A DNA stretch of 64,000 nucleotides from Brachybacterium alimentarium (GTDB lineage: Bacteria > Actinomycetota > Actinomycetes > Actinomycetales > Dermabacteraceae), in contig NZ_NRGS01000002.1 in NCBI RefSeq assembly GCF_002332425.1, positions 62,001 to 126,000 on the forward strand. Reading direction: 5' to 3'. The notes beneath the pieces are model-generated. The model was not told the DNA's origin, ran no database searches, and saw only the letters and a list, made by a program, of their open reading frames with translations. Shown here in pieces: positions 1 to 64,000 of this stretch. Both the position numbers and the translations under genes were made by a program. How positions within the stretch are numbered: the first letter of the stretch is position 1; every line of letters begins with the position of its first letter.

Positions 1-293
1 GACCCTCCGAAGATGTCGATGGCTCCGTCGTTCAGGGTGACGATGGCGCGCTTGGTGTCCTTGCGCTTGCCGGTGCCGAAGCGCGTGCGGCGCGACTTGC
101 CCTGACGGTTGATCGTGTTCACCGAGGCGACCTTGACGTCGAAGACCTTCTCGACGGCGATCTTGATCTCGGTCTTGTTGGCGTCGGCAGCCACCAGGAA
201 GGTGTACTTGCCGTTGTCCATCAGCCCGTAGCTCTTCTCGGAGACGACCGGGGCCAGCAGGACGTCGCGGGGATCCTTGTTCAGCGAGGTCAC
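1..293 (-). CDS. rplW: 50S ribosomal protein uL23 (L23), 3' end cut by window edge
   Basis: About 97 codons are visible, starting with a GTG that overlaps the rplD stop in the four bases GTGA (290-293). The product begins [20 protein letters not shown] and contains the typical L23 run [20 protein letters not shown]. The last visible residues (AIDIFGG) are the usual end of the family, so only a few residues lie outside the window. L23 binds 23S rRNA at the peptide exit tunnel and docks SRP and trigger factor (family knowledge). The four-base overlap implies translational coupling to rplD in the S10 operon. Confidence 0.95.
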
Positions 294-1231
294 TTCGACT
301 CCTCCTCGGCGGCCTCATCGGCCGGGGTGGACTCCTTGACCGCGTTCACGAATCCGGCGGCCTTGGCGGCCTCCTCGGTCGTGAACCAGACCTCGGCCTT
401 GGTGCGGCCGTACCACGGGGAGTCCTCGGTGTGGAACTTCATCGAGCCCTGGTTGCCCTTGATCGTGAAGCCCTCGGGAGCGGAGCCGTCGGCCAGGGGG
501 GCCGCCGAACCTGCACCGTGGGGGGCCTCCTCGACAGCGGCGGCCGGAGCGGCAGCAGCGGACCTCGCCGTGGCGAAGGTCGAGGTGGGGAGCGTCAGGG
601 TCGCCTGGGCCACGAAGTCCTCGAGCGCACCGGAGGTGAAGACCACGTCGTCGGCGAGCATGACGTCGTAGGTGTTCACCTGGTCCGCGTACAGGACGTG
701 GGCGACAGGCAGGTTGCGGGAGCTCAGCGCGCCCAGATCGTCGTCACGACGCACGACGACCAGCACGTGCCGGCGGTCGGAGACGTGGGACAGGGTGATG
801 CGCGCGGCCTTGGTGGAGGCGACATCTCCGGTCAGGAGGGACGACACCACGTGGACGCGGCCGTTGCGGGCCCGATCCGAGAGGGCTCCGCGCAGGGCGG
901 CGGCCTTCATCTTCTTCGGGGTGCGCTGGCTGTAGTCACGCGGGACGGGCCCGTGGACGGTGCCGCCACCGGCGAACTGCGGCGCACGGAGGGAGCCCTG
1001 ACGGGCACGACCGGTGCCCTTCTGCTTCCAGGGCTTCTTGCCGCCGCCACGCACCTCGGCGCGGGTCTTGGCCTTGTGGGTGCCCTGACGAGCGGCCGCC
1101 TGCTGGGCGACGACCACCTGGTGGATCAGGGCCACGTTCGTCTGCACGTCGAAGATCGACGCGGGCAGCTCGACGGTGCCGGACTTCTTACCGGCCGTAT
1201 CGAGCACGTCGACAGTCAGGTTCGCTGCCAT
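290..1231 (-). CDS. rplD: 50S ribosomal protein uL4 (L4) with an extra C-terminal domain
   Basis: Residues 1 to about 207 are a normal L4: an extended loop with [16 protein letters not shown] near residues 65-80 and the conserved globular core. L4 binds 23S rRNA and its loop lines the exit tunnel. The protein then continues well past the usual length of about 205-220 residues. Residues about 208-250 are an Ala/Pro-rich linker, and residues about 254-296 form a compact block with IKGN, a WYGRT motif and [16 protein letters not shown]. This resembles the small domain often found at the C-terminus of secreted nucleases and sometimes called the sunset domain; I made that match by eye. The tail after it is acidic. 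The reading frame is continuous and the downstream rplW start overlaps the stop, so the extension is translated rather than a frameshift artefact. Confidence 0.95.
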
Positions 1232-1236
1232 CGGGC

Positions 1237-1917
1237 TCAGGCCTCCTTCGCGGGGCTCTTGACAGCCGAGCGGACGAGCACGAGGCCGCCCTTGGGGCCG
1301 GGAACGGCACCCTTGACGAGCACGAGGCCCTTCTCGGCGTCGACCGCGTGAACGGTCAGATTCTGGACACTGGTGCGGTCGCTGCCCATACGGCCAGCCA
1401 TGCGCTGACCCTTGAAGACACGACCGGGGGTGGAGGCGCCGCCGATGGAACCCGGCTTGCGGTGGTTGCGGTGCTGGCCGTGAGAAGCGCCGACACCGGC
1501 GAACCCGTGGCGCTTCATGACGCCCGCGGTGCCCTTGCCCTTGGAGGTGCCGACGACGTCGACCTTCTGGCCCGACTCGAAGATCGACGCGTCGATCTCC
1601 TGGCCGAGGGAGTAGTCACCGGCGTTGCCGGTGCGCAGCTCGACGAGGTGACGGCGGGGGGTCACGCCGGCCTTCTCGAAGTGGCCCTTGAGCGGGGCCG
1701 ACACCTTGCGCGGGTCGATCTGCCCGTAGGCGATCTGCACGGCGTCGTAGCCGTCGGTCTCGACGGACCGGATCTGGGTCACGACGTTCGCACCGGTCTG
1801 CACGACGGTGACCGGGACGAGCTTTCCGTTCTCGTCCCAGACCTGGGTCATGCCGAGCTTGGTGCCGAGCACGCCGGACACCGGACGGGCCTTCTGGCCG
1901 GTCAGTTCGTTGCTCAT
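1237..1917 (-). CDS. rplC: 50S ribosomal protein uL3 (L3)
   Basis: The product carries the L3 signatures [18 protein letters not shown] at the N-terminus and [20 protein letters not shown] in the central extension that reaches toward the peptidyl transferase centre. Its roughly 226 residues are normal for actinobacteria. I chose the ATG at 1917 because AGGTGG lies just upstream; a GTG two codons earlier (1923) overlaps that Shine-Dalgarno sequence. Only five bases separate it from rplD, and rpsJ ends 11 bases upstream, as expected for the S10 operon. L3 is an early assembly protein of the large subunit. Confidence 0.96.
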
Positions 1918-1928
1918 GTCCACCTGCC

Positions 1929-2237
1929 TCAGAGCTTGATCTCGATATTGACATCTGCGGGCAGATCGAGACGCATGAGCGAATCCACGGCCTTGGGCGT
2001 GGGATCGACGATGTCGATCAGTCGCTTGTGCGTACGCATCTCGAAGTGCTCACGAGAGTCCTTGTACTTGTGGGGAGAACGGATCACACAGAACACGTTC
2101 TTCTCCGTCGGCAGCGGCACCGGGCCCACAACAGTCGCGCCCGCGCTGGTGACCGTGTCCACGATCTTGCGCGCGGAGGTGTCGATCACCTCGTGGTCGT
2201 ACGACTTGAGCCGGATGCGGATCTTCTGTCCCGCCAT
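1929..2237 (-). CDS. rpsJ: 30S ribosomal protein uS10 (S10)
   Basis: The 102-residue product [20 protein letters not shown]...NIEIKL has exactly the family length and contains [20 protein letters not shown] and the THKRLIDI region. S10 sits in the head of the small subunit and also acts as NusE in transcription antitermination with NusB and NusG. The start is fixed by AGGA eight bases upstream and by alignment with the family; longer readings upstream fall in the leader. It is the first gene of the S10 operon (rpsJ-rplC-rplD-rplW). Confidence 0.97.
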
Positions 2238-2504
2238 GGCGTCCTGTCTCTCTTTCGTCTGGCATGGATACACCCGATCCCCGGTACCCGAGGACGGGCG
2301 TGTCGGCCTCCGCGGGGCACACGAGCCCAGCCTGCGGCCGCCGAGTATCGGCTGCTTCTGCGTCTGTTCCCTCGTCTCGATGCGCGATCTGCGCAATGGC
2401 ACAGTTCGCATCCTCGGGATGGACCTCATCCGGTGATCATTCGCCCGGGCCAAGAGCCTGGGAGAACGGAACCGGGAATATCGGCCCACGCAGACAACTC
2501 GTCT

Positions 2505-2533
2505 AGTCTGCCACGCCTCCGAGTGCCTCACAA
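2505..2533 (-). promoter_or_regulatory. Likely promoter of the S10 operon
   Basis: On the minus strand TTGTGA (2533-2528) and CAGACT (2510-2505) are separated by exactly 17 bases, fitting a housekeeping sigma promoter. Transcription would start near 2498, leaving a leader of about 260 bases before rpsJ. No known S10-leader fold was recognised in that leader. Confidence 0.55.
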
Positions 2534-2578
2534 GGGGAGGTCGCGTGCACCCCGTCACAGATCACGCAGCACAGCGGA

Positions 2579-2615
2579 CCGGCCGCGTCCTGCGGACTTC
2601 GCGGGACGCGGCCGG
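2579..2615 (-). terminator. Hairpin terminator of the ngc operon
   Basis: Arms CCGGCCGCGTCC and GGACGCGGCCGG pair perfectly over 12 bases around a loop that can pair further. It lies about 140 bases downstream of the ngcG stop and upstream of the S10 promoter, so it should keep sugar-transport transcription out of the ribosomal operon. There is no strong T tract, as in the other terminators here. Confidence 0.6.
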
Positions 2616-2755
2616 TGCGCCGGGATGCGGGTATGCGGGTGTGCCGTGGCGGGAGCCGCGTCGAGGGCCTCGAGACTGCTTCGGAGGCAGACCTGGTCCT
2701 CGACGACAGACCCTCCACGGCGACGCCGGGAACGGCGCCGCCTCGAGAGGGGCGG

Positions 2756-3664
2756 TCACTTGTTCGTGCTCGGACCGATCCCGCCGGAGAGCTGGCGCTG
2801 GAAGATCATGTACACGATCAGCACCGGCAGGATCGTGATCGTCACCGAGGCGAACATCGCCGCCCAGTCCGAACGGTATCCCTGCTGAGCCTGCAGATTC
2901 ACCAGGCCCTGCGCGAGGACGAACTTGTCCGAATCGGTGTTCAGCACGATCGGGAGCAGGAACTGGTTCCACAGTCCCAGGAAGTTGAAGATGGTCACGC
3001 TGGCCATCCCCGGTCCCGACATCGGCAGCATCACCTGGAAGAAGGTGCGGAAGTCCCCCGCACCGTCGATCGCTGCCGCCTCGGCGATCTCCTCCGGCAG
3101 CTGCCGGAAGAAGGCGTACAGGAAGAACACGGTGAACGGGAGCGCGAAGCCCACGTAGGCCATGATCAGTCCGAAGTACGTGCCCCGGATGTGCATCGAC
3201 TCCATGATGAAGAACAGCGGCACCACGGCGAGGAACAGCGGGAACGTGAGGCCCGCGATGAGGGCGTAATAGATGATCCTGCGACCCGGGAAGGTGTACC
3301 GGGACAGGACATAGGCGCACATCGCCCCCAGCAGCATCACCAGGATCAATGCACAGCCGACGACGAGCACGGTGTTGCCGAAGAAGCGGCCGATGCCGGC
3401 CTGGCTCCACGCCCGCACGAAGTTGTCGAAGTTCCATTCCTCGGGCAGCGCGAACGGCGAGGACAGGATCCCCTTCGTCGACTTGAACGAGCTGAAGACG
3501 GTCCAGACCAGCGGCAGGATCACCAGCAGCGACCAGATGCCCAGGATGATCTGGGCGACGACCGTGAAGATCCGGTCGCCTGCAGGGCCGCGGTTGCGAC
3601 GCTGCTGCGCCGGCGGCCGGGGCTGCTCGGTGCCGGCCGGCGCGGTGGTGTGCGAGACGCTCAT
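2756..3664 (-). CDS. ngcG: ABC sugar permease, NgcG-like (MalG-type inner-membrane subunit)
   Basis: This 302-residue permease has about six hydrophobic helices and the EAA loop (EIAEAAAIDGAG, residues about 192-204) that contacts the ATPase, close to the C-terminus as in MalG-type permeases. The start ATG overlaps the upstream permease stop in ATGA (3661-3664). With its partners it would import an amino sugar or chito-oligosaccharide. The assignment to NgcG rests mainly on the strong resemblance of the adjacent binding protein to NgcE; the permease alone only supports a carbohydrate ABC importer (CUT1). No ATPase gene is present, so the pump probably uses a shared MsiK-type ATPase encoded elsewhere. 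Confidence 0.8.
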   Translation of the reverse strand: MSVSHTTAPAGTEQPRPPAQQRRNRGPAGDRIFTVVAQIILGIWSLLVILPLVWTVFSSFKSTKGILSSPFALPEEWNFDNFVRAWSQAGIGRFFGNTVLVVGCALILVMLLGAMCAYVLSRYTFPGRRIIYYALIAGLTFPLFLAVVPLFFIMESMHIRGTYFGLIMAYVGFALPFTVFFLYAFFRQLPEEIAEAAAIDGAGDFRTFFQVMLPMSGPGMASVTIFNFLGLWNQFLLPIVLNTDSDKFVLAQGLVNLQAQQGYRSDWAAMFASVTITILPVLIVYMIFQRQLSGGIGPSTNK

Positions 3665-4632
3665 TCGTCCCCCTTCTGCCGGGTCCCGAACAGGACGATC
3701 ACGGCCATCAGCATGGTCACCAGCGCCATCACGACACCCATGGCGGAGGCGAGCCCGAAGCGGGACTCGCTGAACGCGGTCTCGTACAGGTACCGCGAGA
3801 CCACCTCGGTGCTCTTGCCGATGCCGCCGCTGGGCGTCATGACATTGATGTAGACGAACATGTCCAGCGCCATGATCCCCATGTAGACCGCGGCGGTGGA
3901 GACGTTCTCCCGCACCATCGGCAGGATGACCCGCACCGCCAGGCGCAGACGCCCGGCACCGTCGATACGCGCGGCCTCGACGATCTCGGACGGGATGGAC
4001 TTGATCGCCGCGACGAACAGCACCATGTAGAAGCCCACGAGGCTCCAGATGACTGCCGCCATCACCGCCGGCATCGCCAGTCGGCGGTCGCCCAGCCAGG
4101 CGATCGAGACGTCCAGCCCGAGCACGTTCAGCCCACCGTTGAGCAGGCCCCCGTTGGGCGAGTAGATGAACCCGAACAGGATGCCGACGACGACCGCCGG
4201 GATCACGTACGGGAAGAAGCTCACGATGCGGAAGACGGCCGCTCCCGGGATCCCGGAGATCTTCCCCCTGCTGTTCCCGCCCACGGTGACCAGCACCGCG
4301 AGCGCGAACGACAGCGTGATCGTGATCGTGGGCAGCAGGATCATGAGGATCAGGTTGTTCGAGAGCGCCTTGCGGAAGATCGGGTCGTTCGCGAGCGTGA
4401 CGTAGTTGTCCAGCCCGATCCACTGCGGGGCGCGGGCGAGGCCGCGCCAGTCGGTCATCGAGTAGTAGAACGCCTGCAGGAACGGCGACACCACGAAGAC
4501 CACGTAGACCACCAGCGGCAGCCCGAGGAACAAGGCGAAGAACAGCACTCGCGAGGGCGTCAGACGGCGCCGCATCCCCCGGGCCGACGGTGTGGCCGCG
4601 GGGGGTGCGGCGGTGGGGACTGCAGCCATCAT
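3661..4632 (-). CDS. ngcF: ABC sugar permease, NgcF-like (MalF-type inner-membrane subunit)
   Basis: The 323-residue product has about six transmembrane segments beginning near residue 28 and an EAA loop (EIVEAARIDGAG, residues about 216-227). It is the MalF-type partner of the downstream permease. Its start overlaps the binding-protein stop by four bases (ATGA at 4629-4632) and its own stop overlaps ngcG in the same way, so the three genes are translationally coupled. Substrate (N-acetylglucosamine or chitobiose) is inferred from the binding protein. Confidence 0.8.
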   Translation of the reverse strand: MMAAVPTAAPPAATPSARGMRRRLTPSRVLFFALFLGLPLVVYVVFVVSPFLQAFYYSMTDWRGLARAPQWIGLDNYVTLANDPIFRKALSNNLILMILLPTITITLSFALAVLVTVGGNSRGKISGIPGAAVFRIVSFFPYVIPAVVVGILFGFIYSPNGGLLNGGLNVLGLDVSIAWLGDRRLAMPAVMAAVIWSLVGFYMVLFVAAIKSIPSEIVEAARIDGAGRLRLAVRVILPMVRENVSTAAVYMGIMALDMFVYINVMTPSGGIGKSTEVVSRYLYETAFSESRFGLASAMGVVMALVTMLMAVIVLFGTRQKGDE

Positions 4633-6083
4633 TCGACGTCGAACTTCTCGATGCCGTCGTCCTCCCGGACCTTGTCGATGACCTCCTGGGACTTCTCGAG
4701 CGCCTGCTCGGCGGTCAGGTCACCGTTGAGGAACTCGGCCCACAGCGGCTTGAAGTCGTCTCCGAGCCCGTACCAGTCGGTGAAGTTGAAGTTGAAGACG
4801 TCATCGCCCGCAGCCTCGGTCATCGCGTTGACGGAGGCGAGCGCGGTGGAGCCGAAGGCATCCTCGGGGATGGTGTCCTGCACGATCGTCATCGACGAGG
4901 TGAGCTCGGAGAAGTTCTGGCACATCTCCTTGCTGAGCATGACGCGCAGGAACTCGAGGCCACCGGCGCCGTTGGCCGCCTTCGCCGGCACCATGAAGGG
5001 TTCTCCGGCGGCGCCGTGCATCGCCGCCTCACCCATCGCTGCGGACTCGCTGAGCATGGGCGTCGCCGCGCCGGTCATCTCGTAGTCGTCGGGCGTGGTG
5101 TCGCGCTGCTCGTTCTCGATCCAGGATCCGGAGGGGTACATGACGGCCTTGCCCGTCACCCATTCGGTCTGCGCCTCGGTGTGCTTGATGCCGGCGCCGC
5201 CGGAGAGGAAGTAGCCGGCGGAGACGGCATCCTCGATCGCGGTGAACGCCGCGACCACGGCGTCCTGCGAATAGGCGTCGTCATCGAGCGAGTCCAGCTT
5301 CTTGGCCAGGTCCGGCCCGGCCTCCTTGATCGCCATCGAGATCGCGAGTTCGTGGTAGTAGTCCGCCGCGTTCTGGCCGCCCCAGGCGAACAGCGCGAGA
5401 TCCTCGCCCTTCGCCGCCTCGCCGATGGTCATGACGTCGTCCCAGGTCTTGGGCGTTTCCCAGCCCTTGTCCTCGAACTGCTTCGCCGAGTACCACAGGG
5501 CGAAGACGGTGTACATGTAGTTCAGGGCGAAGAGCTTGCCCGAATAGGTCCCCGGCGAGAGGACCCCCGGCAGGAGCGTGTCTCCGATCGTGCCGTCGCC
5601 GTCCAGGGAGGGCGCGTCGATCAGGCTGTCGAGCTCTGCAAGGCTGCCCTCGGAGATCAGGGCCGACGCGTTCATCGACTGGGCGCCGGAGTTGTCGAAG
5701 AGATCCGGCGGGTTGCCGCCGATGAAGCGGGGCTGGAGGTCCGACTGGATGTTGACCGTCGAGCTGACCTTCGCCTCGGAGTCGGGGTGCAGCTCCTGAT
5801 ACTTCTCGCCGGAGTCCTTGGCGTACTGATCTCCATAGCCACCATTGAAGATGACGACATCGACCGGCTCGTCCTCGGCCATGCCGAACGGGTTGTCGTC
5901 GCTGACCTCGCCGCCGCCTTCGGGCGCGCCGCCCGCATCGGACTCGTCGTCGTCCCCGCCTCCGCCGGCGGCGCAGGCGCTCAGAGCGACGGCGCCGGTG
6001 CCTGCTGAGGCGAGCGCCAGGAAATTGCGTCGAGAGGCGCCGAGCCTGTCGAGCGGGGTCATGTCCTCAGGGGAAGTGCCCAT
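4629..6083 (-). CDS. ngcE: Lipoprotein sugar-binding protein, NgcE-like (GlcNAc/diacetylchitobiose)
   Basis: The 484-residue product starts with a Tat-type leader (SRRNFLAL, Arg18-Arg19) ending in lipobox LSAC with Cys37, so it should be a membrane-anchored extracellular binding protein. The mature part matches my recollection of Streptomyces NgcE in long runs such as VVIFNGGYGDQYAK, RFIGGNPPDLFDNSGA and the stretch GEPFMVPAKAANGAGG. NgcE delivers N-acetylglucosamine and N,N'-diacetylchitobiose to its permeases. The ATG at 6083 is preceded by AGAGGA. It heads the operon ngcE-ngcF-ngcG, with two palindromic operators upstream. Confidence 0.85.
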   Translation of the reverse strand: MGTSPEDMTPLDRLGASRRNFLALASAGTGAVALSACAAGGGGDDDESDAGGAPEGGGEVSDDNPFGMAEDEPVDVVIFNGGYGDQYAKDSGEKYQELHPDSEAKVSSTVNIQSDLQPRFIGGNPPDLFDNSGAQSMNASALISEGSLAELDSLIDAPSLDGDGTIGDTLLPGVLSPGTYSGKLFALNYMYTVFALWYSAKQFEDKGWETPKTWDDVMTIGEAAKGEDLALFAWGGQNAADYYHELAISMAIKEAGPDLAKKLDSLDDDAYSQDAVVAAFTAIEDAVSAGYFLSGGAGIKHTEAQTEWVTGKAVMYPSGSWIENEQRDTTPDDYEMTGAATPMLSESAAMGEAAMHGAAGEPFMVPAKAANGAGGLEFLRVMLSKEMCQNFSELTSSMTIVQDTIPEDAFGSTALASVNAMTEAAGDDVFNFNFTDWYGLGDDFKPLWAEFLNGDLTAEQALEKSQEVIDKVREDDGIEKFDVE

Positions 6084-6148
6084 GATCGGGTCCTCTTTCG
6101 TCTTCGTCGTCGAAAAGGTCGCTCGTGCACCACGAAGCTGCACAGCTG

Positions 6149-6166
6149 CTCGTCCCACGGGACGAG
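6149..6166. promoter_or_regulatory. Perfect 8-bp-arm palindrome just downstream of the ngcE promoter
   Basis: CTCGTCCC and GGGACGAG flank a two-base centre. On the minus strand it falls a few bases after the predicted transcription start (box TAGCAT at 6183-6178), where a bound repressor would block the polymerase. I do not recognise the cognate regulator. Confidence 0.5.
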
Positions 6167-6177
6167 TGGTGCTCGAC

Positions 6178-6199
6178 ATGCTACGTGGTCCAGCCCACT
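6178..6199 (-). promoter_or_regulatory. ngcE promoter -10 box with an abutting DasR-type (dre-like) operator
   Basis: The minus strand reads AGTGGGCTGGACCACG (6199-6184) directly followed by TAGCAT (6183-6178). The 16-mer agrees with the DasR responsive element consensus (A[C/G]TGGTCTAGACCA[G/C]T) at 13 of 16 positions by my count. DasR is the GntR/HutC-type amino-sugar repressor released by GlcN-6-P. A site in the -35/-10 spacer of a GlcNAc transporter is what that system predicts. No dasR gene lies in the window. Confidence 0.6.
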
Positions 6200-6386
6200 T
6201 CCGGTCGGAGGTACGTCGAAGGTGAACACGTGTCATCGAACTGTGATGTCGCTGCGCGTGACAGGCGCGAACCGCTCCCCCGGGCGGCACCAGTGCGCCA
6301 CCCGGGCGGCGCCATCGGCGGCGATCTCGCCAGCTGCTCACACGGGGCGTCCTGCGCACATCCAGCCCGCTCCGGGTCTGCTCGAT

Positions 6387-6398
6387 TACGGTAGCCCC
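6387..6398 (+). promoter_or_regulatory. -10 box for leaderless transcription of the 6399 gene
   Basis: TACGGT (6387-6392) is followed by six bases and then the ATG at 6399. There is no Shine-Dalgarno sequence, so transcription probably starts at the A of the start codon. Confidence 0.5.
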
Positions 6399-7388
6399 AT
6401 GACACAGCCACCACGATCCGCCTCGCCCCTGACCGCGCGACTGTACGACCTGGAGTATCCGCGCTCCCTCGGGGTCTACAGCACGTATCAGGAGGTCCAG
6501 GCCGTGGTGGATACGCTCGCCGACAACCACTTCCCGGTCCAGAGCACTCTCATCGTCGGCACCGACCTCAAGCTGATGGAGCGGGTCACCGGCCGGAAGA
6601 CCTGGGGGCGGGTGATCGGCCAGGGCGTGCTGTCGGGCCTGTGGATGGGCCTGTTCCTCGGGCTGCTGCTCATGTTCATCACGCCCAGCAACGTGCTCGT
6701 GGTGCTCACCAGCGTGCTGCTGGGCATCGTCTTCTTCACCGTGTGGTCGGTCATCGGGTACGCGATGTCCGGCGGCAAGCGGGACTTCACCTCGATGGTC
6801 GCGACGATCCCGATGCAGTACGAGCTCCTCGTGGAGCACAAGCATGCTGATCAGGCGCGCCGCCTGCTCGCGGAGTCGGGGGCGTCACCCGCCCCGGCAC
6901 CGGTCTCCCCTGCCACCCCGCTGCCGGGCCACAGCGGCCCTGCCGGTCAGTTCGGCGCGAAGCAGCAGGGTTCAGGCCCCTTCGGCGCGAGCCCGCAGGG
7001 ATCGGGATCGTTCGGCGCCAGCCAGCAGGGAGGCCGCCCGTCCTCCGGTGCCGATCACCCGGCCGCACCGCGGCAGAACGCGCCGCAGCAGCCGGGTGGG
7101 GGCCAGCCGGGTTCGCGATCCGCCCCGTCGGCACCGGCTGCGCCGGGAGCAGAGACTCCGACGGGCCGCCCGCTCTACGGCCAACCGGCTCCGAGTGCTC
7201 CGTCGGCCCCGACCTCTGAGACCCCGGGGCGACCCTCGCGTCCCAGCTTCGGACAGCCGGCCGGCACTCCCCTGCACGAAGACTCTCGGCCTCACTCCTC
7301 CGATCCCGAGGTGGATCCCGCCGCTGAGCCCCGCTTCGGCGAGGATCGCCCCGAGGATCCTCAGGACTACTACCACCGAGGTCGCTGA
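6399..7388 (+). CDS. Two-helix membrane protein, general-stress (17M/YflT-like) type, with Pro/Gly-rich tail
   Basis: The N-terminal region (residues about 20-60) reads YPRSLGVYSTYQEVQAVVDTL followed by FPVQSTLIVGTDLKL, which resembles the YflT/general stress protein 17M domain. Two hydrophobic helices follow (about 75-93 and 97-122), joined by a short loop with TPSN. Residues from about 160 to 329 are a low-complexity tail rich in Pro, Gly, Ser and Gln with repeats of FGASPQGSG type, presumably disordered and cytoplasmic. The function is unknown. It is transcribed alone, divergent from ngcE, probably as a leaderless message, and ends in a strong hairpin. The family match is by eye. Confidence 0.75.
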   Translation: MTQPPRSASPLTARLYDLEYPRSLGVYSTYQEVQAVVDTLADNHFPVQSTLIVGTDLKLMERVTGRKTWGRVIGQGVLSGLWMGLFLGLLLMFITPSNVLVVLTSVLLGIVFFTVWSVIGYAMSGGKRDFTSMVATIPMQYELLVEHKHADQARRLLAESGASPAPAPVSPATPLPGHSGPAGQFGAKQQGSGPFGASPQGSGSFGASQQGGRPSSGADHPAAPRQNAPQQPGGGQPGSRSAPSAPAAPGAETPTGRPLYGQPAPSAPSAPTSETPGRPSRPSFGQPAGTPLHEDSRPHSSDPEVDPAAEPRFGEDRPEDPQDYYHRGR

Positions 7389-7413
7389 CCGAACAGCTCC
7401 CCGGGGTTGGCCG

Positions 7414-7446
7414 AACCCCTGTTCCACGTCGTGTGGAGCAGGGGTT
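7414..7446 (+). terminator. Hairpin terminator after the 6399 gene
   Basis: Arms AACCCCTGTTCCAC and GTGGAGCAGGGGTT pair over 14 bases with one mismatch and a five-base loop, followed by CTTCT. It begins 26 bases after the stop codon. Confidence 0.75.
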
Positions 7447-7591
7447 CTTCTCTGGGGTTCTTCTCTGCCGGCCCCTCCAGGCGAGGACCTGCGCAGCCGT
7501 TGCGCCCCGGGGCCAAGCCAGTCGTTCTGCCCCCAGTCGGCGGCCCTGGCATCGTCCGAGTCTCGGACCCGGTGCACGCCCTTCGTCGCAC

Positions 7592-7627
7592 GAGTCGCAG
7601 GAGCCGCAGGAGCCGCAGGAGCCGCAG
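7592..7627. repeat. Four tandem copies of a 9-bp unit in the 6399-tuf gap
   Basis: The unit GAGYCGCAG is repeated four times head to tail; the first copy differs by one base. The surrounding stretch 7447-7648 holds no gene that I can support. Confidence 0.8.
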
Positions 7628-7648
7628 GAGTCATTGTTCCGGAATGCA

Positions 7649-7686
7649 TGAAGGCCCCGATCCGGTATCCCGGATCGGGGCCTTCA
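7649..7686. terminator. Hairpin terminator of the str operon (after tuf)
   Basis: A perfect inverted repeat with 17-base arms (AAGGCCCCGATCCGG plus two flanking pairs) and a TATC loop lies 59 bases downstream of the tuf stop. It is symmetric and could also act on rightward transcription from the 6399 gene. Confidence 0.85.
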
Positions 7687-7744
7687 GGCTGCTCGGCGTC
7701 CGCAGGACGAACGCCTCACCGCTGCGGGGTCACCCCCGCTCAGA

Positions 7745-8932
7745 TCACTTGATGATCTTGGTGACGCGGCCGGAGCCCACGGTGCGGCCACCCTCACGGA
7801 TGGCGAAGCCGAGGCCCTCCTCCATGGCGATCGGCTGGATCAGCTCGACCGTCATCTCGGTGTTGTCGCCGGGCATGACCATCTCGGTGCCCTCGGGCAG
7901 CGTGATGACGCCGGTGACGTCGGTGGTCCGGAAGTAGAACTGCGGACGGTAGTTCGAGTAGAACGGGTTGTGACGGCCGCCCTCGTCCTTCGAGAGGATG
8001 TAGACCTGGCCCTCGAAGTTCGTGTGCGGGGTGATGGAGCCCGGCTTCACGACGACCTGGCCGCGCTCGACGTCCTCACGCTTGGTGCCACGAAGCAGCA
8101 GGCCGCAGTTCTCGCCGGCCCAGGCCTCGTCCATCTGCTTGTGGAACATCTCGATGCCGGTGACGATCGTCTTCTGCGGCTCGCGGATGCCGACGATCTC
8201 GACCTCGGAGTTGATCGACAGCTTGCCGCGGTCGACCTTGCCGGTGACGACGGTGCCACGACCCTGGATCGTGAAGACGTCCTCGATCGGCATGAGGAAG
8301 GCCTGGTCCAGGTTGCGGACCGGGTCCGGAATCTTCTCGTCGACGGCTTCCATGAGCTCTTCGACCTTCTTGACCCACTTCTCGTCGCCCTCGAGCGCCT
8401 TGAGTGCGGACACCTGGATGACAGGCGCCTCCTCGTCGAAGCCCTGGGAAGCCAGCATCTCGCGGACCTCCATCTCGACGAGCTCGAGGATCTCCTCGTC
8501 GTCGACCATGTCGGACTTGTTGAGAGCTGCGAGCAGGTACGGAACGCCGACCTGCTTGGCGAGCAGGACGTGCTCACGGGTCTGAGCCATCGGGCCGTCG
8601 GTGGCGGCGACCACGAGGATCGCGCCATCCATCTGAGCGGCGCCGGTGATCATGTTCTTGACGTAGTCAGCGTGACCGGGGGCGTCGACGTGCGCGTAGT
8701 GGCGCTTGTCGGTCTCGTACTCGATGTGCGAGACGTTGATCGTGATGCCGCGCTGCTTCTCCTCGGGCGCGTTATCGATCGTGTCGAAGTCACGCTTCTG
8801 GTTGATCTCCGGGAACCGGTCGTACAGAACCTTGGAGATCGCTGCGCTCAGCGTGGTCTTGCCATGGTCGACGTGACCGATGGTGCCGATGTTGACGTGC
8901 GGCTTGGTCCGCTCGAACTTGGCCTTGGCCAT
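7745..8932 (-). CDS. tuf: Elongation factor Tu
   Basis: The 395-residue GTPase delivers aminoacyl-tRNA to the ribosome. The P-loop GHVDHGKT lies near residue 20, the G3 motif DAPGHADY and the G4 motif NKSD follow, and domains 2 and 3 continue to the conserved end [11 protein letters not shown] strong AGGAGG lies nine bases before the ATG. It is the last gene of rpsL-rpsG-fusA-tuf, 124 bases after fusA, and is followed by a long hairpin terminator. Unlike in many bacteria, the S10 operon does not follow directly. Confidence 0.98.
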
Positions 8933-9056
8933 GATGTTGTCCTCCTAGGACTTCTAATCGTGGTACTTCTGGATCGGGATCGGTGCCCCTCCTGGTGGGA
9001 GGCGGCCCGATGGAAGAGGGGGAGCAGGAGAAGGAGCCTACCTGTTCCCCCTCGTC

Positions 9057-11204
9057 TCACTCGCCCCGGGTCTTCGCGATGATCTCCTCAGCAATGCTGG
9101 AGGGGACCTCCGCGTAGCTGTCGAACTGCATCGTGTACATCGCGCGACCCTGGGTCTTGGACCGCAGGTCGCCGACGTACCCGAACATCTCGGACAGCGG
9201 GACGAGAGCACGGACGATCTTGACCCCGCTCGCGTCCTCCATCGACTGGACCTGCCCGCGTCGCGAGTTCAGGTCGCCGATGACATCTCCCATGTACTCC
9301 TCAGGAGTACGGACCTCGACGTCCATGAGGGGCTCGAGGAGGACCGGCTGCGCCTTGCGCAGGGCCTCCTTGGCCGCCATGGAGCCGGCGATCTTGAACG
9401 CCATCTCCGAGGAGTCGACGTCGTGGAACGCACCGTCGAGCAGCGTGGCCCGGACGTTGACCACCGGGTAGCCGGCGATGATGCCCGACTCGAGGGCGCT
9501 CTGGATGCCCGCGTCCACGCTCGGGATGTACTCGCGCGGGATGCGGCCGCCGGTGACCTTGTTCTCGAACTCGTAGAACACGCCGTCCTCGGCGTCCGTC
9601 AGAGGACCGAAGGTGACCTGGATCTTCGCGAACTGGCCGGAGCCGCCCGTCTGCTTCTTGTGGGTGAAGTCGTACTTCTCCACGACGCGCTTGATCGTCT
9701 CGCGGTAGGCCACCTGGGGCTTGCCGATGTTGGCCTCGACGTTGAACTCGCGACGCATGCGGTCCACGAGGATGTCGAGGTGCAGCTCGCCCATTCCCCT
9801 GATGACGGTCTGCCCGGTCTCCTCGTCGAGCTCCACCTGGAAGGTCGGATCCTCCTTGGCGAGCTTCTGGATGGCCACACCCAGCTTCTCCTGGTCGCCC
9901 TTGGTCTTGGGCTCGATGGCCACGGAGATCACGGGCTCGGGGAAGCTCATGGACTCCAGCTGGATGGGGTTCGCCGGGTCGGCGAGCGTGTCACCCGTCG
10001 TGGTGTCCTTGAGGCCGATGAAGGCGTAGATGTGGCCCGCGAAGGCCTCCTCCACCGGGTTCTCCTTGTTGGAGTGCATCTGGAACAGCTTGCCGACGCG
10101 CTCCTTCTTGCCGGTGGTGGCGTTCAGGATCTGATCGCCCTGCTTCACCTGGCCGGAGTACACGCGCACGTAGGTCAGCGATCCGAAGAACGGATGCGAG
10201 GCGACCTTGAACGCGAGCGCCGAGAAGGGCTCGTCCCAGTCGGGCCTGCGCGTGAGCTCCACGTCCTCGGCATTCGGCTTGTGGCCGACCATCGGGGGGA
10301 CGTCGAGCGGCGAGGGCAGGTAGTCGATGACACCGTTGAGCATGGGCTGGACGCCCTTGTTCTTGAACGCGGTGCCGCAGAAGACCGGGTATGCCTCGGA
10401 GTTCACGGTCATCGAGCGGATGCCGGCCTTGAGCTCGTCGAGGGTGAGATCGCCCTCTTCGAGGTACTTGTCCATGAGCTCCTCGGAGCTCTCGGCCACG
10501 TCCTCGACCAGCTTCGCACGGTACTCGTCGACCGTGTCCTGCAGGTCGGCGGGGATCGGGATCTCGCGCTGCCACTGGCCGAGCGAGGGATCACCCTTCT
10601 TCGAGTTGATCGCGGGCATGTCCTCCTCGAGCTTGTCGGGCCACTCGTAGGCCTTCATCTCGACGAGGTCGACGACGCCGTTGAAGTCATTCTCGGCACC
10701 GATCGGGACCTGCATGACCAGCGGCTTGGCGCCGAGGCGGTCGACGATGGTCTTCACCGTGAAGAAGAAGTCGGCGCCCAGCTTGTCCATCTTGTTGACG
10801 AAGCAGATGCGGGGCACGTCGTACTTGTCGGCCTGACGCCACACGGTCTCCGACTGGGGCTCCACGCCCTCCTTGCCGTCGAACACTGCGACCGCGCCGT
10901 CGAGCACGCGGAGCGAGCGCTCCACCTCGACGGTGAAGTCGACGTGACCGGGCGTGTCGATGATGTTGATCTGGCTGTCATGCCAGTAGCAGGTGGTCGC
11001 GGCGGACGTGATGGTGATGCCGCGCTCCTTCTCCTGCTCCATCCAGTCCATGGTGCCGGCGCCATCATGGGTCTCGCCCATCTTGTAGTTGACGCCGGTG
11101 TAGAAGAGGATGCGCTCGGTGGTCGTGGTTTTACCGGCATCGATGTGGGCCATGATGCCGATGTTGCGGACCTTGTTGAGGTCACTGAGCACTGCAAGTG
11201 CCAC
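9057..11204 (-). CDS. fusA: Elongation factor G
   Basis: This 715-residue translocase has the P-loop [14 protein letters not shown] near the start, the G2/G3 region [11 protein letters not shown] and DTPGHVDF, the [10 protein letters not shown] motif, and the domain IV/V region with GEVPxEYIP-like [14 protein letters not shown]. It drives tRNA-mRNA translocation and, with RRF, ribosome recycling. I chose the GTG at 11204 ([20 protein letters not shown]), which matches family N-termini and has GAAAGG upstream; in-frame codons further upstream lie in the intergenic region. Confidence 0.97.
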
Positions 11205-11294
11205 TGGCTTGTGCCTTTCTGGAGAACGGAAGCTGGTCGACGCGCCGGAGGGCGGTCGGTGGGGCCTGCCCGGAGGGGAAGGCCCCACCGGAAC

Positions 11295-11765
11295 TCACCA
11301 GCGGTAGTGCGCGAAGGCCCGGTTGGCCTCGGCCATCTTGTGGGTGTCCTCGCGACGCTTCACAGCGGCACCGAGGCCGTTGGAGGCGTCGAGAATCTCG
11401 TTCATCAGACGCTCGGTCATCGTGTTCTCGCGACGGGCGCGGGAGTAGCTGACCAGCCAGCGCAGCGCCAGGGTGGTGGCGCGGCCGGGCTTGACCTCGA
11501 TCGGGACCTGGTAGGTCGCGCCGCCGACTCGACGGGAGCGGACCTCGAGGCTCGGACGGATGTTGTCCAGGGCCTTCTTCAGGGTGACGACCGGATCCTG
11601 GCCGTTCTTCTCATGGGCGCCCTCGAGCGCGCCGTAGACGATGCCCTCGGCGACGGTCTTCTTGCCGTCGAGGAGGATCTTGTTGATGAGCTGCGTGACG
11701 ATCGGCGAGCCGTAGACGGGGTCGACGACGAGCTGGCGCTTGGGAGCGGGGCCCTTACGAGGCAT
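11295..11765 (-). CDS. rpsG: 30S ribosomal protein uS7 (S7)
   Basis: The 156-residue product [20 protein letters not shown]...RAFAHYRW has family length and signatures ([35 protein letters not shown]). S7 nucleates assembly of the 30S head and contacts the E site. Its ATG shares one base with the rpsL stop (TAATG at 11763-11767), indicating coupled translation. Confidence 0.98.
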
Positions 11766-12139
11766 TACTTCTTCTCCTTCTTCGCGCCGTAGAGCGAACG
11801 AGCCTGCTTGCGGCCCTTCACCGACTGGGTGTCCAGGGCGCCACGGACGATCTTGTAGCGCACACCGGGGAGGTCCTTCACACGGCCGCCACGGACGAGC
11901 ACGATGGAGTGCTCCTGCAGGTTGTGGCCCTCACCGGGGATGTATGCGGTGACCTCGATGCCCGTCGACAGACGCACGCGAGCGATCTTGCGCAGCGCCG
12001 AGTTCGGCTTCTTGGGGGTCTGGGTGTAGACGCGCGTGCAGACGCCGCGGCGCTGGGGCGAACCCTTGAGCGCAGGCGTGCTGGAGGAGGAGGACCTGGC
12101 GTCCCGCCCCTTGCGCACCAACTGCTGAATAGTAGGCAC
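11765..12139 (-). CDS. rpsL: 30S ribosomal protein uS12 (S12)
   Basis: The 124-residue product has the decoding-centre loops [11 protein letters not shown] and [12 protein letters not shown]. The lysines at the classical streptomycin-resistance positions are wild type, so the ribosome is predicted to be sensitive at this locus. S12 monitors codon-anticodon fit. It is the first gene of the str operon, with a long leader upstream. Confidence 0.98.
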
Positions 12140-12465
12140 AGCTTCTCTTCCTGTTCAGCCCTCGGAACTGTTCGCCCCGAAGGATCAACTTCTTCGACCG
12201 CTTGCGCGGCCGGCGACCCGAAGCACCGTCCCCATGGCCCGGGGATAGTCGGCGGATCGACCCGCCCGTCAGGTGATGGCACCTGCCGGGCGTCCAGGAG
12301 GACCGTGATCGGTGCCCGCGGAGAGCGGCCGGGCATGGCCGCCTTCTCCGTATTCGGGCACGCCGCGAGGATCCGCTCCTCGCGGGGGACACCCCCCGCA
12401 GGCCCCGAAGGGTTCCGCGGTTCTCGTCCCGGGTCACGACCAGAGGGCACTCCGGACGCACTCGC
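12140..12465 (-). other. Long untranslated leader of the str operon
   Basis: About 320 bases separate the predicted transcription start (near 12459) from rpsL. I see no credible gene on either strand. Several short GC-rich inverted repeats occur, but no known leader family was recognised. Confidence 0.4.
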
Positions 12466-12495
12466 AGTCTACTGACGCCTGTGGTACGCGGTCAA
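12466..12495 (-). promoter_or_regulatory. Promoter of the rpsL-rpsG-fusA-tuf operon
   Basis: On the minus strand TTGACC (12495-12490) and TAGACT (12471-12466) are 18 bases apart, a near-consensus housekeeping promoter and one of the best in the window. Confidence 0.7.
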
Positions 12496-12672
12496 AGCTT
12501 CTTCGGGCATCCGACGCAGATCACATGACGCAGTGCGTCGGACGGCGCGCTCCGGTTTCCCACTCGACGAGCGACGAGCGCGCCGCGGTGATCCGCGACG
12601 CGCTCGTGCACAGTGCAGGATTCTCGCCGGCGGATGCTCCGTGGGGGCACCGCTGCCGAGGAAGGGCTCCGC

Positions 12673-14151
<1,479 letters not shown>

Positions 14152-14333
14152 TTACCCGCCCGTGACTCAGGACGTCCGACAGATCACCCTCGCGGCGTGT
14201 TCGGGCTGTGCTCCGTGGCGGCGGCCACGGTCGTGCGTCACTGTCCGGGCTCACAGGTGGTGCGCGCCCGCTCGGGCATCGGTGCCCGCTCCCCCGTCGG
14301 GCACTGCCAGCGCAGCCGGTCGTCGGGCATGAC

Positions 14334-14367
14334 GAAGGGCGGCCCCACCGGAGTGGGACCGCCCTTC
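14334..14367 (-). terminator. Hairpin terminator after rpoC
   Basis: Arms GAAGGGCGGCCCCAC and GTGGGACCGCCCTTC pair over 15 bases with one mismatch around a four-base loop, 52 bases past the rpoC stop. Confidence 0.85.
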
Positions 14368-14419
14368 ATCGTCCGCTCCCCGCGCCGGCCCTCAGGCCGC
14401 CGCGGGGGCGTTCAGCGAC

Positions 14420-18304
<3,885 letters not shown>

Positions 18305-18415
18305 AGGTGTCCTTCTCTCGATCGGAAGAGTGGTGTCTGAGGGAACGGGGGTCGAGGGCGGGGCTCAGGGAGGGGGACGGCGTCGTGACGTCCCGCTCTC
18401 CCGAGCCCGCGTCCC

Positions 18416-21904
<3,489 letters not shown>

Positions 21905-22031
21905 GGGGGGTCCTTCCACAGGCCGATGACGGAATCCCAGGCGCGGCGAGGCCCGTCAAAAGGGCAGTGGAGCAAGACGATCATGCTGTCAGAACAGCAG
22001 AACCCACGGGCGACGCGCAGCGCAAGGACCG

Positions 22032-22060
22032 AGCATACATAAAATCGCGGATGGACACAA
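22032..22060 (-). promoter_or_regulatory. Proximal promoter of rpoBC
   Basis: On the minus strand TTGTGT (22060-22055) and TATGCT (22037-22032) are 17 bases apart, and the spacer is unusually AT-rich for this genome. The leader to rpoB would be about 120 bases. Confidence 0.65.
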
Positions 22061-22208
22061 GGCTCGCGACGCGAGAGGTCCATCCGCGTCGGCCGCTATA
22101 TGCCTGGCGCGGAAGTTCTGCGGTGCTCCCTGCCTGTCTGGCTCGACCGGCCCTCGCGAGCTCGGCTCAGCGGGACGCATGCGGCAGGAACAGCTCCGTA
22201 CGGCACAC

Positions 22209-22237
22209 AGAATGAAGGGAAATCGTGCTGGAGTCAA
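22209..22237 (-). promoter_or_regulatory. Distal promoter of rpoBC
   Basis: TTGACT (22237-22232) and CATTCT (22214-22209) are 17 bases apart on the minus strand, about 177 bases upstream of the proximal promoter, suggesting dual promoters for rpoBC. Confidence 0.6.
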
Positions 22238-22703
22238 GCAGGAGGGGTCGTTCCCGGGGTGTCGCGGCACGTCGGAGCGCTGACGGCCCGTTCCGCCGAT
22301 CGTCGGTGCGACCGTCCCTCCCCGCCGCTCCTCGCCGCTCCGCGTGGCCCGCGCACTCCCCCGACGGCCAAGCCGCTCGCCCCCACGAGCGCGGGCTGAC
22401 GGCGCAGTGTGACGGCCTGCGCCGTCGTGCCGGGAGCCTCGCGCCGTCGTGTCCTTGCTCACCGGGCCAGGCCGATCCTCAACCGAGCCCCTCAGCGGGA
22501 TCGTCGAGCACACCTCGTGGATCCTGCCCCGCGGACAAGGCGGGGCCCGACGGGACCGGTCGGGCGCAGAGTCACCCGGGGCAGCAGGCGGGCCCTGCCG
22601 ACGGGCACGTCGGGCCAGGGCTGCCGACGGGGGCTGCCGACCGGCACGCCCGACGGGGGCCGCCGACGGACACTCCTGACAGGTGCGGCTCCCGGGCACA
22701 GCA
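22238..22703. other. Gene-free spacer between rplL and rpoB promoters
   Basis: No credible gene is seen. The half nearest rplL (22540-22680) is very GC-rich and carries imperfect direct repeats built around GCCGACGGG. Open frames here lack start signals and family resemblance. Confidence 0.5.
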
Positions 22704-22737
22704 GAAGGGCCGCCCCGCAGATGCGGGACGGCCCTTC
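22704..22737 (-). terminator. Hairpin terminator after rplL
   Basis: Arms GAAGGGCCGCCCCGCA and TGCGGGACGGCCCTTC pair over 16 bases with one mismatch and a two-base loop, 55 bases past rplL. It explains why rpoB needs its own promoters. Confidence 0.85.
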
Positions 22738-22791
22738 AGGAGCAGTGCGACTGCCATCAGGTGCGGCGCTCACGTCAGCGAGCGCCGGAGA

Positions 22792-23178
22792 TCACTTGAC
22801 GGAGACGGTCGCGCCGGCCTCCTCGAGCTTGATCTTGGCAGCCTCGGCGTCGTCCTTCTTGACGGCCTCGAGGACGGCCTTGGGGGCCTCGTCGACGAGC
22901 GCCTTGGCCTCCTTCAGACCGAGGGAGGTGAGGCCGCGCACCTCCTTGATGACGGCGATCTTCGCGGAACCGGCCGACTCGAGGACGACGTCGAACTCGT
23001 CCTTCTCCTCCTCGGCGGGCGCCTCCGCACCGGCGGCGGGGCCGGCGGCGGCAGCGGCCACGGGAGCAGCAGCGGTGACGTCGAAGACGTCCTCGAACTG
23101 CTTCACGAACTCAGAGAGCTCGATGAGCGACATTTCCTTGAAAGCTTCGATGAGCTCGTCGTTGCTGAGCTTCGCCAT
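22792..23178 (-). CDS. rplL: 50S ribosomal protein bL12 (L7/L12)
   Basis: The 128-residue stalk protein has an N-terminal dimerisation domain ([20 protein letters not shown]), an Ala-rich hinge (about 38-56) and the C-terminal factor-binding domain with [20 protein letters not shown]. Multiple copies bind L10 and recruit elongation factors. It follows rplJ at about 150 bases and is closed by a hairpin. Confidence 0.98.
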
Positions 23179-23327
23179 GGTGGCGTTCCTTCCTTTGGGC
23201 GGGACCGGAGTCCCTGCGGTGTGAGGCGGCGCTTACGCGCCAGGTCATGCGGTCCGTGCATCCCGGAGGGGACGGACGGGGATACAGCGCTGGGGCTGAG
23301 GGGACCGAGTCCGAGGACTCAGGCTCC

Positions 23328-23843
23328 TCAGGCGTCCTGCTTCTCGCGCAGTGCGTCCACGGTGCGCGCTGCCTTCGACAGCGGCGCTGCGAACACAGCG
23401 GCGGCCTTGCCCATCGACGCCTTCATGACGCCGGCGGTCTTGGACAGCAGCACCTCGCGGGACTCGAGGTCCGCGAGCTTCTGGACGTCCTCCTTCGAGA
23501 GCGCATTGCCCTCGAAGTAGCCGGACTTGATCACGAGCTGCTCGTGAGTCTTGGCGAAGTCACGCAGAGCCTTTGCAGGCGCAACCGGCTCACCCTTGAT
23601 GAACGCGATAGCGGTCGGACCGCTGAGCGTGCCATCCAGAGCGGTGATGCCGGCCTCGCGGGCAGCGATCTCCGTGAGCGTGTTCTTCACCACGGCGTAG
23701 GTCGTCTCGGAACCCAGGGAGCGACGAAGCTCCTTGAGGTCCCCCACGCTGAGACCGCGATATTCGGTGATGACGGCGGCATCGGACTCGCGGAACAGAT
23801 CCGCGATCTCCGAGACGGCATCCACCTTTTCGGGGTTCGCCAT
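23328..23843 (-). CDS. rplJ: 50S ribosomal protein uL10 (L10)
   Basis: The 171-residue product (MANPEKVDAVSEIADLFRES, EYRGLSVGDLKELRRSL, VVKNTL) is a normal L10 that anchors the L12 stalk. A strong GGAGG precedes the ATG at 23843; the open frame upstream is the regulatory leader, not coding sequence. In bacteria the L10-L12 complex represses its own mRNA through that leader. Confidence 0.97.
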   Translation of the reverse strand: MANPEKVDAVSEIADLFRESDAAVITEYRGLSVGDLKELRRSLGSETTYAVVKNTLTEIAAREAGITALDGTLSGPTAIAFIKGEPVAPAKALRDFAKTHEQLVIKSGYFEGNALSKEDVQKLADLESREVLLSKTAGVMKASMGKAAAVFAAPLSKAARTVDALREKQDA

Positions 23844-24095
23844 GGCCCTCCTTCCAGAGGTCTCTCGCCACCGGGTGAAGAAGTCCAGGAACAGGAAAGG
23901 CCTCGACACGCAAGTGTCGAGGCCTCGAACGCACTGTTCACCCACGCCACGAGGGCGCCGGCCGGAGCCGGACGGGCGACCATGCGAAAGTCGCTTCTTC
24001 ACCTGCGCAGGCCATCCCATGGGATCTCTTCGGTCGTCCTCGAGGTCGAGCACGACAACCGGCGGTCTTCGGTATCTCCAGCGTAGACCAGAGGG
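23844..24095 (-). ncRNA. L10 leader (autoregulatory RNA) of rplJ-rplL
   Basis: The 250-base leader contains the segment GCCTGCGCAGGTGA (about 24012-23999) that I associate with actinobacterial L10 leaders and, nearer the gene, a perfect 12-bp hairpin (23898-23925) followed by TTTCC. A segment GAGACCTCTGG just before the Shine-Dalgarno sequence could pair alternatively with the hairpin's GAGGCCTC, suggesting attenuation. A -10-like TACGCT lies at about 24087-24082. Family membership was judged by eye. Confidence 0.55.
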
Positions 24096-24218
24096 CACCC
24101 CGACGCCATGCTGAGAGCGGCGGTCTGCGTCACATCCGCGCCCTGCCCGAGCCGACTGCGCGCGTCACCTCCCCCTGTGCGGGGAAGGGCCCCGCACAGC
24201 GGTGCACGGCAGGCACGA

Positions 24219-24255
24219 CGGCGCCCCGCCCACCGTGATGGTGGACGGGGCGCCG
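24219..24255 (-). terminator. Hairpin terminator after rplA
   Basis: Arms CGGCGCCCCGCCCACC and GGTGGACGGGGCGCCG pair over 16 bases with one mismatch, 30 bases past the rplA stop. Confidence 0.85.
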
Positions 24256-24284
24256 AGACGCACCTGAGGAGGTGACGGGCCGGA

Positions 24285-25004
24285 TCAGGCCTCGTCGGTC
24301 TCCTCGAGCAGGTTGCGCGTGCGGTTCACGTCGACCGGGATGCCCGGGCCCATGGTGGTGGACACGGTGATCTTCGAGATGTAGCGGCCCTTGGAAGCGG
24401 ACGGCTTGAGTCGAAGGATCTCGTCCAGCGCGGCGACGTAGTTCTCCACGAGCTGCTGATCGGAGAAGGAGACCTTGCCGACGATGTAGTGCAGGTTGGC
24501 TGCACGGTCGGTGCGGAACTCGATCTTGCCGCCCTTGATGTCGGACACGGCCTTGGCGGTGTCCATCGTGACGGTGCCGGTCTTCGGGTTCGGCATGAGG
24601 CCGCGGGGGCCGAGCACGCGGCCCAGCTTGCCGACCTTGCCCATCAGGTTCGGCGTGGCCACAGCCGCGTCGAAGTCGGTCCAGCCGCCTGCGACCTTGG
24701 CGATGAGCTCGTCGTCGCCGACCTCGTCGGCGCCGGCCTCGAGCGCGGCCTCGGCCTGGGCGCCGGTGGCGAAGACGATCACGCGGGCCGTCTTGCCGGT
24801 GCCGTTGGGCAGGTTGACGGTGCCGCGCACCATCTGATCGGCCTTGCGGGGATCGACGCCGAGACGCATGGCGACCTCGACGGACGCGTCGAACTTGGCG
24901 GGAGAGGTCTTCTGCGCGAGACGGAGAGCGTCCAGCGGCGCGTACGCCCGGCCCTCTTCGATCTTGGCAGCGCCGTCCTTGTAACCCTTGCTACGGAAAC
25001 CCAT
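24285..25004 (-). CDS. rplA: 50S ribosomal protein uL1 (L1)
   Basis: The 239-residue product carries the L1 signature [19 protein letters not shown] and [14 protein letters not shown]1 forms the mobile stalk beside the E site and represses its own operon in many bacteria. It follows rplK by only four bases and is closed by a hairpin terminator. Confidence 0.98.
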
Positions 25005-25008
25005 ATCG

Positions 25009-25440
25009 TCAGCCCTCCACCGTGATGCCCATGGAACGAGCGGTGCCGGCGACGATCTTCGCCGCGGCCTCCATGTCGTTCGCGTTCAGATCAGGCATCT
25101 TGGTCTCCGCGATCTCGCGGACCTGAGCCTGGGTGATCTTGCCGACCTTGTCGGTGTGCGGCGTTGCCGAGCCCTTCTGGAGGCCTGCGGCCTTCTTGAT
25201 GAGCTCAGCGGCCGGCGGGGTCTTGGTGATGAACGTGAACGAGCGATCCTCGTACACGGTGATCTCCACCGGGACGATGTTGCCGCGCTGATCAGCAGTG
25301 CGGTCGTTGTACGCCTTGACGAACTCCATCATGTTCACGCCGGCAGCGCCGAGCGCGGGACCCACGGGCGGCGCAGGTGTGGCCTGGCCGGCCTGGATCT
25401 GGAGCTTGATGACGCTCGCGATCTTCTTCTTGGGAGCCAT
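25009..25440 (-). CDS. rplK: 50S ribosomal protein uL11 (L11)
   Basis: The 143-residue product ([35 protein letters not shown]) is a standard L11, part of the GTPase-associated centre and the binding site of thiopeptide antibiotics and RelA. It precedes rplA and lies about 195 bases after nusG; a hairpin separates the two transcripts. Confidence 0.98.
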
Positions 25441-25596
25441 TGCTCTTCCTCATTCTGTCGTGGTTCGGGCGGAGCTCATCATGCGCTCCTCCCACAGCGG
25501 GACCCCGCTCGCGCGGAACGCGAGGAGGTCCGGTGCGACGTTACCTGCACGCCGCGTCGGCGTCGACCGTGATCACGAGTGATCCTGGTCGTACTC

Positions 25597-25616
25597 CTGC
25601 GGTCGGAGGACCGCAG
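25597..25616 (-). terminator. Short hairpin after nusG
   Basis: CTGCGGTC and GACCGCAG form a perfect 8-bp stem with a four-base loop, 20 bases past the nusG stop. It is weaker than the other terminators here. Confidence 0.5.
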
Positions 25617-25635
25617 TGCCGAGCAGTTCTCGGGG

Positions 25636-26583
25636 TCAGATCTTCGCGACCTGGTCGAAGCCGAGCTCGACCGGGGTCTCGCGACCGAAGATGGAGACCA
25701 GTACCTGCAGCTTCTGCGACTCGGTGTGGATCTCGGAGATCGAGGCCGGCATGGTCTCGAACGGCCCGTCCATGACCGTGACGGATTCGCCGACGTGGAA
25801 GTCGGGCATCTTCTGCGCGGCCGGGGCCTTGGCCGGGGTGCCGCCGCTGGAGCGCTTCTTCTCCGGCAGGCCGACGGACGGCTCGAGCATCGAGTAGATC
25901 TCGTCGAACGTGAGCGGAGTGGGCTCGGTGGCGTTGCCCACGAAGCCGGTCACGCCGGGCGTATCGCGCACGACTCGCCAGGATTCGGTGGTCAGGTCCA
26001 TACGGACCAGCACGTAGCCGGGGATGCGCACTCGGCGGACGATCTTCTTCTGGCCGTTCTTGACCTCGGTCGCGTCCTCCATGGGGACCTGGACCTCGAA
26101 GATGTAGTCCTCCATGTCCTGGGTCTCGGTGCGCGTGGCGAGCTGCGTCTTCACGCGGTTCTCGTGACCGGAGTAGGAGTGGATGACGTACCACTCGCCG
26201 AAGGCCGAGCGCAGGTGGCGCTTGAGCTGGACGAGGGGGTCCTCCTCCTCGTCCTCGGCGGCGGTCTCCTCGGAGGCTTCCTCCGCCTCGCCGGCTTCCG
26301 CGCTGTCGCCCGCATCAGCGGCGTCGGCCTCCGCGCCCTCGGCGACTGCCTCGCCCTCGACGGTCGCGTCGCTCTCGGCGGCCGGCTCACCCTCGGAGGG
26401 CGTCTCGACGGCGGCCTCATCCTCGGTGGGAGCCTCGCCGGCGACGTCCTGGACGTCGGACGTCGTGGGATCCGAGTCCTCGCCCTGGGGCGCGGCGGCC
26501 TCGGACTGGGGGGATGCCGAGAACGACAGGGAGTCGTCGACGTCCTGGTAGGAGTCTTCGGGGGATGAGGTCTGCTCGCTCAT
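25636..26583 (-). CDS. nusG: Transcription termination/antitermination protein NusG, long acidic N-terminus
   Basis: The 315-residue product ends with a normal NusG: NGN domain ([20 protein letters not shown] to about residue 245, with IPGYVLVRM and GVTGFVG) and KOW domain ([17 protein letters not shown]). The first 115 or so residues are an added acidic Glu/Asp/Ala-rich region, longer than in model NusG proteins and probably disordered. NusG binds RNA polymerase and links it to ribosomes or Rho. The ATG at 26583 follows secE by about 75 bases. Confidence 0.96.
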
Positions 26584-26657
26584 CAGCGGGAACCTGCCTT
26601 CCTGACAGCGGTGGGACTGATCGGGCACGGTGCGGCGTACGACGGCGCGGGCCGGAC

Positions 26658-26960
26658 TCAGAGTCCCGCGCTGGGATCCGAGAAGGCGATCCGGGACAAC
26701 CAGCTGAATGCTGCGTCGAGGCCGAAGATCATCAGGATCATCGCCACGACGAATGCGAGGACCGTGATCGTGTAGACGACCAGGTCCCTGCGGGTCGGGA
26801 CGACAACCTTCCGGAGCTCGGCGATGACCTGACGGACGAACAGACCGATAGCCACGAACGGGTTGCGGGACCTGTGGCCCGCCGCGTCGGCGCCGGTGGG
26901 CGTCGACGGCGCGTTCTGACTGGAATTCACGTCTGAGCTGTCCGATCTCGTCGAGGTCAT
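26658..26960 (-). CDS. secE: Preprotein translocase subunit SecE
   Basis: The roughly 100-residue product has a hydrophilic N-terminal region, the conserved amphipathic stretch [20 protein letters not shown], and one transmembrane helix ([20 protein letters not shown]). SecE clamps the SecY channel. The ATG at 26960 is preferred; another in-frame ATG lies two codons upstream and neither has a strong Shine-Dalgarno sequence. The order tRNA-Trp, secE, nusG is classical. Confidence 0.93.
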
Positions 26961-26993
26961 CCGCATCCGACCGGGTGAACCCGGTCGGACCGG

Positions 26994-27066
26994 CAGGGCA
27001 GACAGGGCTCGAACCTGCAACCTGCGGTTTTGGAGACCGCTGCGCTACCAATTGCGCCACTGCCCT
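26994..27066 (-). tRNA. trpT: tRNA-Trp (anticodon CCA)
   Basis: The minus strand folds as a cloverleaf: acceptor AGGGCAG/CTGCCCT, D arm GCGC/GCGC, anticodon stem GCGGT/ACCGC with loop CTCCAAA, T arm GCAGG/CCTGT with TTCGAGC, and discriminator G. The CCA anticodon reads UGG. It sits directly upstream of secE. Confidence 0.97.
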
Positions 27067-27311
27067 TCACGAGGGAGAACCCTCGAACGGTCGTGCCATG
27101 AGTCCGTTGCCGGAATTCATGATTCTGACCAGCGATCAGCATACAAGCCGCAAGGACCTGGTGCGAATCCGTCGGCCGCAGATCACGTCACATCGCGTTG
27201 CCGCGCTGGTGCTGCGACGTGCCTGAGGACCGGGCACGAGAGTACATGCTCCGAGACATCCGCACACCGGTCGGCCTGGCAGCGGAGCGAGACCTCTGCC
27301 ACGATAGGCGT

Positions 27312-28556
27312 GTGACCTCCGACGACTCCGCCCCCGCCCCCCGTTCCGCTCAGCCTGCCGCGCACGACCGCATCTCGCGGCGCGTCCGTGAGATCGCTCC
27401 CTCGGCGACCCTCGCGGTCGATGCGAAGGCCAAGGCGCTCAAGGCCGCCGGTCGGCCCGTGATCGGCTTCGGAGCCGGCGAGCCCGATTTCCCCACGCCC
27501 CAGCACGTCGTCGATGCGGCGATCGAGGCGGCGAAGGATCCCGCCAACCACCACTACTCCCCCGGCGCCGGGCTGCCCGAGCTGCGCACCGCGGTCGCGG
27601 AGAGCGTCTCCGCGACCACCGGACTGACCATCGAGTCGGCGCAGACGCTGATCACCAACGGCGGCAAGCAGGCCGTCTACCAGACCTTCGCCACGCTCCT
27701 GGACCCGGGCGACGAGGTGATCCTGCCCGCTCCGTACTGGACCACCTACCCCGAGGCGATCCGGCTCACCGGTGCGCGCGAGGTGCCCGTCCTGGCCGGT
27801 GCCGACCAGGACTACCTGCCCACGATCGAGCAGCTCGAGGCGGCCCGCACCGAGGCCACGCGGGCAGTGGTGCTGTGCTCCCCCTCGAACCCGACCGGGT
27901 CGGTGATGAGCGCCGAGCAGATCCGGGAGTTCGGCCGCTGGGCCCACGAGCACGGGCTGTGGGTGATCACCGACGAGATCTACCAGCACCTCACCTACGA
28001 CGGGGTCCCGTTCGTCTCGATCCTCGCCGAGGTGCCCGAGCTCGCCGAGACCACCGTGCTCCTCGGCGGCGTCGCCAAGACCTTCGCGATGACCGGCTGG
28101 CGGGTGGGCTGGATGGTCGGCCCGCAGGACGTCGTCAAGGCGGCCTCGAACCTGCAGTCGCATCTGACCTCGAACGTCAACAACATCGCGCAGCGGGCAG
28201 CGGTCGCAGCGCTGACCGGCCCGATGGAGCCCGTCCAGGAGATGCGCGAGGCCTTCGACCGTCGCCGGCGCACCATCGTGGAGAAGCTCTCCGCGGTGCC
28301 AGGCTTCTCGGTGCCCACCCCGACCGGTGCCTTCTACGCCTTCCCGGACGTCTCCGGGGCGCTGGGTCGAGAGATCCGGGGCACCCGTGTCACCACCTCG
28401 ACCGAGCTCGCCACGGTGATCCTCGAGGAGGCCGAGGTGGCGGCGGTTCCCGGTGAAGCCTTCGGGGCGCCCGGTCACCTGCGCTTCTCCTATGCGCTCC
28501 ACGACGCGGACCTCGCCGAGGGCATCGACCGCGTGGCGGCACTGCTGTCGGAATGA
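27312..28556 (+). CDS. aspC: Class I pyridoxal-phosphate aminotransferase (aspartate type)
   Basis: The 414-residue fold-type I enzyme has [12 protein letters not shown] near residue 55, the PLP region PSNPTGSV (about 192-199), the Schiff-base lysine in [16 protein letters not shown] (Lys256) and a C-terminal substrate arginine in GHLRFSYA. It matches bacterial aspartate aminotransferases of subgroup 1-gamma, making aspartate/oxaloacetate and glutamate/2-oxoglutarate interchange likely; aromatic substrates cannot be excluded. The GTG at 27312 has no Shine-Dalgarno sequence, and a CACGAT box ends six bases before it, suggesting a leaderless message. Confidence 0.88.
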
Positions 28557-28610
28557 GCCCGACGTGCGAGTGAGCACACGGCCCCGCCCCCTGCACGGGG
28601 CGGAGACGCG

Positions 28611-29669
28611 ATGACCGCAGCGGCTGCCTCCTCAGCGACCGCCTCAGCCGGCCGGGATCTCTCCGCGCTGCCCAAGGCGCATCTGCACCTCCATTTCACC
28701 GGGTCGATGCGGCCGACGACGCTGTGGGACCTGGCCGACGAGCGCGGCATCCGCCTGCCGCGCTCGTTGGTCGACGACGTCGCACTGCAGGTCGAGCCGA
28801 CGCGGCGGGGCTGGTTCCGCTTCCAGCGGCAGTACGACGCCGCGCGCACCGTGGTGGATTCAGAGGCCGCGATGCGGCGGATCCTCCACGAGGCGGTGCT
28901 CGATGACGCCGCGGAAGGCTCCGGCCGGCTGGAGATCCAGGTCGATCCCACGAGCTACGCGCCCTTCGTGGGCGGTCTGACGCCGGCCACAGAGATCGTG
29001 CTGGACCAGGCCGACCGCTCCGAGCAGGAGACCGGGGTGAGCGTCGGGATCGTCATCGCGGCCTCCCGCACCCGCCATCCGTTGGACGCGCGCACCCTGG
29101 CCCGTCTCGCCGCGAAGCACGCGGGCCGGGTGATCGGCTTCGGTCTGTCCAACGACGAGCGTCGTGGTGTGACCAGCGAGTACGGGCCCGCCTTCGCGAT
29201 CGCTCGACGGGCCGGCCTGCTCTCGGTGCCGCACGGCGGCGAACTGCTGGGGCCCGCCCATGTCGAGGCGGTCATGGACCACCTCGCCCCGAACCGTCTG
29301 GGCCACGGAGTGCGCTCGGCCGACGACCCCGCACTGCTGGACCGCATCGTGCAGGCGGGCGTCGGCCTCGAGGTGTGTCCTGCCTCCAACGCCTCGCTCG
29401 GCGTGGTCGCGGACCCCACCGACGTGCCGCTGCGTCAGCTGGTCGATGCCGGTGCCCAGATCGCTCTGGGCGCCGACGATCCCCTGCTGTTCGGCACGCG
29501 GCTCGTCGCGCAGTACGAGATCGCGCGCCAGATGGGCTTCAGCGACGAGGAGCTCGCGGCCCTCGCCGCCTCCTCGATCCGGATCTCCGCGGCCGACGAC
29601 GCCACCAGGACACGCCTCCTGGACGGGGTGCGCGACTGGCTCGCGGCCCCTCCCCCAGCCGCCTCCTGA
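28611..29669 (+). CDS. add: Adenosine deaminase family protein
   Basis: The 352-residue TIM-barrel amidohydrolase has the metal site PKAHLHLHFTGSM, LSVPHGGELLGP, LGHGVR, NASLGVV and a late LGADDPLLFGT. These correspond to the HxH, HxGE, GHG and DDP elements of adenosine deaminase, with HGGE in place of the common HAGE. The expected reaction is adenosine to inosine in purine salvage. It starts 54 bases after the aminotransferase and shows no upstream promoter, so co-transcription is possible. A closely related aminohydrolase specificity cannot be excluded from sequence alone. Confidence 0.82.
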   Translation: MTAAAASSATASAGRDLSALPKAHLHLHFTGSMRPTTLWDLADERGIRLPRSLVDDVALQVEPTRRGWFRFQRQYDAARTVVDSEAAMRRILHEAVLDDAAEGSGRLEIQVDPTSYAPFVGGLTPATEIVLDQADRSEQETGVSVGIVIAASRTRHPLDARTLARLAAKHAGRVIGFGLSNDERRGVTSEYGPAFAIARRAGLLSVPHGGELLGPAHVEAVMDHLAPNRLGHGVRSADDPALLDRIVQAGVGLEVCPASNASLGVVADPTDVPLRQLVDAGAQIALGADDPLLFGTRLVAQYEIARQMGFSDEELAALAASSIRISAADDATRTRLLDGVRDWLAAPPPAAS

Positions 29670-29672
29670 GGC

Positions 29673-30941
29673 TCAGCGGTCCTGTCCGGCGCCTTCCGAG
29701 GGCAGGGCCAGGAAGAACTCCGGGGCGGTGAAGCCGTGCTCGGCGAAAGCCGCCGCGATCGCCTCGGCGACGATCTGCGCCTGGTCGGCCTCGACCAGAG
29801 CGATCGTCGAGCCGCCGAAGCCGCCCCCGGTCATCCGGGCGCCGTGGGCGCCGGCCGCACGGGCGGCGTCGACCGCCACGTCGAGCTGCTCGACGGTGAC
29901 CTCGTAGTCCTCGCGCAGCGAGTCGTGGGAGGCGTTCAGCAGGGCGCCGAGGGCGGAGACGTTCTCCCGCACGGTGCCCGCGGCGAGCAGGGCGTCGAAG
30001 TCCTTCACGCGCTGGATCTCGGTGAGCACATGGCGGGCACGGCGGCGCACCACCTCGTCCTGGATCCGGCCGAGCAGCTCGTCGAGCTGCTCGACGTCCG
30101 CATCGCGCAGGGTGTCGATGCCCAGCACGGAGGCGGCCGCCTCGCTGTCGGCCCGTCGGGCCGTGTACTCGCCGTCCACGTGCGAGTGCTCGGCGCGGGT
30201 ATCGGTGATCAGCAGGGCGAGGCCCTGGGAGGCCAGGTCCCACGGGACGGCGCGGGTCGAGAAGTCGCGGCAGTCCAGGAACAGGGCGTGGCCCGCGCGG
30301 GAGAGCACCGAGGCGGACTGGTCCAGGCCACCCGTCGAGGCACCGGCGAAGTCGGTCTCCGCGGTGATCGCGGCCCGTACGCGCTCGAGCGGCGAGGTGC
30401 CCAGCGACAGCAGCGCCTCGATCGCCTCACCGGCGGCGCACTCGAGCGCGGCGGAGCTGGACAGCCCGGCGCCCAGCGGCACCTGCCCGTCGATCATGAT
30501 GTCCATGCCCTGGGTGGAGACGCCGGAGATGTGCGGCCGCAGCGCCCACAGCACGCCGGCCACGTAGGCCGGCCAGCCCTCGACGGCGCCCGGTCGCAGG
30601 TCGCGAGCGTCGAGCTCGAGCACGAGGTCGTCCTGGGCGGAGCGCAGGCGCACCCGGTCGGTGGGCGTGCGGGCCGCGGCCGCGAAGCAGCGATGCGAGA
30701 TCGCCATCGGCAGGCACAGGCCGTCCTGGTAGTCGACATGCTCACCGATGATGTTCACACGGCCCGGAGCGGACCAGACGCCGTCGGGCGCATAGCCGAA
30801 GGCCTCCTCGAACAGCGCCTCCGCCCGTGCAGCGGCCTCGCCGCGATCAGGGGCGGAGGACAGCTCCACCACTGATGGCTGGGCGGCCGTGGCACCGGGG
30901 TATCGGGTATCAGCGGCGCCGGCATCTGCGGCAGTGGTCAT
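29673..30941 (-). CDS. galK: Galactokinase
   Basis: The 422-residue GHMP kinase has the galactokinase signature GRVNIIGEHVDYQDG near residue 61, the ATP loop PLGAGLSSSAALE and the C-terminal MTGGGFGGSTIALV. It phosphorylates galactose at C1. TGGAGGA lies seven bases before the ATG, and a TAGACT box at 31023-31018 could serve as its -10. No galT or galE is nearby, so the rest of the Leloir pathway must be elsewhere. It is convergent with the adenosine deaminase gene; only a few bases separate the stops. Confidence 0.95.
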   Translation of the reverse strand: MTTAADAGAADTRYPGATAAQPSVVELSSAPDRGEAAARAEALFEEAFGYAPDGVWSAPGRVNIIGEHVDYQDGLCLPMAISHRCFAAAARTPTDRVRLRSAQDDLVLELDARDLRPGAVEGWPAYVAGVLWALRPHISGVSTQGMDIMIDGQVPLGAGLSSSAALECAAGEAIEALLSLGTSPLERVRAAITAETDFAGASTGGLDQSASVLSRAGHALFLDCRDFSTRAVPWDLASQGLALLITDTRAEHSHVDGEYTARRADSEAAASVLGIDTLRDADVEQLDELLGRIQDEVVRRRARHVLTEIQRVKDFDALLAAGTVRENVSALGALLNASHDSLREDYEVTVEQLDVAVDAARAAGAHGARMTGGGFGGSTIALVEADQAQIVAEAIAAAFAEHGFTAPEFFLALPSEGAGQDR

Positions 30942-31056
30942 GGTTGTTCCTCCAGGACGATCAGGAGCCGGAGCGCGGGACGAAAACCCCGCGGCACTCT
31001 CCGACGCGGCCGGGAAGAGTCTAGCCGTCACCCTCGCATCGCTGCTGAGCCGTCCC

Positions 31057-32145
31057 TCAGGGGCGGACGGCGAGGCAGGCCACCGAGGGGGCGGGGATGG
31101 GCTCGCCGGCCACGGAGAGCTCCTCGCCCTGCAGCTGGAGCACGTCGATGCGGTCGGCCTCCTGGGCGGCGACGAGCACCAGGTCCCCCAGACGGGTGAA
31201 GTGCCGCGGATGGGCGCCCACCTCGATCTCGGCGACGATCTCCGGGCGCATCATCGTCAGCGACAGCACCGAGAGCGTGTCCGGCCCGCGGTTGGCGACC
31301 AGCAGCAGCGCGTCCTCGCCGGCGAGCTCGATGTGGGAGGGGAAGTTCTCTCCCGGGCGGGTGCTGGCCGGGATCATCGAGCGCACGCTCCACCGGTGCA
31401 CGGTGCCGCCGAGAGCCGCCGGGGCGGAGCGCGTGGACTCCAGCGGCTGGCGGGCCGCGGTGGCGACCATGCCGGACAGCTCGCAGGAGATGTGCAGCAG
31501 CTCGGATTCGTGATCAGGGGCGATGTGCCGCGGGCCGCTGCCCCGGCTGAGGGGGATCTCGCCGCACAGCCCCATCTGGCCCTCGAGATCCTGCCGGTAG
31601 AGGAAGACCCGGTCCAGGCCGAGGTCGGGCACCGCGAGCGTCTCGGTCCCCGGCAGGGTCCTCACCTGGTGGGGGTGCGGATCCTGGCCGTCGGCGCGGT
31701 CGTGGTGATCGTCCACGTCGATGACCTCGGTGGGCAGACCGTCGGCGTCCAGGCGCACCGTCTCGACGGTCCCGGAGCCGTAGTCCGCGACCACCAGGGT
31801 CGAGGGGCTGCGGCCGATGGCCAGGTGGCAGCCGCCGGAGCCCTCGAGCGGGAGATCGGCGGCCACCTCGGCGCTGCGTCCGTCGGCCGCGACCCGCATG
31901 GCGACCACGCGGGTGGGGGACGTCTCGAGCACGGCGTAGAGCAGGGTGCCCTCGGCGCTCCACAGCACGAACGAGGGGTCCGGGAGGTCGACGGTCGCCA
32001 GGTGCTCGACGTCCTGCAGGTGCTGCGCGGCTCCCGCCTCGGAGTCGGCATCAGCGGTGGTGATCCGCAGCAGCTCGATACCGCTGCCACGGCCGGTGCC
32101 GCTGCGCGAGTAGCCGCCGGTGGCGATCAGGGCGGTGGGGCTCAT
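31057..32145 (-). CDS. Lactonase family (seven-bladed propeller) protein
   Basis: The 362-residue product has repeated propeller-type segments (LPDPSFVLWS, PHQVRTLPGT, GSGPRHIAPD, FPSHIELAGEDALLLVANRGPDTLSVL, GAHPRHFTRLGDLVLVAA) typical of the YbhE/3-carboxymuconate cyclase-like lactonase family. The pattern PHQ...GPRH...N..SHI matches that family; substrates range from 6-phosphogluconolactone to muconolactones and cannot be named here. Its ATG overlaps the ThrE stop in ATGA (32142-32145), so the two are translationally coupled. Confidence 0.8.
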   Translation of the reverse strand: MSPTALIATGGYSRSGTGRGSGIELLRITTADADSEAGAAQHLQDVEHLATVDLPDPSFVLWSAEGTLLYAVLETSPTRVVAMRVAADGRSAEVAADLPLEGSGGCHLAIGRSPSTLVVADYGSGTVETVRLDADGLPTEVIDVDDHHDRADGQDPHPHQVRTLPGTETLAVPDLGLDRVFLYRQDLEGQMGLCGEIPLSRGSGPRHIAPDHESELLHISCELSGMVATAARQPLESTRSAPAALGGTVHRWSVRSMIPASTRPGENFPSHIELAGEDALLLVANRGPDTLSVLSLTMMRPEIVAEIEVGAHPRHFTRLGDLVLVAAQEADRIDVLQLQGEELSVAGEPIPAPSVACLAVRP

Positions 32146-33620
32146 GGGGTCTCCTCGGGGTCCGCGGCCGTCCCCGTCGCATGGGCGGGAGGATCGAAGT
32201 CCTCCAGCTCGTCGAACATCGCGGGTGACAGCGCCGTCATCTCGCCCGTCATCGTAGACGGCTCGACCAGCTGGGGGCCGTTGCGACGCCGGAGACTGCG
32301 CGAGCCGAGGCTGAGACGACGCCGGCGCATGGTGGTGAACGGCGAGGAGATGCTCGGGGTGTAGGCGATCTCGCTGCGACGGAAGTACGGCAGCACGCGC
32401 GAGGCCAGCAGCTGCCCGAGAACCGCACCGGCCGCGATCCCGATCGCGATCTCGGCCGCGCCGAACAGCTGGGCACCGCCTGCGCTGACGTCCTCCCCGA
32501 GGAGCAGCAGACCGCGGTAGATGAGGCTGCCGGGCACCAGCGGGATGATCCCGCCCATGACGAACAGCAGGGTGGGCCGGCGCAGGCGGTCCCCGAGCAC
32601 CACGGCGAGCAGTCCCGTGACGAGCCCGGCGAGCGTCACCGCGTACACCCGCTCCAGGAGGAGGCCGGTGACGACGTGGGAGATCAGGGCGGAGATCGTG
32701 GCCACCAGTGCCATCCAGGGCAGCACCCGCCAGGGCACCTGGGTGCCCACACCGAAGCCGATGCCCATCCCGATGCCGGAGACGACCACCCACGCGATCG
32801 TGATCAGGGAGATCGGGATCGACTCGTTCACGGAGATGTCCACGCCCAGCCCGTCGGCCAGGAGCATGCCCCCGCGCACCCCGACCACGAGGCCGATGGT
32901 GAGCATGAGGGTCTCCAGGATGCGCCCGGCGGCCGTGACGTACCAGCCGGTCACGGCATCCTGCACGGCCGCGATCGAGGAGAGTCCGCACAGCTGCACG
33001 ATGATGCAGGAGACGACCACGATCGAGGAGTTCACGTTCGGGTTGATGAGGCTCACCAGCATCGCCGCGGCCACGGCGAGGAAGCCGCCGATGGCCTGCC
33101 CGTAGAAGGGCGGGATCTGTTTGCGGCCCAGCAGCTCCCCGGAGGCGATGAGGAACCCGGCGGCGACGGTCGCCGCCAGCACCACGAGCGTGCCGGCGCC
33201 GAAGCTGAGCGCCGCGGCGCCGCCCATCACGGCGAAGCCGAGGACCACCAGCGGCAGCTTGTAGGCCGGGGGCGTGCGCGGGATGGACTCGGCCATCCGC
33301 CGGGCCTCCTCCAGCGGGAGATCACCGGCGATGTAGCCGTGGGTGATGTCCTCGAAGGCGGACAGGCGCGCGAAGTCCTGCACCCGGGCCGCTGCGGAGC
33401 GCACCCTGGTGAAGGGGGTCGAGGTCTCGTCCGCGAGATAGGAGATGACCACCTCGTCGAAGGTGACCTGCACCGAGACGTTGCGCAGGCCCGACGAGCT
33501 GGTGATCCGGAGGACGGTCGCCGTCACCTCGGACGCCGCGGCCCCGTTGGTGAGCAGGCCTTCTCCGATCCTCATGGCGAGGTCGAACACGGCATGGAGC
33601 CGGACAGAATCGGTGGGCAC
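32142..33620 (-). CDS. Threonine/serine exporter family (ThrE-type) membrane protein
   Basis: The roughly 492-residue protein has an N-terminal ThrE domain with a conserved hydrophilic region (FDLAMRIGEGLLTNGAAASEV, QVTFDEVVISYL), about ten transmembrane helices and the C-terminal ThrE-2 portion (LFVMGGIIPLVPGSLIYRGL). The Corynebacterium ThrE model exports L-threonine and L-serine. The C-terminal 80 residues are charged and probably cytoplasmic. I chose the GTG at 33620, six bases after a GACGAT box; a TTG at 33638 would extend it by six residues. It is coupled to the downstream lactonase. Confidence 0.85.
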   Translation of the reverse strand: MPTDSVRLHAVFDLAMRIGEGLLTNGAAASEVTATVLRITSSSGLRNVSVQVTFDEVVISYLADETSTPFTRVRSAAARVQDFARLSAFEDITHGYIAGDLPLEEARRMAESIPRTPPAYKLPLVVLGFAVMGGAAALSFGAGTLVVLAATVAAGFLIASGELLGRKQIPPFYGQAIGGFLAVAAAMLVSLINPNVNSSIVVVSCIIVQLCGLSSIAAVQDAVTGWYVTAAGRILETLMLTIGLVVGVRGGMLLADGLGVDISVNESIPISLITIAWVVVSGIGMGIGFGVGTQVPWRVLPWMALVATISALISHVVTGLLLERVYAVTLAGLVTGLLAVVLGDRLRRPTLLFVMGGIIPLVPGSLIYRGLLLLGEDVSAGGAQLFGAAEIAIGIAAGAVLGQLLASRVLPYFRRSEIAYTPSISSPFTTMRRRRLSLGSRSLRRRNGPQLVEPSTMTGEMTALSPAMFDELEDFDPPAHATGTAADPEETP

Positions 33621-33704
33621 GCACCGATCGTCCCACAAGGAGGTTCACCGCATACAGGCTCCGCCCGCGGTGTTCTGCTCACATTCCCGGGACGCCCCGG
33701 CGTC

Positions 33705-33995
33705 TCAGAGGTTCGGGGAGACCGACAGCACCGCGAGGCCGATCGCGAGCAGCGCCAGGACGCTCGCGTCCAGGCCTCGGGAGCGCACGGCGAGCGCCCC
33801 GACCACGCGGACGGGCAGCACGATTCGTGCCAGGGCGAGCACGCCCAGCAGCACGGCGAGCGCCGTTCCGGCCACGGGCGCTCCCACCACCGCTCCGACC
33901 ACGACGATCACGATCACGGCGGGGACCGTCAGGACCAGCACGGCCTGCCGCCTGCAGGCGGCGCCGAGGGTGAAGGGGGATCGGTCATCACGCAC
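33705..33995 (-). CDS. DUF3017 small membrane protein
   Basis: The 96-residue product has three hydrophobic segments (about 18-40, 43-60 and 77-92) and the pattern RIVLPVRVVGALAVRSRGLDASVLALLAIGLA that I recognise from DUF3017. The family is found in actinobacteria, usually near purine or folate genes, and its role is unknown. The GTG start at 33995 lies six bases after TAGCAT, a leaderless arrangement. It is divergent from the aspartase gene. Confidence 0.75.
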   Translation of the reverse strand: MRDDRSPFTLGAACRRQAVLVLTVPAVIVIVVVGAVVGAPVAGTALAVLLGVLALARIVLPVRVVGALAVRSRGLDASVLALLAIGLAVLSVSPNL

Positions 33996-34001
33996 GGCCC
34001 C

Positions 34002-34028
34002 ATGCTACGGGCCGCCCGGGGCTACGCT
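34002..34028. promoter_or_regulatory. Divergent promoter boxes for DUF3017 (-) and aspA (+)
   Basis: Minus-strand TAGCAT (34007-34002) sits six bases before the DUF3017 GTG, and plus-strand TACGCT (34023-34028) lies upstream of aspA. The two boxes are 15 bases apart. Confidence 0.5.
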
Positions 34029-34081
34029 GGCCGTGGTCGGCAACGACGTCGGCCGCAGACGACCTGGAGGACTCCCCCGAT

Positions 34082-35596
34082 ATGACCAGCCCCGGTTCGA
34101 CGACCGCCTCCGCGCACCGCATCGAGCACGATCTGCTCGGCGACCGCGAGGTCCCCGCCGATGCCTATTACGGCGTCCAGACCCTGCGCGCGCAGGAGAA
34201 CTTCCACATCACCGATGTGCCCCTGCACCACTTCCCCCGGTTGATCGAGGCGCTCGCGCAGGTGAAGCGGGCCACGGCGCGTGCGAATCACCGCCTCGGA
34301 GCACTGGACGACGAGCACGCGGCCGCGATCGAGCAGGCGTGCGCCGAGATCGTGGACGGGTCCCTGCACGAGGACTTCGTGGTGGACATGATCCAGGGCG
34401 GCGCCGGGACCAGCACGAACATGAATGCCAACGAGGTGATCGCCAACCGCGGGCTGGAGATCCTGGGGCATGCCAAGGGCGACTACGACTTCCTGCACCC
34501 CAACAACCATGTGAACCTCTCGCAGTCCACGAACGACGTGTATCCCACCTCCGTGCGGCTCGCGATCCTGCTCACCTTCCCGGCGCTGACCGAGGCGATG
34601 GACCATCTCATCACCACGCTGCGCGCCAAGGGCGAGGAGTTCGCGGACGTGCTGAAGATGGGCCGCACGCAGATGCAGGACGCGGTGCCGATGACGGTGG
34701 CCCAGGAGTTCAACGCCTGGGCCACCACGATCGAGGAGGACGTCGAGCGCCTCACCCGCTCCGCGACGCTGTTCCAGGAGATCAATCTCGGCGCCACCGC
34801 GATCGGCACCGGGATCACCACCGATCCGCGGTACTCCCAGATGGCGGCGCAGGAGCTCGCCGAGCTCACCGGCGTGCCCTTCGTGGTGGCCGACGACCTG
34901 GTCGAGGCCACGAGCGACACCGGGGCGTTCGTCACCTACTCCGGGGTGCTCAAGCGCATCGCGGTGAAGATCTCCAAGATCTGCAACGACCTGCGGCTGC
35001 TCTCCTCCGGGCCGCGGGCGGGCTTCCACGAGATCAACCTGCCCTCCGTGCAGCCGGGCAGCTCGATCATGCCGGGCAAGGTGAACCCGGTGATCCCCGA
35101 GGTCGTCAACCAGGTCGCCTTCGAGGTGATCGGCAACGACCTCACCGTGACCTTCGCCGCGGAGGGCGGGCAGCTGCAGCTGAACGCCTTCGAGCCCGTG
35201 ATCTGCTTCAACATCCTGGAGTCGACCCGGATCATGACTCGGGCGATGAACACCCTGGCCGACCGCTGCGTCTCCGGGATCACCCTGAACACGGACGTGC
35301 TCGAGGACTACCTGCGGCATTCGATCGGCGTGGTCACCGCGCTGGTGCCGGTGATCGGCTACTCGGCCGCCACCGATGTCGCCTCCACCGCGCTGGAGAC
35401 CGGCCGGCCGGTCGCGGAACTGGTGCTCGAGCGGGGTCTGCTCGACGAGCGGCGCCTGGAGAGCCTGCTCTCCCCCGACTCGATGACGAGCCCGCACCGC
35501 ACGACGAACACCGGCACCATGCCGGTGATACCGGACGCCGGACTGGATTCCGGGGAGATCACGCGGCTGCCGCTGGATCCGACCACCGAGGGCTGA
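34082..35596 (+). CDS. aspA: Aspartate ammonia-lyase (aspartase)
   Basis: The 504-residue product has the fumarase/aspartase superfamily loop SSIMPGKVNPVIPEVVNQVA and the aspartase-type N-terminus LLGDREVPADAYYGVQTLRA; the residues after the loop (IPEVVNQVAFEVIGND) are those of AspA rather than FumC. It converts aspartate to fumarate and ammonia. The usual length is about 470; a 35-residue Ser/Thr/Pro-rich tail follows the conserved fold. GGAGG lies upstream of the ATG and the gene ends in a hairpin convergent with ppk2. Confidence 0.88.
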   Translation: MTSPGSTTASAHRIEHDLLGDREVPADAYYGVQTLRAQENFHITDVPLHHFPRLIEALAQVKRATARANHRLGALDDEHAAAIEQACAEIVDGSLHEDFVVDMIQGGAGTSTNMNANEVIANRGLEILGHAKGDYDFLHPNNHVNLSQSTNDVYPTSVRLAILLTFPALTEAMDHLITTLRAKGEEFADVLKMGRTQMQDAVPMTVAQEFNAWATTIEEDVERLTRSATLFQEINLGATAIGTGITTDPRYSQMAAQELAELTGVPFVVADDLVEATSDTGAFVTYSGVLKRIAVKISKICNDLRLLSSGPRAGFHEINLPSVQPGSSIMPGKVNPVIPEVVNQVAFEVIGNDLTVTFAAEGGQLQLNAFEPVICFNILESTRIMTRAMNTLADRCVSGITLNTDVLEDYLRHSIGVVTALVPVIGYSAATDVASTALETGRPVAELVLERGLLDERRLESLLSPDSMTSPHRTTNTGTMPVIPDAGLDSGEITRLPLDPTTEG

Positions 35597-35610
35597 CGCC
35601 GCCCCTGATC

Positions 35611-35655
35611 GACGACGCCCCGCCACCGTGGCGAGGAACGGGGCAGGGCGTCGTC
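35611..35655 (+). terminator. Hairpin between aspA and ppk2
   Basis: GACGACGCCC and GGGCGTCGTC pair perfectly around a loop with its own CCAC/GTGG stem. It starts 15 bases after the aspA stop and may serve both convergent genes. Confidence 0.75.
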
Positions 35656-35695
35656 GAGGCGGCAGGGCGCTGAGCGTCGCGCGGGGAGCCCGGGA

Positions 35696-36601
35696 TCACT
35701 CGTCGGCCTCCTCCATCTTGCCGCGCATGACGAGCTTCGGGTCCGGCACGCCGACCACCTCATGGTCCTTGCCCTCGTACTCGAACTGGGACAGGAAGTA
35801 CCGCATCGCGTTCAGGCGCGCACGCTTCTTGTCGTTGGAGCGGATAATCGTCCACGGCGCGTACTTCTTGTCCGTGCGGCGGAACATCTCCTCCTTGGCC
35901 TCGGTGTACGCCTCCCAGCGGTCCAGCGACTCGAGGTCCATCGGCGAGAGCTTCCAGCGGCGCACCGGGTCCAGCTGACGGATCGCGAAACGGGTACGCT
36001 GCTCCTTCTGGGACACGGAGAACCAGAACTTGGTGACGAAGATGCCGGAGTCCACGAGCATGCGCTCGAAGTACGGCACCTGATTCATGAAGGTCTCGTA
36101 CTCCTCCGGCGAGGCGAAGCCCATGACCCGCTCCACGCCGGCACGGTTGTACCAGGAGCGATCGAACAGCACCATCTCGCCCTCGGTGGGCAGATGCTGG
36201 ATGTAGCGCTGGAAATACCACTGGCCGCGTTCGCGGTCGCTGGGCTTGTTCAGCGCCACCACCCGGGCGGTGCGGGGGTTCAGGTGCTCCGTGAAGCGCT
36301 TGATCGTGCCGCCCTTGCCGGCGGCGTCGCGCCCCTCGAAGATGATGATCGACTTCTGATCGTTGTCCTCGAGCCAGTACTGGTACTTCAGCAGCTCGAC
36401 CTGGAGCTTGTACTTCTCACGCTCGTACTCGTCGCGATCCATGCGCGTCTCGTAGGGGTACCCCTCCTGCCAGGTGTAGACGGGGTTGCCCTGCGGATCG
36501 ATGAGATCCGGGTCCGGCGTGTGCCCGTCCTTGACCGAATACCCCTCTTCGCGCAGATGCTCGATGTATTCGCGCAGGCTCTGGTTATCGGGGATCTTCA
36601 C
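35696..36601 (-). CDS. ppk2: Polyphosphate kinase 2
   Basis: The 301-residue single-domain PPK2 has Walker A GRDAAGKGGT, the DRSWYNRAGVE Walker B, the EHLNPR motif and the lid WFSVSQKEQRTRF. PPK2 enzymes transfer phosphate between polyphosphate and nucleotides, here probably ADP or GDP. The GTG at 36601 is chosen because AAGGAG lies seven bases upstream; an earlier GTG at 36607 sits too close to that site. It is transcribed alone. Confidence 0.92.
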   Translation of the reverse strand: MKIPDNQSLREYIEHLREEGYSVKDGHTPDPDLIDPQGNPVYTWQEGYPYETRMDRDEYEREKYKLQVELLKYQYWLEDNDQKSIIIFEGRDAAGKGGTIKRFTEHLNPRTARVVALNKPSDRERGQWYFQRYIQHLPTEGEMVLFDRSWYNRAGVERVMGFASPEEYETFMNQVPYFERMLVDSGIFVTKFWFSVSQKEQRTRFAIRQLDPVRRWKLSPMDLESLDRWEAYTEAKEEMFRRTDKKYAPWTIIRSNDKKRARLNAMRYFLSQFEYEGKDHEVVGVPDPKLVMRGKMEEADE

Positions 36602-36720
36602 GTCCACTCCTTCGGGATCACGCAGATGTATGGCCCCAACTCTAGGGGGCGCGGGTGTCGCGACGGTGAACGGATCATCGTACGACGGGCTCGGATCCGT
36701 GCAGCGGACGCCGGGAGGGC

Positions 36721-36758
36721 GGTCGCCCCGAGCCCGGAAGCGGGATCTCGGGGCGACC
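36721..36758 (-). terminator. Hairpin terminator after purH
   Basis: GGTCGCCCCGAG and CTCGGGGCGACC pair over 12 bases, and a CCCG/CGGG stem nests inside. It lies 46 bases past the purH stop. Confidence 0.85.
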
Positions 36759-36804
36759 GGTCGGTTGGACGGGCCCGGCGTGCGGTGTCGGGCCCGGGAT
36801 GCGC

Positions 36805-38460
36805 TCAGTGCGCGAAGTGGCGGGTGCCGGTGAGGTAGAGCGTCGCGCCGGCGGCGCGGCAGGCCTCGATGACCTCTTCGTCGCGGATGGATCCGCCCGG
36901 CTGCACGATCGCGCGCACGCCGGCGTCCAGCAGGATCTGGGCGCCGTCCGCGAACGGGAAGAAGGCATCCGATGCGGCGACCGCACCCCGGGCGCGCTCC
37001 GGTGCGGCCTCTCCCTCGGCGTGCTCGCCCAGGGAGTTCGCGCGGGAGACCGCGAGGCGGCAGGAGTCCAGGCGGTTGACCTGCCCCATGCCGAGCCCCA
37101 CGGCGGCACCGCCCGAGGCCAGCAGGATCGCGTTGGACTTCACCGCGCGCACCGAGCGCCAGGCGAAGGCGAGATCGGCCAGGGTGGCCTCGTCGGCCGC
37201 CTCTCCGGCGGCGAGCGTCCATGCCGACGGGTCATCGCCGTCGGCGTCGATCACGTCGGCGTCCTGGATCAGCAGGCCGCCCCAGATCTCGCGCATCTCG
37301 ATCTCGCGGGAGTACTCGCCCTGCAGCCGCAGGATCCGCAGGTTCTTCTTGGTGCGCAGCAGCTCGAGCGCCGCGTCCTCATAGGCGGGGGCCAGGATGA
37401 CCTCGGTGAAGATCGGCTTGACCTGCTGGGCCATGGCGAGAGTCACCGTCCGGTTGGTGGCGATGACGCCGCCGTAGGCGGACAGCGGATCGGTGCCGTG
37501 GGCGCGCAGATGGGCGACGGCGATGTCCTCGCTCTCCTCGGCCACGGCGAGGCCGCACGGGTTGTTGTGCTTGACCACGGCGACGCAGGGCCGCTCGTGG
37601 TCGTAGGCGGCGCGCACGGCGGCGTCGGCGTCGACGTAGTTGTTGTAGCTCATGGCCTTGCCGCCGAGCTGCTCCGCACCGGCGATCCCGGGGACGTCGG
37701 GATCGGTGACGGCCAGGCGCGCGCGCTGGTGGGGGTTCTCGCCGTAGCGCAGGGTGGCGGTGAAGCCGAGCTCCGCGGCGTCCTCCTCGCTGAGGTCGAG
37801 GATGTTGAGGGACTCCGCCTCCTGCTCGTCCTCCTGCTCCTCGGCCTCGGCGTCGTCGTCCGCGAGCTGGAAGAGCATCCAGTCGCTGATCGCCTCGTCG
37901 TACTCGGCGGTGCGGGTGAAGGCGATGGTGGCGAGCTCCTGGCGCTCGGACAGCGAGAACCCGCCGACGGCGACCGCTTCGGCGGCGGTCGAGTAGTTCT
38001 CGGGATCCACGACCACGGCGAGGGAGGCGAAGTTCTTCGCCGCGCCGCGCACCATGGACGGGCCGCCGATGTCGATCTTCTCGATGATCTCGTCGAAGCT
38101 GCCGCCCGCGGCGACGGTCTCGCTGAACGGGTAGAGGTTCACCACGACGAGGTCGAACGGCTCGATACCGTGCTCGGCGAGCTGCGCACGGTGGGAGTCC
38201 AGGCGCTGGTCGGCGAGGAGCCCCCCGTGCACGCGCGGGTGCAGGGTCTTCACCCGGCCATCGAGCATCTCGGGGAAACCGGTCACGGTCTCGACGTCGG
38301 TCACGTCGATCCCGGCCTCCCGGATGGTCGCACCGGTGGAACCGGTGGAGACGATCTCGACATCATGCTCGGCCAGGGTGCGGGCGAGGTCGACGATGCC
38401 GGTCTTGTCGAAGACGGAGATGAGGGCGCGGCGGATCGGGCGGCGCTGAGTGGTGGTCAC
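36805..38460 (-). CDS. purH: Bifunctional AICAR transformylase/IMP cyclohydrolase
   Basis: The 551-residue enzyme performs the last two steps of IMP synthesis. The cyclohydrolase domain has [10 protein letters not shown] and [16 protein letters not shown]; the transformylase domain has [20 protein letters not shown] and [11 protein letters not shown]. An acidic insertion ([16 protein letters not shown], about residues 202-217) lies between the domains. The GTG at 38460 has AGGAG upstream. A ZTP riboswitch covers the leader, and purN lies just upstream. Confidence 0.97.
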
Positions 38461-38495
38461 GAGGCGTGCTCCTGTTCGGATCGGGTCCTTGCGTC

Positions 38496-38562
38496 GAGCA
38501 CCCAGGCGGTCGATGCTCGTATCGGTCACTCCCCGGTGGTCGCCCACCTTCGCCAGTCGTGT
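38496..38562 (-). ncRNA. ZTP (pfl) riboswitch controlling purH
   Basis: The minus strand reads GACTGGCG, then a GGTGGGCGACCACCGGGGAG helix and, after a variable loop, CCGCCTGGGTGC, the two conserved blocks of the ZTP/pfl motif in the right order and spacing. ZTP signals 10-formyl-THF shortage, and pfl riboswitches commonly sit before purH. GTGCTC at the aptamer's 3' edge (38501-38496) can pair with the GAGCAC (38471-38466) that overlaps the Shine-Dalgarno sequence. Translational control is therefore plausible. Transcription would begin near 38562. Confidence 0.9.
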
Positions 38563-38568
38563 GGGGCC

Positions 38569-38574
38569 ATCCTA
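38569..38574 (-). promoter_or_regulatory. -10 box of the purH promoter
   Basis: TAGGAT (38574-38569) lies six bases before the first base of the ZTP aptamer and just downstream of purN's stop (38606). Confidence 0.6.
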
Positions 38575-38605
38575 GCCAGTCGCCCTCGCGCTCCGCACGA
38601 CTTGT

Positions 38606-39187
38606 TCAGCGGCCGGTCGACTCCGCGGCGAGGCGACGCACCACGTCCACCAGCAACGGCTGCTCGGCGGTCTTGATGCGCTCGTGGAGGGTGTCCTCCG
38701 TGTCGTCCTCGAGGATCTCCACGGCGACCTGCGCCAGGATCCGCCCCGTGTCCACGCCGGCGTCGACCTCGATCACGCTGGCCCCGGTGATCTTCACGCC
38801 GTGGGCGAGGGCGTCGCGCACGCCGTGGGCGCCGGGGAACGAGGGCAGCAGCGCGGGATGGGTGTTGACGATGCGGCCCCCGAAGGCGTCCAGCAGCGGC
38901 GGGCCCACGAGCTTCATGAAGCCGGCCAGCACCACCAGCTGCGGCTCGGTCCGGGCGACGGCCGCGGCCAGGGCCTCGTCCCAGGCGGCGCGGTCGGCAT
39001 GGTCGCGCAGACGCACCACCTCGGTGGGGATCCCCGCGGTGCGGGCATGCTCGAGCCCGGTCGCGTCCCGGTCCGCGATCACTCCCACCACGGTGTAGGG
39101 GCAGTCGGGCTCGGCGGTCGCCCGCAGTAGGGCGGAGAGGTTCGAACCGGTGCCGGAGATGAGAACGGTGATGGGGGTGCGGGTCAC
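38606..39187 (-). CDS. purN: Phosphoribosylglycinamide formyltransferase (GART)
   Basis: The 193-residue enzyme has ISGTGSNLSALL at the N-terminus, VLAGFMKLV and the catalytic NTHPALLPSFPGAHGV, and IEVDAGVDTGRILAQ. It formylates GAR using 10-formyl-THF. The GTG at 39187 is chosen because TATCCT lies six bases upstream and there is no Shine-Dalgarno sequence; longer readings have no support. Confidence 0.95.
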   Translation of the reverse strand: MTRTPITVLISGTGSNLSALLRATAEPDCPYTVVGVIADRDATGLEHARTAGIPTEVVRLRDHADRAAWDEALAAAVARTEPQLVVLAGFMKLVGPPLLDAFGGRIVNTHPALLPSFPGAHGVRDALAHGVKITGASVIEVDAGVDTGRILAQVAVEILEDDTEDTLHERIKTAEQPLLVDVVRRLAAESTGR

Positions 39188-39276
39188 CGGGCCAGGATAA
39201 TCCCCGCGGCCACGGCGATGTGGGCGGGCTCGGGCCGGGCGCACGCACAGCCGCCGGAACGGGCACAATAGGACGA

Positions 39277-39702
39277 ATGAGCAGCGAACACGACGGCGAG
39301 CGGCAGGAACGCCCCCAGGACCCGGCCACCACGCGACGCCCCCGCACGCTGACCGCGCTGCTGCTGACGATGCTCGCGTCCTGGCTGCTGCTGCTCGCGC
39401 CGCTCCCCTATTCGCTGGCCGCCGGTGTGACCGCGCTGGCCGCGATGGTGCTGCTGGTGCTGGCCGCGGTGCAGACCTTCCGTCAAGGTCGTCACCTCAT
39501 GGCCGTGCTCTCGCTCGTCGTGGGCGTCCCGGCCACGCTGATGATCGTCACCGGGTCGCTGCTCTCGCTGCTGTTCTATGGTCCGATGCTCGACATCCAG
39601 GAGTGCCACGCCTCCGCGCTCACCGAGCACGCGCGGTCCTCCTGCACGGCCGACGCGCAGGATTCGATGGCCACGTGGGTCAGCGAGCTGCTGGGCGGCT
39701 GA
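39277..39702 (+). CDS. Hypothetical three-helix membrane protein
   Basis: The 141-residue product has a charged N-terminus, three hydrophobic segments (about 24-42, 47-65 and 74-98) and a soluble C-terminal tail with two cysteines (IQECHAS and SSCTADA) that could form a disulfide outside the cell. I do not recognise the family. A CACAAT box (39264-39269) seven bases before the ATG, with no Shine-Dalgarno sequence, suggests a leaderless message. It is divergent from purN and convergent with the DUF6350 gene. Confidence 0.65.
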   Translation: MSSEHDGERQERPQDPATTRRPRTLTALLLTMLASWLLLLAPLPYSLAAGVTALAAMVLLVLAAVQTFRQGRHLMAVLSLVVGVPATLMIVTGSLLSLLFYGPMLDIQECHASALTEHARSSCTADAQDSMATWVSELLGG

Positions 39703-39814
39703 GCGGCTGAGCGGCTGATCACCCTCGGCACCGCGCACCGGTCAGGCGTGCCGATCAGGGCCGCTGGTCGGTCAATCGGGCGTGCTGATCTGGGCCGCTG
39801 GTCAGGGCTGCTGA

Positions 39815-41224
39815 TCAGTTCTCCTGGTCTCTCGACCCGTCCTGCTCGTCCTCGGCGCTGGCGTCGGTGTCGGGACCGGCGCCGCCCTCGTCGTCGGCGT
39901 CACCCTCCTCATCGGAGTCGGCGCCGCTCTCGGCGCCGTCTGGCCTTCCCAGACGCTCGGTGCGCTCGGCGCTCTCGACCCTGTCCCGCAGTGCGGCGAT
40001 CTGCGCCTGCACCCACGGCACCAGCGGCGAGACGCGCACGAGGAGCACGCCACCGGTGCTGACCACGACCACGCCGAGCAGCGGCAGGATGAGCGTGGCC
40101 ATCTGTGGCCCGAGATGCACCAGCCGGCCTTCGCCGATGCCGCCGGTGGACAGCCCCGCGAGCAGCAGCACGCCGACCATCACGGTCAGCGGATAGGCGA
40201 CCCACGCGGAGATCCGGTCGCGCCGCCCGAGGTCGCCGGTGTCCCGCACCAGGCGGAGCGCACCGAGCACGACGGGCACCGCGGGCAGCACGATCAGCAG
40301 CCACACCCACCATCCGAAATCTCCCGGGCCCGGCAGTGCCCCGAGCAGGGGCAGGGCCGGCAGCACGCCGGTCTCGGAGCCGTTCAGCGAGAGCGAGGTG
40401 GCGGTTCCCACGCCGATCGTGCCGCCGAGGGCGACCACGAGCGCCCACACCGCAAGCAGCGGCAGCAGCGCCAGCTGGACGAGCGTGAGCACGATGCCGC
40501 CCACCGCTCCGGGGTCGAGGGTCTGGAACAGGGAGGACTGCGCGGGGAGGGAGACCAGCATCATCACCAGCACCAGCAGCATCCCGGCACTGAGCATCCC
40601 GATCAGGGCGATGAGCGCGGCGCGGGCGACGTCGCCGTACGGGGCGGGGAGCAGGCCGAGCACCCGCACGCCGGGCACGGTGGACGTCGGCTCGCGGCGC
40701 AGCGACCACAGCAGGCCCAGCAGGCCGCCCACCACGGCGACCATCGCGCCGGAGACGATCGCGGAGGTCACGACGGGACTGCTCTCGCTGCTGCGCCCGA
40801 TCGCGGCGATCACCGTGAAGCCGATCGCGTACACCCCGACGTAGGCGCCGAGTGCACCGCCGGCGTCACGGAGGGCGCGCACGCGCAGCACGCCGTCGTC
40901 GCGCACCAGCTCCAGCGCGCCTCCCACGCGGCGCATGCCGAGGGTGGAGACGAGGATCAACAGCGCGAGCAGACCGAAGGGAGTGAGCGTCACCGCGCCG
41001 TCGACCACACCGGTGCTGAGCACGATCCCGCCGCCGTGGCCGAGCACCAGGACGTTCAGCGCGATGATGATCGCGTCGAGCGCGGTCGCGGTGGATCGGG
41101 TGCCGGCGACCTGCGCGGCGAGCGCGGGGACGACGACGAGGGCGATGGCGGTGCCCAGGGACACGGCGGCGGCGATCGTCCCACGGACCAGGGGCGTCGC
41201 AATGCTGTCGCCGGTGCTGTTCAC
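39815..41224 (-). CDS. DUF6350-type polytopic membrane protein
   Basis: The roughly 469-residue protein has about ten hydrophobic segments with motifs DAIIIALNVLVLGHGGGIVLS and GDFGWWVWLLI, and an acidic, probably cytoplasmic tail (EEGDADDEGGAGPDTDAS). This pattern and its place near purN/purH match DUF6350, sometimes placed with PerM-like cell-division proteins. Function is unknown. The GTG at 41224 is preferred because AAGGAG lies six bases upstream. Confidence 0.7.
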   Translation of the reverse strand: MNSTGDSIATPLVRGTIAAAVSLGTAIALVVVPALAAQVAGTRSTATALDAIIIALNVLVLGHGGGIVLSTGVVDGAVTLTPFGLLALLILVSTLGMRRVGGALELVRDDGVLRVRALRDAGGALGAYVGVYAIGFTVIAAIGRSSESSPVVTSAIVSGAMVAVVGGLLGLLWSLRREPTSTVPGVRVLGLLPAPYGDVARAALIALIGMLSAGMLLVLVMMLVSLPAQSSLFQTLDPGAVGGIVLTLVQLALLPLLAVWALVVALGGTIGVGTATSLSLNGSETGVLPALPLLGALPGPGDFGWWVWLLIVLPAVPVVLGALRLVRDTGDLGRRDRISAWVAYPLTVMVGVLLLAGLSTGGIGEGRLVHLGPQMATLILPLLGVVVVSTGGVLLVRVSPLVPWVQAQIAALRDRVESAERTERLGRPDGAESGADSDEEGDADDEGGAGPDTDASAEDEQDGSRDQEN

Positions 41225-41384
41225 GAACTGCTCCTTGAGCGGGTCACGACGGGGGAAGCGGCCCCGGATACGGGCCGAGCGACCTCGCGGGCGCGGTCGC
41301 CGGTCCATGGTCGCACCTCCGTGCCCCGCACCCGCGCACCTCGGGACGGGACGCGAGTCACGGCGCAGAGCCGGGCAGGTGACG

Positions 41385-41397
41385 CATAATGACTCCG
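41385..41397 (+). promoter_or_regulatory. -10 box deciding the menF start
   Basis: CATAAT (41385-41390) is followed by seven bases and the ATG at 41398. An earlier in-frame ATG at 41389 overlaps the box itself and would lie upstream of the transcription start. Confidence 0.55.
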
Positions 41398-42738
41398 ATG
41401 CCCGCCTCCCTGTCTTCCCCTGAGCCCTCCGCTGCCGAGGTGACGCTGGTGGTGCGCACCGTGCGCATCGAGGAACCCGTCGACCTGCTCGGCCATATCC
41501 CTGCCGACGTGAGCGGAGCATGGTTGCGCCATGGCCAGGGCGTGGTCGCCCGCGGCACCGCCTGGAGCGTGCAGACGGCCGGCGCGCACCGCTTCGCCGC
41601 AGCGGGTGCCGCTTTCCAGGGCATCGCGGCCCGCGCCCGGGTCGATGACGAGGTGCGCACGCGCATGTCCGGGCTGATCGCCCTGGGCAGCTTCTCCTAC
41701 GCCGACGGATCCGAGCGGCCCTCGCGCCTGGTGGTCCCCCGCGCCCTGCTGGGGGTGCACGACGGCGAGGCCTTCCTGACGGTGGTCGGGGTCGACGAGG
41801 AGCCGGTGATGCCGAGGTCCTGGCGTGATCTGTTCGGCTCGACGCCTGCCGCGTCGGATCTTCCGGCGGAGCTGGAGGTCGAGGCGGATCACACGCCGGA
41901 CGAATACCAGTCGCTCGTGCAGCAGGCCGTGGCGGAGATCCGCGAGGGCCGTGCCGAGAAGGTGGTCCTGTCCGAGCGCACCACGGTGACCGCCCCGCAG
42001 CGCCTCGAGCCGGCGCTGCTGCTCGCGGGCCTGGCCCATGACTATCCGAGCACCTGGGTGTACCACCTCGATGACGTGATCGGCGCGAGCCCGGAGATGC
42101 TCGCCCAGACCCAGGAGGGTCGGATCTTCTCCCGGGTCCTGGCCGGGACCCGCCCGGTCGCCGACGACAGCGAGCTCGATGAGGTGGACCGCCGTGCCTT
42201 CCGCACCGATGCCAAGGAGCTCTCCGAGCACGCCTTCGCGGTCGACTCGGTGGTGGACCGTCTCGAGGGGCTCGCCGAGGACCTGGACGTCTCCCCCGCC
42301 CCGTTCGTGCTGCGCCTGCCGGGGCTGGAGCATCTGGCCTCCGATGTCTCCGCCCGCCTGCGCGAGGGCGTCACCAGTCTCGACGTCGCCGCGCGGCTGC
42401 ACCCGTCGGCCGCTGTCTCCGGCACGCCGCGGGATCGGGCCGACGAGATCATCGCGCGCCTGGAGCCCCGCGACCGCGGCGGCTATGCCTCTCCGGTGGG
42501 CTGGCTGGACGCGGCGGGCGACGGCCAGTGGGCGATCGCCCTGCGGATGGCTCATCTGCACGGCGACAGCACGGTGACGCTGCAGGCGGGCGGCGGTCTG
42601 GTCGCGGCGTCGGATCCCGTCTCCGAGCATGCCGAGACGCTCGCCAAATGCCGGCCGATGCTGCGGGCGCTGCGTCGCTCCACCCCGCGCACCGGCGAGG
42701 TCGACACCTCGCGCATCTCGCGCACTCTCGGCGCCTGA
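41398..42738 (+). CDS. menF: Isochorismate synthase (menaquinone branch)
   Basis: The 446-residue chorismate-utilising enzyme has IREGRAEKVVLSERT, the active-site run VIGASPEMLAQTQEG, SRVLAGTRP, and the C-terminal HPSAAVSGTPRDRADEII with RGGYASPVGW. Isochorismate synthases convert chorismate to isochorismate. The nearby menD, menC, menB, menE and menA indicate menaquinone rather than siderophore synthesis. The start at 41398 is set by the -10 box; no Shine-Dalgarno sequence is seen. Confidence 0.9.
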   Translation: MPASLSSPEPSAAEVTLVVRTVRIEEPVDLLGHIPADVSGAWLRHGQGVVARGTAWSVQTAGAHRFAAAGAAFQGIAARARVDDEVRTRMSGLIALGSFSYADGSERPSRLVVPRALLGVHDGEAFLTVVGVDEEPVMPRSWRDLFGSTPAASDLPAELEVEADHTPDEYQSLVQQAVAEIREGRAEKVVLSERTTVTAPQRLEPALLLAGLAHDYPSTWVYHLDDVIGASPEMLAQTQEGRIFSRVLAGTRPVADDSELDEVDRRAFRTDAKELSEHAFAVDSVVDRLEGLAEDLDVSPAPFVLRLPGLEHLASDVSARLREGVTSLDVAARLHPSAAVSGTPRDRADEIIARLEPRDRGGYASPVGWLDAAGDGQWAIALRMAHLHGDSTVTLQAGGGLVAASDPVSEHAETLAKCRPMLRALRRSTPRTGEVDTSRISRTLGA

Positions 42739-42763
42739 CGCGCGATCCGCGTCGGCGCTCGGC

Positions 42764-44323
42764 TCAGGAGGGCTGGCCCGCCAGGGTGACGTCGAGGGTC
42801 TGCTCGTCCTGGTCCCGCACCACCGTGAGCGTGTGCGAGGAATCGACGGGAAGCCCTCGCACCACGCCGGTCAGGGCGGCGGCGCCGCCCACCGGGGTGT
42901 CGTCGACCTTCGTGATCAGGTCACCCTCGCGCAGCCCGGCCTCGGCAGCGGGGCTGCCGCCCTCCACACCGCGCACCTGCGCTCCGCGATAGGAGACGTC
43001 GCCGACGGTCTCGGTGCCGTCGCTGCTGGTGACGCCGAGGAAGGAATGATCCGCGGAGCCGCTGTCCTTGAGCTGCTCGGCGATCATGGTGGCGGTGTTC
43101 GACGGGATCGCGAACCCGAGCCCGATGCTGCCGGCCTGTCCCGTGCTGCTGGCGATCCCCGCGATCGAGGAGTTGATACCGATCACCTGCCCGGCGGCGT
43201 CGATGAGCGGCCCGCCGGAGTTGCCGGGGTTGATCGCGGCGTCGGTCTGCAGCGCCGAGGTGTAGGTGGCGTCCGAGCCGCTGGGATCCTCGCCGCCGGC
43301 GGTCACCGGGCGATCCACGGCGGAGATGATCCCCGTGGTCACCGTGTTCTCGAGGCCCAGCGGTGTCCCCAGCGCCATCACCGGCTGGCCGACCTCGACG
43401 GTCGCGGAGTCCGCGAAGGTCGCCGGCTGGAGATCATCGGGCGGCGAGTCCAGGCGGATCACGGCGAGGTCGGTGGTCGTGTCGGTGCCGACGACGGTCG
43501 CGGTGTATCCGAGGCCGTCGTTCATGGTGACCTGGATCGAGCGCGCGCCGTCGACCACGTGATTGTTGGTGAGGATCGAACCGTTGTCGTCCAGGACCAC
43601 GCCCGTGCCCTCCCCGGCGCCGGAATCAGTCGCGACCTGGATGGCGACCGCGCTGGGCGAGACCTGTTCGGCGACCGTCCCCCAGTCCGGGGTGTCGGTC
43701 GTGGAGACCGACGCGGGACGAGCGGTGCTCGGCTCCTCGGTGCTCGAGCCGGCCTGCGAGGTCGCAGCGGTCTCCGGGCCCAGCAGCTGGTCGTAGGCGA
43801 CCACTCCGGAAAGGGTCAGGCCGCTGGAGACCAGCATGCCCAGGGCGACCAGACCGGTCACGCCCGCCCAGCCGGGCCCGCGTCGACGCGCAGGGGCAGC
43901 AGCCGCCGCACCGACGGCAGGAGCCCCGTGGGAGCCCCCACCGGCGGCAGGAGCCGCGTGGGTGGCAGCGCCGAAGGCCGACGCCCCATGAGTCGAGGGG
44001 CCGAAGGCCGGCATCCCGTGAGCGGAGGGGTCAGCGCCATCGGCGGTCCCGGGGGCCGGTGCGACGCCGTGCGCGGAACCGGGCGCGGGAAAGAGCTGCT
44101 CGGTCCGGGCGTCGGGGCCCGGATAGGGCGCGGGCTGCCGGCTGCCCTCGCCGTCTCCGGAGGCGGGCTGCCACGGTGCGCCATAGCCGCTGGTCGGCTG
44201 CTGCCCTCCGTCGTCGAACGCCTGCTGGTCACGGGGAGGAGTGCCGGTGCTCGGGTGGTCGGCGGGGGGCATGGCGCCCTCCGGGCGCTCGGTCGGTTCG
44301 TACGGATCGTTCATGTCCGCCAT
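42764..44323 (-). CDS. HtrA/DegP-like serine protease with PDZ domain
   Basis: The 519-residue protein has a long cytoplasmic N-terminus rich in Pro, Gly, Ala and His (about 1-148), one transmembrane helix (about 155-177), a trypsin-like domain with His255 (TNNHVVDG), Asp285 (TTDLAVIRL) and Ser369 (NPGNSGGPL), and a C-terminal PDZ domain (about 415-510). It probably works in cell-envelope protein quality control. GGAGG lies seven bases before the ATG, right after the menD stop, so it is probably co-transcribed with menD. Confidence 0.93.
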   Translation of the reverse strand: MADMNDPYEPTERPEGAMPPADHPSTGTPPRDQQAFDDGGQQPTSGYGAPWQPASGDGEGSRQPAPYPGPDARTEQLFPAPGSAHGVAPAPGTADGADPSAHGMPAFGPSTHGASAFGAATHAAPAAGGGSHGAPAVGAAAAAPARRRGPGWAGVTGLVALGMLVSSGLTLSGVVAYDQLLGPETAATSQAGSSTEEPSTARPASVSTTDTPDWGTVAEQVSPSAVAIQVATDSGAGEGTGVVLDDNGSILTNNHVVDGARSIQVTMNDGLGYTATVVGTDTTTDLAVIRLDSPPDDLQPATFADSATVEVGQPVMALGTPLGLENTVTTGIISAVDRPVTAGGEDPSGSDATYTSALQTDAAINPGNSGGPLIDAAGQVIGINSSIAGIASSTGQAGSIGLGFAIPSNTATMIAEQLKDSGSADHSFLGVTSSDGTETVGDVSYRGAQVRGVEGGSPAAEAGLREGDLITKVDDTPVGGAAALTGVVRGLPVDSSHTLTVVRDQDEQTLDVTLAGQPS

Positions 44324-44337
44324 GGGAACACCTCCAG

Positions 44338-46248
44338 CTACAGGGTCGACGAGAGAGTGCTGTGCTCTTCCTGCACCACAACAAACACCCGCAGCCCGGG
44401 TCCCGGCTGTGACAGAGCTGTGCCGAGGCTGTCCGTCGTCAGCTCGCGGGCCTCGGCGCCCAGTGCAGCGGCGGCCGCCGCGAGGTCCGTGCCGTGCGGG
44501 GTGGTGAAGAAGCGGCGCAGCAGCTCCGGGGGCGCTGCGGAGTGCTCGAGCCCGGAGAAGATCCGGCCGCCGCCGTCGTCGACGATCACCACGTCGAGGT
44601 CGGGCCGCGTCTCCTCGGGGCCGATGATCAGGCCGGTGAGGTCGTGCAGCGCAGTGAGGTCCCCGACCAGCAGTCGCACCCGCCCGGGGTCCGCAGCGCC
44701 GCGGCGCGGGTCCTGCTGTGCCAGGGCGATGCCGCCGGCGAGCGCGGTGGTGCCATCGATACCGGCCAGACCGCGGTTGGCGATCACCCGGGCGGAGGTG
44801 GGGCCGGCATGCTGCTCGAGATCGCGCACCAGGCTGGAGGAGCCCAGGACCAGCGTGTCCCGTGCCCCGGAGGCGTCCCAGACGGCGAGCGCCGCCGTCT
44901 GCTGCCAGCTGCGTGGGAGCCCGGAGGAGATCTGCGCCGCGGCACGGCTCCAGGCCGCGAGATGCGCCCGGCGCGCGGCGAGCTCGGCTGTGTCGGTCAC
45001 GGCGGTCAGGTCGCGCTCGGTCGCGCCGGTCCCGGCTGACGCACCTGCCGCATCGGTCGCGTCAGTCGCATCAGTCGCATCAGTCGCATCAGTCGTGTCT
45101 GTCTCGTCTGTCGCGTCTGCCGCAAGGGCCGGGTCCTCGCCGATCGCGGCAGGTACCACGAGGCGGGCGCGACGGGCGGCGTCGGCCCAATCCAGGTGCG
45201 GGTCCACGACGATCACGTCGACGTCGTCGGCGCCGAGCAGCGCGCCGATCACGGACCGCGAGAGGGTCGGACGGCCCATCACGATCGCACGGTCCGGGCG
45301 CAGCGGATGCCCGCGGTCGGCCATCACCTGGGCGAGCAGGGCGGGATAGCCGGGTACCAGAGAGGTGCCGGCATGCGCTCCCGAGCTGGGCTCTGCCAGC
45401 AGCGGCAGCACATGCTGCTCGGCGAGCTCGCGAGCGGCCGGCCCGGCGCCGTCGCCGGCGACCACGACCGTGCGCGAGGAGATCGGCACCGGCTGCGGCT
45501 GCGGCGGGACGGGGCGGGCGCGCCGGGTGAGCACGATCGCGTCCCGGCTCTCGCCCGTCGCGTGCTCGTCCTCGTCCGCGGCCGGCGCACCCGCTGCGGC
45601 GGATGCACCCGCTGCGTCGGCCGCAGGGGGCTCGACGTGCGGCACGAGCGGATCGCGGAAGGAGAGGTTCAGGTGCACGGGGCCGGGGTGCTCGGAGGTC
45701 GCGGCGGCCAGCGCGCGGGCGACGGTGGAGACGGCGGTGCGCAGTTCGACGTCGGTGGCACGGCGGGCGGTGGGCGCGGGCAGATCGGCCTCGAACCGCA
45801 CCAGCGAGCGGTACATGCCCGCCTGGCGGGTGGTCTGGTTCGCGCCGACCTCACGCAGCTCGGCTGGCCGGTCCGCGGTGACCACCAGCAGCGGGATCCG
45901 CGAGTGGTGGGCCTCCATCACGGCGGCGTGGAGATGGGCGGTGGCGGTGCCGGAGGTCGTCACGACCACCGCGGGGTGCGCCGGATCATGCCGCGACAGG
46001 CCCAGCGCCGTGAAGGCCGCGGCCCGTTCGTCGATCCGCACGTGCGCGCGGATCCTGGCCTCGAGATCAGGGCGAGCGAGCCCGTAGACGAGCGGGGCGC
46101 TGCGGGAGCCGGGGGCCAGCACCGCGTCCCGGACACCGAGCTCGGCCAGGGCGTGCCAGATCGCGCAGGCCTGATCCACCGCGCCGGACCCGGTGGGTGT
46201 GGGAGGCGTGATCCCGGACGGGGCGGCGATGTCGGCGGTCTCGTGCAT
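44338..46248 (-). CDS. menD: MenD: SEPHCHC synthase, with internal Asp-Ala-Thr repeat
   Basis: The 636-residue thiamine diphosphate enzyme has LAPGSRSAPLVYGLA and RIDERAAAFTALGLS at the N-terminus and GNRGLAG-like NRGLAGIDG plus VDDGGGRIFSGLEH near the C-terminus. It joins isochorismate and 2-oxoglutarate, the first committed step of menaquinone synthesis. Family length is about 550; an insertion of ATD repeats (about residues 377-398), encoded by a 9-bp tandem repeat, accounts for part of the difference. TACCCT lies six bases before the ATG at 46248, suggesting a leaderless message. Confidence 0.94.
   Translation of the reverse strand: MHETADIAAPSGITPPTPTGSGAVDQACAIWHALAELGVRDAVLAPGSRSAPLVYGLARPDLEARIRAHVRIDERAAAFTALGLSRHDPAHPAVVVTTSGTATAHLHAAVMEAHHSRIPLLVVTADRPAELREVGANQTTRQAGMYRSLVRFEADLPAPTARRATDVELRTAVSTVARALAAATSEHPGPVHLNLSFRDPLVPHVEPPAADAAGASAAAGAPAADEDEHATGESRDAIVLTRRARPVPPQPQPVPISSRTVVVAGDGAGPAARELAEQHVLPLLAEPSSGAHAGTSLVPGYPALLAQVMADRGHPLRPDRAIVMGRPTLSRSVIGALLGADDVDVIVVDPHLDWADAARRARLVVPAAIGEDPALAADATDETDTTDATDATDATDATDAAGASAGTGATERDLTAVTDTAELAARRAHLAAWSRAAAQISSGLPRSWQQTAALAVWDASGARDTLVLGSSSLVRDLEQHAGPTSARVIANRGLAGIDGTTALAGGIALAQQDPRRGAADPGRVRLLVGDLTALHDLTGLIIGPEETRPDLDVVIVDDGGGRIFSGLEHSAAPPELLRRFFTTPHGTDLAAAAAALGAEARELTTDSLGTALSQPGPGLRVFVVVQEEHSTLSSTL
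45056..45118. repeat. Seven 9-bp tandem repeats inside menD
   Basis: The unit is GTCGCATCA or a close variant, repeated seven times. On the coding strand it encodes D-A-T or D-T-T tripeptides and keeps the frame. It is an insertion relative to MenD and should be length-variable between strains. Confidence 0.85.
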
Positions 46249-46276
46249 GCTGCCAGGGTAGTTCTCTCCGTGCCCC

Positions 46277-47254
46277 TCAGAGGGCGTCGGCGCACTCCTG
46301 GAGGCGCTGCTGCCACTGGTCAGCGAGGTCGGACGGCGCGACGTGCCGGTCCAGCGGCGCCTCGGCGGGGGCCTGGCGCCCCACCGGCAGCACACCGTCG
46401 CGCGGGTGCAGGGGGTCATCGACGAGATCGCCGGTGAGCAGGGAGGCGGTCGCCAGACCGCACGCGTAGGGCAGCTCCGGCAGTGCGGCCGCGAACGCCA
46501 GCCCCGCGCTGAGGCCGACGCTGGACTCCAGCGCCGAGGAGACGACCACCGGGAGCCCCGCCTGCTCCGCGAGATCGAGGCAGCGCTGCACGCCGCCGAG
46601 CGGCTGCACCTTCATCACCAGCACGTCGGCCGCCTCGGCGCGTGCGACCCGCAGCGGGTCCCCGGCGCGGCGCACGGACTCGTCGGCCGCGATCGGGATG
46701 TCCAGGGCGCGGCGCACGGCGGCGAGGTCCTCGATGCTCGCGCACGGCTGCTCGGCGTACTCCAGACCGCCGGCGGCGCGGTCCAGGACGGGCAGCGCGT
46801 CGAGGGCCTGCTCGAGGGTCCAGGCGGCGTTGGCGTCGATCCGCAGGCGGGCGGACGGGCCCATCGCATCACGCACCGCCTCGATCCGCTCGGCGTCCTC
46901 CGCGAGGGTCGAGCCGGGGTCGGCGACCTTGATCTTCGCGGTGCCCGCGCCGCCGACCGTCGCGATGCGGTGCGCGAGCACGGCCGGGACCACCGGGATC
47001 GTGGAGTTGATCGGGATCTCCTGGCGCAGCGGCTCCGGGCGCTGCGCGGTCGCGTCGGCGAGCGCGGCACGCAGCCAGGCCGAGGACTCCTCGGCGTCGT
47101 AGTCCCAGAACGGCGAGAACTCCGCCCAGCCGGCCGGGCCGTGCAGCAGCAGGCCCGAGCGCTCGGTGATGCCGCGGAAGCGCGTGGTCATGGGGATCGT
47201 CCAGGCGTGCACGCGATCGATGCCGCGCTCGCGCAGTGCGGAGGGGATGAGCAT
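46277..47254 (-). CDS. menC: o-Succinylbenzoate synthase
   Basis: The 325-residue enolase-superfamily enzyme has the lysine KIKVAD (about residue 108), metal ligands in DANAAW, YAEQP and ADESVR, and the second lysine in VMKVQPLGG. It dehydrates SHCHC to o-succinylbenzoate. The ATG at 47254 follows TAGCCT by six bases with no Shine-Dalgarno sequence. The gene lies just upstream of menD in the same direction (28 bases apart). Confidence 0.93.
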   Translation of the reverse strand: MLIPSALRERGIDRVHAWTIPMTTRFRGITERSGLLLHGPAGWAEFSPFWDYDAEESSAWLRAALADATAQRPEPLRQEIPINSTIPVVPAVLAHRIATVGGAGTAKIKVADPGSTLAEDAERIEAVRDAMGPSARLRIDANAAWTLEQALDALPVLDRAAGGLEYAEQPCASIEDLAAVRRALDIPIAADESVRRAGDPLRVARAEAADVLVMKVQPLGGVQRCLDLAEQAGLPVVVSSALESSVGLSAGLAFAAALPELPYACGLATASLLTGDLVDDPLHPRDGVLPVGRQAPAEAPLDRHVAPSDLADQWQQRLQECADAL

Positions 47255-47363
47255 CCCACGAGGCTAGCGGGCGCAGGGCCGTGGCCGGGAACCCGCCGCC
47301 CTGACTCTCCGCCGGACGTGGCCTCCCCCACCGAACTCGGGCCCTGCACGCCCAGGACCCGCC

Positions 47364-47377
47364 TAGGATCGGTCCTG
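47364..47377 (+). promoter_or_regulatory. -10 box of the GNAT gene
   Basis: TAGGAT (47364-47369) ends eight bases before the ATG at 47378, and no Shine-Dalgarno sequence is seen. Confidence 0.45.
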
Positions 47378-47941
47378 ATGAGCACCAGCACCCACGCCCT
47401 GCGACGCGTCCGTGAGAGCGATGCCACCGCGATCCTCGCCGCGTTCTCCTCCGCGGCGGACATGGCCCGTCAGGGGAACGTCTCCACGCTCGACCAGGCC
47501 CACGAGATGGCTGCCTGGCTCGCCGCGCCGTCCCGCCACGGCATGGCGATCGTCGAGACCTCGACCGACGGGCTGGTCGGCGTGGTGGGCGTGAGCGTCG
47601 AGCCCGAGGACCGTCTGGGCTGGTTCTTCTACTGGCTCGCCGCCGACGCGCGCGGCCGGGGAGTGTGCGGTCGCGCCGCGGCGACCGTCGCGAACCGGGC
47701 GCTGCGCCCGCAGGCCGAGGGCGGCTGGGACCTGGAGCGGCTCGAGCTCGGCCATCGGGCGAACAATCCCGCCTCCGGCGCGGTGGCCCGGGCGGCCGGG
47801 TTCGTGCACGAGGGGACGGAGAGGGCGAAGTTCCTCATCGACGGTGAGCGTCACGACGTGCTCACCCACGGCCGTCTGAGGACCGATCCGGTCCCGACCA
47901 CGGCGGAGCTCCCGTGGCACGAGGAGCCCGCCCGCGGCTGA
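47378..47941 (+). CDS. GNAT-family N-acetyltransferase
   Basis: The 187-residue protein has a GNAT fold with the acetyl-CoA segment in WLAADARGRGVCGRAAATVANRAL (the R-G-x-G pattern) and the late LELGHRANNPASGAVARAAGFVHEGTER typical of RimJ/RimL-type enzymes that acetylate protein N-termini or small amines. The substrate is unknown. It lies between the divergent menC and menB and is likely leaderless. Confidence 0.85.
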   Translation: MSTSTHALRRVRESDATAILAAFSSAADMARQGNVSTLDQAHEMAAWLAAPSRHGMAIVETSTDGLVGVVGVSVEPEDRLGWFFYWLAADARGRGVCGRAAATVANRALRPQAEGGWDLERLELGHRANNPASGAVARAAGFVHEGTERAKFLIDGERHDVLTHGRLRTDPVPTTAELPWHEEPARG

Positions 47942-47953
47942 CGGCGTCGGCGA

Positions 47954-47965
47954 TACCCTGAGGCC
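47954..47965 (+). promoter_or_regulatory. -10 box of menB
   Basis: TACCCT (47954-47959) is followed by six bases and the menB ATG. Confidence 0.55.
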
Positions 47966-48976
47966 ATGACCTCCGCGCCTGCCCCTCTGCCCCGTCAGGT
48001 CTCCGAGACCTTCGACCCCTCCCGCTGGCGGGACGTCCCCGCGCAGGAGCACGGCGGGCCGGCCTTCACCGACATCACCTATCACCGCGCCGTGGACCGC
48101 CCGGCCGGGGAGGCCGCGGCCGCAGGGACGGCAGGAGGCGCGCCCCGGGATCTGCCGTGCGTGCGCATCGCCTTCGACCGTCCCGAGGTGCGCAACGCCT
48201 TCCGTCCGCACACCGTGGACGAGCTGTACCGCGCCCTGGACCACGCCCGCCTGGACACCGGCGTGGGCGTCATCCTCCTCACCGGCAACGGCCCCTCCCC
48301 CAAGGACGGCGGCCGCTCCTACTGCTCCGGCGGCGACCAGCGCATCCGCGGTCGCGCCGGCTACGAGTACTCCGAGGCCGAGGAGCTGGGTCAGACCGAC
48401 CAGGTGCGCGCCGGTTCCAGCGGCCGGCTGCACATCCTGGAGGTGCAGCGCCTGATGCGCACCATGGGCAAGGTCGTGATCTCCGTGGTCAACGGCTGGG
48501 CGGCCGGCGGCGGCCACTCCCTGCACGTCGTCTCGGACCTCTCCATCGCCTCCCGCGAGCACGCCCGGTTCAAGCAGACCGATGCGAATGTCGGCTCCTT
48601 CGACGGCGGCTACGGCTCCGCCTATCTCGCCAAGCAGGTGGGGCAGAAGCGCGCCCGGGAGATCTTCTTCCTCGCCGAGGAGTACTCCGCGCAGGACGCC
48701 TACGACTGGGGCGCGGTCAATCGCGTCGTGGACCACGACCAGCTCGAGGCGGTGGCGCTCGAGATGGCCGCGACCATCGCCACGAAGTCCCCGCAGGCGA
48801 TCCGGATGCTGAAGTTCGCCTTCAATCTGGCCGATGACGGCCTGATGGGCCAGCAGGTGTTCGCCGGCGAGGCGACCCGCCTGGCCTACATGACGGACGA
48901 GGCCGTGGAGGGGCGCGACGCCTTCCTGGACAAGCGCGAGCCCGACTGGTCGCAGTTCCCCCACCCGCAGGGCTGA
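47966..48976 (+). CDS. menB: 1,4-Dihydroxy-2-naphthoyl-CoA synthase
   Basis: The 336-residue crotonase-family enzyme carries YCSGGDQRIRGRAGY (the SGGDQ loop), VISVVNGWAAGGGHSLH for the oxyanion hole, and SFDGGYGSAYLAKQVG, the MenB signature. It cyclises o-succinylbenzoyl-CoA. A Gly/Ala-rich loop (about 49-60) is inserted near the N-terminus. It is followed by menE five bases later and probably starts the menB-menE operon as a leaderless gene. Confidence 0.96.
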   Translation: MTSAPAPLPRQVSETFDPSRWRDVPAQEHGGPAFTDITYHRAVDRPAGEAAAAGTAGGAPRDLPCVRIAFDRPEVRNAFRPHTVDELYRALDHARLDTGVGVILLTGNGPSPKDGGRSYCSGGDQRIRGRAGYEYSEAEELGQTDQVRAGSSGRLHILEVQRLMRTMGKVVISVVNGWAAGGGHSLHVVSDLSIASREHARFKQTDANVGSFDGGYGSAYLAKQVGQKRAREIFFLAEEYSAQDAYDWGAVNRVVDHDQLEAVALEMAATIATKSPQAIRMLKFAFNLADDGLMGQQVFAGEATRLAYMTDEAVEGRDAFLDKREPDWSQFPHPQG

Positions 48977-48981
48977 CGGCG

Positions 48982-50382
48982 ATGACCCTTCCCCCCGGTC
49001 CCTCCGGCCCCTCCGGCCCCTCCGGAGCGGGCGCTTCCGCCGCGCGCACCGCGCCCTGGCTGATCCCGCCGACGTACGACGCCTCGGCCGCGTCGCTCAC
49101 GACCCATGTGCGCGCGATCGGCGAGGTGATGACGGGCACCGGGCGGCTGTGGCTGGGGCCCTTCCCGGCGCCCGCCGCCCTGCCCTCCGACTTCGAGGAC
49201 ACCGCCCTGGTGGTGCCCACCTCCGGATCCACGGGCACGGCGAAGGCGGTGGCCCTGAGCCGCGCAGCGCTGCGTGCCTCCCAGGAGGCGACGGCGGCTC
49301 TCTTCGCGGCCGACGGGACGGCGACCGGCACCCGGGGCCACGGTTTCTGGCTGCCCCTGCTGCCGCCCACGCACATCGCCGGCGTGCAGGTGATCGCCCG
49401 TGCACATCGCACCGCCGAGGTGCTCGGTCTGGACTCTCCGGCGCTCCCGGATCCGCTGCCGGACCTGCGTGGCCACTTCGACGCCGACGCTTTCGTGGCG
49501 CTCGCCGAGCCGGCTCTCGCCCAGGCCGAGCAGCGCGGACTGCCCGCCTTCACCTCGCTGGTGCCCACGCAGCTCACCCGGATCCTCACCGGCGCCACCG
49601 GGGCCGACGCGAGGGCCCGCTCCGTGCTGAAGCGCTTCGCGGGCGTGCTCGTGGGCGGTGCGGCGACCGGGCCGGAGGTGCTCGCCGCCGCCCGCGCCCA
49701 GCGCATCGCCGTCCGCACCACCTACGGCTCCTCGGAGACTGCCGGCGGCTGCGTCTACGACCGCTTCCCGCTGCCGGGGGTGCGCCTGCACGCTCAGTCC
49801 CCCGACGCCGAGGGAGCGGGCCGTCTGGTCGTCTCCTCCCCCACGCTCGCGCTCGGCTATCTCACGGCCGACGGCGGCATCGACACGAGCCCGTTCAGCC
49901 AGACCAGCCAGACCAGCCAGACCAGCCAGACCAGCGGGACTGTCCATGACAGCGACGCCATCATGCGCAGCTTCACCACCTCCGATCTCGCGCAGATCGC
50001 CGAGGACGGCGCGCTGACCGTGCTGGGCCGCGCCGACGACGTCATCAACACCGGCGGGCGCAAGGTGCTCCCCCAGGATGTCGAGCGGGCGATCGACCGC
50101 TCCCTCATGCTGCGCGATCTGGTCCTCTCGAGCCTCGTCGTGGGCGTGGAGGATCCGGAATGGGGCCAGCGCGTCGAAGCGCTCGTCACCCTGGCCGAGG
50201 GGAGCGATCCCGAGGAGGCCACCGCCCTGGTGCGCTCCGCGCTGCGCACCAGCGACGTCCCGGCGCACATGATCCCCAAGCGGGTCCACGCGGTCGAGCA
50301 GCTGCCCCGGCTCGGCATCGGGAAGCTGGACCGCGCCGCCGCGCGCCGCCTCGCCGAGGGCCAGCGGCCCACCGGGGACTGA
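48982..50382 (+). CDS. menE: o-Succinylbenzoate-CoA ligase, with Ser-Gln-Thr repeat
   Basis: The 466-residue adenylate-forming enzyme has the P-loop PTSGSTGTAKAVALS, the motif TTYGSSETAGG and the C-terminal GRADDVINTGGRKVLPQDVE, and ends in the catalytic lysine region LGIGKLDRAAARRL. It activates OSB for MenB. The N-terminus has a PSG triplet run. A SQTSQTSQTSQTS insertion (about residues 306-318) is encoded by four 9-bp repeats. It starts five bases after menB. Confidence 0.93.
   Translation: MTLPPGPSGPSGPSGAGASAARTAPWLIPPTYDASAASLTTHVRAIGEVMTGTGRLWLGPFPAPAALPSDFEDTALVVPTSGSTGTAKAVALSRAALRASQEATAALFAADGTATGTRGHGFWLPLLPPTHIAGVQVIARAHRTAEVLGLDSPALPDPLPDLRGHFDADAFVALAEPALAQAEQRGLPAFTSLVPTQLTRILTGATGADARARSVLKRFAGVLVGGAATGPEVLAAARAQRIAVRTTYGSSETAGGCVYDRFPLPGVRLHAQSPDAEGAGRLVVSSPTLALGYLTADGGIDTSPFSQTSQTSQTSQTSGTVHDSDAIMRSFTTSDLAQIAEDGALTVLGRADDVINTGGRKVLPQDVERAIDRSLMLRDLVLSSLVVGVEDPEWGQRVEALVTLAEGSDPEEATALVRSALRTSDVPAHMIPKRVHAVEQLPRLGIGKLDRAAARRLAEGQRPTGD
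49897..49932. repeat. Four 9-bp tandem repeats inside menE
   Basis: AGCCAGACC is repeated four times exactly, coding for Ser-Gln-Thr units in a surface loop. The copies are identical, suggesting recent slippage. Confidence 0.85.
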
Positions 50383-50495
50383 GCGACCCACCCGGGGGCT
50401 GGCCGACCCTTCGGCGGCTGAGCGACTCGCCGACGAGCCCCGCCGGCAGGCGTGTGCCGTCGGCCACGACCCGGGCGCCGGCCCTGACCGCGGCG

Positions 50496-50501
50496 TATTC
50501 T
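50496..50501 (+). promoter_or_regulatory. -10 box (TATTCT) upstream of menA
   Basis: TATTCT lies 43 bases before the menA ATG, in the 162-base gap after menE; no good -35 was seen. Confidence 0.4.
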
Positions 50502-50544
50502 CGTGGAGGCCGTCGATCGGGCGGCCCCTGTCTTGAGGAGCACG

Positions 50545-51441
50545 ATGGCCAGCCTGTCGCAGTGGGTGCAGGGCGCCCGCCCCCGCACCCTGCCCGCCGC
50601 CCTCGCGCCCGTCGCGGCCGGCACCGGCGTCGCCGTCTGGCAGCTGGCCGAGACCACCGGCACCGTGGACTGGTCGCTGGTCGTGCCGCGCGCGCTGCTG
50701 GCCCTGGCGGTGTCCTTCTGTCTGCAGATCGGCGTGAACTTCGCCAATGACTACTCGGACGGGATCCGCGGCACGGACGACGACCGGGTGGGCCCCTTCC
50801 GGCTCACCGGCTCGGGAGCCGCCGCCCCGGGGACCGTCAAGGCCGCCGCATTCGGTGCGCTCGCCGCCGGCGGAGTCTTCGGTCTCGTGCTCATCGTGCT
50901 CGCGCAGATCTGGGGCGCGCTGCTCATCGGCGCCGCCGCGATCGCCGCAGCCTGGTTCTACACCGGCGGCCGGAAGCCCTACGGCTATCTCGGGCTGGGC
51001 GAGGTCTTCGTGTTCCTCTTCTTCGGGCTGGTCGCTGTGAACGGCACCGCCTATGCGATCACGCCGCATCCGCACTGGGTCGCACTGCTGGTCTCCGTCG
51101 CGATCGGGTTGCTCGCCGTGGCGCTCATGCTGACCAACAACCTGCGCGACATCCCCACCGATGCGATCGCCGGCAAGCGCACCCTCGCCGTCCGGCTCGG
51201 GGAGCGCGGCACCCGCCTTCTGTTCACCGCGATGCTGCTGCTGCCCTTCGTGCTCCTGGTCCCGGTGATGGTCGTCCAGTGGCAGGTGGCGCTGGTGCTG
51301 CTGGCGCTGCCGCTCGCCATCGGTCCCGTCCGCACCGTGCTGGGCGGCGCCATGGGCAGGGACCTCATCCCGGCGCTGGGCGCGACCGGCCGGCTGGAGC
51401 TGGTGCTCTCGCTCCTGCTGCTGCTCGGCCTGTGCCTGTGA
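50545..51441 (+). CDS. menA: 1,4-Dihydroxy-2-naphthoate octaprenyltransferase
   Basis: The 298-residue UbiA-family enzyme has the first aspartate motif NFANDYSDGIRGTDDDR, the second NNLRDIPTDAIAGKRTL, and about nine transmembrane helices. It joins the polyprenyl chain to DHNA, giving demethylmenaquinone. AGGAG lies seven bases before the ATG at 50545. The menG methyltransferase is not in the window. Confidence 0.95.
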   Translation: MASLSQWVQGARPRTLPAALAPVAAGTGVAVWQLAETTGTVDWSLVVPRALLALAVSFCLQIGVNFANDYSDGIRGTDDDRVGPFRLTGSGAAAPGTVKAAAFGALAAGGVFGLVLIVLAQIWGALLIGAAAIAAAWFYTGGRKPYGYLGLGEVFVFLFFGLVAVNGTAYAITPHPHWVALLVSVAIGLLAVALMLTNNLRDIPTDAIAGKRTLAVRLGERGTRLLFTAMLLLPFVLLVPVMVVQWQVALVLLALPLAIGPVRTVLGGAMGRDLIPALGATGRLELVLSLLLLLGLCL

Positions 51442-51531
51442 GCACCTCCCGCAGCTCGCACCGCTGCCTGAACCGGCACAGCTGACTCAGCCAGCGCAGC
51501 CGGCGCTTCGAGTCCGGCGTCCTCTGCTCGC

Positions 51532-51978
51532 TCAGCCTCGGGAGGCCGTGGGCTCCGGGCCCTCGTCCGCGGTGCCCGCATCCGCTGCGCGTTCACCCGC
51601 CGTGCTCTCGTCCGCGGCCTCGGCACCACCGTCCACCGCGCGGGTCCAGTCGTCTGCGGCAGCGCCCTGCACCCCTGTCGCGGAGGAGCCGCCGTCGAAG
51701 GAGTCGTCATCGGTGTGGGCATCGAGGTAGGCGTCCTCGGCCTCGGCGTCCTCGTCGTGCTTCTCGCCCCTGCGCTCTCGGCGGCGGTCGTCGGCCGCCT
51801 TCCACCGCAGCGCGACCTTCGAGCGCAGACGGTCCAGGAACAGGATCGACAGGAGCATCGCGATCACAGCCGCGAGCACGCCGGCGAGCATCACTCCGAC
51901 CTGGATCTGGGTGAGCAGCCACCAGATGCCCAGCCACAGGGCCAGACGGATGACGGCGAAGAGGGCCATTTCTCGCAT
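51532..51978 (-). CDS. DUF4229 small membrane protein
   Basis: The 148-residue product has two hydrophobic segments (about 4-22 and 26-46), a basic RLRSKVALRWKAADDRRRERRGEK stretch and a long acidic disordered tail. It resembles DUF4229, which commonly neighbours menA in actinobacteria. The ATG at 51978 is chosen because TACTCT lies six bases upstream; longer readings lack signals. Confidence 0.75.
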   Translation of the reverse strand: MREMALFAVIRLALWLGIWWLLTQIQVGVMLAGVLAAVIAMLLSILFLDRLRSKVALRWKAADDRRRERRGEKHDEDAEAEDAYLDAHTDDDSFDGGSSATGVQGAAADDWTRAVDGGAEAADESTAGERAADAGTADEGPEPTASRG

Positions 51979-51984
51979 GCCCCC

Positions 51985-52046
51985 AGAGTAGTTCGACCGC
52001 ATGGGAGCTTGCCGAATCACCAGTGTTCAGGTGGGGTCTCTAGACT
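51985..52046. promoter_or_regulatory. Back-to-back leaderless promoters
   Basis: Minus-strand TACTCT (51990-51985) lies six bases before the DUF4229 ATG (51978). Plus-strand TAGACT (52041-52046) lies six bases before the PLDc_N ATG (52053). The two start codons are only 75 bases apart. Confidence 0.55.
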
Positions 52047-52052
52047 TCGGCC

Positions 52053-52385
52053 ATGGTTAAGGGGTTACTGGCAGTTCTCTCGATCGCGCTCACCGTCTTC
52101 GCGCTCGCTGATTGCGTGCAGACGGTGGACGACAAGGTGCGCGGAATTCCCAAGTGGGCGTGGATCGTACTGATCGTGCTGCTGCCCTGGGTGGGTCCGA
52201 TCACCTGGCTGGTGGTGGGACGGGAGCGCGCACCGGAACCGGATGCGCGGCCGCGTCGTGACGGCCCATCGGCCCCCGACGAGGACCCCGAGTTCCTGCG
52301 CCGGCTGGACGACGACATCCGTCGTGAACGGCGTGAGCGGCAGCAGCGCGAGCAGGGTGAGGAGCCCGACGACCCCATCGGCTGA
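52053..52385 (+). CDS. PLDc_N-domain small membrane protein
   Basis: The 110-residue product has a first hydrophobic helix (about 4-20), a second (WAWIVLIVLLPWVGPITWLVVG, about 35-56) and a charged Arg/Glu-rich tail. The ALADCVQTV...PKWAWIVLIVLLPWVGPITWLVVGR pattern is that of the PLDc_N domain (N-terminal helices of cardiolipin synthase-like proteins), here without a catalytic domain. Its role is unknown. It shares a promoter region with DUF4229. Confidence 0.8.
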   Translation: MVKGLLAVLSIALTVFALADCVQTVDDKVRGIPKWAWIVLIVLLPWVGPITWLVVGRERAPEPDARPRRDGPSAPDEDPEFLRRLDDDIRRERRERQQREQGEEPDDPIG

Positions 52386-52543
52386 CTCTCCCGACGCTCT
52401 GCGCGACGCACGCCGGCCCCACGCACGCCATGCCCCGAGCAATCGCTCCACGAGAGCGTGCTCCCCGAGCGATCACCCCACCAGCACGCGCTGCCCGAGC
52501 GGCTGCTCCCTCACTGCTCCCCCTCAGCCTCCACCACATGACA

Positions 52544-52584
52544 AGCGCGGCCCCGGATGGACTCTCGTCCACCGGGGCCGCGCT
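52544..52584. terminator. Terminator between PLDc_N gene and ccsB
   Basis: AGCGCGGCCCCGG and CCGGGGCCGCGCT pair perfectly around an inner TGGAC/GTCCA stem with a TCTC loop. It can end ccsB transcription, 17 bases past its stop, and the convergent plus-strand gene. Confidence 0.85.
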
Positions 52585-52600
52585 CGTGCTCGGACTCTGT

Positions 52601-53767
52601 TCAGAGACCTGAGTAGGAGTGCAGGCCGTTGATCACGGTGTTCACGATCGTGTAGTTGAAGACCACGGCCACGAAGCCCGCCAGGGCGAGACCGGCGGCG
52701 CGGCTGCCGCGGAAACCACCGGTGGCGCGAGCGTGCAGGTAGGCGGCGTAGATGACCCAGATGATGAAGGTCCACACCTCCTTGGGGTCCCAGCCCCAGT
52801 AACGGCCCCAGGCCTCGCGGGCCCAGATCGCGCCGAAGATCAGCGTGAAGGTCCAGCACACGAACGCGACGGAGTGGATGCGGAAGCTGAGCGCCTCGAG
52901 CGCGGTCGAGCTCGGCAGACGATCCAGCACGTGCCCGAAGCGGCCCCAGTGCTCAGGGAACTGCTCGCCGGCCTCCGCCTTCAGCATCAGCGCGCGTTCA
53001 TGGCGGGCCTGGAGAAGTTGGAGCGAGGCCACGACGGCGCCGAGGATCGACAGCGCGGTCGAGAGGATCGCGACCGCGATGTGGATGTAGATCCAGTGGG
53101 AGTTCTGCAGGCTCGGCGTCAGCTCCGCGGCCGGGACGATCCACAGGGTCTGGGCGAGCAGCATCGTCAGCAGCACCGGGCCCACCACGAAGGTGCCCAG
53201 CGCCCGCAGGTCGGTGCGCTTGATCGAGAAGATCAGGAAGGCGGCCATCACCACAGCGGTGCTGGTGGTGGCGAACTCGTACATGTTCGCCCAGGGCACG
53301 CGCTGGGTGGCCACGGCGCGCAGCGCGACACCCACGATGTGCAGCACGGTCGCCGCGGAGGCCAGGATGAACGCGAAGTTCTGCGCGGTCATCGATCCGG
53401 ATGCCGCAGCACCCGCCGTCGTGGCCGACGGGGTGGACGCGGCGGCCGCCCCGTCCGTGCCGGCGACGTCGCCGCCCCCGGCTCCCTCCGACCCGACGGC
53501 CGCACCGGCGGAGGCCTGCGCATCCCCGGCGACGTGGGCGCCGGCGCCACCGGATGCCCCGACTGTCGCGGGCAGGGCGGCCTCGGCCGACGTCTCCTGG
53601 TCACGGCTCTGCGCCTCGTGCTTCTCGCGGGCTGCGAGGCGCTCGTCGCTGCGACGCTGCGAGGTGGAGGCGAGATCGGCGGCGAAGCCGATCAGCGCGA
53701 GCACGTACAGCACGATCGTCACCACGATGGCGAGATTCGCGATCTCCGCCAGCTGCTGGTCAATCAC
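52601..53767 (-). CDS. ccsB: Cytochrome c biogenesis protein CcsB/ResC (haem export/ligation)
   Basis: The 388-residue protein has about eight transmembrane helices and the haem-handling WGWDPKEVW motif near residue 320, plus conserved histidines (VLHIVGVAL, IYIHIAV, LHARATG). It partners ResB in system II haem attachment to apocytochrome c. An Ala/Gly-rich insertion (about 50-125) after the first helix is unusual. The GTG start overlaps the resB stop in GTGA (53764-53767). Confidence 0.94.
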   Translation of the reverse strand: MIDQQLAEIANLAIVVTIVLYVLALIGFAADLASTSQRRSDERLAAREKHEAQSRDQETSAEAALPATVGASGGAGAHVAGDAQASAGAAVGSEGAGGGDVAGTDGAAAASTPSATTAGAAASGSMTAQNFAFILASAATVLHIVGVALRAVATQRVPWANMYEFATTSTAVVMAAFLIFSIKRTDLRALGTFVVGPVLLTMLLAQTLWIVPAAELTPSLQNSHWIYIHIAVAILSTALSILGAVVASLQLLQARHERALMLKAEAGEQFPEHWGRFGHVLDRLPSSTALEALSFRIHSVAFVCWTFTLIFGAIWAREAWGRYWGWDPKEVWTFIIWVIYAAYLHARATGGFRGSRAAGLALAGFVAVVFNYTIVNTVINGLHSYSGL

Positions 53768-55554
53768 AGTGCACTTCCTTCGGGGGTGTCATCGGTGGGG
53801 CCGGTCGTCGGAGCAGGGCCAGGACGTCCTGTCCCATCCTGCGCCGTGCTGAGCTTCTTGGCGAGGGTCTTGACGTCCTCTTCGAGCGCCGGATCGTCGC
53901 TGCGGGCGAGTCCGGCGACCTCGAGCACCACGGTGCCGTCGGTGCGATCGTCGGCGGATCCGCCGCTGACCCGCACCCAGAGGCGCCGGCGCGGCACGAA
54001 CAGCGAGACGATCAGGCCGGTGGCGGCGGCCAGCGCGCTGACGAGCACCCAGCGCTCGAACGGATCGTGGGCGAGGTCGAAGGCGGCGTACCGCAGCACC
54101 CCGTCGAAGCTGATGGTGGTGCCGTCCTCCAGCTCGTACACCTCGCCCGGTGCGAGCCGGATCAGCACCTGCTCGCCATCGGAGTTGGTCACCGGGTCCA
54201 GCGAGCTGACGTCGACCTCGTAGGCGTTCTGCGGGATGCCCGAGTCCAGGCCCAGATCGCCGTGGAAGACGGACATCGCGAGCTGCGGGTCGGCCAGGTC
54301 GGGGTAGATCGAGTGCGGGCCCTGCTCGTCGATCACGCCGGTGGGCAGGAAGAACCCGACCACGGCGGTCTGCTCGGGGCGGGCGTCCGGCGCCTTGATC
54401 ACCAGCTGCGAGGTGTAACCGGTGTCCCCGGACGGCACGGTGACCACGGGGCCCTCGGCCACGACGGTCCCCTCGGGGTCGGTCACGGTGACCTCGGGGG
54501 CGTAGCCGTTGCCGAGCAGGTACATCGACGTGCCGTCGACGTGCAGCGGCTTGTTGACCTGCAGGGTCCGCTTCTCGTTCTTCTCGCCCGGGGTGGTGAC
54601 GTCCACGTCGGCCTCGAAGGACAGCGGCTGGCCCACGCGGCTCTCGTCGGCCCCTTCGAGCACGTACTCGGCACGGAAGTCGTCGAGCGTGAACCTGAAG
54701 GGCGGCAGGGACGTGGGATCGAACCAGGCGCCGGAGTCGAAGGAGTCGTACTGGGTCAGGGAGTTGCTGAAGCCCTGTCCCTCGACCACCGTGATCTGCC
54801 CGCGGTAGCTGGTCAGCTGACCGCCGGCGACGCAGATCAGCACTCCGACCAGCGCGATGTGGAACACCAGGTTGCCGCTCTCGCGCAGCAGGCCGCGCTC
54901 GGCGCTGACGGATCGGGAGCGCTGCTCTTCGCGCACGACGGTGCGATACCGCGAGCGGCGCAGCGACCGGTGCGCGGTCTCGAGCACGGCGTCCGCCTCG
55001 GCGCCCGGCAGCTCGATCCGGGTGTAGCCGGTGAAGCGGGTCAGCCGCGAGGGCGTGCGGGGCGGCTTGGCGCGCAGCTGGCGCAGGTGCACTCCGACGC
55101 GGGGGATGATGCAGCCGATCAGCGAGATGAACAGCAGCAGGTAGATCGCCGAGAACCACGGCGAGGAGAACACCCCGAAGAAGCCGAGCTTGTCGAGGAT
55201 CTCCCCCCACCTGCCGTTCTCGTCGAGGAACTGCTGGGTGAGCGCGGGGTTGACGCTGCGCTGCGGATACAGCGAGCCGGGCACCGCGGCGATCGCGAGC
55301 AGCATCAGCAGGATCAGCGCGGTCTGCATGCTGGTCAGCTGGCGCCACAGGAACAGCAGGGTGCCGCGCAGTCCGAGGGACGGCATCGAGGGACCGCTCC
55401 CGCCGCCGCGGGGGGCGTCCTTGTCCTTCTTGGAGCTCCAGGAGTTCGCGGCGGTCTCGCTCGGGGCCGCTGCAGGGCGTCCGGTGCGTGCGCTGTTCAG
55501 GGTCTCGTCCGTCCCGTCGGATGTGCTCATGGGGTCCTCGTCGTGGCGAGTCAT
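53764..55554 (-). CDS. resB: Cytochrome c biogenesis protein ResB
   Basis: The roughly 596-residue protein has four transmembrane helices (three near the N-terminus, including LRGTLLFLWRQLTSMQTALILLM, and one near the C-terminus) flanking a large outside domain with RESGNLVFHIALVGVLICV and GYAPEVTVTDPEG, as in ResB/Ccs1. The ATG at 55554 shares one base with the ccdA stop (TGATG). A second ATG at 55530 has a better GAGGA and is an alternative start. Confidence 0.92.
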   Translation of the reverse strand: MTRHDEDPMSTSDGTDETLNSARTGRPAAAPSETAANSWSSKKDKDAPRGGGSGPSMPSLGLRGTLLFLWRQLTSMQTALILLMLLAIAAVPGSLYPQRSVNPALTQQFLDENGRWGEILDKLGFFGVFSSPWFSAIYLLLFISLIGCIIPRVGVHLRQLRAKPPRTPSRLTRFTGYTRIELPGAEADAVLETAHRSLRRSRYRTVVREEQRSRSVSAERGLLRESGNLVFHIALVGVLICVAGGQLTSYRGQITVVEGQGFSNSLTQYDSFDSGAWFDPTSLPPFRFTLDDFRAEYVLEGADESRVGQPLSFEADVDVTTPGEKNEKRTLQVNKPLHVDGTSMYLLGNGYAPEVTVTDPEGTVVAEGPVVTVPSGDTGYTSQLVIKAPDARPEQTAVVGFFLPTGVIDEQGPHSIYPDLADPQLAMSVFHGDLGLDSGIPQNAYEVDVSSLDPVTNSDGEQVLIRLAPGEVYELEDGTTISFDGVLRYAAFDLAHDPFERWVLVSALAAATGLIVSLFVPRRRLWVRVSGGSADDRTDGTVVLEVAGLARSDDPALEEDVKTLAKKLSTAQDGTGRPGPAPTTGPTDDTPEGSAL

Positions 55555-56369
55555 CACACCACCGGCTCGAAGGTGGCGATCAGTCCTTGCAGTTCGCTCA
55601 TCCACTCCGACCACAGGCCGGTCATGAGCAGCACGCCGATCGCGATGAGCAGCGCGCCGGAGAGCAGGCCGATCGAGCGGCGGTGCTTGGCGAGCTTGCG
55701 GCTCAGGCCGAGCGCGCGCTCGAAGAGCAGCGCGAACAGCACGAAGGGGATCCCCAGGCCCAGCGAGTACGCGAGGGCGAGAACGCCGCCGCGCAGGGCC
55801 GCCCCGTCGCCGCCGCCCTCGAGGGACAGCGCGACGATCGCGGCGTAGGTGGGGCCGATGCAGGGGGTCCAGCTGAGCCCGAAGACGAGCCCCATCACGG
55901 GAGCGCCGAGCAGGCCCGCATCGGGCTTCTTGCTGGTCACGGAGCGGTTCATGCCGAGACCGGGGAACACGCCCATGAAGACCAGGCCCATCAGGATCAC
56001 GACCGCGCCGGCGACGCGGTTGATCCAGACGATGTACTCCTGCAGGAGGTAGCCGAGCGCCCCGGCGAACCCGCCGAGCACCATGAACACCACGGTGAAT
56101 CCGGCGACGAACAGCAGACTGCCCAGCGCCATCCTTCCGGCACCCGGACCTCGCCCCGCAGGCTTCCTGGCTCCCTTGCCCGGCCCGGCGGCCCCGGCCC
56201 CCTGCCCCGCGAGGCCGGAGACGTAGCCCAGGTATCCGGGGACCACGGGCAGGACGCAGGGCGACAGGAACGCGACCAGGCCGGCCGCGGCGGCGACGGC
56301 CACGGCCAGCAGGAGCGACCCGGACATCGCGGTGGCCTGGAAGGCGGAGCCGGCATCGGCGCTGATCAT
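55554..56369 (-). CDS. ccdA: Cytochrome c biogenesis protein CcdA (thiol-disulfide transporter)
   Basis: The 271-residue protein has six or seven hydrophobic helices and the two redox cysteines in FLSPCVLPVVPGY (Cys38) and SWTPCIGPTYA (Cys170). CcdA passes reducing power across the membrane to the TlpA/ResA protein encoded just upstream, keeping the apocytochrome CXXCH cysteines reduced. Its start overlaps the upstream stop in ATGA (56366-56369). Confidence 0.95.
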   Translation of the reverse strand: MISADAGSAFQATAMSGSLLLAVAVAAAAGLVAFLSPCVLPVVPGYLGYVSGLAGQGAGAAGPGKGARKPAGRGPGAGRMALGSLLFVAGFTVVFMVLGGFAGALGYLLQEYIVWINRVAGAVVILMGLVFMGVFPGLGMNRSVTSKKPDAGLLGAPVMGLVFGLSWTPCIGPTYAAIVALSLEGGGDGAALRGGVLALAYSLGLGIPFVLFALLFERALGLSRKLAKHRRSIGLLSGALLIAIGVLLMTGLWSEWMSELQGLIATFEPVV

Positions 56370-57010
56370 TCGCCCAGCACCTTGTCGATCATCGCGCGCA
56401 GCGTCGAGGGGTCGATGCCGCCGGAGATGCGAGCGGCGACCCGTCCTTCGCCGTCCAGCACGAGCGTCGAGGGCACCGCGTTCGGGGAGACCTGGCCGCG
56501 CAGCGCGTACATGATCTGCGCGTCAGGGTCCGGCAGCGAGGGGTAGGTGATCCCGTAGCGCTCCTCGAAGGCCTTCGCGGGTCCGGCGGTGTCGCGCACG
56601 TTGACGCCCACGAAGCCAACGCCCTGCTCGGCGTACTCCTCATGGATCGCCTGGAGGTCCGGGGCCTCCTTGCGGCAGGGCGGGCACGAGGCGTACCAGA
56701 CGTTGACCACGAGCACCTCGCCGCGCGCATCGGACGAGGAGAACTCCTCGTCCTCGAAGGTGGTGCCGGAGAAGTCGAGCGGCTCGCCGCGGTCGGCGGC
56801 CTCGATCTCGGTGGCCACGCCGTCACCGGAGACGTACCCGGATTCGTAGCGGTCGCTGGTGTCCGAGCCGCAGGCGGCCAGCAGCAGGGTGACCGAGGCG
56901 GTGCCGGCCGCACCGAGGAGACCTCGGCGCGTGAGCGGTGCCGACGTGCCGGGCAGCGCGGGCAGGTGAGGCGGGAGCGCCCGCGAGCGCCCGCTGTGCG
57001 TGCGGGTCAT
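56366..57010 (-). CDS. TlpA/ResA-like thioredoxin lipoprotein
   Basis: The 214-residue product has a twin-arginine leader (LTRRGLLG, Arg28-Arg29) with lipobox LAAC and Cys47, so it should be anchored outside the cell. A TlpA-type thioredoxin domain follows with active site WYASCPPCRKEAP (Cys109 and Cys112). ResA reduces apocytochrome c cysteines using electrons from CcdA. Its ATG overlaps the upstream phosphatase stop in ATGA (57007-57010). Confidence 0.92.
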   Translation of the reverse strand: MTRTHSGRSRALPPHLPALPGTSAPLTRRGLLGAAGTASVTLLLAACGSDTSDRYESGYVSGDGVATEIEAADRGEPLDFSGTTFEDEEFSSSDARGEVLVVNVWYASCPPCRKEAPDLQAIHEEYAEQGVGFVGVNVRDTAGPAKAFEERYGITYPSLPDPDAQIMYALRGQVSPNAVPSTLVLDGEGRVAARISGGIDPSTLRAMIDKVLGE

Positions 57011-57654
57011 GTGAGGTTGCCTCCGGTGGCGTCGACCGCCCCGGCGTACAGCTCGGCCGCCGGCTCGGCATAGCCGACGTCGGCGAGGTGCGGACCGACG
57101 AAGTGCAGGCTCGTCACCGAGCACAGGCCGCATTCGCGACGACGGGGGTCGTGGAACAGCGGCTTGCCCTCGGCGCTGCGGCGGGTCACCCAGATCGGCA
57201 GCTGGTGCAGGACCAGCACCGCCTCGCGCCCGTTCGCGGCCTGGCGGGCCTCCTGCACGGCGGAGATCACGCGGGAGACCTGGTCGCGATAGGGCTCGCC
57301 CCACGAGGGACGGAAGGGGTTGAGGAACCAGCGCCAGTTGCGCGGATCGCTCAGCTTCGCCTCGCCGTGACCCATCCGCTGGCCCTCGAAGTGGTTGCCG
57401 GACTCGATGATCCGCGGGTCCGTGGTGACCTCGAGATCGTGCGCAGCAGCGATCGGCGCGGCGGTCTGCTGGGCGCGCAGCAGGGGCGAGGAGCGCACGA
57501 GGGCGATGTCGGAGTCGGCAAGGTGATCGGCGACGTGCTGCGCCATCTGCTCGCCGCGATCGCTGAGCCGATACCCGGGCATGCGGCCGTAGAGGATGCG
57601 GTCCGGATTGTGCACCTCGCCATGGCGGACGAGGTGGACGATGGTGGTGGTCAC
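57007..57654 (-). CDS. Histidine phosphatase (phosphoglycerate mutase-like) family protein
   Basis: The 215-residue product has VHLVRHGEVHNPDRILYGR at the N-terminus (the catalytic RHG) and the later histidine in VLHQLPIWVTRR. The branch-1 histidine phosphatase fold acts on many phosphorylated metabolites or proteins and the substrate here is unknown. Its conserved place at the head of the cytochrome c operon suggests a linked function. I chose the GTG at 57654. Confidence 0.88.
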   Translation of the reverse strand: MTTTIVHLVRHGEVHNPDRILYGRMPGYRLSDRGEQMAQHVADHLADSDIALVRSSPLLRAQQTAAPIAAAHDLEVTTDPRIIESGNHFEGQRMGHGEAKLSDPRNWRWFLNPFRPSWGEPYRDQVSRVISAVQEARQAANGREAVLVLHQLPIWVTRRSAEGKPLFHDPRRRECGLCSVTSLHFVGPHLADVGYAEPAAELYAGAVDATGGNLT

Positions 57655-57737
57655 GGGTGCGCGTTCCCCCCTCGGGAGATCAGCAGGAGTGGAGCCGAGC
57701 GGCTGAGCCGCCTCACGGTACCAATCCAACCTCCATG

Positions 57738-58409
57738 TCAGCCCTGAGGAGCGGCCTCGACGTGAGCAGCCGGACTCCCGATGGCGATCGGGGCGTCCTC
57801 CGGCACCGCGCGACCCAGGATCCGGCCGAGCTCGAGGAAGTCGTCGTGGCCGACGACGTCCAGCAGCAGTTCGCGCACGGAGCGCACATGGATCGGTGCG
57901 GCCCGCTCGAGGAGCTCGCGCCCGGCGACCGTCAGCTGCGCCTGACGCCCGCGCCCGTCGTTGGAGCAGCGCACCCGCTCCACCAGCCCGCGCTTCTCCA
58001 TCCGGGAGATGGTGTGGGTCAGCCGCGAGCGCGAATGCACCACGCGATCCGCGAGCTCGGACATGCGCAGGAACGATCCCTGGGCCTCGGACAGCCGCAC
58101 GAGGATCTCGTACTCCCCCAGCGTGAGGTCGATCTCCGGGTCCGCCTGCAGGACCTCCGAGAAGCGGTCGGTGAGCAGCGTGGTCGCGTAGAGGAAACCG
58201 CGCCAGGCGTTCTGCTCCGAGGGCGTGAGCCAGAGGTCCTCCGGCGTCGACGCCCTCCCGGCCTCTGCTGCCACTGCTTCTGCCTCTACCCCTACTGCCT
58301 CTGCCACCGCTTCTGCCTCTACCTCTGCTGCTTCTGCCACTGCTTCTGCTGCGCATCCGGTCGCGCCGGCCCCGACCTCACCCTCAGTGCTTGACTGCGT
58401 GTCACGCAT
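57738..58409 (-). CDS. MarR-family transcriptional regulator with repeat-rich N-terminus
   Basis: The 223-residue protein has a MarR winged-helix domain from about residue 60 (LTLGEYEILVRLSEA, MSELADRVVHSRSRLTHTISRMEKRGLVERV, GRGRQAQLTVAGRELL). Residues 1 to about 55 are a low-complexity Ala/Glu/Val stretch (AEAVAEAAEVEAEAVAEA) coded by degenerate tandem repeats of lower GC than the surroundings; this is not part of the MarR fold. AGGAG lies before the ATG at 58409. It is divergent from yceI. Confidence 0.9.
   Translation of the reverse strand: MRDTQSSTEGEVGAGATGCAAEAVAEAAEVEAEAVAEAVGVEAEAVAAEAGRASTPEDLWLTPSEQNAWRGFLYATTLLTDRFSEVLQADPEIDLTLGEYEILVRLSEAQGSFLRMSELADRVVHSRSRLTHTISRMEKRGLVERVRCSNDGRGRQAQLTVAGRELLERAAPIHVRSVRELLLDVVGHDDFLELGRILGRAVPEDAPIAIGSPAAHVEAAPQG
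58262..58362. repeat. Degenerate tandem repeat coding the MarR N-terminus
   Basis: Units such as GCTTCTGCCTCTACC recur head to tail with small changes. The stretch is pyrimidine-rich on the plus strand and visibly lower in GC than flanking DNA. Confidence 0.75.
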
Positions 58410-58480
58410 CACTGTCTCCTGTCCCTGTGGCCATGTCCTTGCATCATCCTCCAGTTTAGTTTAGATTTCAAGGAAGCGAG

Positions 58481-58504
58481 GCGATCATGCATCAGCATGA
58501 TCGC
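58481..58504. promoter_or_regulatory. Perfect palindrome between marR and yceI
   Basis: GCGATCATGC and GCATGATCGC form perfect 10-base arms around ATCA. An AT-rich patch with GTTTAGTTTAG and TTTCAAGG lies 10-30 bases away (58454-58472). Together these are good operator candidates for the divergent MarR regulator. Confidence 0.6.
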
Positions 58505-58530
58505 TCCCTACGACCTCAAGGAGATCTTCC

Positions 58531-59061
58531 ATGACTGATCTGACCCCCGGCACCTGGGCCCTGGACCCGACCCACACCGCTGCGAGCTTCACCGTGCGCC
58601 ACGCGGGCATCTCGAAGGTGCGCGGACAGTTCACCGACGTCACGGGCGCCCTCACGGTCGGCGACAACGGGGAGAACCTCTCGTTCGACGTCTCGCTGAA
58701 GACCGCCTCGGTCACCACCGCCAACGAGGACCGCGACAACCACCTGCGCAGCGGCGACTTCTTCGACGCGGAGAACTTCCCGGAGATCACCTTCGTTTCC
58801 ACGAAGGTCACGGACGACAAGCTGGTCGGCGACCTCACCATCCGCGGCACCACCCAGGAGGTGGAGCTCAGCTTCGAGTACGAGGGCGCCGCGACCGATC
58901 CCTTCGGCACCTACCGCGCCGGCTTCACCGGTCAGACCACGATCTCCCGCAAGGAGTTCGGCCTGACCTGGAACGCCGCCCTCGAGGCCGGCGGCGTGCT
59001 GGTCTCCGACGAGGTCAAGATCTCCGTCGAGGCCGAGTTCACCGCGCCCACCGCGGCCTGA
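58531..59061 (+). CDS. yceI: YceI-like lipocalin-fold protein
   Basis: The 176-residue product has the YceI start WALDPTHTAASFTVRHAGISKVRGQF and continues through DFFDAENFPEITFVST and a late RKEFGLTWNAAL. YceI proteins bind isoprenoid or lipid-like ligands in a lipocalin-like barrel. No signal peptide is seen, so it is probably cytoplasmic. AAGGAG precedes the ATG. The pairing with a divergent MarR regulator is common in actinobacteria. Confidence 0.93.
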   Translation: MTDLTPGTWALDPTHTAASFTVRHAGISKVRGQFTDVTGALTVGDNGENLSFDVSLKTASVTTANEDRDNHLRSGDFFDAENFPEITFVSTKVTDDKLVGDLTIRGTTQEVELSFEYEGAATDPFGTYRAGFTGQTTISRKEFGLTWNAALEAGGVLVSDEVKISVEAEFTAPTAA

Positions 59062-59109
59062 CTCGACCCGCCTCCCCCGTCGGCGCGTCGACCGCGTCAC
59101 GACAGAGGC

Positions 59110-59143
59110 ACGGGCCGCTCGCACCGAGGTGCGGGCGGCCCGT
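59110..59143 (+). terminator. Hairpin terminator after yceI
   Basis: ACGGGCCGC and GCGGCCCGT pair, with an inner CGCACC/GGTGCG stem, 48 bases past the stop. Confidence 0.8.
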
Positions 59144-59262
59144 CGTCGTCCGGCGCTCACCCGTCTTCGCCTCGCCCTCTACTGCCCCCTCGCCGTCTCA
59201 CCGCCCCGCTCTGCCGCCCCGGCACCGGGGCGTCCTGCGTCCCGGCGCCCAGCCGCTCTCGA

Positions 59263-59275
59263 TAAGGTTCACGCC
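59263..59275 (+). promoter_or_regulatory. -10 box of the glutaredoxin-like gene
   Basis: TAAGGT (59263-59268) ends seven bases before the ATG at 59276; there is no Shine-Dalgarno sequence. Confidence 0.45.
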
Positions 59276-59581
59276 ATGACCACCCCGCGCATCCCGAGCC
59301 CCGCCGACCCCGACGCCAGGGTGCTGTACCTGACCCGCGACGGATGCCACCTGTGCGAGGACGCCCTGCCCGTGGTCCGGGCCGAGGCAGACCGCGCGGG
59401 CACCGCCGTCGAGGTGGTCGACATCGACGCCGACGAGCAGCTGCGTGCGGACTGGGACTACGACGTGCCCGTCATCATCGTCGACGGCGCCGTCCATGCC
59501 AGGTACCGCGTGGAGGCCGAGCAGCTGCGCGCGGCCCTGCGGAAGCGGCCGTGGTGGCGCCGTCTCACCGGCCGCGCCTGA
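59276..59581 (+). CDS. Glutaredoxin-like (DUF836) protein
   Basis: The 101-residue thioredoxin-fold protein has VLYLTRDGCHLCEDALPVV with CHLC as the redox pair, VEVVDIDADEQL and the cis-proline in YDVPVIIVDG. Its length and motifs match the glutaredoxin-like DUF836 family; partners are unknown. It appears to be leaderless and ends shortly before the hairpin at 59742. Confidence 0.85.
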   Translation: MTTPRIPSPADPDARVLYLTRDGCHLCEDALPVVRAEADRAGTAVEVVDIDADEQLRADWDYDVPVIIVDGAVHARYRVEAEQLRAALRKRPWWRRLTGRA

Positions 59582-59741
59582 ACTGCACCGATCGCCTGAA
59601 CCGCACCGGGCCGCCTGAACACCACCGGGCCGCCGGAGCAGCATCGACCGCGCCTGAACCGCACTGGTCGCCCGTGAGCGATCGCCCCCGGACATACGAC
59701 GTGCCCACACGCCCCCCGGACACGCGACCGCCCTCGAACAA

Positions 59742-59775
59742 GCAACGGCCCCCGCCTCTCGGCGGGGGCCGTTGC
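59742..59775. terminator. Bidirectional hairpin between the glutaredoxin-like gene and bS22
   Basis: GCAACGGCCCCCGCC and GGCGGGGGCCGTTGC form perfect 15-base arms with a TCTC loop. It lies 15 bases past the bS22 stop on the minus strand. Confidence 0.85.
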
Positions 59776-59789
59776 ACATCACACAGTGC

Positions 59790-59888
59790 TCACTTCTTGT
59801 TGCGGCGCTGGTGGCGAGTCTTGCGAAGCTGCTTGCGGTGCTTCTTCTTGGACATGCGCTTGCGTCGCTTCTTGACGACAGAACCCAT
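59790..59888 (-). CDS. Ribosomal protein bS22 (AURKAIP1/COX24-type), 32 residues
   Basis: A tiny basic gene codes MGSVVKKRRKRMSKKKHRKQ and ends RRNKK, 32 residues in all. It matches the actinobacterial small-subunit protein bS22, described in mycobacterial ribosomes, whose sequence begins MGSVIKKRRKRMSKKKHRK. AGAGG lies six bases before the ATG and a strong terminator follows. It is easy to miss because of its size. Confidence 0.88.
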   Translation of the reverse strand: MGSVVKKRRKRMSKKKHRKQLRKTRHQRRNKK

Positions 59889-60019
59889 AGGATGCCTCTT
59901 GTTCTGCAGGCCGACGCCTGCGGGATGGTCCAACTGATCAGGAGTGCGCGGCCCGCGAGGACCGCCAGAAGCGGTCCAGTGATGCGGCGCGGGCCCGACG
60001 CCACGGTCGACGCATCATT

Positions 60020-61732
60020 CTACACAGAAGGTCTGGGTGTCTCCCCACGGGCGAGTGCGAGATCTCTCGTCACTGCGTCCGCGCGGGCGAGTTCGGCGTC
60101 GACCGGAGCCACCACGTGGGATGCGGCGACCTCCCGCACCCGGCCCAGCAGCACCCGTCGTGCCCGGCGCCGATGCCGCCTCGCGGTGACCCCGGCGAGC
60201 GCGACCCCGGCCAGGCCGATCAGGATGCCGGCGGCGATCCCCAGCACCAGCAGCGCCGTGGGCAGCGGGATCGGGATCCACAGCTCCTCGATCATCGGCA
60301 TCGGCGGCGGTGGGATCTGCAGCAGCGCCAGCACGACGTTCAGCGCGAGCCAGCCCAGGCCCACCACCCACACGAGCATCGCGAGCCACTGCAGCACATC
60401 GAGCACCGGCCACCACCAGGAGGTCGTGCGCCCGCGCAGATCCGCGCCGGCGACCGCCTGGTCCAGGGCGTCGGGCAGCTCGTCCTCGCGCGAGCGGGCG
60501 GCACCGCGCACGGCGGCCCGCCAGGCGTCCCCGCCGCCCTCGGAGGACGTGTCGGCGAAGCGGCGCACCGAGGTGGAGGCGGTGGCACGGGTGGCGGCGT
60601 CGGGCTCGGGCAGCGAGGTGCGTTCGAGCTGCTCGCCGTCGCGCTCCTGACCGATGCCGAGGCGGCGCAGCGGATCGGGTCGCACCGCGCGCAGCCAGCG
60701 CAGCGGCGGCCAGCCCACGCGGCCCGCGGCGCGGTGGCGGTAGGAGGCGGCGACGGCGTCGGCCACGGGCTCCACGCGGGCCGCGAGCGCGAGGTCCTCC
60801 ACCAGGTCGTCGATCTGTTCCTCGAGGACCTCGCCCGGGAGTCCGTCGGGATCCGCCGCCTCGCGCAGACGCTCCGCCGCCGCGCGCACGTCGGCCCGCT
60901 GCCGCTGGGAGGCCGCCTCCCGGCCGCGGGCGAGGGTGACCAGCTGCCAGCGCAGCTCGTCGATCCCCTCCCCCGTGCTCGCGGAGGTGGCGAGGACCGG
61001 CGCCTGCTCGAGTCCGTCGGCGCGGGCGATGGCCTCGAGCGATCCCCGCACCTGCGGGCGTTCGTCCTCCCGCAGCAGATCCATCTGGTTCAGGACCAGC
61101 ACGGTGACGGCGTCGTGACCGGCGAAGGCCTGCACGAACTCCTGGTGGAGCACCGCATCGGCGTACTTCTGAGGATCGGTCACCCACACGAGCACGTCGA
61201 CCATGCCGGTCATCCGCTCGGCGATGGCGCGGTTGCCGGCCTCGACGGAGTCAAGATCCGGCAGATCCAGCAGCACGACGCCCGGCGCCACCGCGGGCTC
61301 GGTGCGCTTGGCGCGGCGTCCCGCCACCGGTGTCGCCGCGATCTCGAGCGCGGTGCCGGTACCGTCCAGGGCGTGGCGCTCCTCCACCTCGAGCCAGTCC
61401 AGCAGGGCCTCGCTCCCGGTGTCCCCGAGCACGGCGGCCACGGGCTCCGCGGTGGTGGGGCGACGCACGGCGGCGCGGGAGATGTCGGCGCCGACGAGGG
61501 CGTTCACGAGTGAGGACTTCCCGGAGCCGGTGGCGCCGAACAGGCCGATCACCGTGTGCTCGGCGGACAGCGCGCGGCGGCGGTCCAGGCGCGCGAGCAG
61601 CTCCTGGGCGGCGTCGAGCTCAGCACCGGGGGCGATCCCGTCGAGCTCCTCGGCGGCGCGGTCCAGGGCCTCGATGCGCTCGGCCAGCGAGGCCGGGCCG
61701 GAGGCGGCTCGGCGGCTCAGCAGCGGGGTCAT
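60020..61732 (-). CDS. Dynamin-like/YfjP-type GTPase with two C-terminal membrane helices
   Basis: The 570-residue protein has the P-loop FGATGSGKSSLVNALVG (residues about 65-81), a G3 motif in LLDLPDLDSVEAGN, NQMD for G4 and, near the C-terminus, two hydrophobic segments (about 440-470 and 490-515). This is the layout of bacterial dynamin-like or YfjP-type membrane GTPases. The start overlaps the upstream GTPase stop in ATGA (61729-61732), so the two should be made together and may form a hetero-oligomer. Confidence 0.85.
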   Translation of the reverse strand: MTPLLSRRAASGPASLAERIEALDRAAEELDGIAPGAELDAAQELLARLDRRRALSAEHTVIGLFGATGSGKSSLVNALVGADISRAAVRRPTTAEPVAAVLGDTGSEALLDWLEVEERHALDGTGTALEIAATPVAGRRAKRTEPAVAPGVVLLDLPDLDSVEAGNRAIAERMTGMVDVLVWVTDPQKYADAVLHQEFVQAFAGHDAVTVLVLNQMDLLREDERPQVRGSLEAIARADGLEQAPVLATSASTGEGIDELRWQLVTLARGREAASQRQRADVRAAAERLREAADPDGLPGEVLEEQIDDLVEDLALAARVEPVADAVAASYRHRAAGRVGWPPLRWLRAVRPDPLRRLGIGQERDGEQLERTSLPEPDAATRATASTSVRRFADTSSEGGGDAWRAAVRGAARSREDELPDALDQAVAGADLRGRTTSWWWPVLDVLQWLAMLVWVVGLGWLALNVVLALLQIPPPPMPMIEELWIPIPLPTALLVLGIAAGILIGLAGVALAGVTARRHRRRARRVLLGRVREVAASHVVAPVDAELARADAVTRDLALARGETPRPSV

Positions 61733-63483
61733 GAGTCCTCCCTGATCTCACGGGCGATCTCTTCGAGCGCGGCGGCGTCCTCGGCGAGCGTCTCCGCGGA
61801 GGCGTTCCCGGCCAGGGCGTCGAGCCGCTCGAGGAAGGGTTCGGAGCGCTCCGCCACCAGGGCGTCGAGGCGCTCGGTGAGACGCTCCCGGGCCACGCGG
61901 GCCATGCGGCGCACCGCTTCGTCGCCGAAGATCGTCTCCAGCAGCTTCTGGCCCACCACGGCGGTGGCGGCGCCGGCGCCCACCTCGAGACCGGTGGGGA
62001 TGAAGGCGGTCGAGGCGAAGACGACGATCATCAGCGCGACACCCACCGCGTTCACGCCGAGGGACAGCACCCGCGCCTTGGTGCGCCGGTCCGCTCCCTC
62101 GGAGCGCACCAGCTCGAGCACGTCGCCCTGCCAGGCACGGATCGCCGCGGATACCTCCTCGCGGTAGCTCTCGGGGAGGCGGGAGAGGTCGGCGCCCTCG
62201 GCGAGCTGGCGGCCGGCGGGCGTGGTGCGCCAGGCGGCCTCCGCGCGTTCGGCGCCGCGGGCGGTCTCGTCGAGGACGACGTGCACCAGTCCGGTGCCCA
62301 GCGCCTGCTCGGCCGCGACCGACGGGGCGGGCCGGCCGCTGACCGCTTGGCCGATCCGGTCCCGGACGCGCGTGAACAGGCTCTCGACCCCGCGGAGGAA
62401 CTCGCCGGTGCCGACCACGTCCTGCCAGCGGGAGAGCACCTCGCCGCGCAGCAGGGAGCCGTCCCCGAGCGCCTCGTCGATGCGCTCGCGGGAGCCGGAG
62501 AAGGCCTCCTGCGCCTCGTCCCGCAGGCGGGCTCGCTCCAGTTCCTGCGCTGCGGCGTGTTCGGAGAGGTCCCGGGCGGAGACGGCCAGGCCCGCGACGG
62601 CTCCGCCGACGGTGCGACGGGCGATCCGCGCCCGGGCCTCGCCGTCGGCCGCCAGATGCGTGAAGTGCTGCTGGAGCTCGCCGATGGCCGACGCCGGCAG
62701 CATCCCGCGTTCGTCGAGCCGGGTCTCGGGGACCAGGAACAGCCGGGAGACCTCGATGCCGCTGCGTTCGAGCATGCCGCGCAGGTCCTCGGCGAGCTCC
62801 TCGGCGACACCGGGCCGCTCGGGGATGCGGTTCATCACGACGTCGACGGTGACCTCACGCTCTGCCGCCGTGCGCAGCACGTCCCACGGGACGGCGTCCG
62901 CGTATCGGTTCGCGGTGGTCACGAACAGCCACAGGTCGGCGGCGCGCAGGAGCTGCCGGGCGAGCTCACGATTGCCGCGAGCGACCGAGTCGATGTCCGG
63001 GGCGTCGAGCAGGGCGAGCCCCTGCGGGATGCGGTCGTCGGCACGCAGCTCGAGGCTGGTGGCGGGATCGACGTCTCCCGTGGTGTCGCCGACGCGCGGC
63101 GCCTCGGGGTCGTGGTCGCCGCCGGCATGGACGCGGGCGAGGCCGGGCAGGATGCGGCTGCCCGTGAACCAGGGCTCGTCGGCTCCGTGGTGCAGCAGCA
63201 CCGGCCGACGGGTGGTGGGCCGGATCGCTCCGGAGCGGCTGACCATGTCCCCGACCAGGGCGTTGACCAGGGTGGATTTGCCGGCGCCGGTCGAGCCGCC
63301 GATCACCACGAGCAGGGGTGCGTCGAGCGATTCCAGGCGCGGGATGACGTGGTCCCCGAGCTGGGAGAGCGCGGCGGCGGCCTCCTCACGCGCCCGATCG
63401 ACGCCGTCGACGGGCAAGGGCAGGTCCAGCTCGCGCAGATGCTCGGCGAATTCCTCGAGCACCGTGGTCGGCTGTGTGGTCAT
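61729..63483 (-). CDS. Dynamin-family GTPase
   Basis: The 584-residue protein has IGGSTGAGKSTLVNALVGD (P-loop at residues 62-71), RPTTRRPVLL for G2, LLDAPDIDSVARGN for G3 and a degenerate G4 (VMNRIPERPG). A long helical region follows, then one or two C-terminal membrane segments (LGVNAVGVALMIVVFASTAF, about 480-515). Bacterial dynamins remodel membranes in division or stress; tandem pairs such as Streptomyces DynA/DynB and mycobacterial IniA/IniC are known. The specific role is not clear. Confidence 0.88.
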   Translation of the reverse strand: MTTQPTTVLEEFAEHLRELDLPLPVDGVDRAREEAAAALSQLGDHVIPRLESLDAPLLVVIGGSTGAGKSTLVNALVGDMVSRSGAIRPTTRRPVLLHHGADEPWFTGSRILPGLARVHAGGDHDPEAPRVGDTTGDVDPATSLELRADDRIPQGLALLDAPDIDSVARGNRELARQLLRAADLWLFVTTANRYADAVPWDVLRTAAEREVTVDVVMNRIPERPGVAEELAEDLRGMLERSGIEVSRLFLVPETRLDERGMLPASAIGELQQHFTHLAADGEARARIARRTVGGAVAGLAVSARDLSEHAAAQELERARLRDEAQEAFSGSRERIDEALGDGSLLRGEVLSRWQDVVGTGEFLRGVESLFTRVRDRIGQAVSGRPAPSVAAEQALGTGLVHVVLDETARGAERAEAAWRTTPAGRQLAEGADLSRLPESYREEVSAAIRAWQGDVLELVRSEGADRRTKARVLSLGVNAVGVALMIVVFASTAFIPTGLEVGAGAATAVVGQKLLETIFGDEAVRRMARVARERLTERLDALVAERSEPFLERLDALAGNASAETLAEDAAALEEIAREIREDS

Positions 63484-63768
63484 CAGTCCCCCCGGATGTC
63501 CTGGGCGCGCGGCCCCCGGTCAAGGTCGTGCGGAGCACATTGTCTCAGGACCGGCCGGTCACGGGGCGCTGACGCCGTGACCTCGTGTCCTGCCCTGCCC
63601 TGCCCTGCAGCCCAGTGTGCCAGCCTGCTCGTGCCGAGCCCCGCAGCACGCAGGTCCTGTGGCCCCGCAGCGATCCGGCCCGTCTGCCCTGCAGCAAGCC
63701 GGCCCCTCTGCCCCGCAGCAAGCCGGCCCTGTGCCCGGCGGCGGCCCCCGAACGTCGGCCCGGGGGCG
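63484..63768. other. Upstream region of the dynamin operon with short direct repeats
   Basis: No credible gene is seen. Tandem CCCTG units (about 63591-63608) and imperfect copies of a roughly 24-bp unit containing GCAGCAAGCCGGCCC (about 63690-63731) are present. A promoter for the dynamin pair should lie here, but no clear -35/-10 was found. Confidence 0.4.
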
Positions 63769-64000
63769 TCAGTCCAGGAACGGGTCCAGGCCCCATTCCG
63801 GGAAGGCTCCGCGACGTGCGGCCTGGATCGCCCGGTCCAGCGCGGACTCCGGATCGAAGCCCTGCTCCCAGTCCCGCACGTCGAGCGGGCGCCCATCGCC
63901 GTAGGTGCGGATGGAGGGTTCCGGGGAGACGCCGTGCTCACCGCGCGCCCGGGCCTCCGCCTCGAGGTAGGCCTCCGGCAGCGGCGCGGTCGGGTCGATC
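63769..64000 (-). CDS. C-terminal end of an unidentified protein (5' part outside window)
   Basis: The last 76 codons are visible, ending IQAARRGAFPEWGLDPFLD. The segment has mixed charge, several Pro/Gly residues and no membrane helix. I do not recognise the family. The codon use looks genuinely coding (strong GC at third positions), and the gene reads toward the dynamin operon. Confidence 0.6.
   Translation of the reverse strand, partial: IDPTAPLPEAYLEAEARARGEHGVSPEPSIRTYGDGRPLDVRDWEQGFDPESALDRAIQAARRGAFPEWGLDPFLD

Follow-up and report, generated by a model that had tools for sequence, protein, structure and literature searches.

The large-subunit protein uL4 of Brachybacterium alimentarium continues well past the end of its conserved fold, which raises the question of what the additional residues are, how they came to be there and what they might do for a ribosome. 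We examined this question from a 64,000-nucleotide stretch of DNA, here called the window, which holds rplD and reaches its edge within the neighboring rplW (Table 1). The sequence-only reading of the window had proposed that the L4 fold ends near residue 207 and that one continuous frame then runs through an Ala/Pro linker into a compact block resembling the 'sunset' domain. Profile searches bear out this anatomy. The Pfam L4 match stops at residue 206, and the HMM search that the reading had called for places the curated NCBIfam model NF051437 ('sunset') on residues 257-296 with 73.1 bits against a cut-off of 27, so that the name given to the block was right. The positions first assigned to the extra part, 290-480, cover the sunset domain, whereas the linker, which begins at 613, falls outside them. 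As a whole, the protein scores 444.6 bits on the NCBIfam model NF051449 (cut-off 385; profile positions 1-285 of 285), and the extra block is therefore no chance match. The lead-in just ahead of the domain is common to many other sunset carriers, and the translation of residues 207-313 is free of cysteine. Throughout the 67 contigs of this genome, the rplD tail is the single sunset match at E ≤ 0.001.

Table 1. Positions in the window of rplD, its parts and the adjoining rplW.
Feature	Residues	Position	Strand	Basis
rplD, uL4 with sunset tail, 313 aa, ATG start		290-1231	minus	ORF and profile matches
uL4 domain	20-206	614-1174	minus	PF00573 (Pfam), 211.8 bits, cut-off 25.8
Linker	207-256	464-613	minus	
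Linker part, Ala/Pro-rich	207-235	within 464-613	minus
Linker part, lead-in GxGS...DGSAPEGF	236-256	within 464-613	minus
Sunset domain	257-296	344-463 (contig C2:62344-62463)	minus	NF051437 (NCBIfam)
Acidic C-terminal end, last letters EEESK	297-313	293-343	minus
AGGAGG within terminal Glu codons, 7 bases ahead of rplW GTG		301-306	minus	by eye
rplW (uL23), reaches window edge		3-293	minus	ORF list

An extension of this kind might never be made, arising instead from faulty assembly, a frameshift or an annotation carried past the end of L4. The frame is open without a stop and is kept in other species, and the rplW start overlaps the end of the tailed rplD frame, with the stop TGA at 292-290 and the start GTG at 293-291 forming the GTGA that had been read from the sequence at the outset. 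A structural comparison is offered by Cutibacterium acnes, whose uL4 (chain e of PDB 8crx, with five more entries) has a tail homologous to that of the window (E 7.7e-19) and was the sole match up to E 10 in a PDB sequence search with the window tail. In the part of the C. acnes 70S paper that treats uL4 (PMC10085706), the protein is described as having a C-terminal extension that is exposed to solvent and exceeds that of E. coli by 100 residues, for which density is missing and which is likely disordered; the domain name is absent from that account. The missing density is the observation that would favor an artefact, but it is explained by flexibility, and we regard an extension that is not made as very improbable.

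The end of the gene also indicates where the module is inserted. The AGGAGG in the terminal Glu codons is probably the ribosome-binding site of rplW. Five tail-less Brachybacterium uL4 proteins (L026, L028-L031) end shortly after a conserved LPTSxFA, with the final letters EEESK in three, EESK in one and EEKSK in one; the sixth C-terminus read, L027 of genome G014, has the tail. Since the endings of the tail-less proteins and of the window protein are alike, of the EEESK type, the sunset module sits upstream of the last codons, and its gain or loss would appear to spare those codons together with the probable rplW ribosome-binding site. Upstream of the ribosomal genes, at 2756-6845 on the minus strand, ORF translations read by eye resemble ABC sugar transporter genes, namely permeases and a substrate-binding protein.

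The uL4-sunset architecture itself already has an entry in NCBIfam. This model, NF051449, "50S ribosomal protein L4, sunset domain variant", has the same architecture as the window uL4 over the full model, and its entry text offers a name without a function. The same tail module is listed on carriers other than uL4 in NF051448, NF051450 and NF051451 (L17, L20 and S2 sunset variants) and in NF051433 (ArfC sunset variant). Sunset proteins of the bS16 and NuoE types matched listed NCBIfam variants only below cut-off and brought up none specific to their own carrier, while those of the uL22, NusA and NuoJ types were scanned against Pfam only. Coverage matters in using NF051449, since 6 of the 18 genomes that exceed 385 bits in our sample of 198 from the order do so with matches that stop at profile positions 212-242, before the sunset part. 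Genome G216 reaches 388.5 bits with a match to profile positions 1-234. In the literature, searches on uL4 extensions led to PMC10085706 and PMC13392368, among other papers. The phrase "sunset domain" occurred solely in an unrelated context (medical librarians), and our searches returned no paper on L17 extensions in Actinobacteria, on Ada_Zn_binding with nuclease or on L4 extensions with Bifidobacterium. Movement of the module among ribosomal proteins, its extra carriers and its relation to the Ada domain, described below, were not found in print by these searches on uL4/L17 extensions and Ada_Zn_binding.

Carriers of the module are many. Across Actinomycetota they comprise uL4, bL17, bL20, uL22, uS2, bS16, NusA, NuoE, NuoJ and membrane-anchored proteins, so that among various species at least six ribosomal proteins, from both subunits, bear it. 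A sunset match is present in 53 of the 198 order genomes: on uL4 in 12, where the match runs to the end of the NF051449 model, on bL17 in 27, including one assigned by N-terminal sequence alone (L151), on bL20 in 2 (L154, L173) and on bS16 in 2 (L105, L144). At least one ribosomal carrier occurs in 37 of the 198, and 5 of these 37 have more than one. The phylum sample yielded matches in 29 of 296 genomes, 25 of them above cut-off, and in the family of G433 the cut-off was exceeded in 52 of 100 genomes (49 loci read, two being repeats). Additional carriers include uL22 (L115, L116), NusA (L185), uS2 in Nocardioides and others (five recognized by Pfam, the rest by similarity) and membrane-anchored proteins recognized by hydropathy, with ArfC and DUF5324 similarity. 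Several carriers may coexist, as in G178, with sunset on uL4, bL17 and bS16, and in G521, with sunset on uL4, bS16 and a bL17 that has two modules.

Other arrangements were seen among these loci. Complex I subunits with a C-terminal sunset domain are NuoJ at L360:824-2008 (+) and L367:831-2117 (+) and NuoE at L102:1471-2748 (-). Tandem, near-identical modules in one bL17 (L335:1492-2409 (-), the same gene as L359:1930-2847 (-)) are probably the result of a recent duplication within the gene, and two adjoining, apparently membrane-anchored proteins at L358:2446-3684 (+) and L358:1095-1733 (+) have three and one sunset modules, respectively. We considered a cysteine pair as a strict marker of secreted copies and rejected it, as the C-terminal sunset domains of L188, which also has LGFP repeats, and of L119 contain no cysteine.

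Within Brachybacterium, the position of the module varies from genome to genome. We located rplD in 36 of 38 genomes, with a sunset match inside it in 27 and none in 9. For rplQ (bL17), 8 genomes lie above the L17-sunset cut-off; in a ninth, G032, masked bases separate the L17 part from a module that we infer to belong to rplQ, and the gene is missing or fragmentary in G026, G027, G029 and G030. Among the 33 genomes for which both genes could be scored, counting G032 rplQ on that basis, 4 have both tails, 20 the uL4 tail only, 5 the bL17 tail only and 4 neither. These last (G006, G011, G017 and G033) are all 99% complete, and 4 of the 33 near-complete genomes have no sunset match anywhere. A strict rule of one ribosomal copy per genome is not supported: in Brachybacterium its Fisher p is 0.073, uncorrected for relatedness, and across the order uL4 and bL17 tails, if anything, go together, both being present in 4 of 198 genomes (p 0.063, with an odds ratio of 3.5).

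A genus tree was built from the L3, L4-core and L23 DNA of 36 genomes, with two Dermabacter added as outgroup; good support was obtained for 19 of its 35 inner branches. It requires the state to have changed three or more times in rplD and four or more times in rplQ, a count that is blind to gain versus loss. Both Dermabacter outgroup rows carry the uL4 tail, however, which makes loss the simpler reading for the tail-less Brachybacterium rplD genes. Such losses argue that the tail is dispensable over evolutionary time, as do the near-complete Brachybacterium genomes without sunset and the small number of matching genomes in the phylum sample.

To follow the module between carriers, we used a tree of 135 distinct cysteine-free modules (72 columns; 37 of 132 inner branches well supported, bootstrap unsettled). 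Of 163 distinct modules, 28 were excluded before tree counting (21 secreted, 7 unassigned), and divergent modules in L113-L196, added by a later HMM search, are absent from this tree. The best tree has 25 carrier changes, compared with a mean of ~65 for shuffled labels, and its well-supported branches alone require 5 changes for uL4 and 6 for bL17. AU tests, for which the groups were given by carrier or genus but which were run with the tree already in view, reject a single clade of uL4 modules (p 0.0025), of bL17 modules (p 2e-5) and of all Brachybacterium modules (p 0.019). One clade (100/98) unites the bL17 modules of Brachybacterium with those of Propionibacteriaceae and their relatives and leaves the Brachybacterium uL4 modules outside; its members from other genera are mostly on uL4, and also on bL17, membrane proteins and one uS2. 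The Brachybacterium bL17 tail L047 shows 85-87% identity to the modules that C. avidum, C. porci and Acidipropionibacterium carry on uL4; L047 itself served as the query by which these relatives were retrieved (the best 80 of 513 matches), and the set is biased to that type. The same bL17 tail is 62% identical to the window uL4 tail, which shares 57% identity with the C. avidum uL4 tail.

Copies within single genomes range from close to distant. The bS16 and bL17 modules of G165 are 89% identical and are sisters on the tree (100/82), and uL4 and bL17 modules of the same genome share 49-69% identity in G009, G028, G036, G152 and G178. Transfer of a whole rplQ gene as the source of the Cutibacterium-like tail is not supported: the nearest tails are on uL4, and the Brachybacterium rplQ cores group together (74/85, not starred), so that the tail alone need have moved. 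On the evidence of these comparisons, copies of the module have passed from one ribosomal gene to another, in some cases inside a single genome and in at least one case between orders. A phage origin was also considered and rejected, a tblastn search with one bL17 tail giving no match in 50,697 phage records. Two plasmid records match the bL17 tail, one on rplQ and the other without annotation, and PHROGs gave three weak matches for the last 100 amino acids (E 0.064 to 0.39) and none for the domain alone.

A module with this history might have no dedicated ribosomal function, being instead a near-neutral passenger that recombination carries from the 3′ end of one highly expressed gene to that of another and that persists since the ribosome exterior tolerates tails. 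Its patchy gain and loss on the genus tree, the Brachybacterium genomes without any match, the tandem duplication in one bL17 and the lack of an evident common pathway among the NuoE, NuoJ and NusA carriers all favor this explanation, and long tails on highly expressed genes could indeed be tolerated passengers. Divergence within the gene points the other way. We compared 21 tailed Brachybacterium rplD genes (23 of the 27 were tried, and 2 were dropped because the stop codon lay outside the coordinates), for which the mean pairwise amino acid difference comes to 0.072 for the core and 0.104 for the sunset domain, as against 0.307 for the Ala/Pro linker and 0.178 for the lead-in. The domain thus changes about three times more slowly than the linker, and in 18 tailed uL4 proteins it keeps invariant K, G, N, S, H, Y, T, E, W and F positions, unlike a long-term passenger. 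The initial set of modules came from regular expressions that required some of the motif residues, which partly builds conservation into that set, and the argument is drawn from the 18 tailed uL4 proteins and the genus comparison instead. On this balance, a passenger without function is a plausible yet unlikely account.

The same 21 genes gave pN/pS values of 0.19 for the core, 0.47 for the Ala/Pro linker, 0.34 for the lead-in and 0.50 for the sunset domain. The last value is high because synonymous divergence in the sunset block is unusually low: fourfold sites in Brachybacterium rplD differ by 0.135 in the domain, compared with an observed 0.228 and, from its codon boxes, an expected 0.241 for the core, and linker fourfold divergence exceeds that of the core. 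With pN/pS inflated in this way by low synonymous change, the case for selection rests on the low amino acid divergence. Recent module exchange or a constraint on the DNA is a possible source of the low synonymous divergence in the sunset codons.

The best evidence on the relationships of the domain is a bridging sequence, L135, which ties it to the Ada zinc-binding domain: the same residues score 49.5 bits on PF02805 (cut-off 23) and 31.0 bits on NF051437 (cut-off 27). PF02805 is also found at the C-terminus of SNase-type nucleases, and two such nucleases, L140 and L138, have an Ada-type C-terminus with sub-threshold sunset scores of 20.0 and 19.3. Similarly, L182 has a C-terminal sunset domain and sub-threshold similarity to thermonucleases. 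When 84 aligned modules were compared by hhalign with Ada domains of the same order (12 of 16 loci, those found by pattern), the probability was 22% and the score 21.07. This score is above those of all 200 column shuffles, the highest of which reached 18.54, column shuffling being an easy null. AlphaFold2 models of the tail have block-mean pLDDT values of 82-89 over most of the domain. N-Ada 1u8b ranked first in Foldseek for both tail models, weakly (E 4.9 and 4.1), and VIA comparison with 1u8b gave Z of 3.6 and 4.0 and rmsd of 3.5 and 3.6 over 50 and 52 residues (14 and 16 chains compared). These sequence comparisons relate the sunset domain to the Ada-type zinc-binding domain, with its cysteines lost. 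PF02805 itself had no match in the window protein or its last 100 amino acids up to E 10. Whereas the zinc ligands of the Ada domain are cysteines, the window tail has none and lies in an acidic setting; given the lack of cysteine, Ada-type zinc binding by this tail is unlikely.

Kinship with PF02805, and the presence of related domains at the C-terminus of SNase-type nucleases, would suit a domain that binds nucleic acid in the manner of the N-terminal Ada domain and provides the ribosome with an extra RNA or DNA contact. The ribosomal modules, though, are neutral to acidic and sit on acidic linkers, and the zinc cysteines are gone. Mean net core charge is -0.7 for uL4, -3.3 for bL17 and -0.7 for uS2 modules versus +2.4 for the secreted cysteine type, with repeated loci counted repeatedly. 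Modules of this charge speak against simple RNA binding, and we consider a nucleic acid contact quite improbable.

Sunset domains on membrane-anchored proteins and on NuoE/NuoJ in some genomes suggest another role, in which the module would pair with membrane proteins or complex I subunits that bear the domain as well and would so hold ribosomes at the membrane. Among the 32 Brachybacterium genomes with a match, 31, the window's included, have sunset matches confined to rplD or rplQ. Pairing with a sunset protein of some other kind can therefore not be general, and we consider a membrane tie of this sort improbable. The exception, G019, has such an additional protein, with a sunset domain of the type that contains cysteine, at C1:128697-128831 (L167).

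The explanation we prefer, with confidence that stands about level with our doubt, is that the sunset tail is a portable and dispensable docking or address tag that holds the whole ribosome near a putative partner. The C-termini of the ribosomal carrier proteins generally face the solvent, as is reported for uL4 of C. acnes. The tail consists of a flexible Ala/Pro/acidic arm and a small, cysteine-free domain related to the Ada-type domain. In Brachybacterium, this domain would be folded and displayed outside the ribosome, where it may act as a docking or address tag that keeps the whole ribosome close to that partner. Because lineages place the module on different ribosomal proteins, the tag would not be tied to one ribosomal site, and with its site of attachment irrelevant it would most likely serve to dock or place the entire ribosome. 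The observation from which this work started is confirmed, and its interpretation, that a domain on the solvent side could recruit a factor, is partly supported. More tentatively, Actinobacteria may possess a movable, zinc-free Ada-relative tag that hops among ribosomal proteins, NusA and complex I across orders, its carrier hardly mattering because the tag places the whole complex; we find this wider proposal possible and, on the whole, doubtful.

Ribosomal proteins are among the most conserved parts of the cell, yet at least six of them bear the sunset domain, which has been moved or lost repeatedly. If the tail tethers ribosomes, it would give a means of studying the places in which bacterial ribosomes operate and the partners they keep. 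If it is without effect, it would show how freely the exterior of the ribosome accepts new domains.
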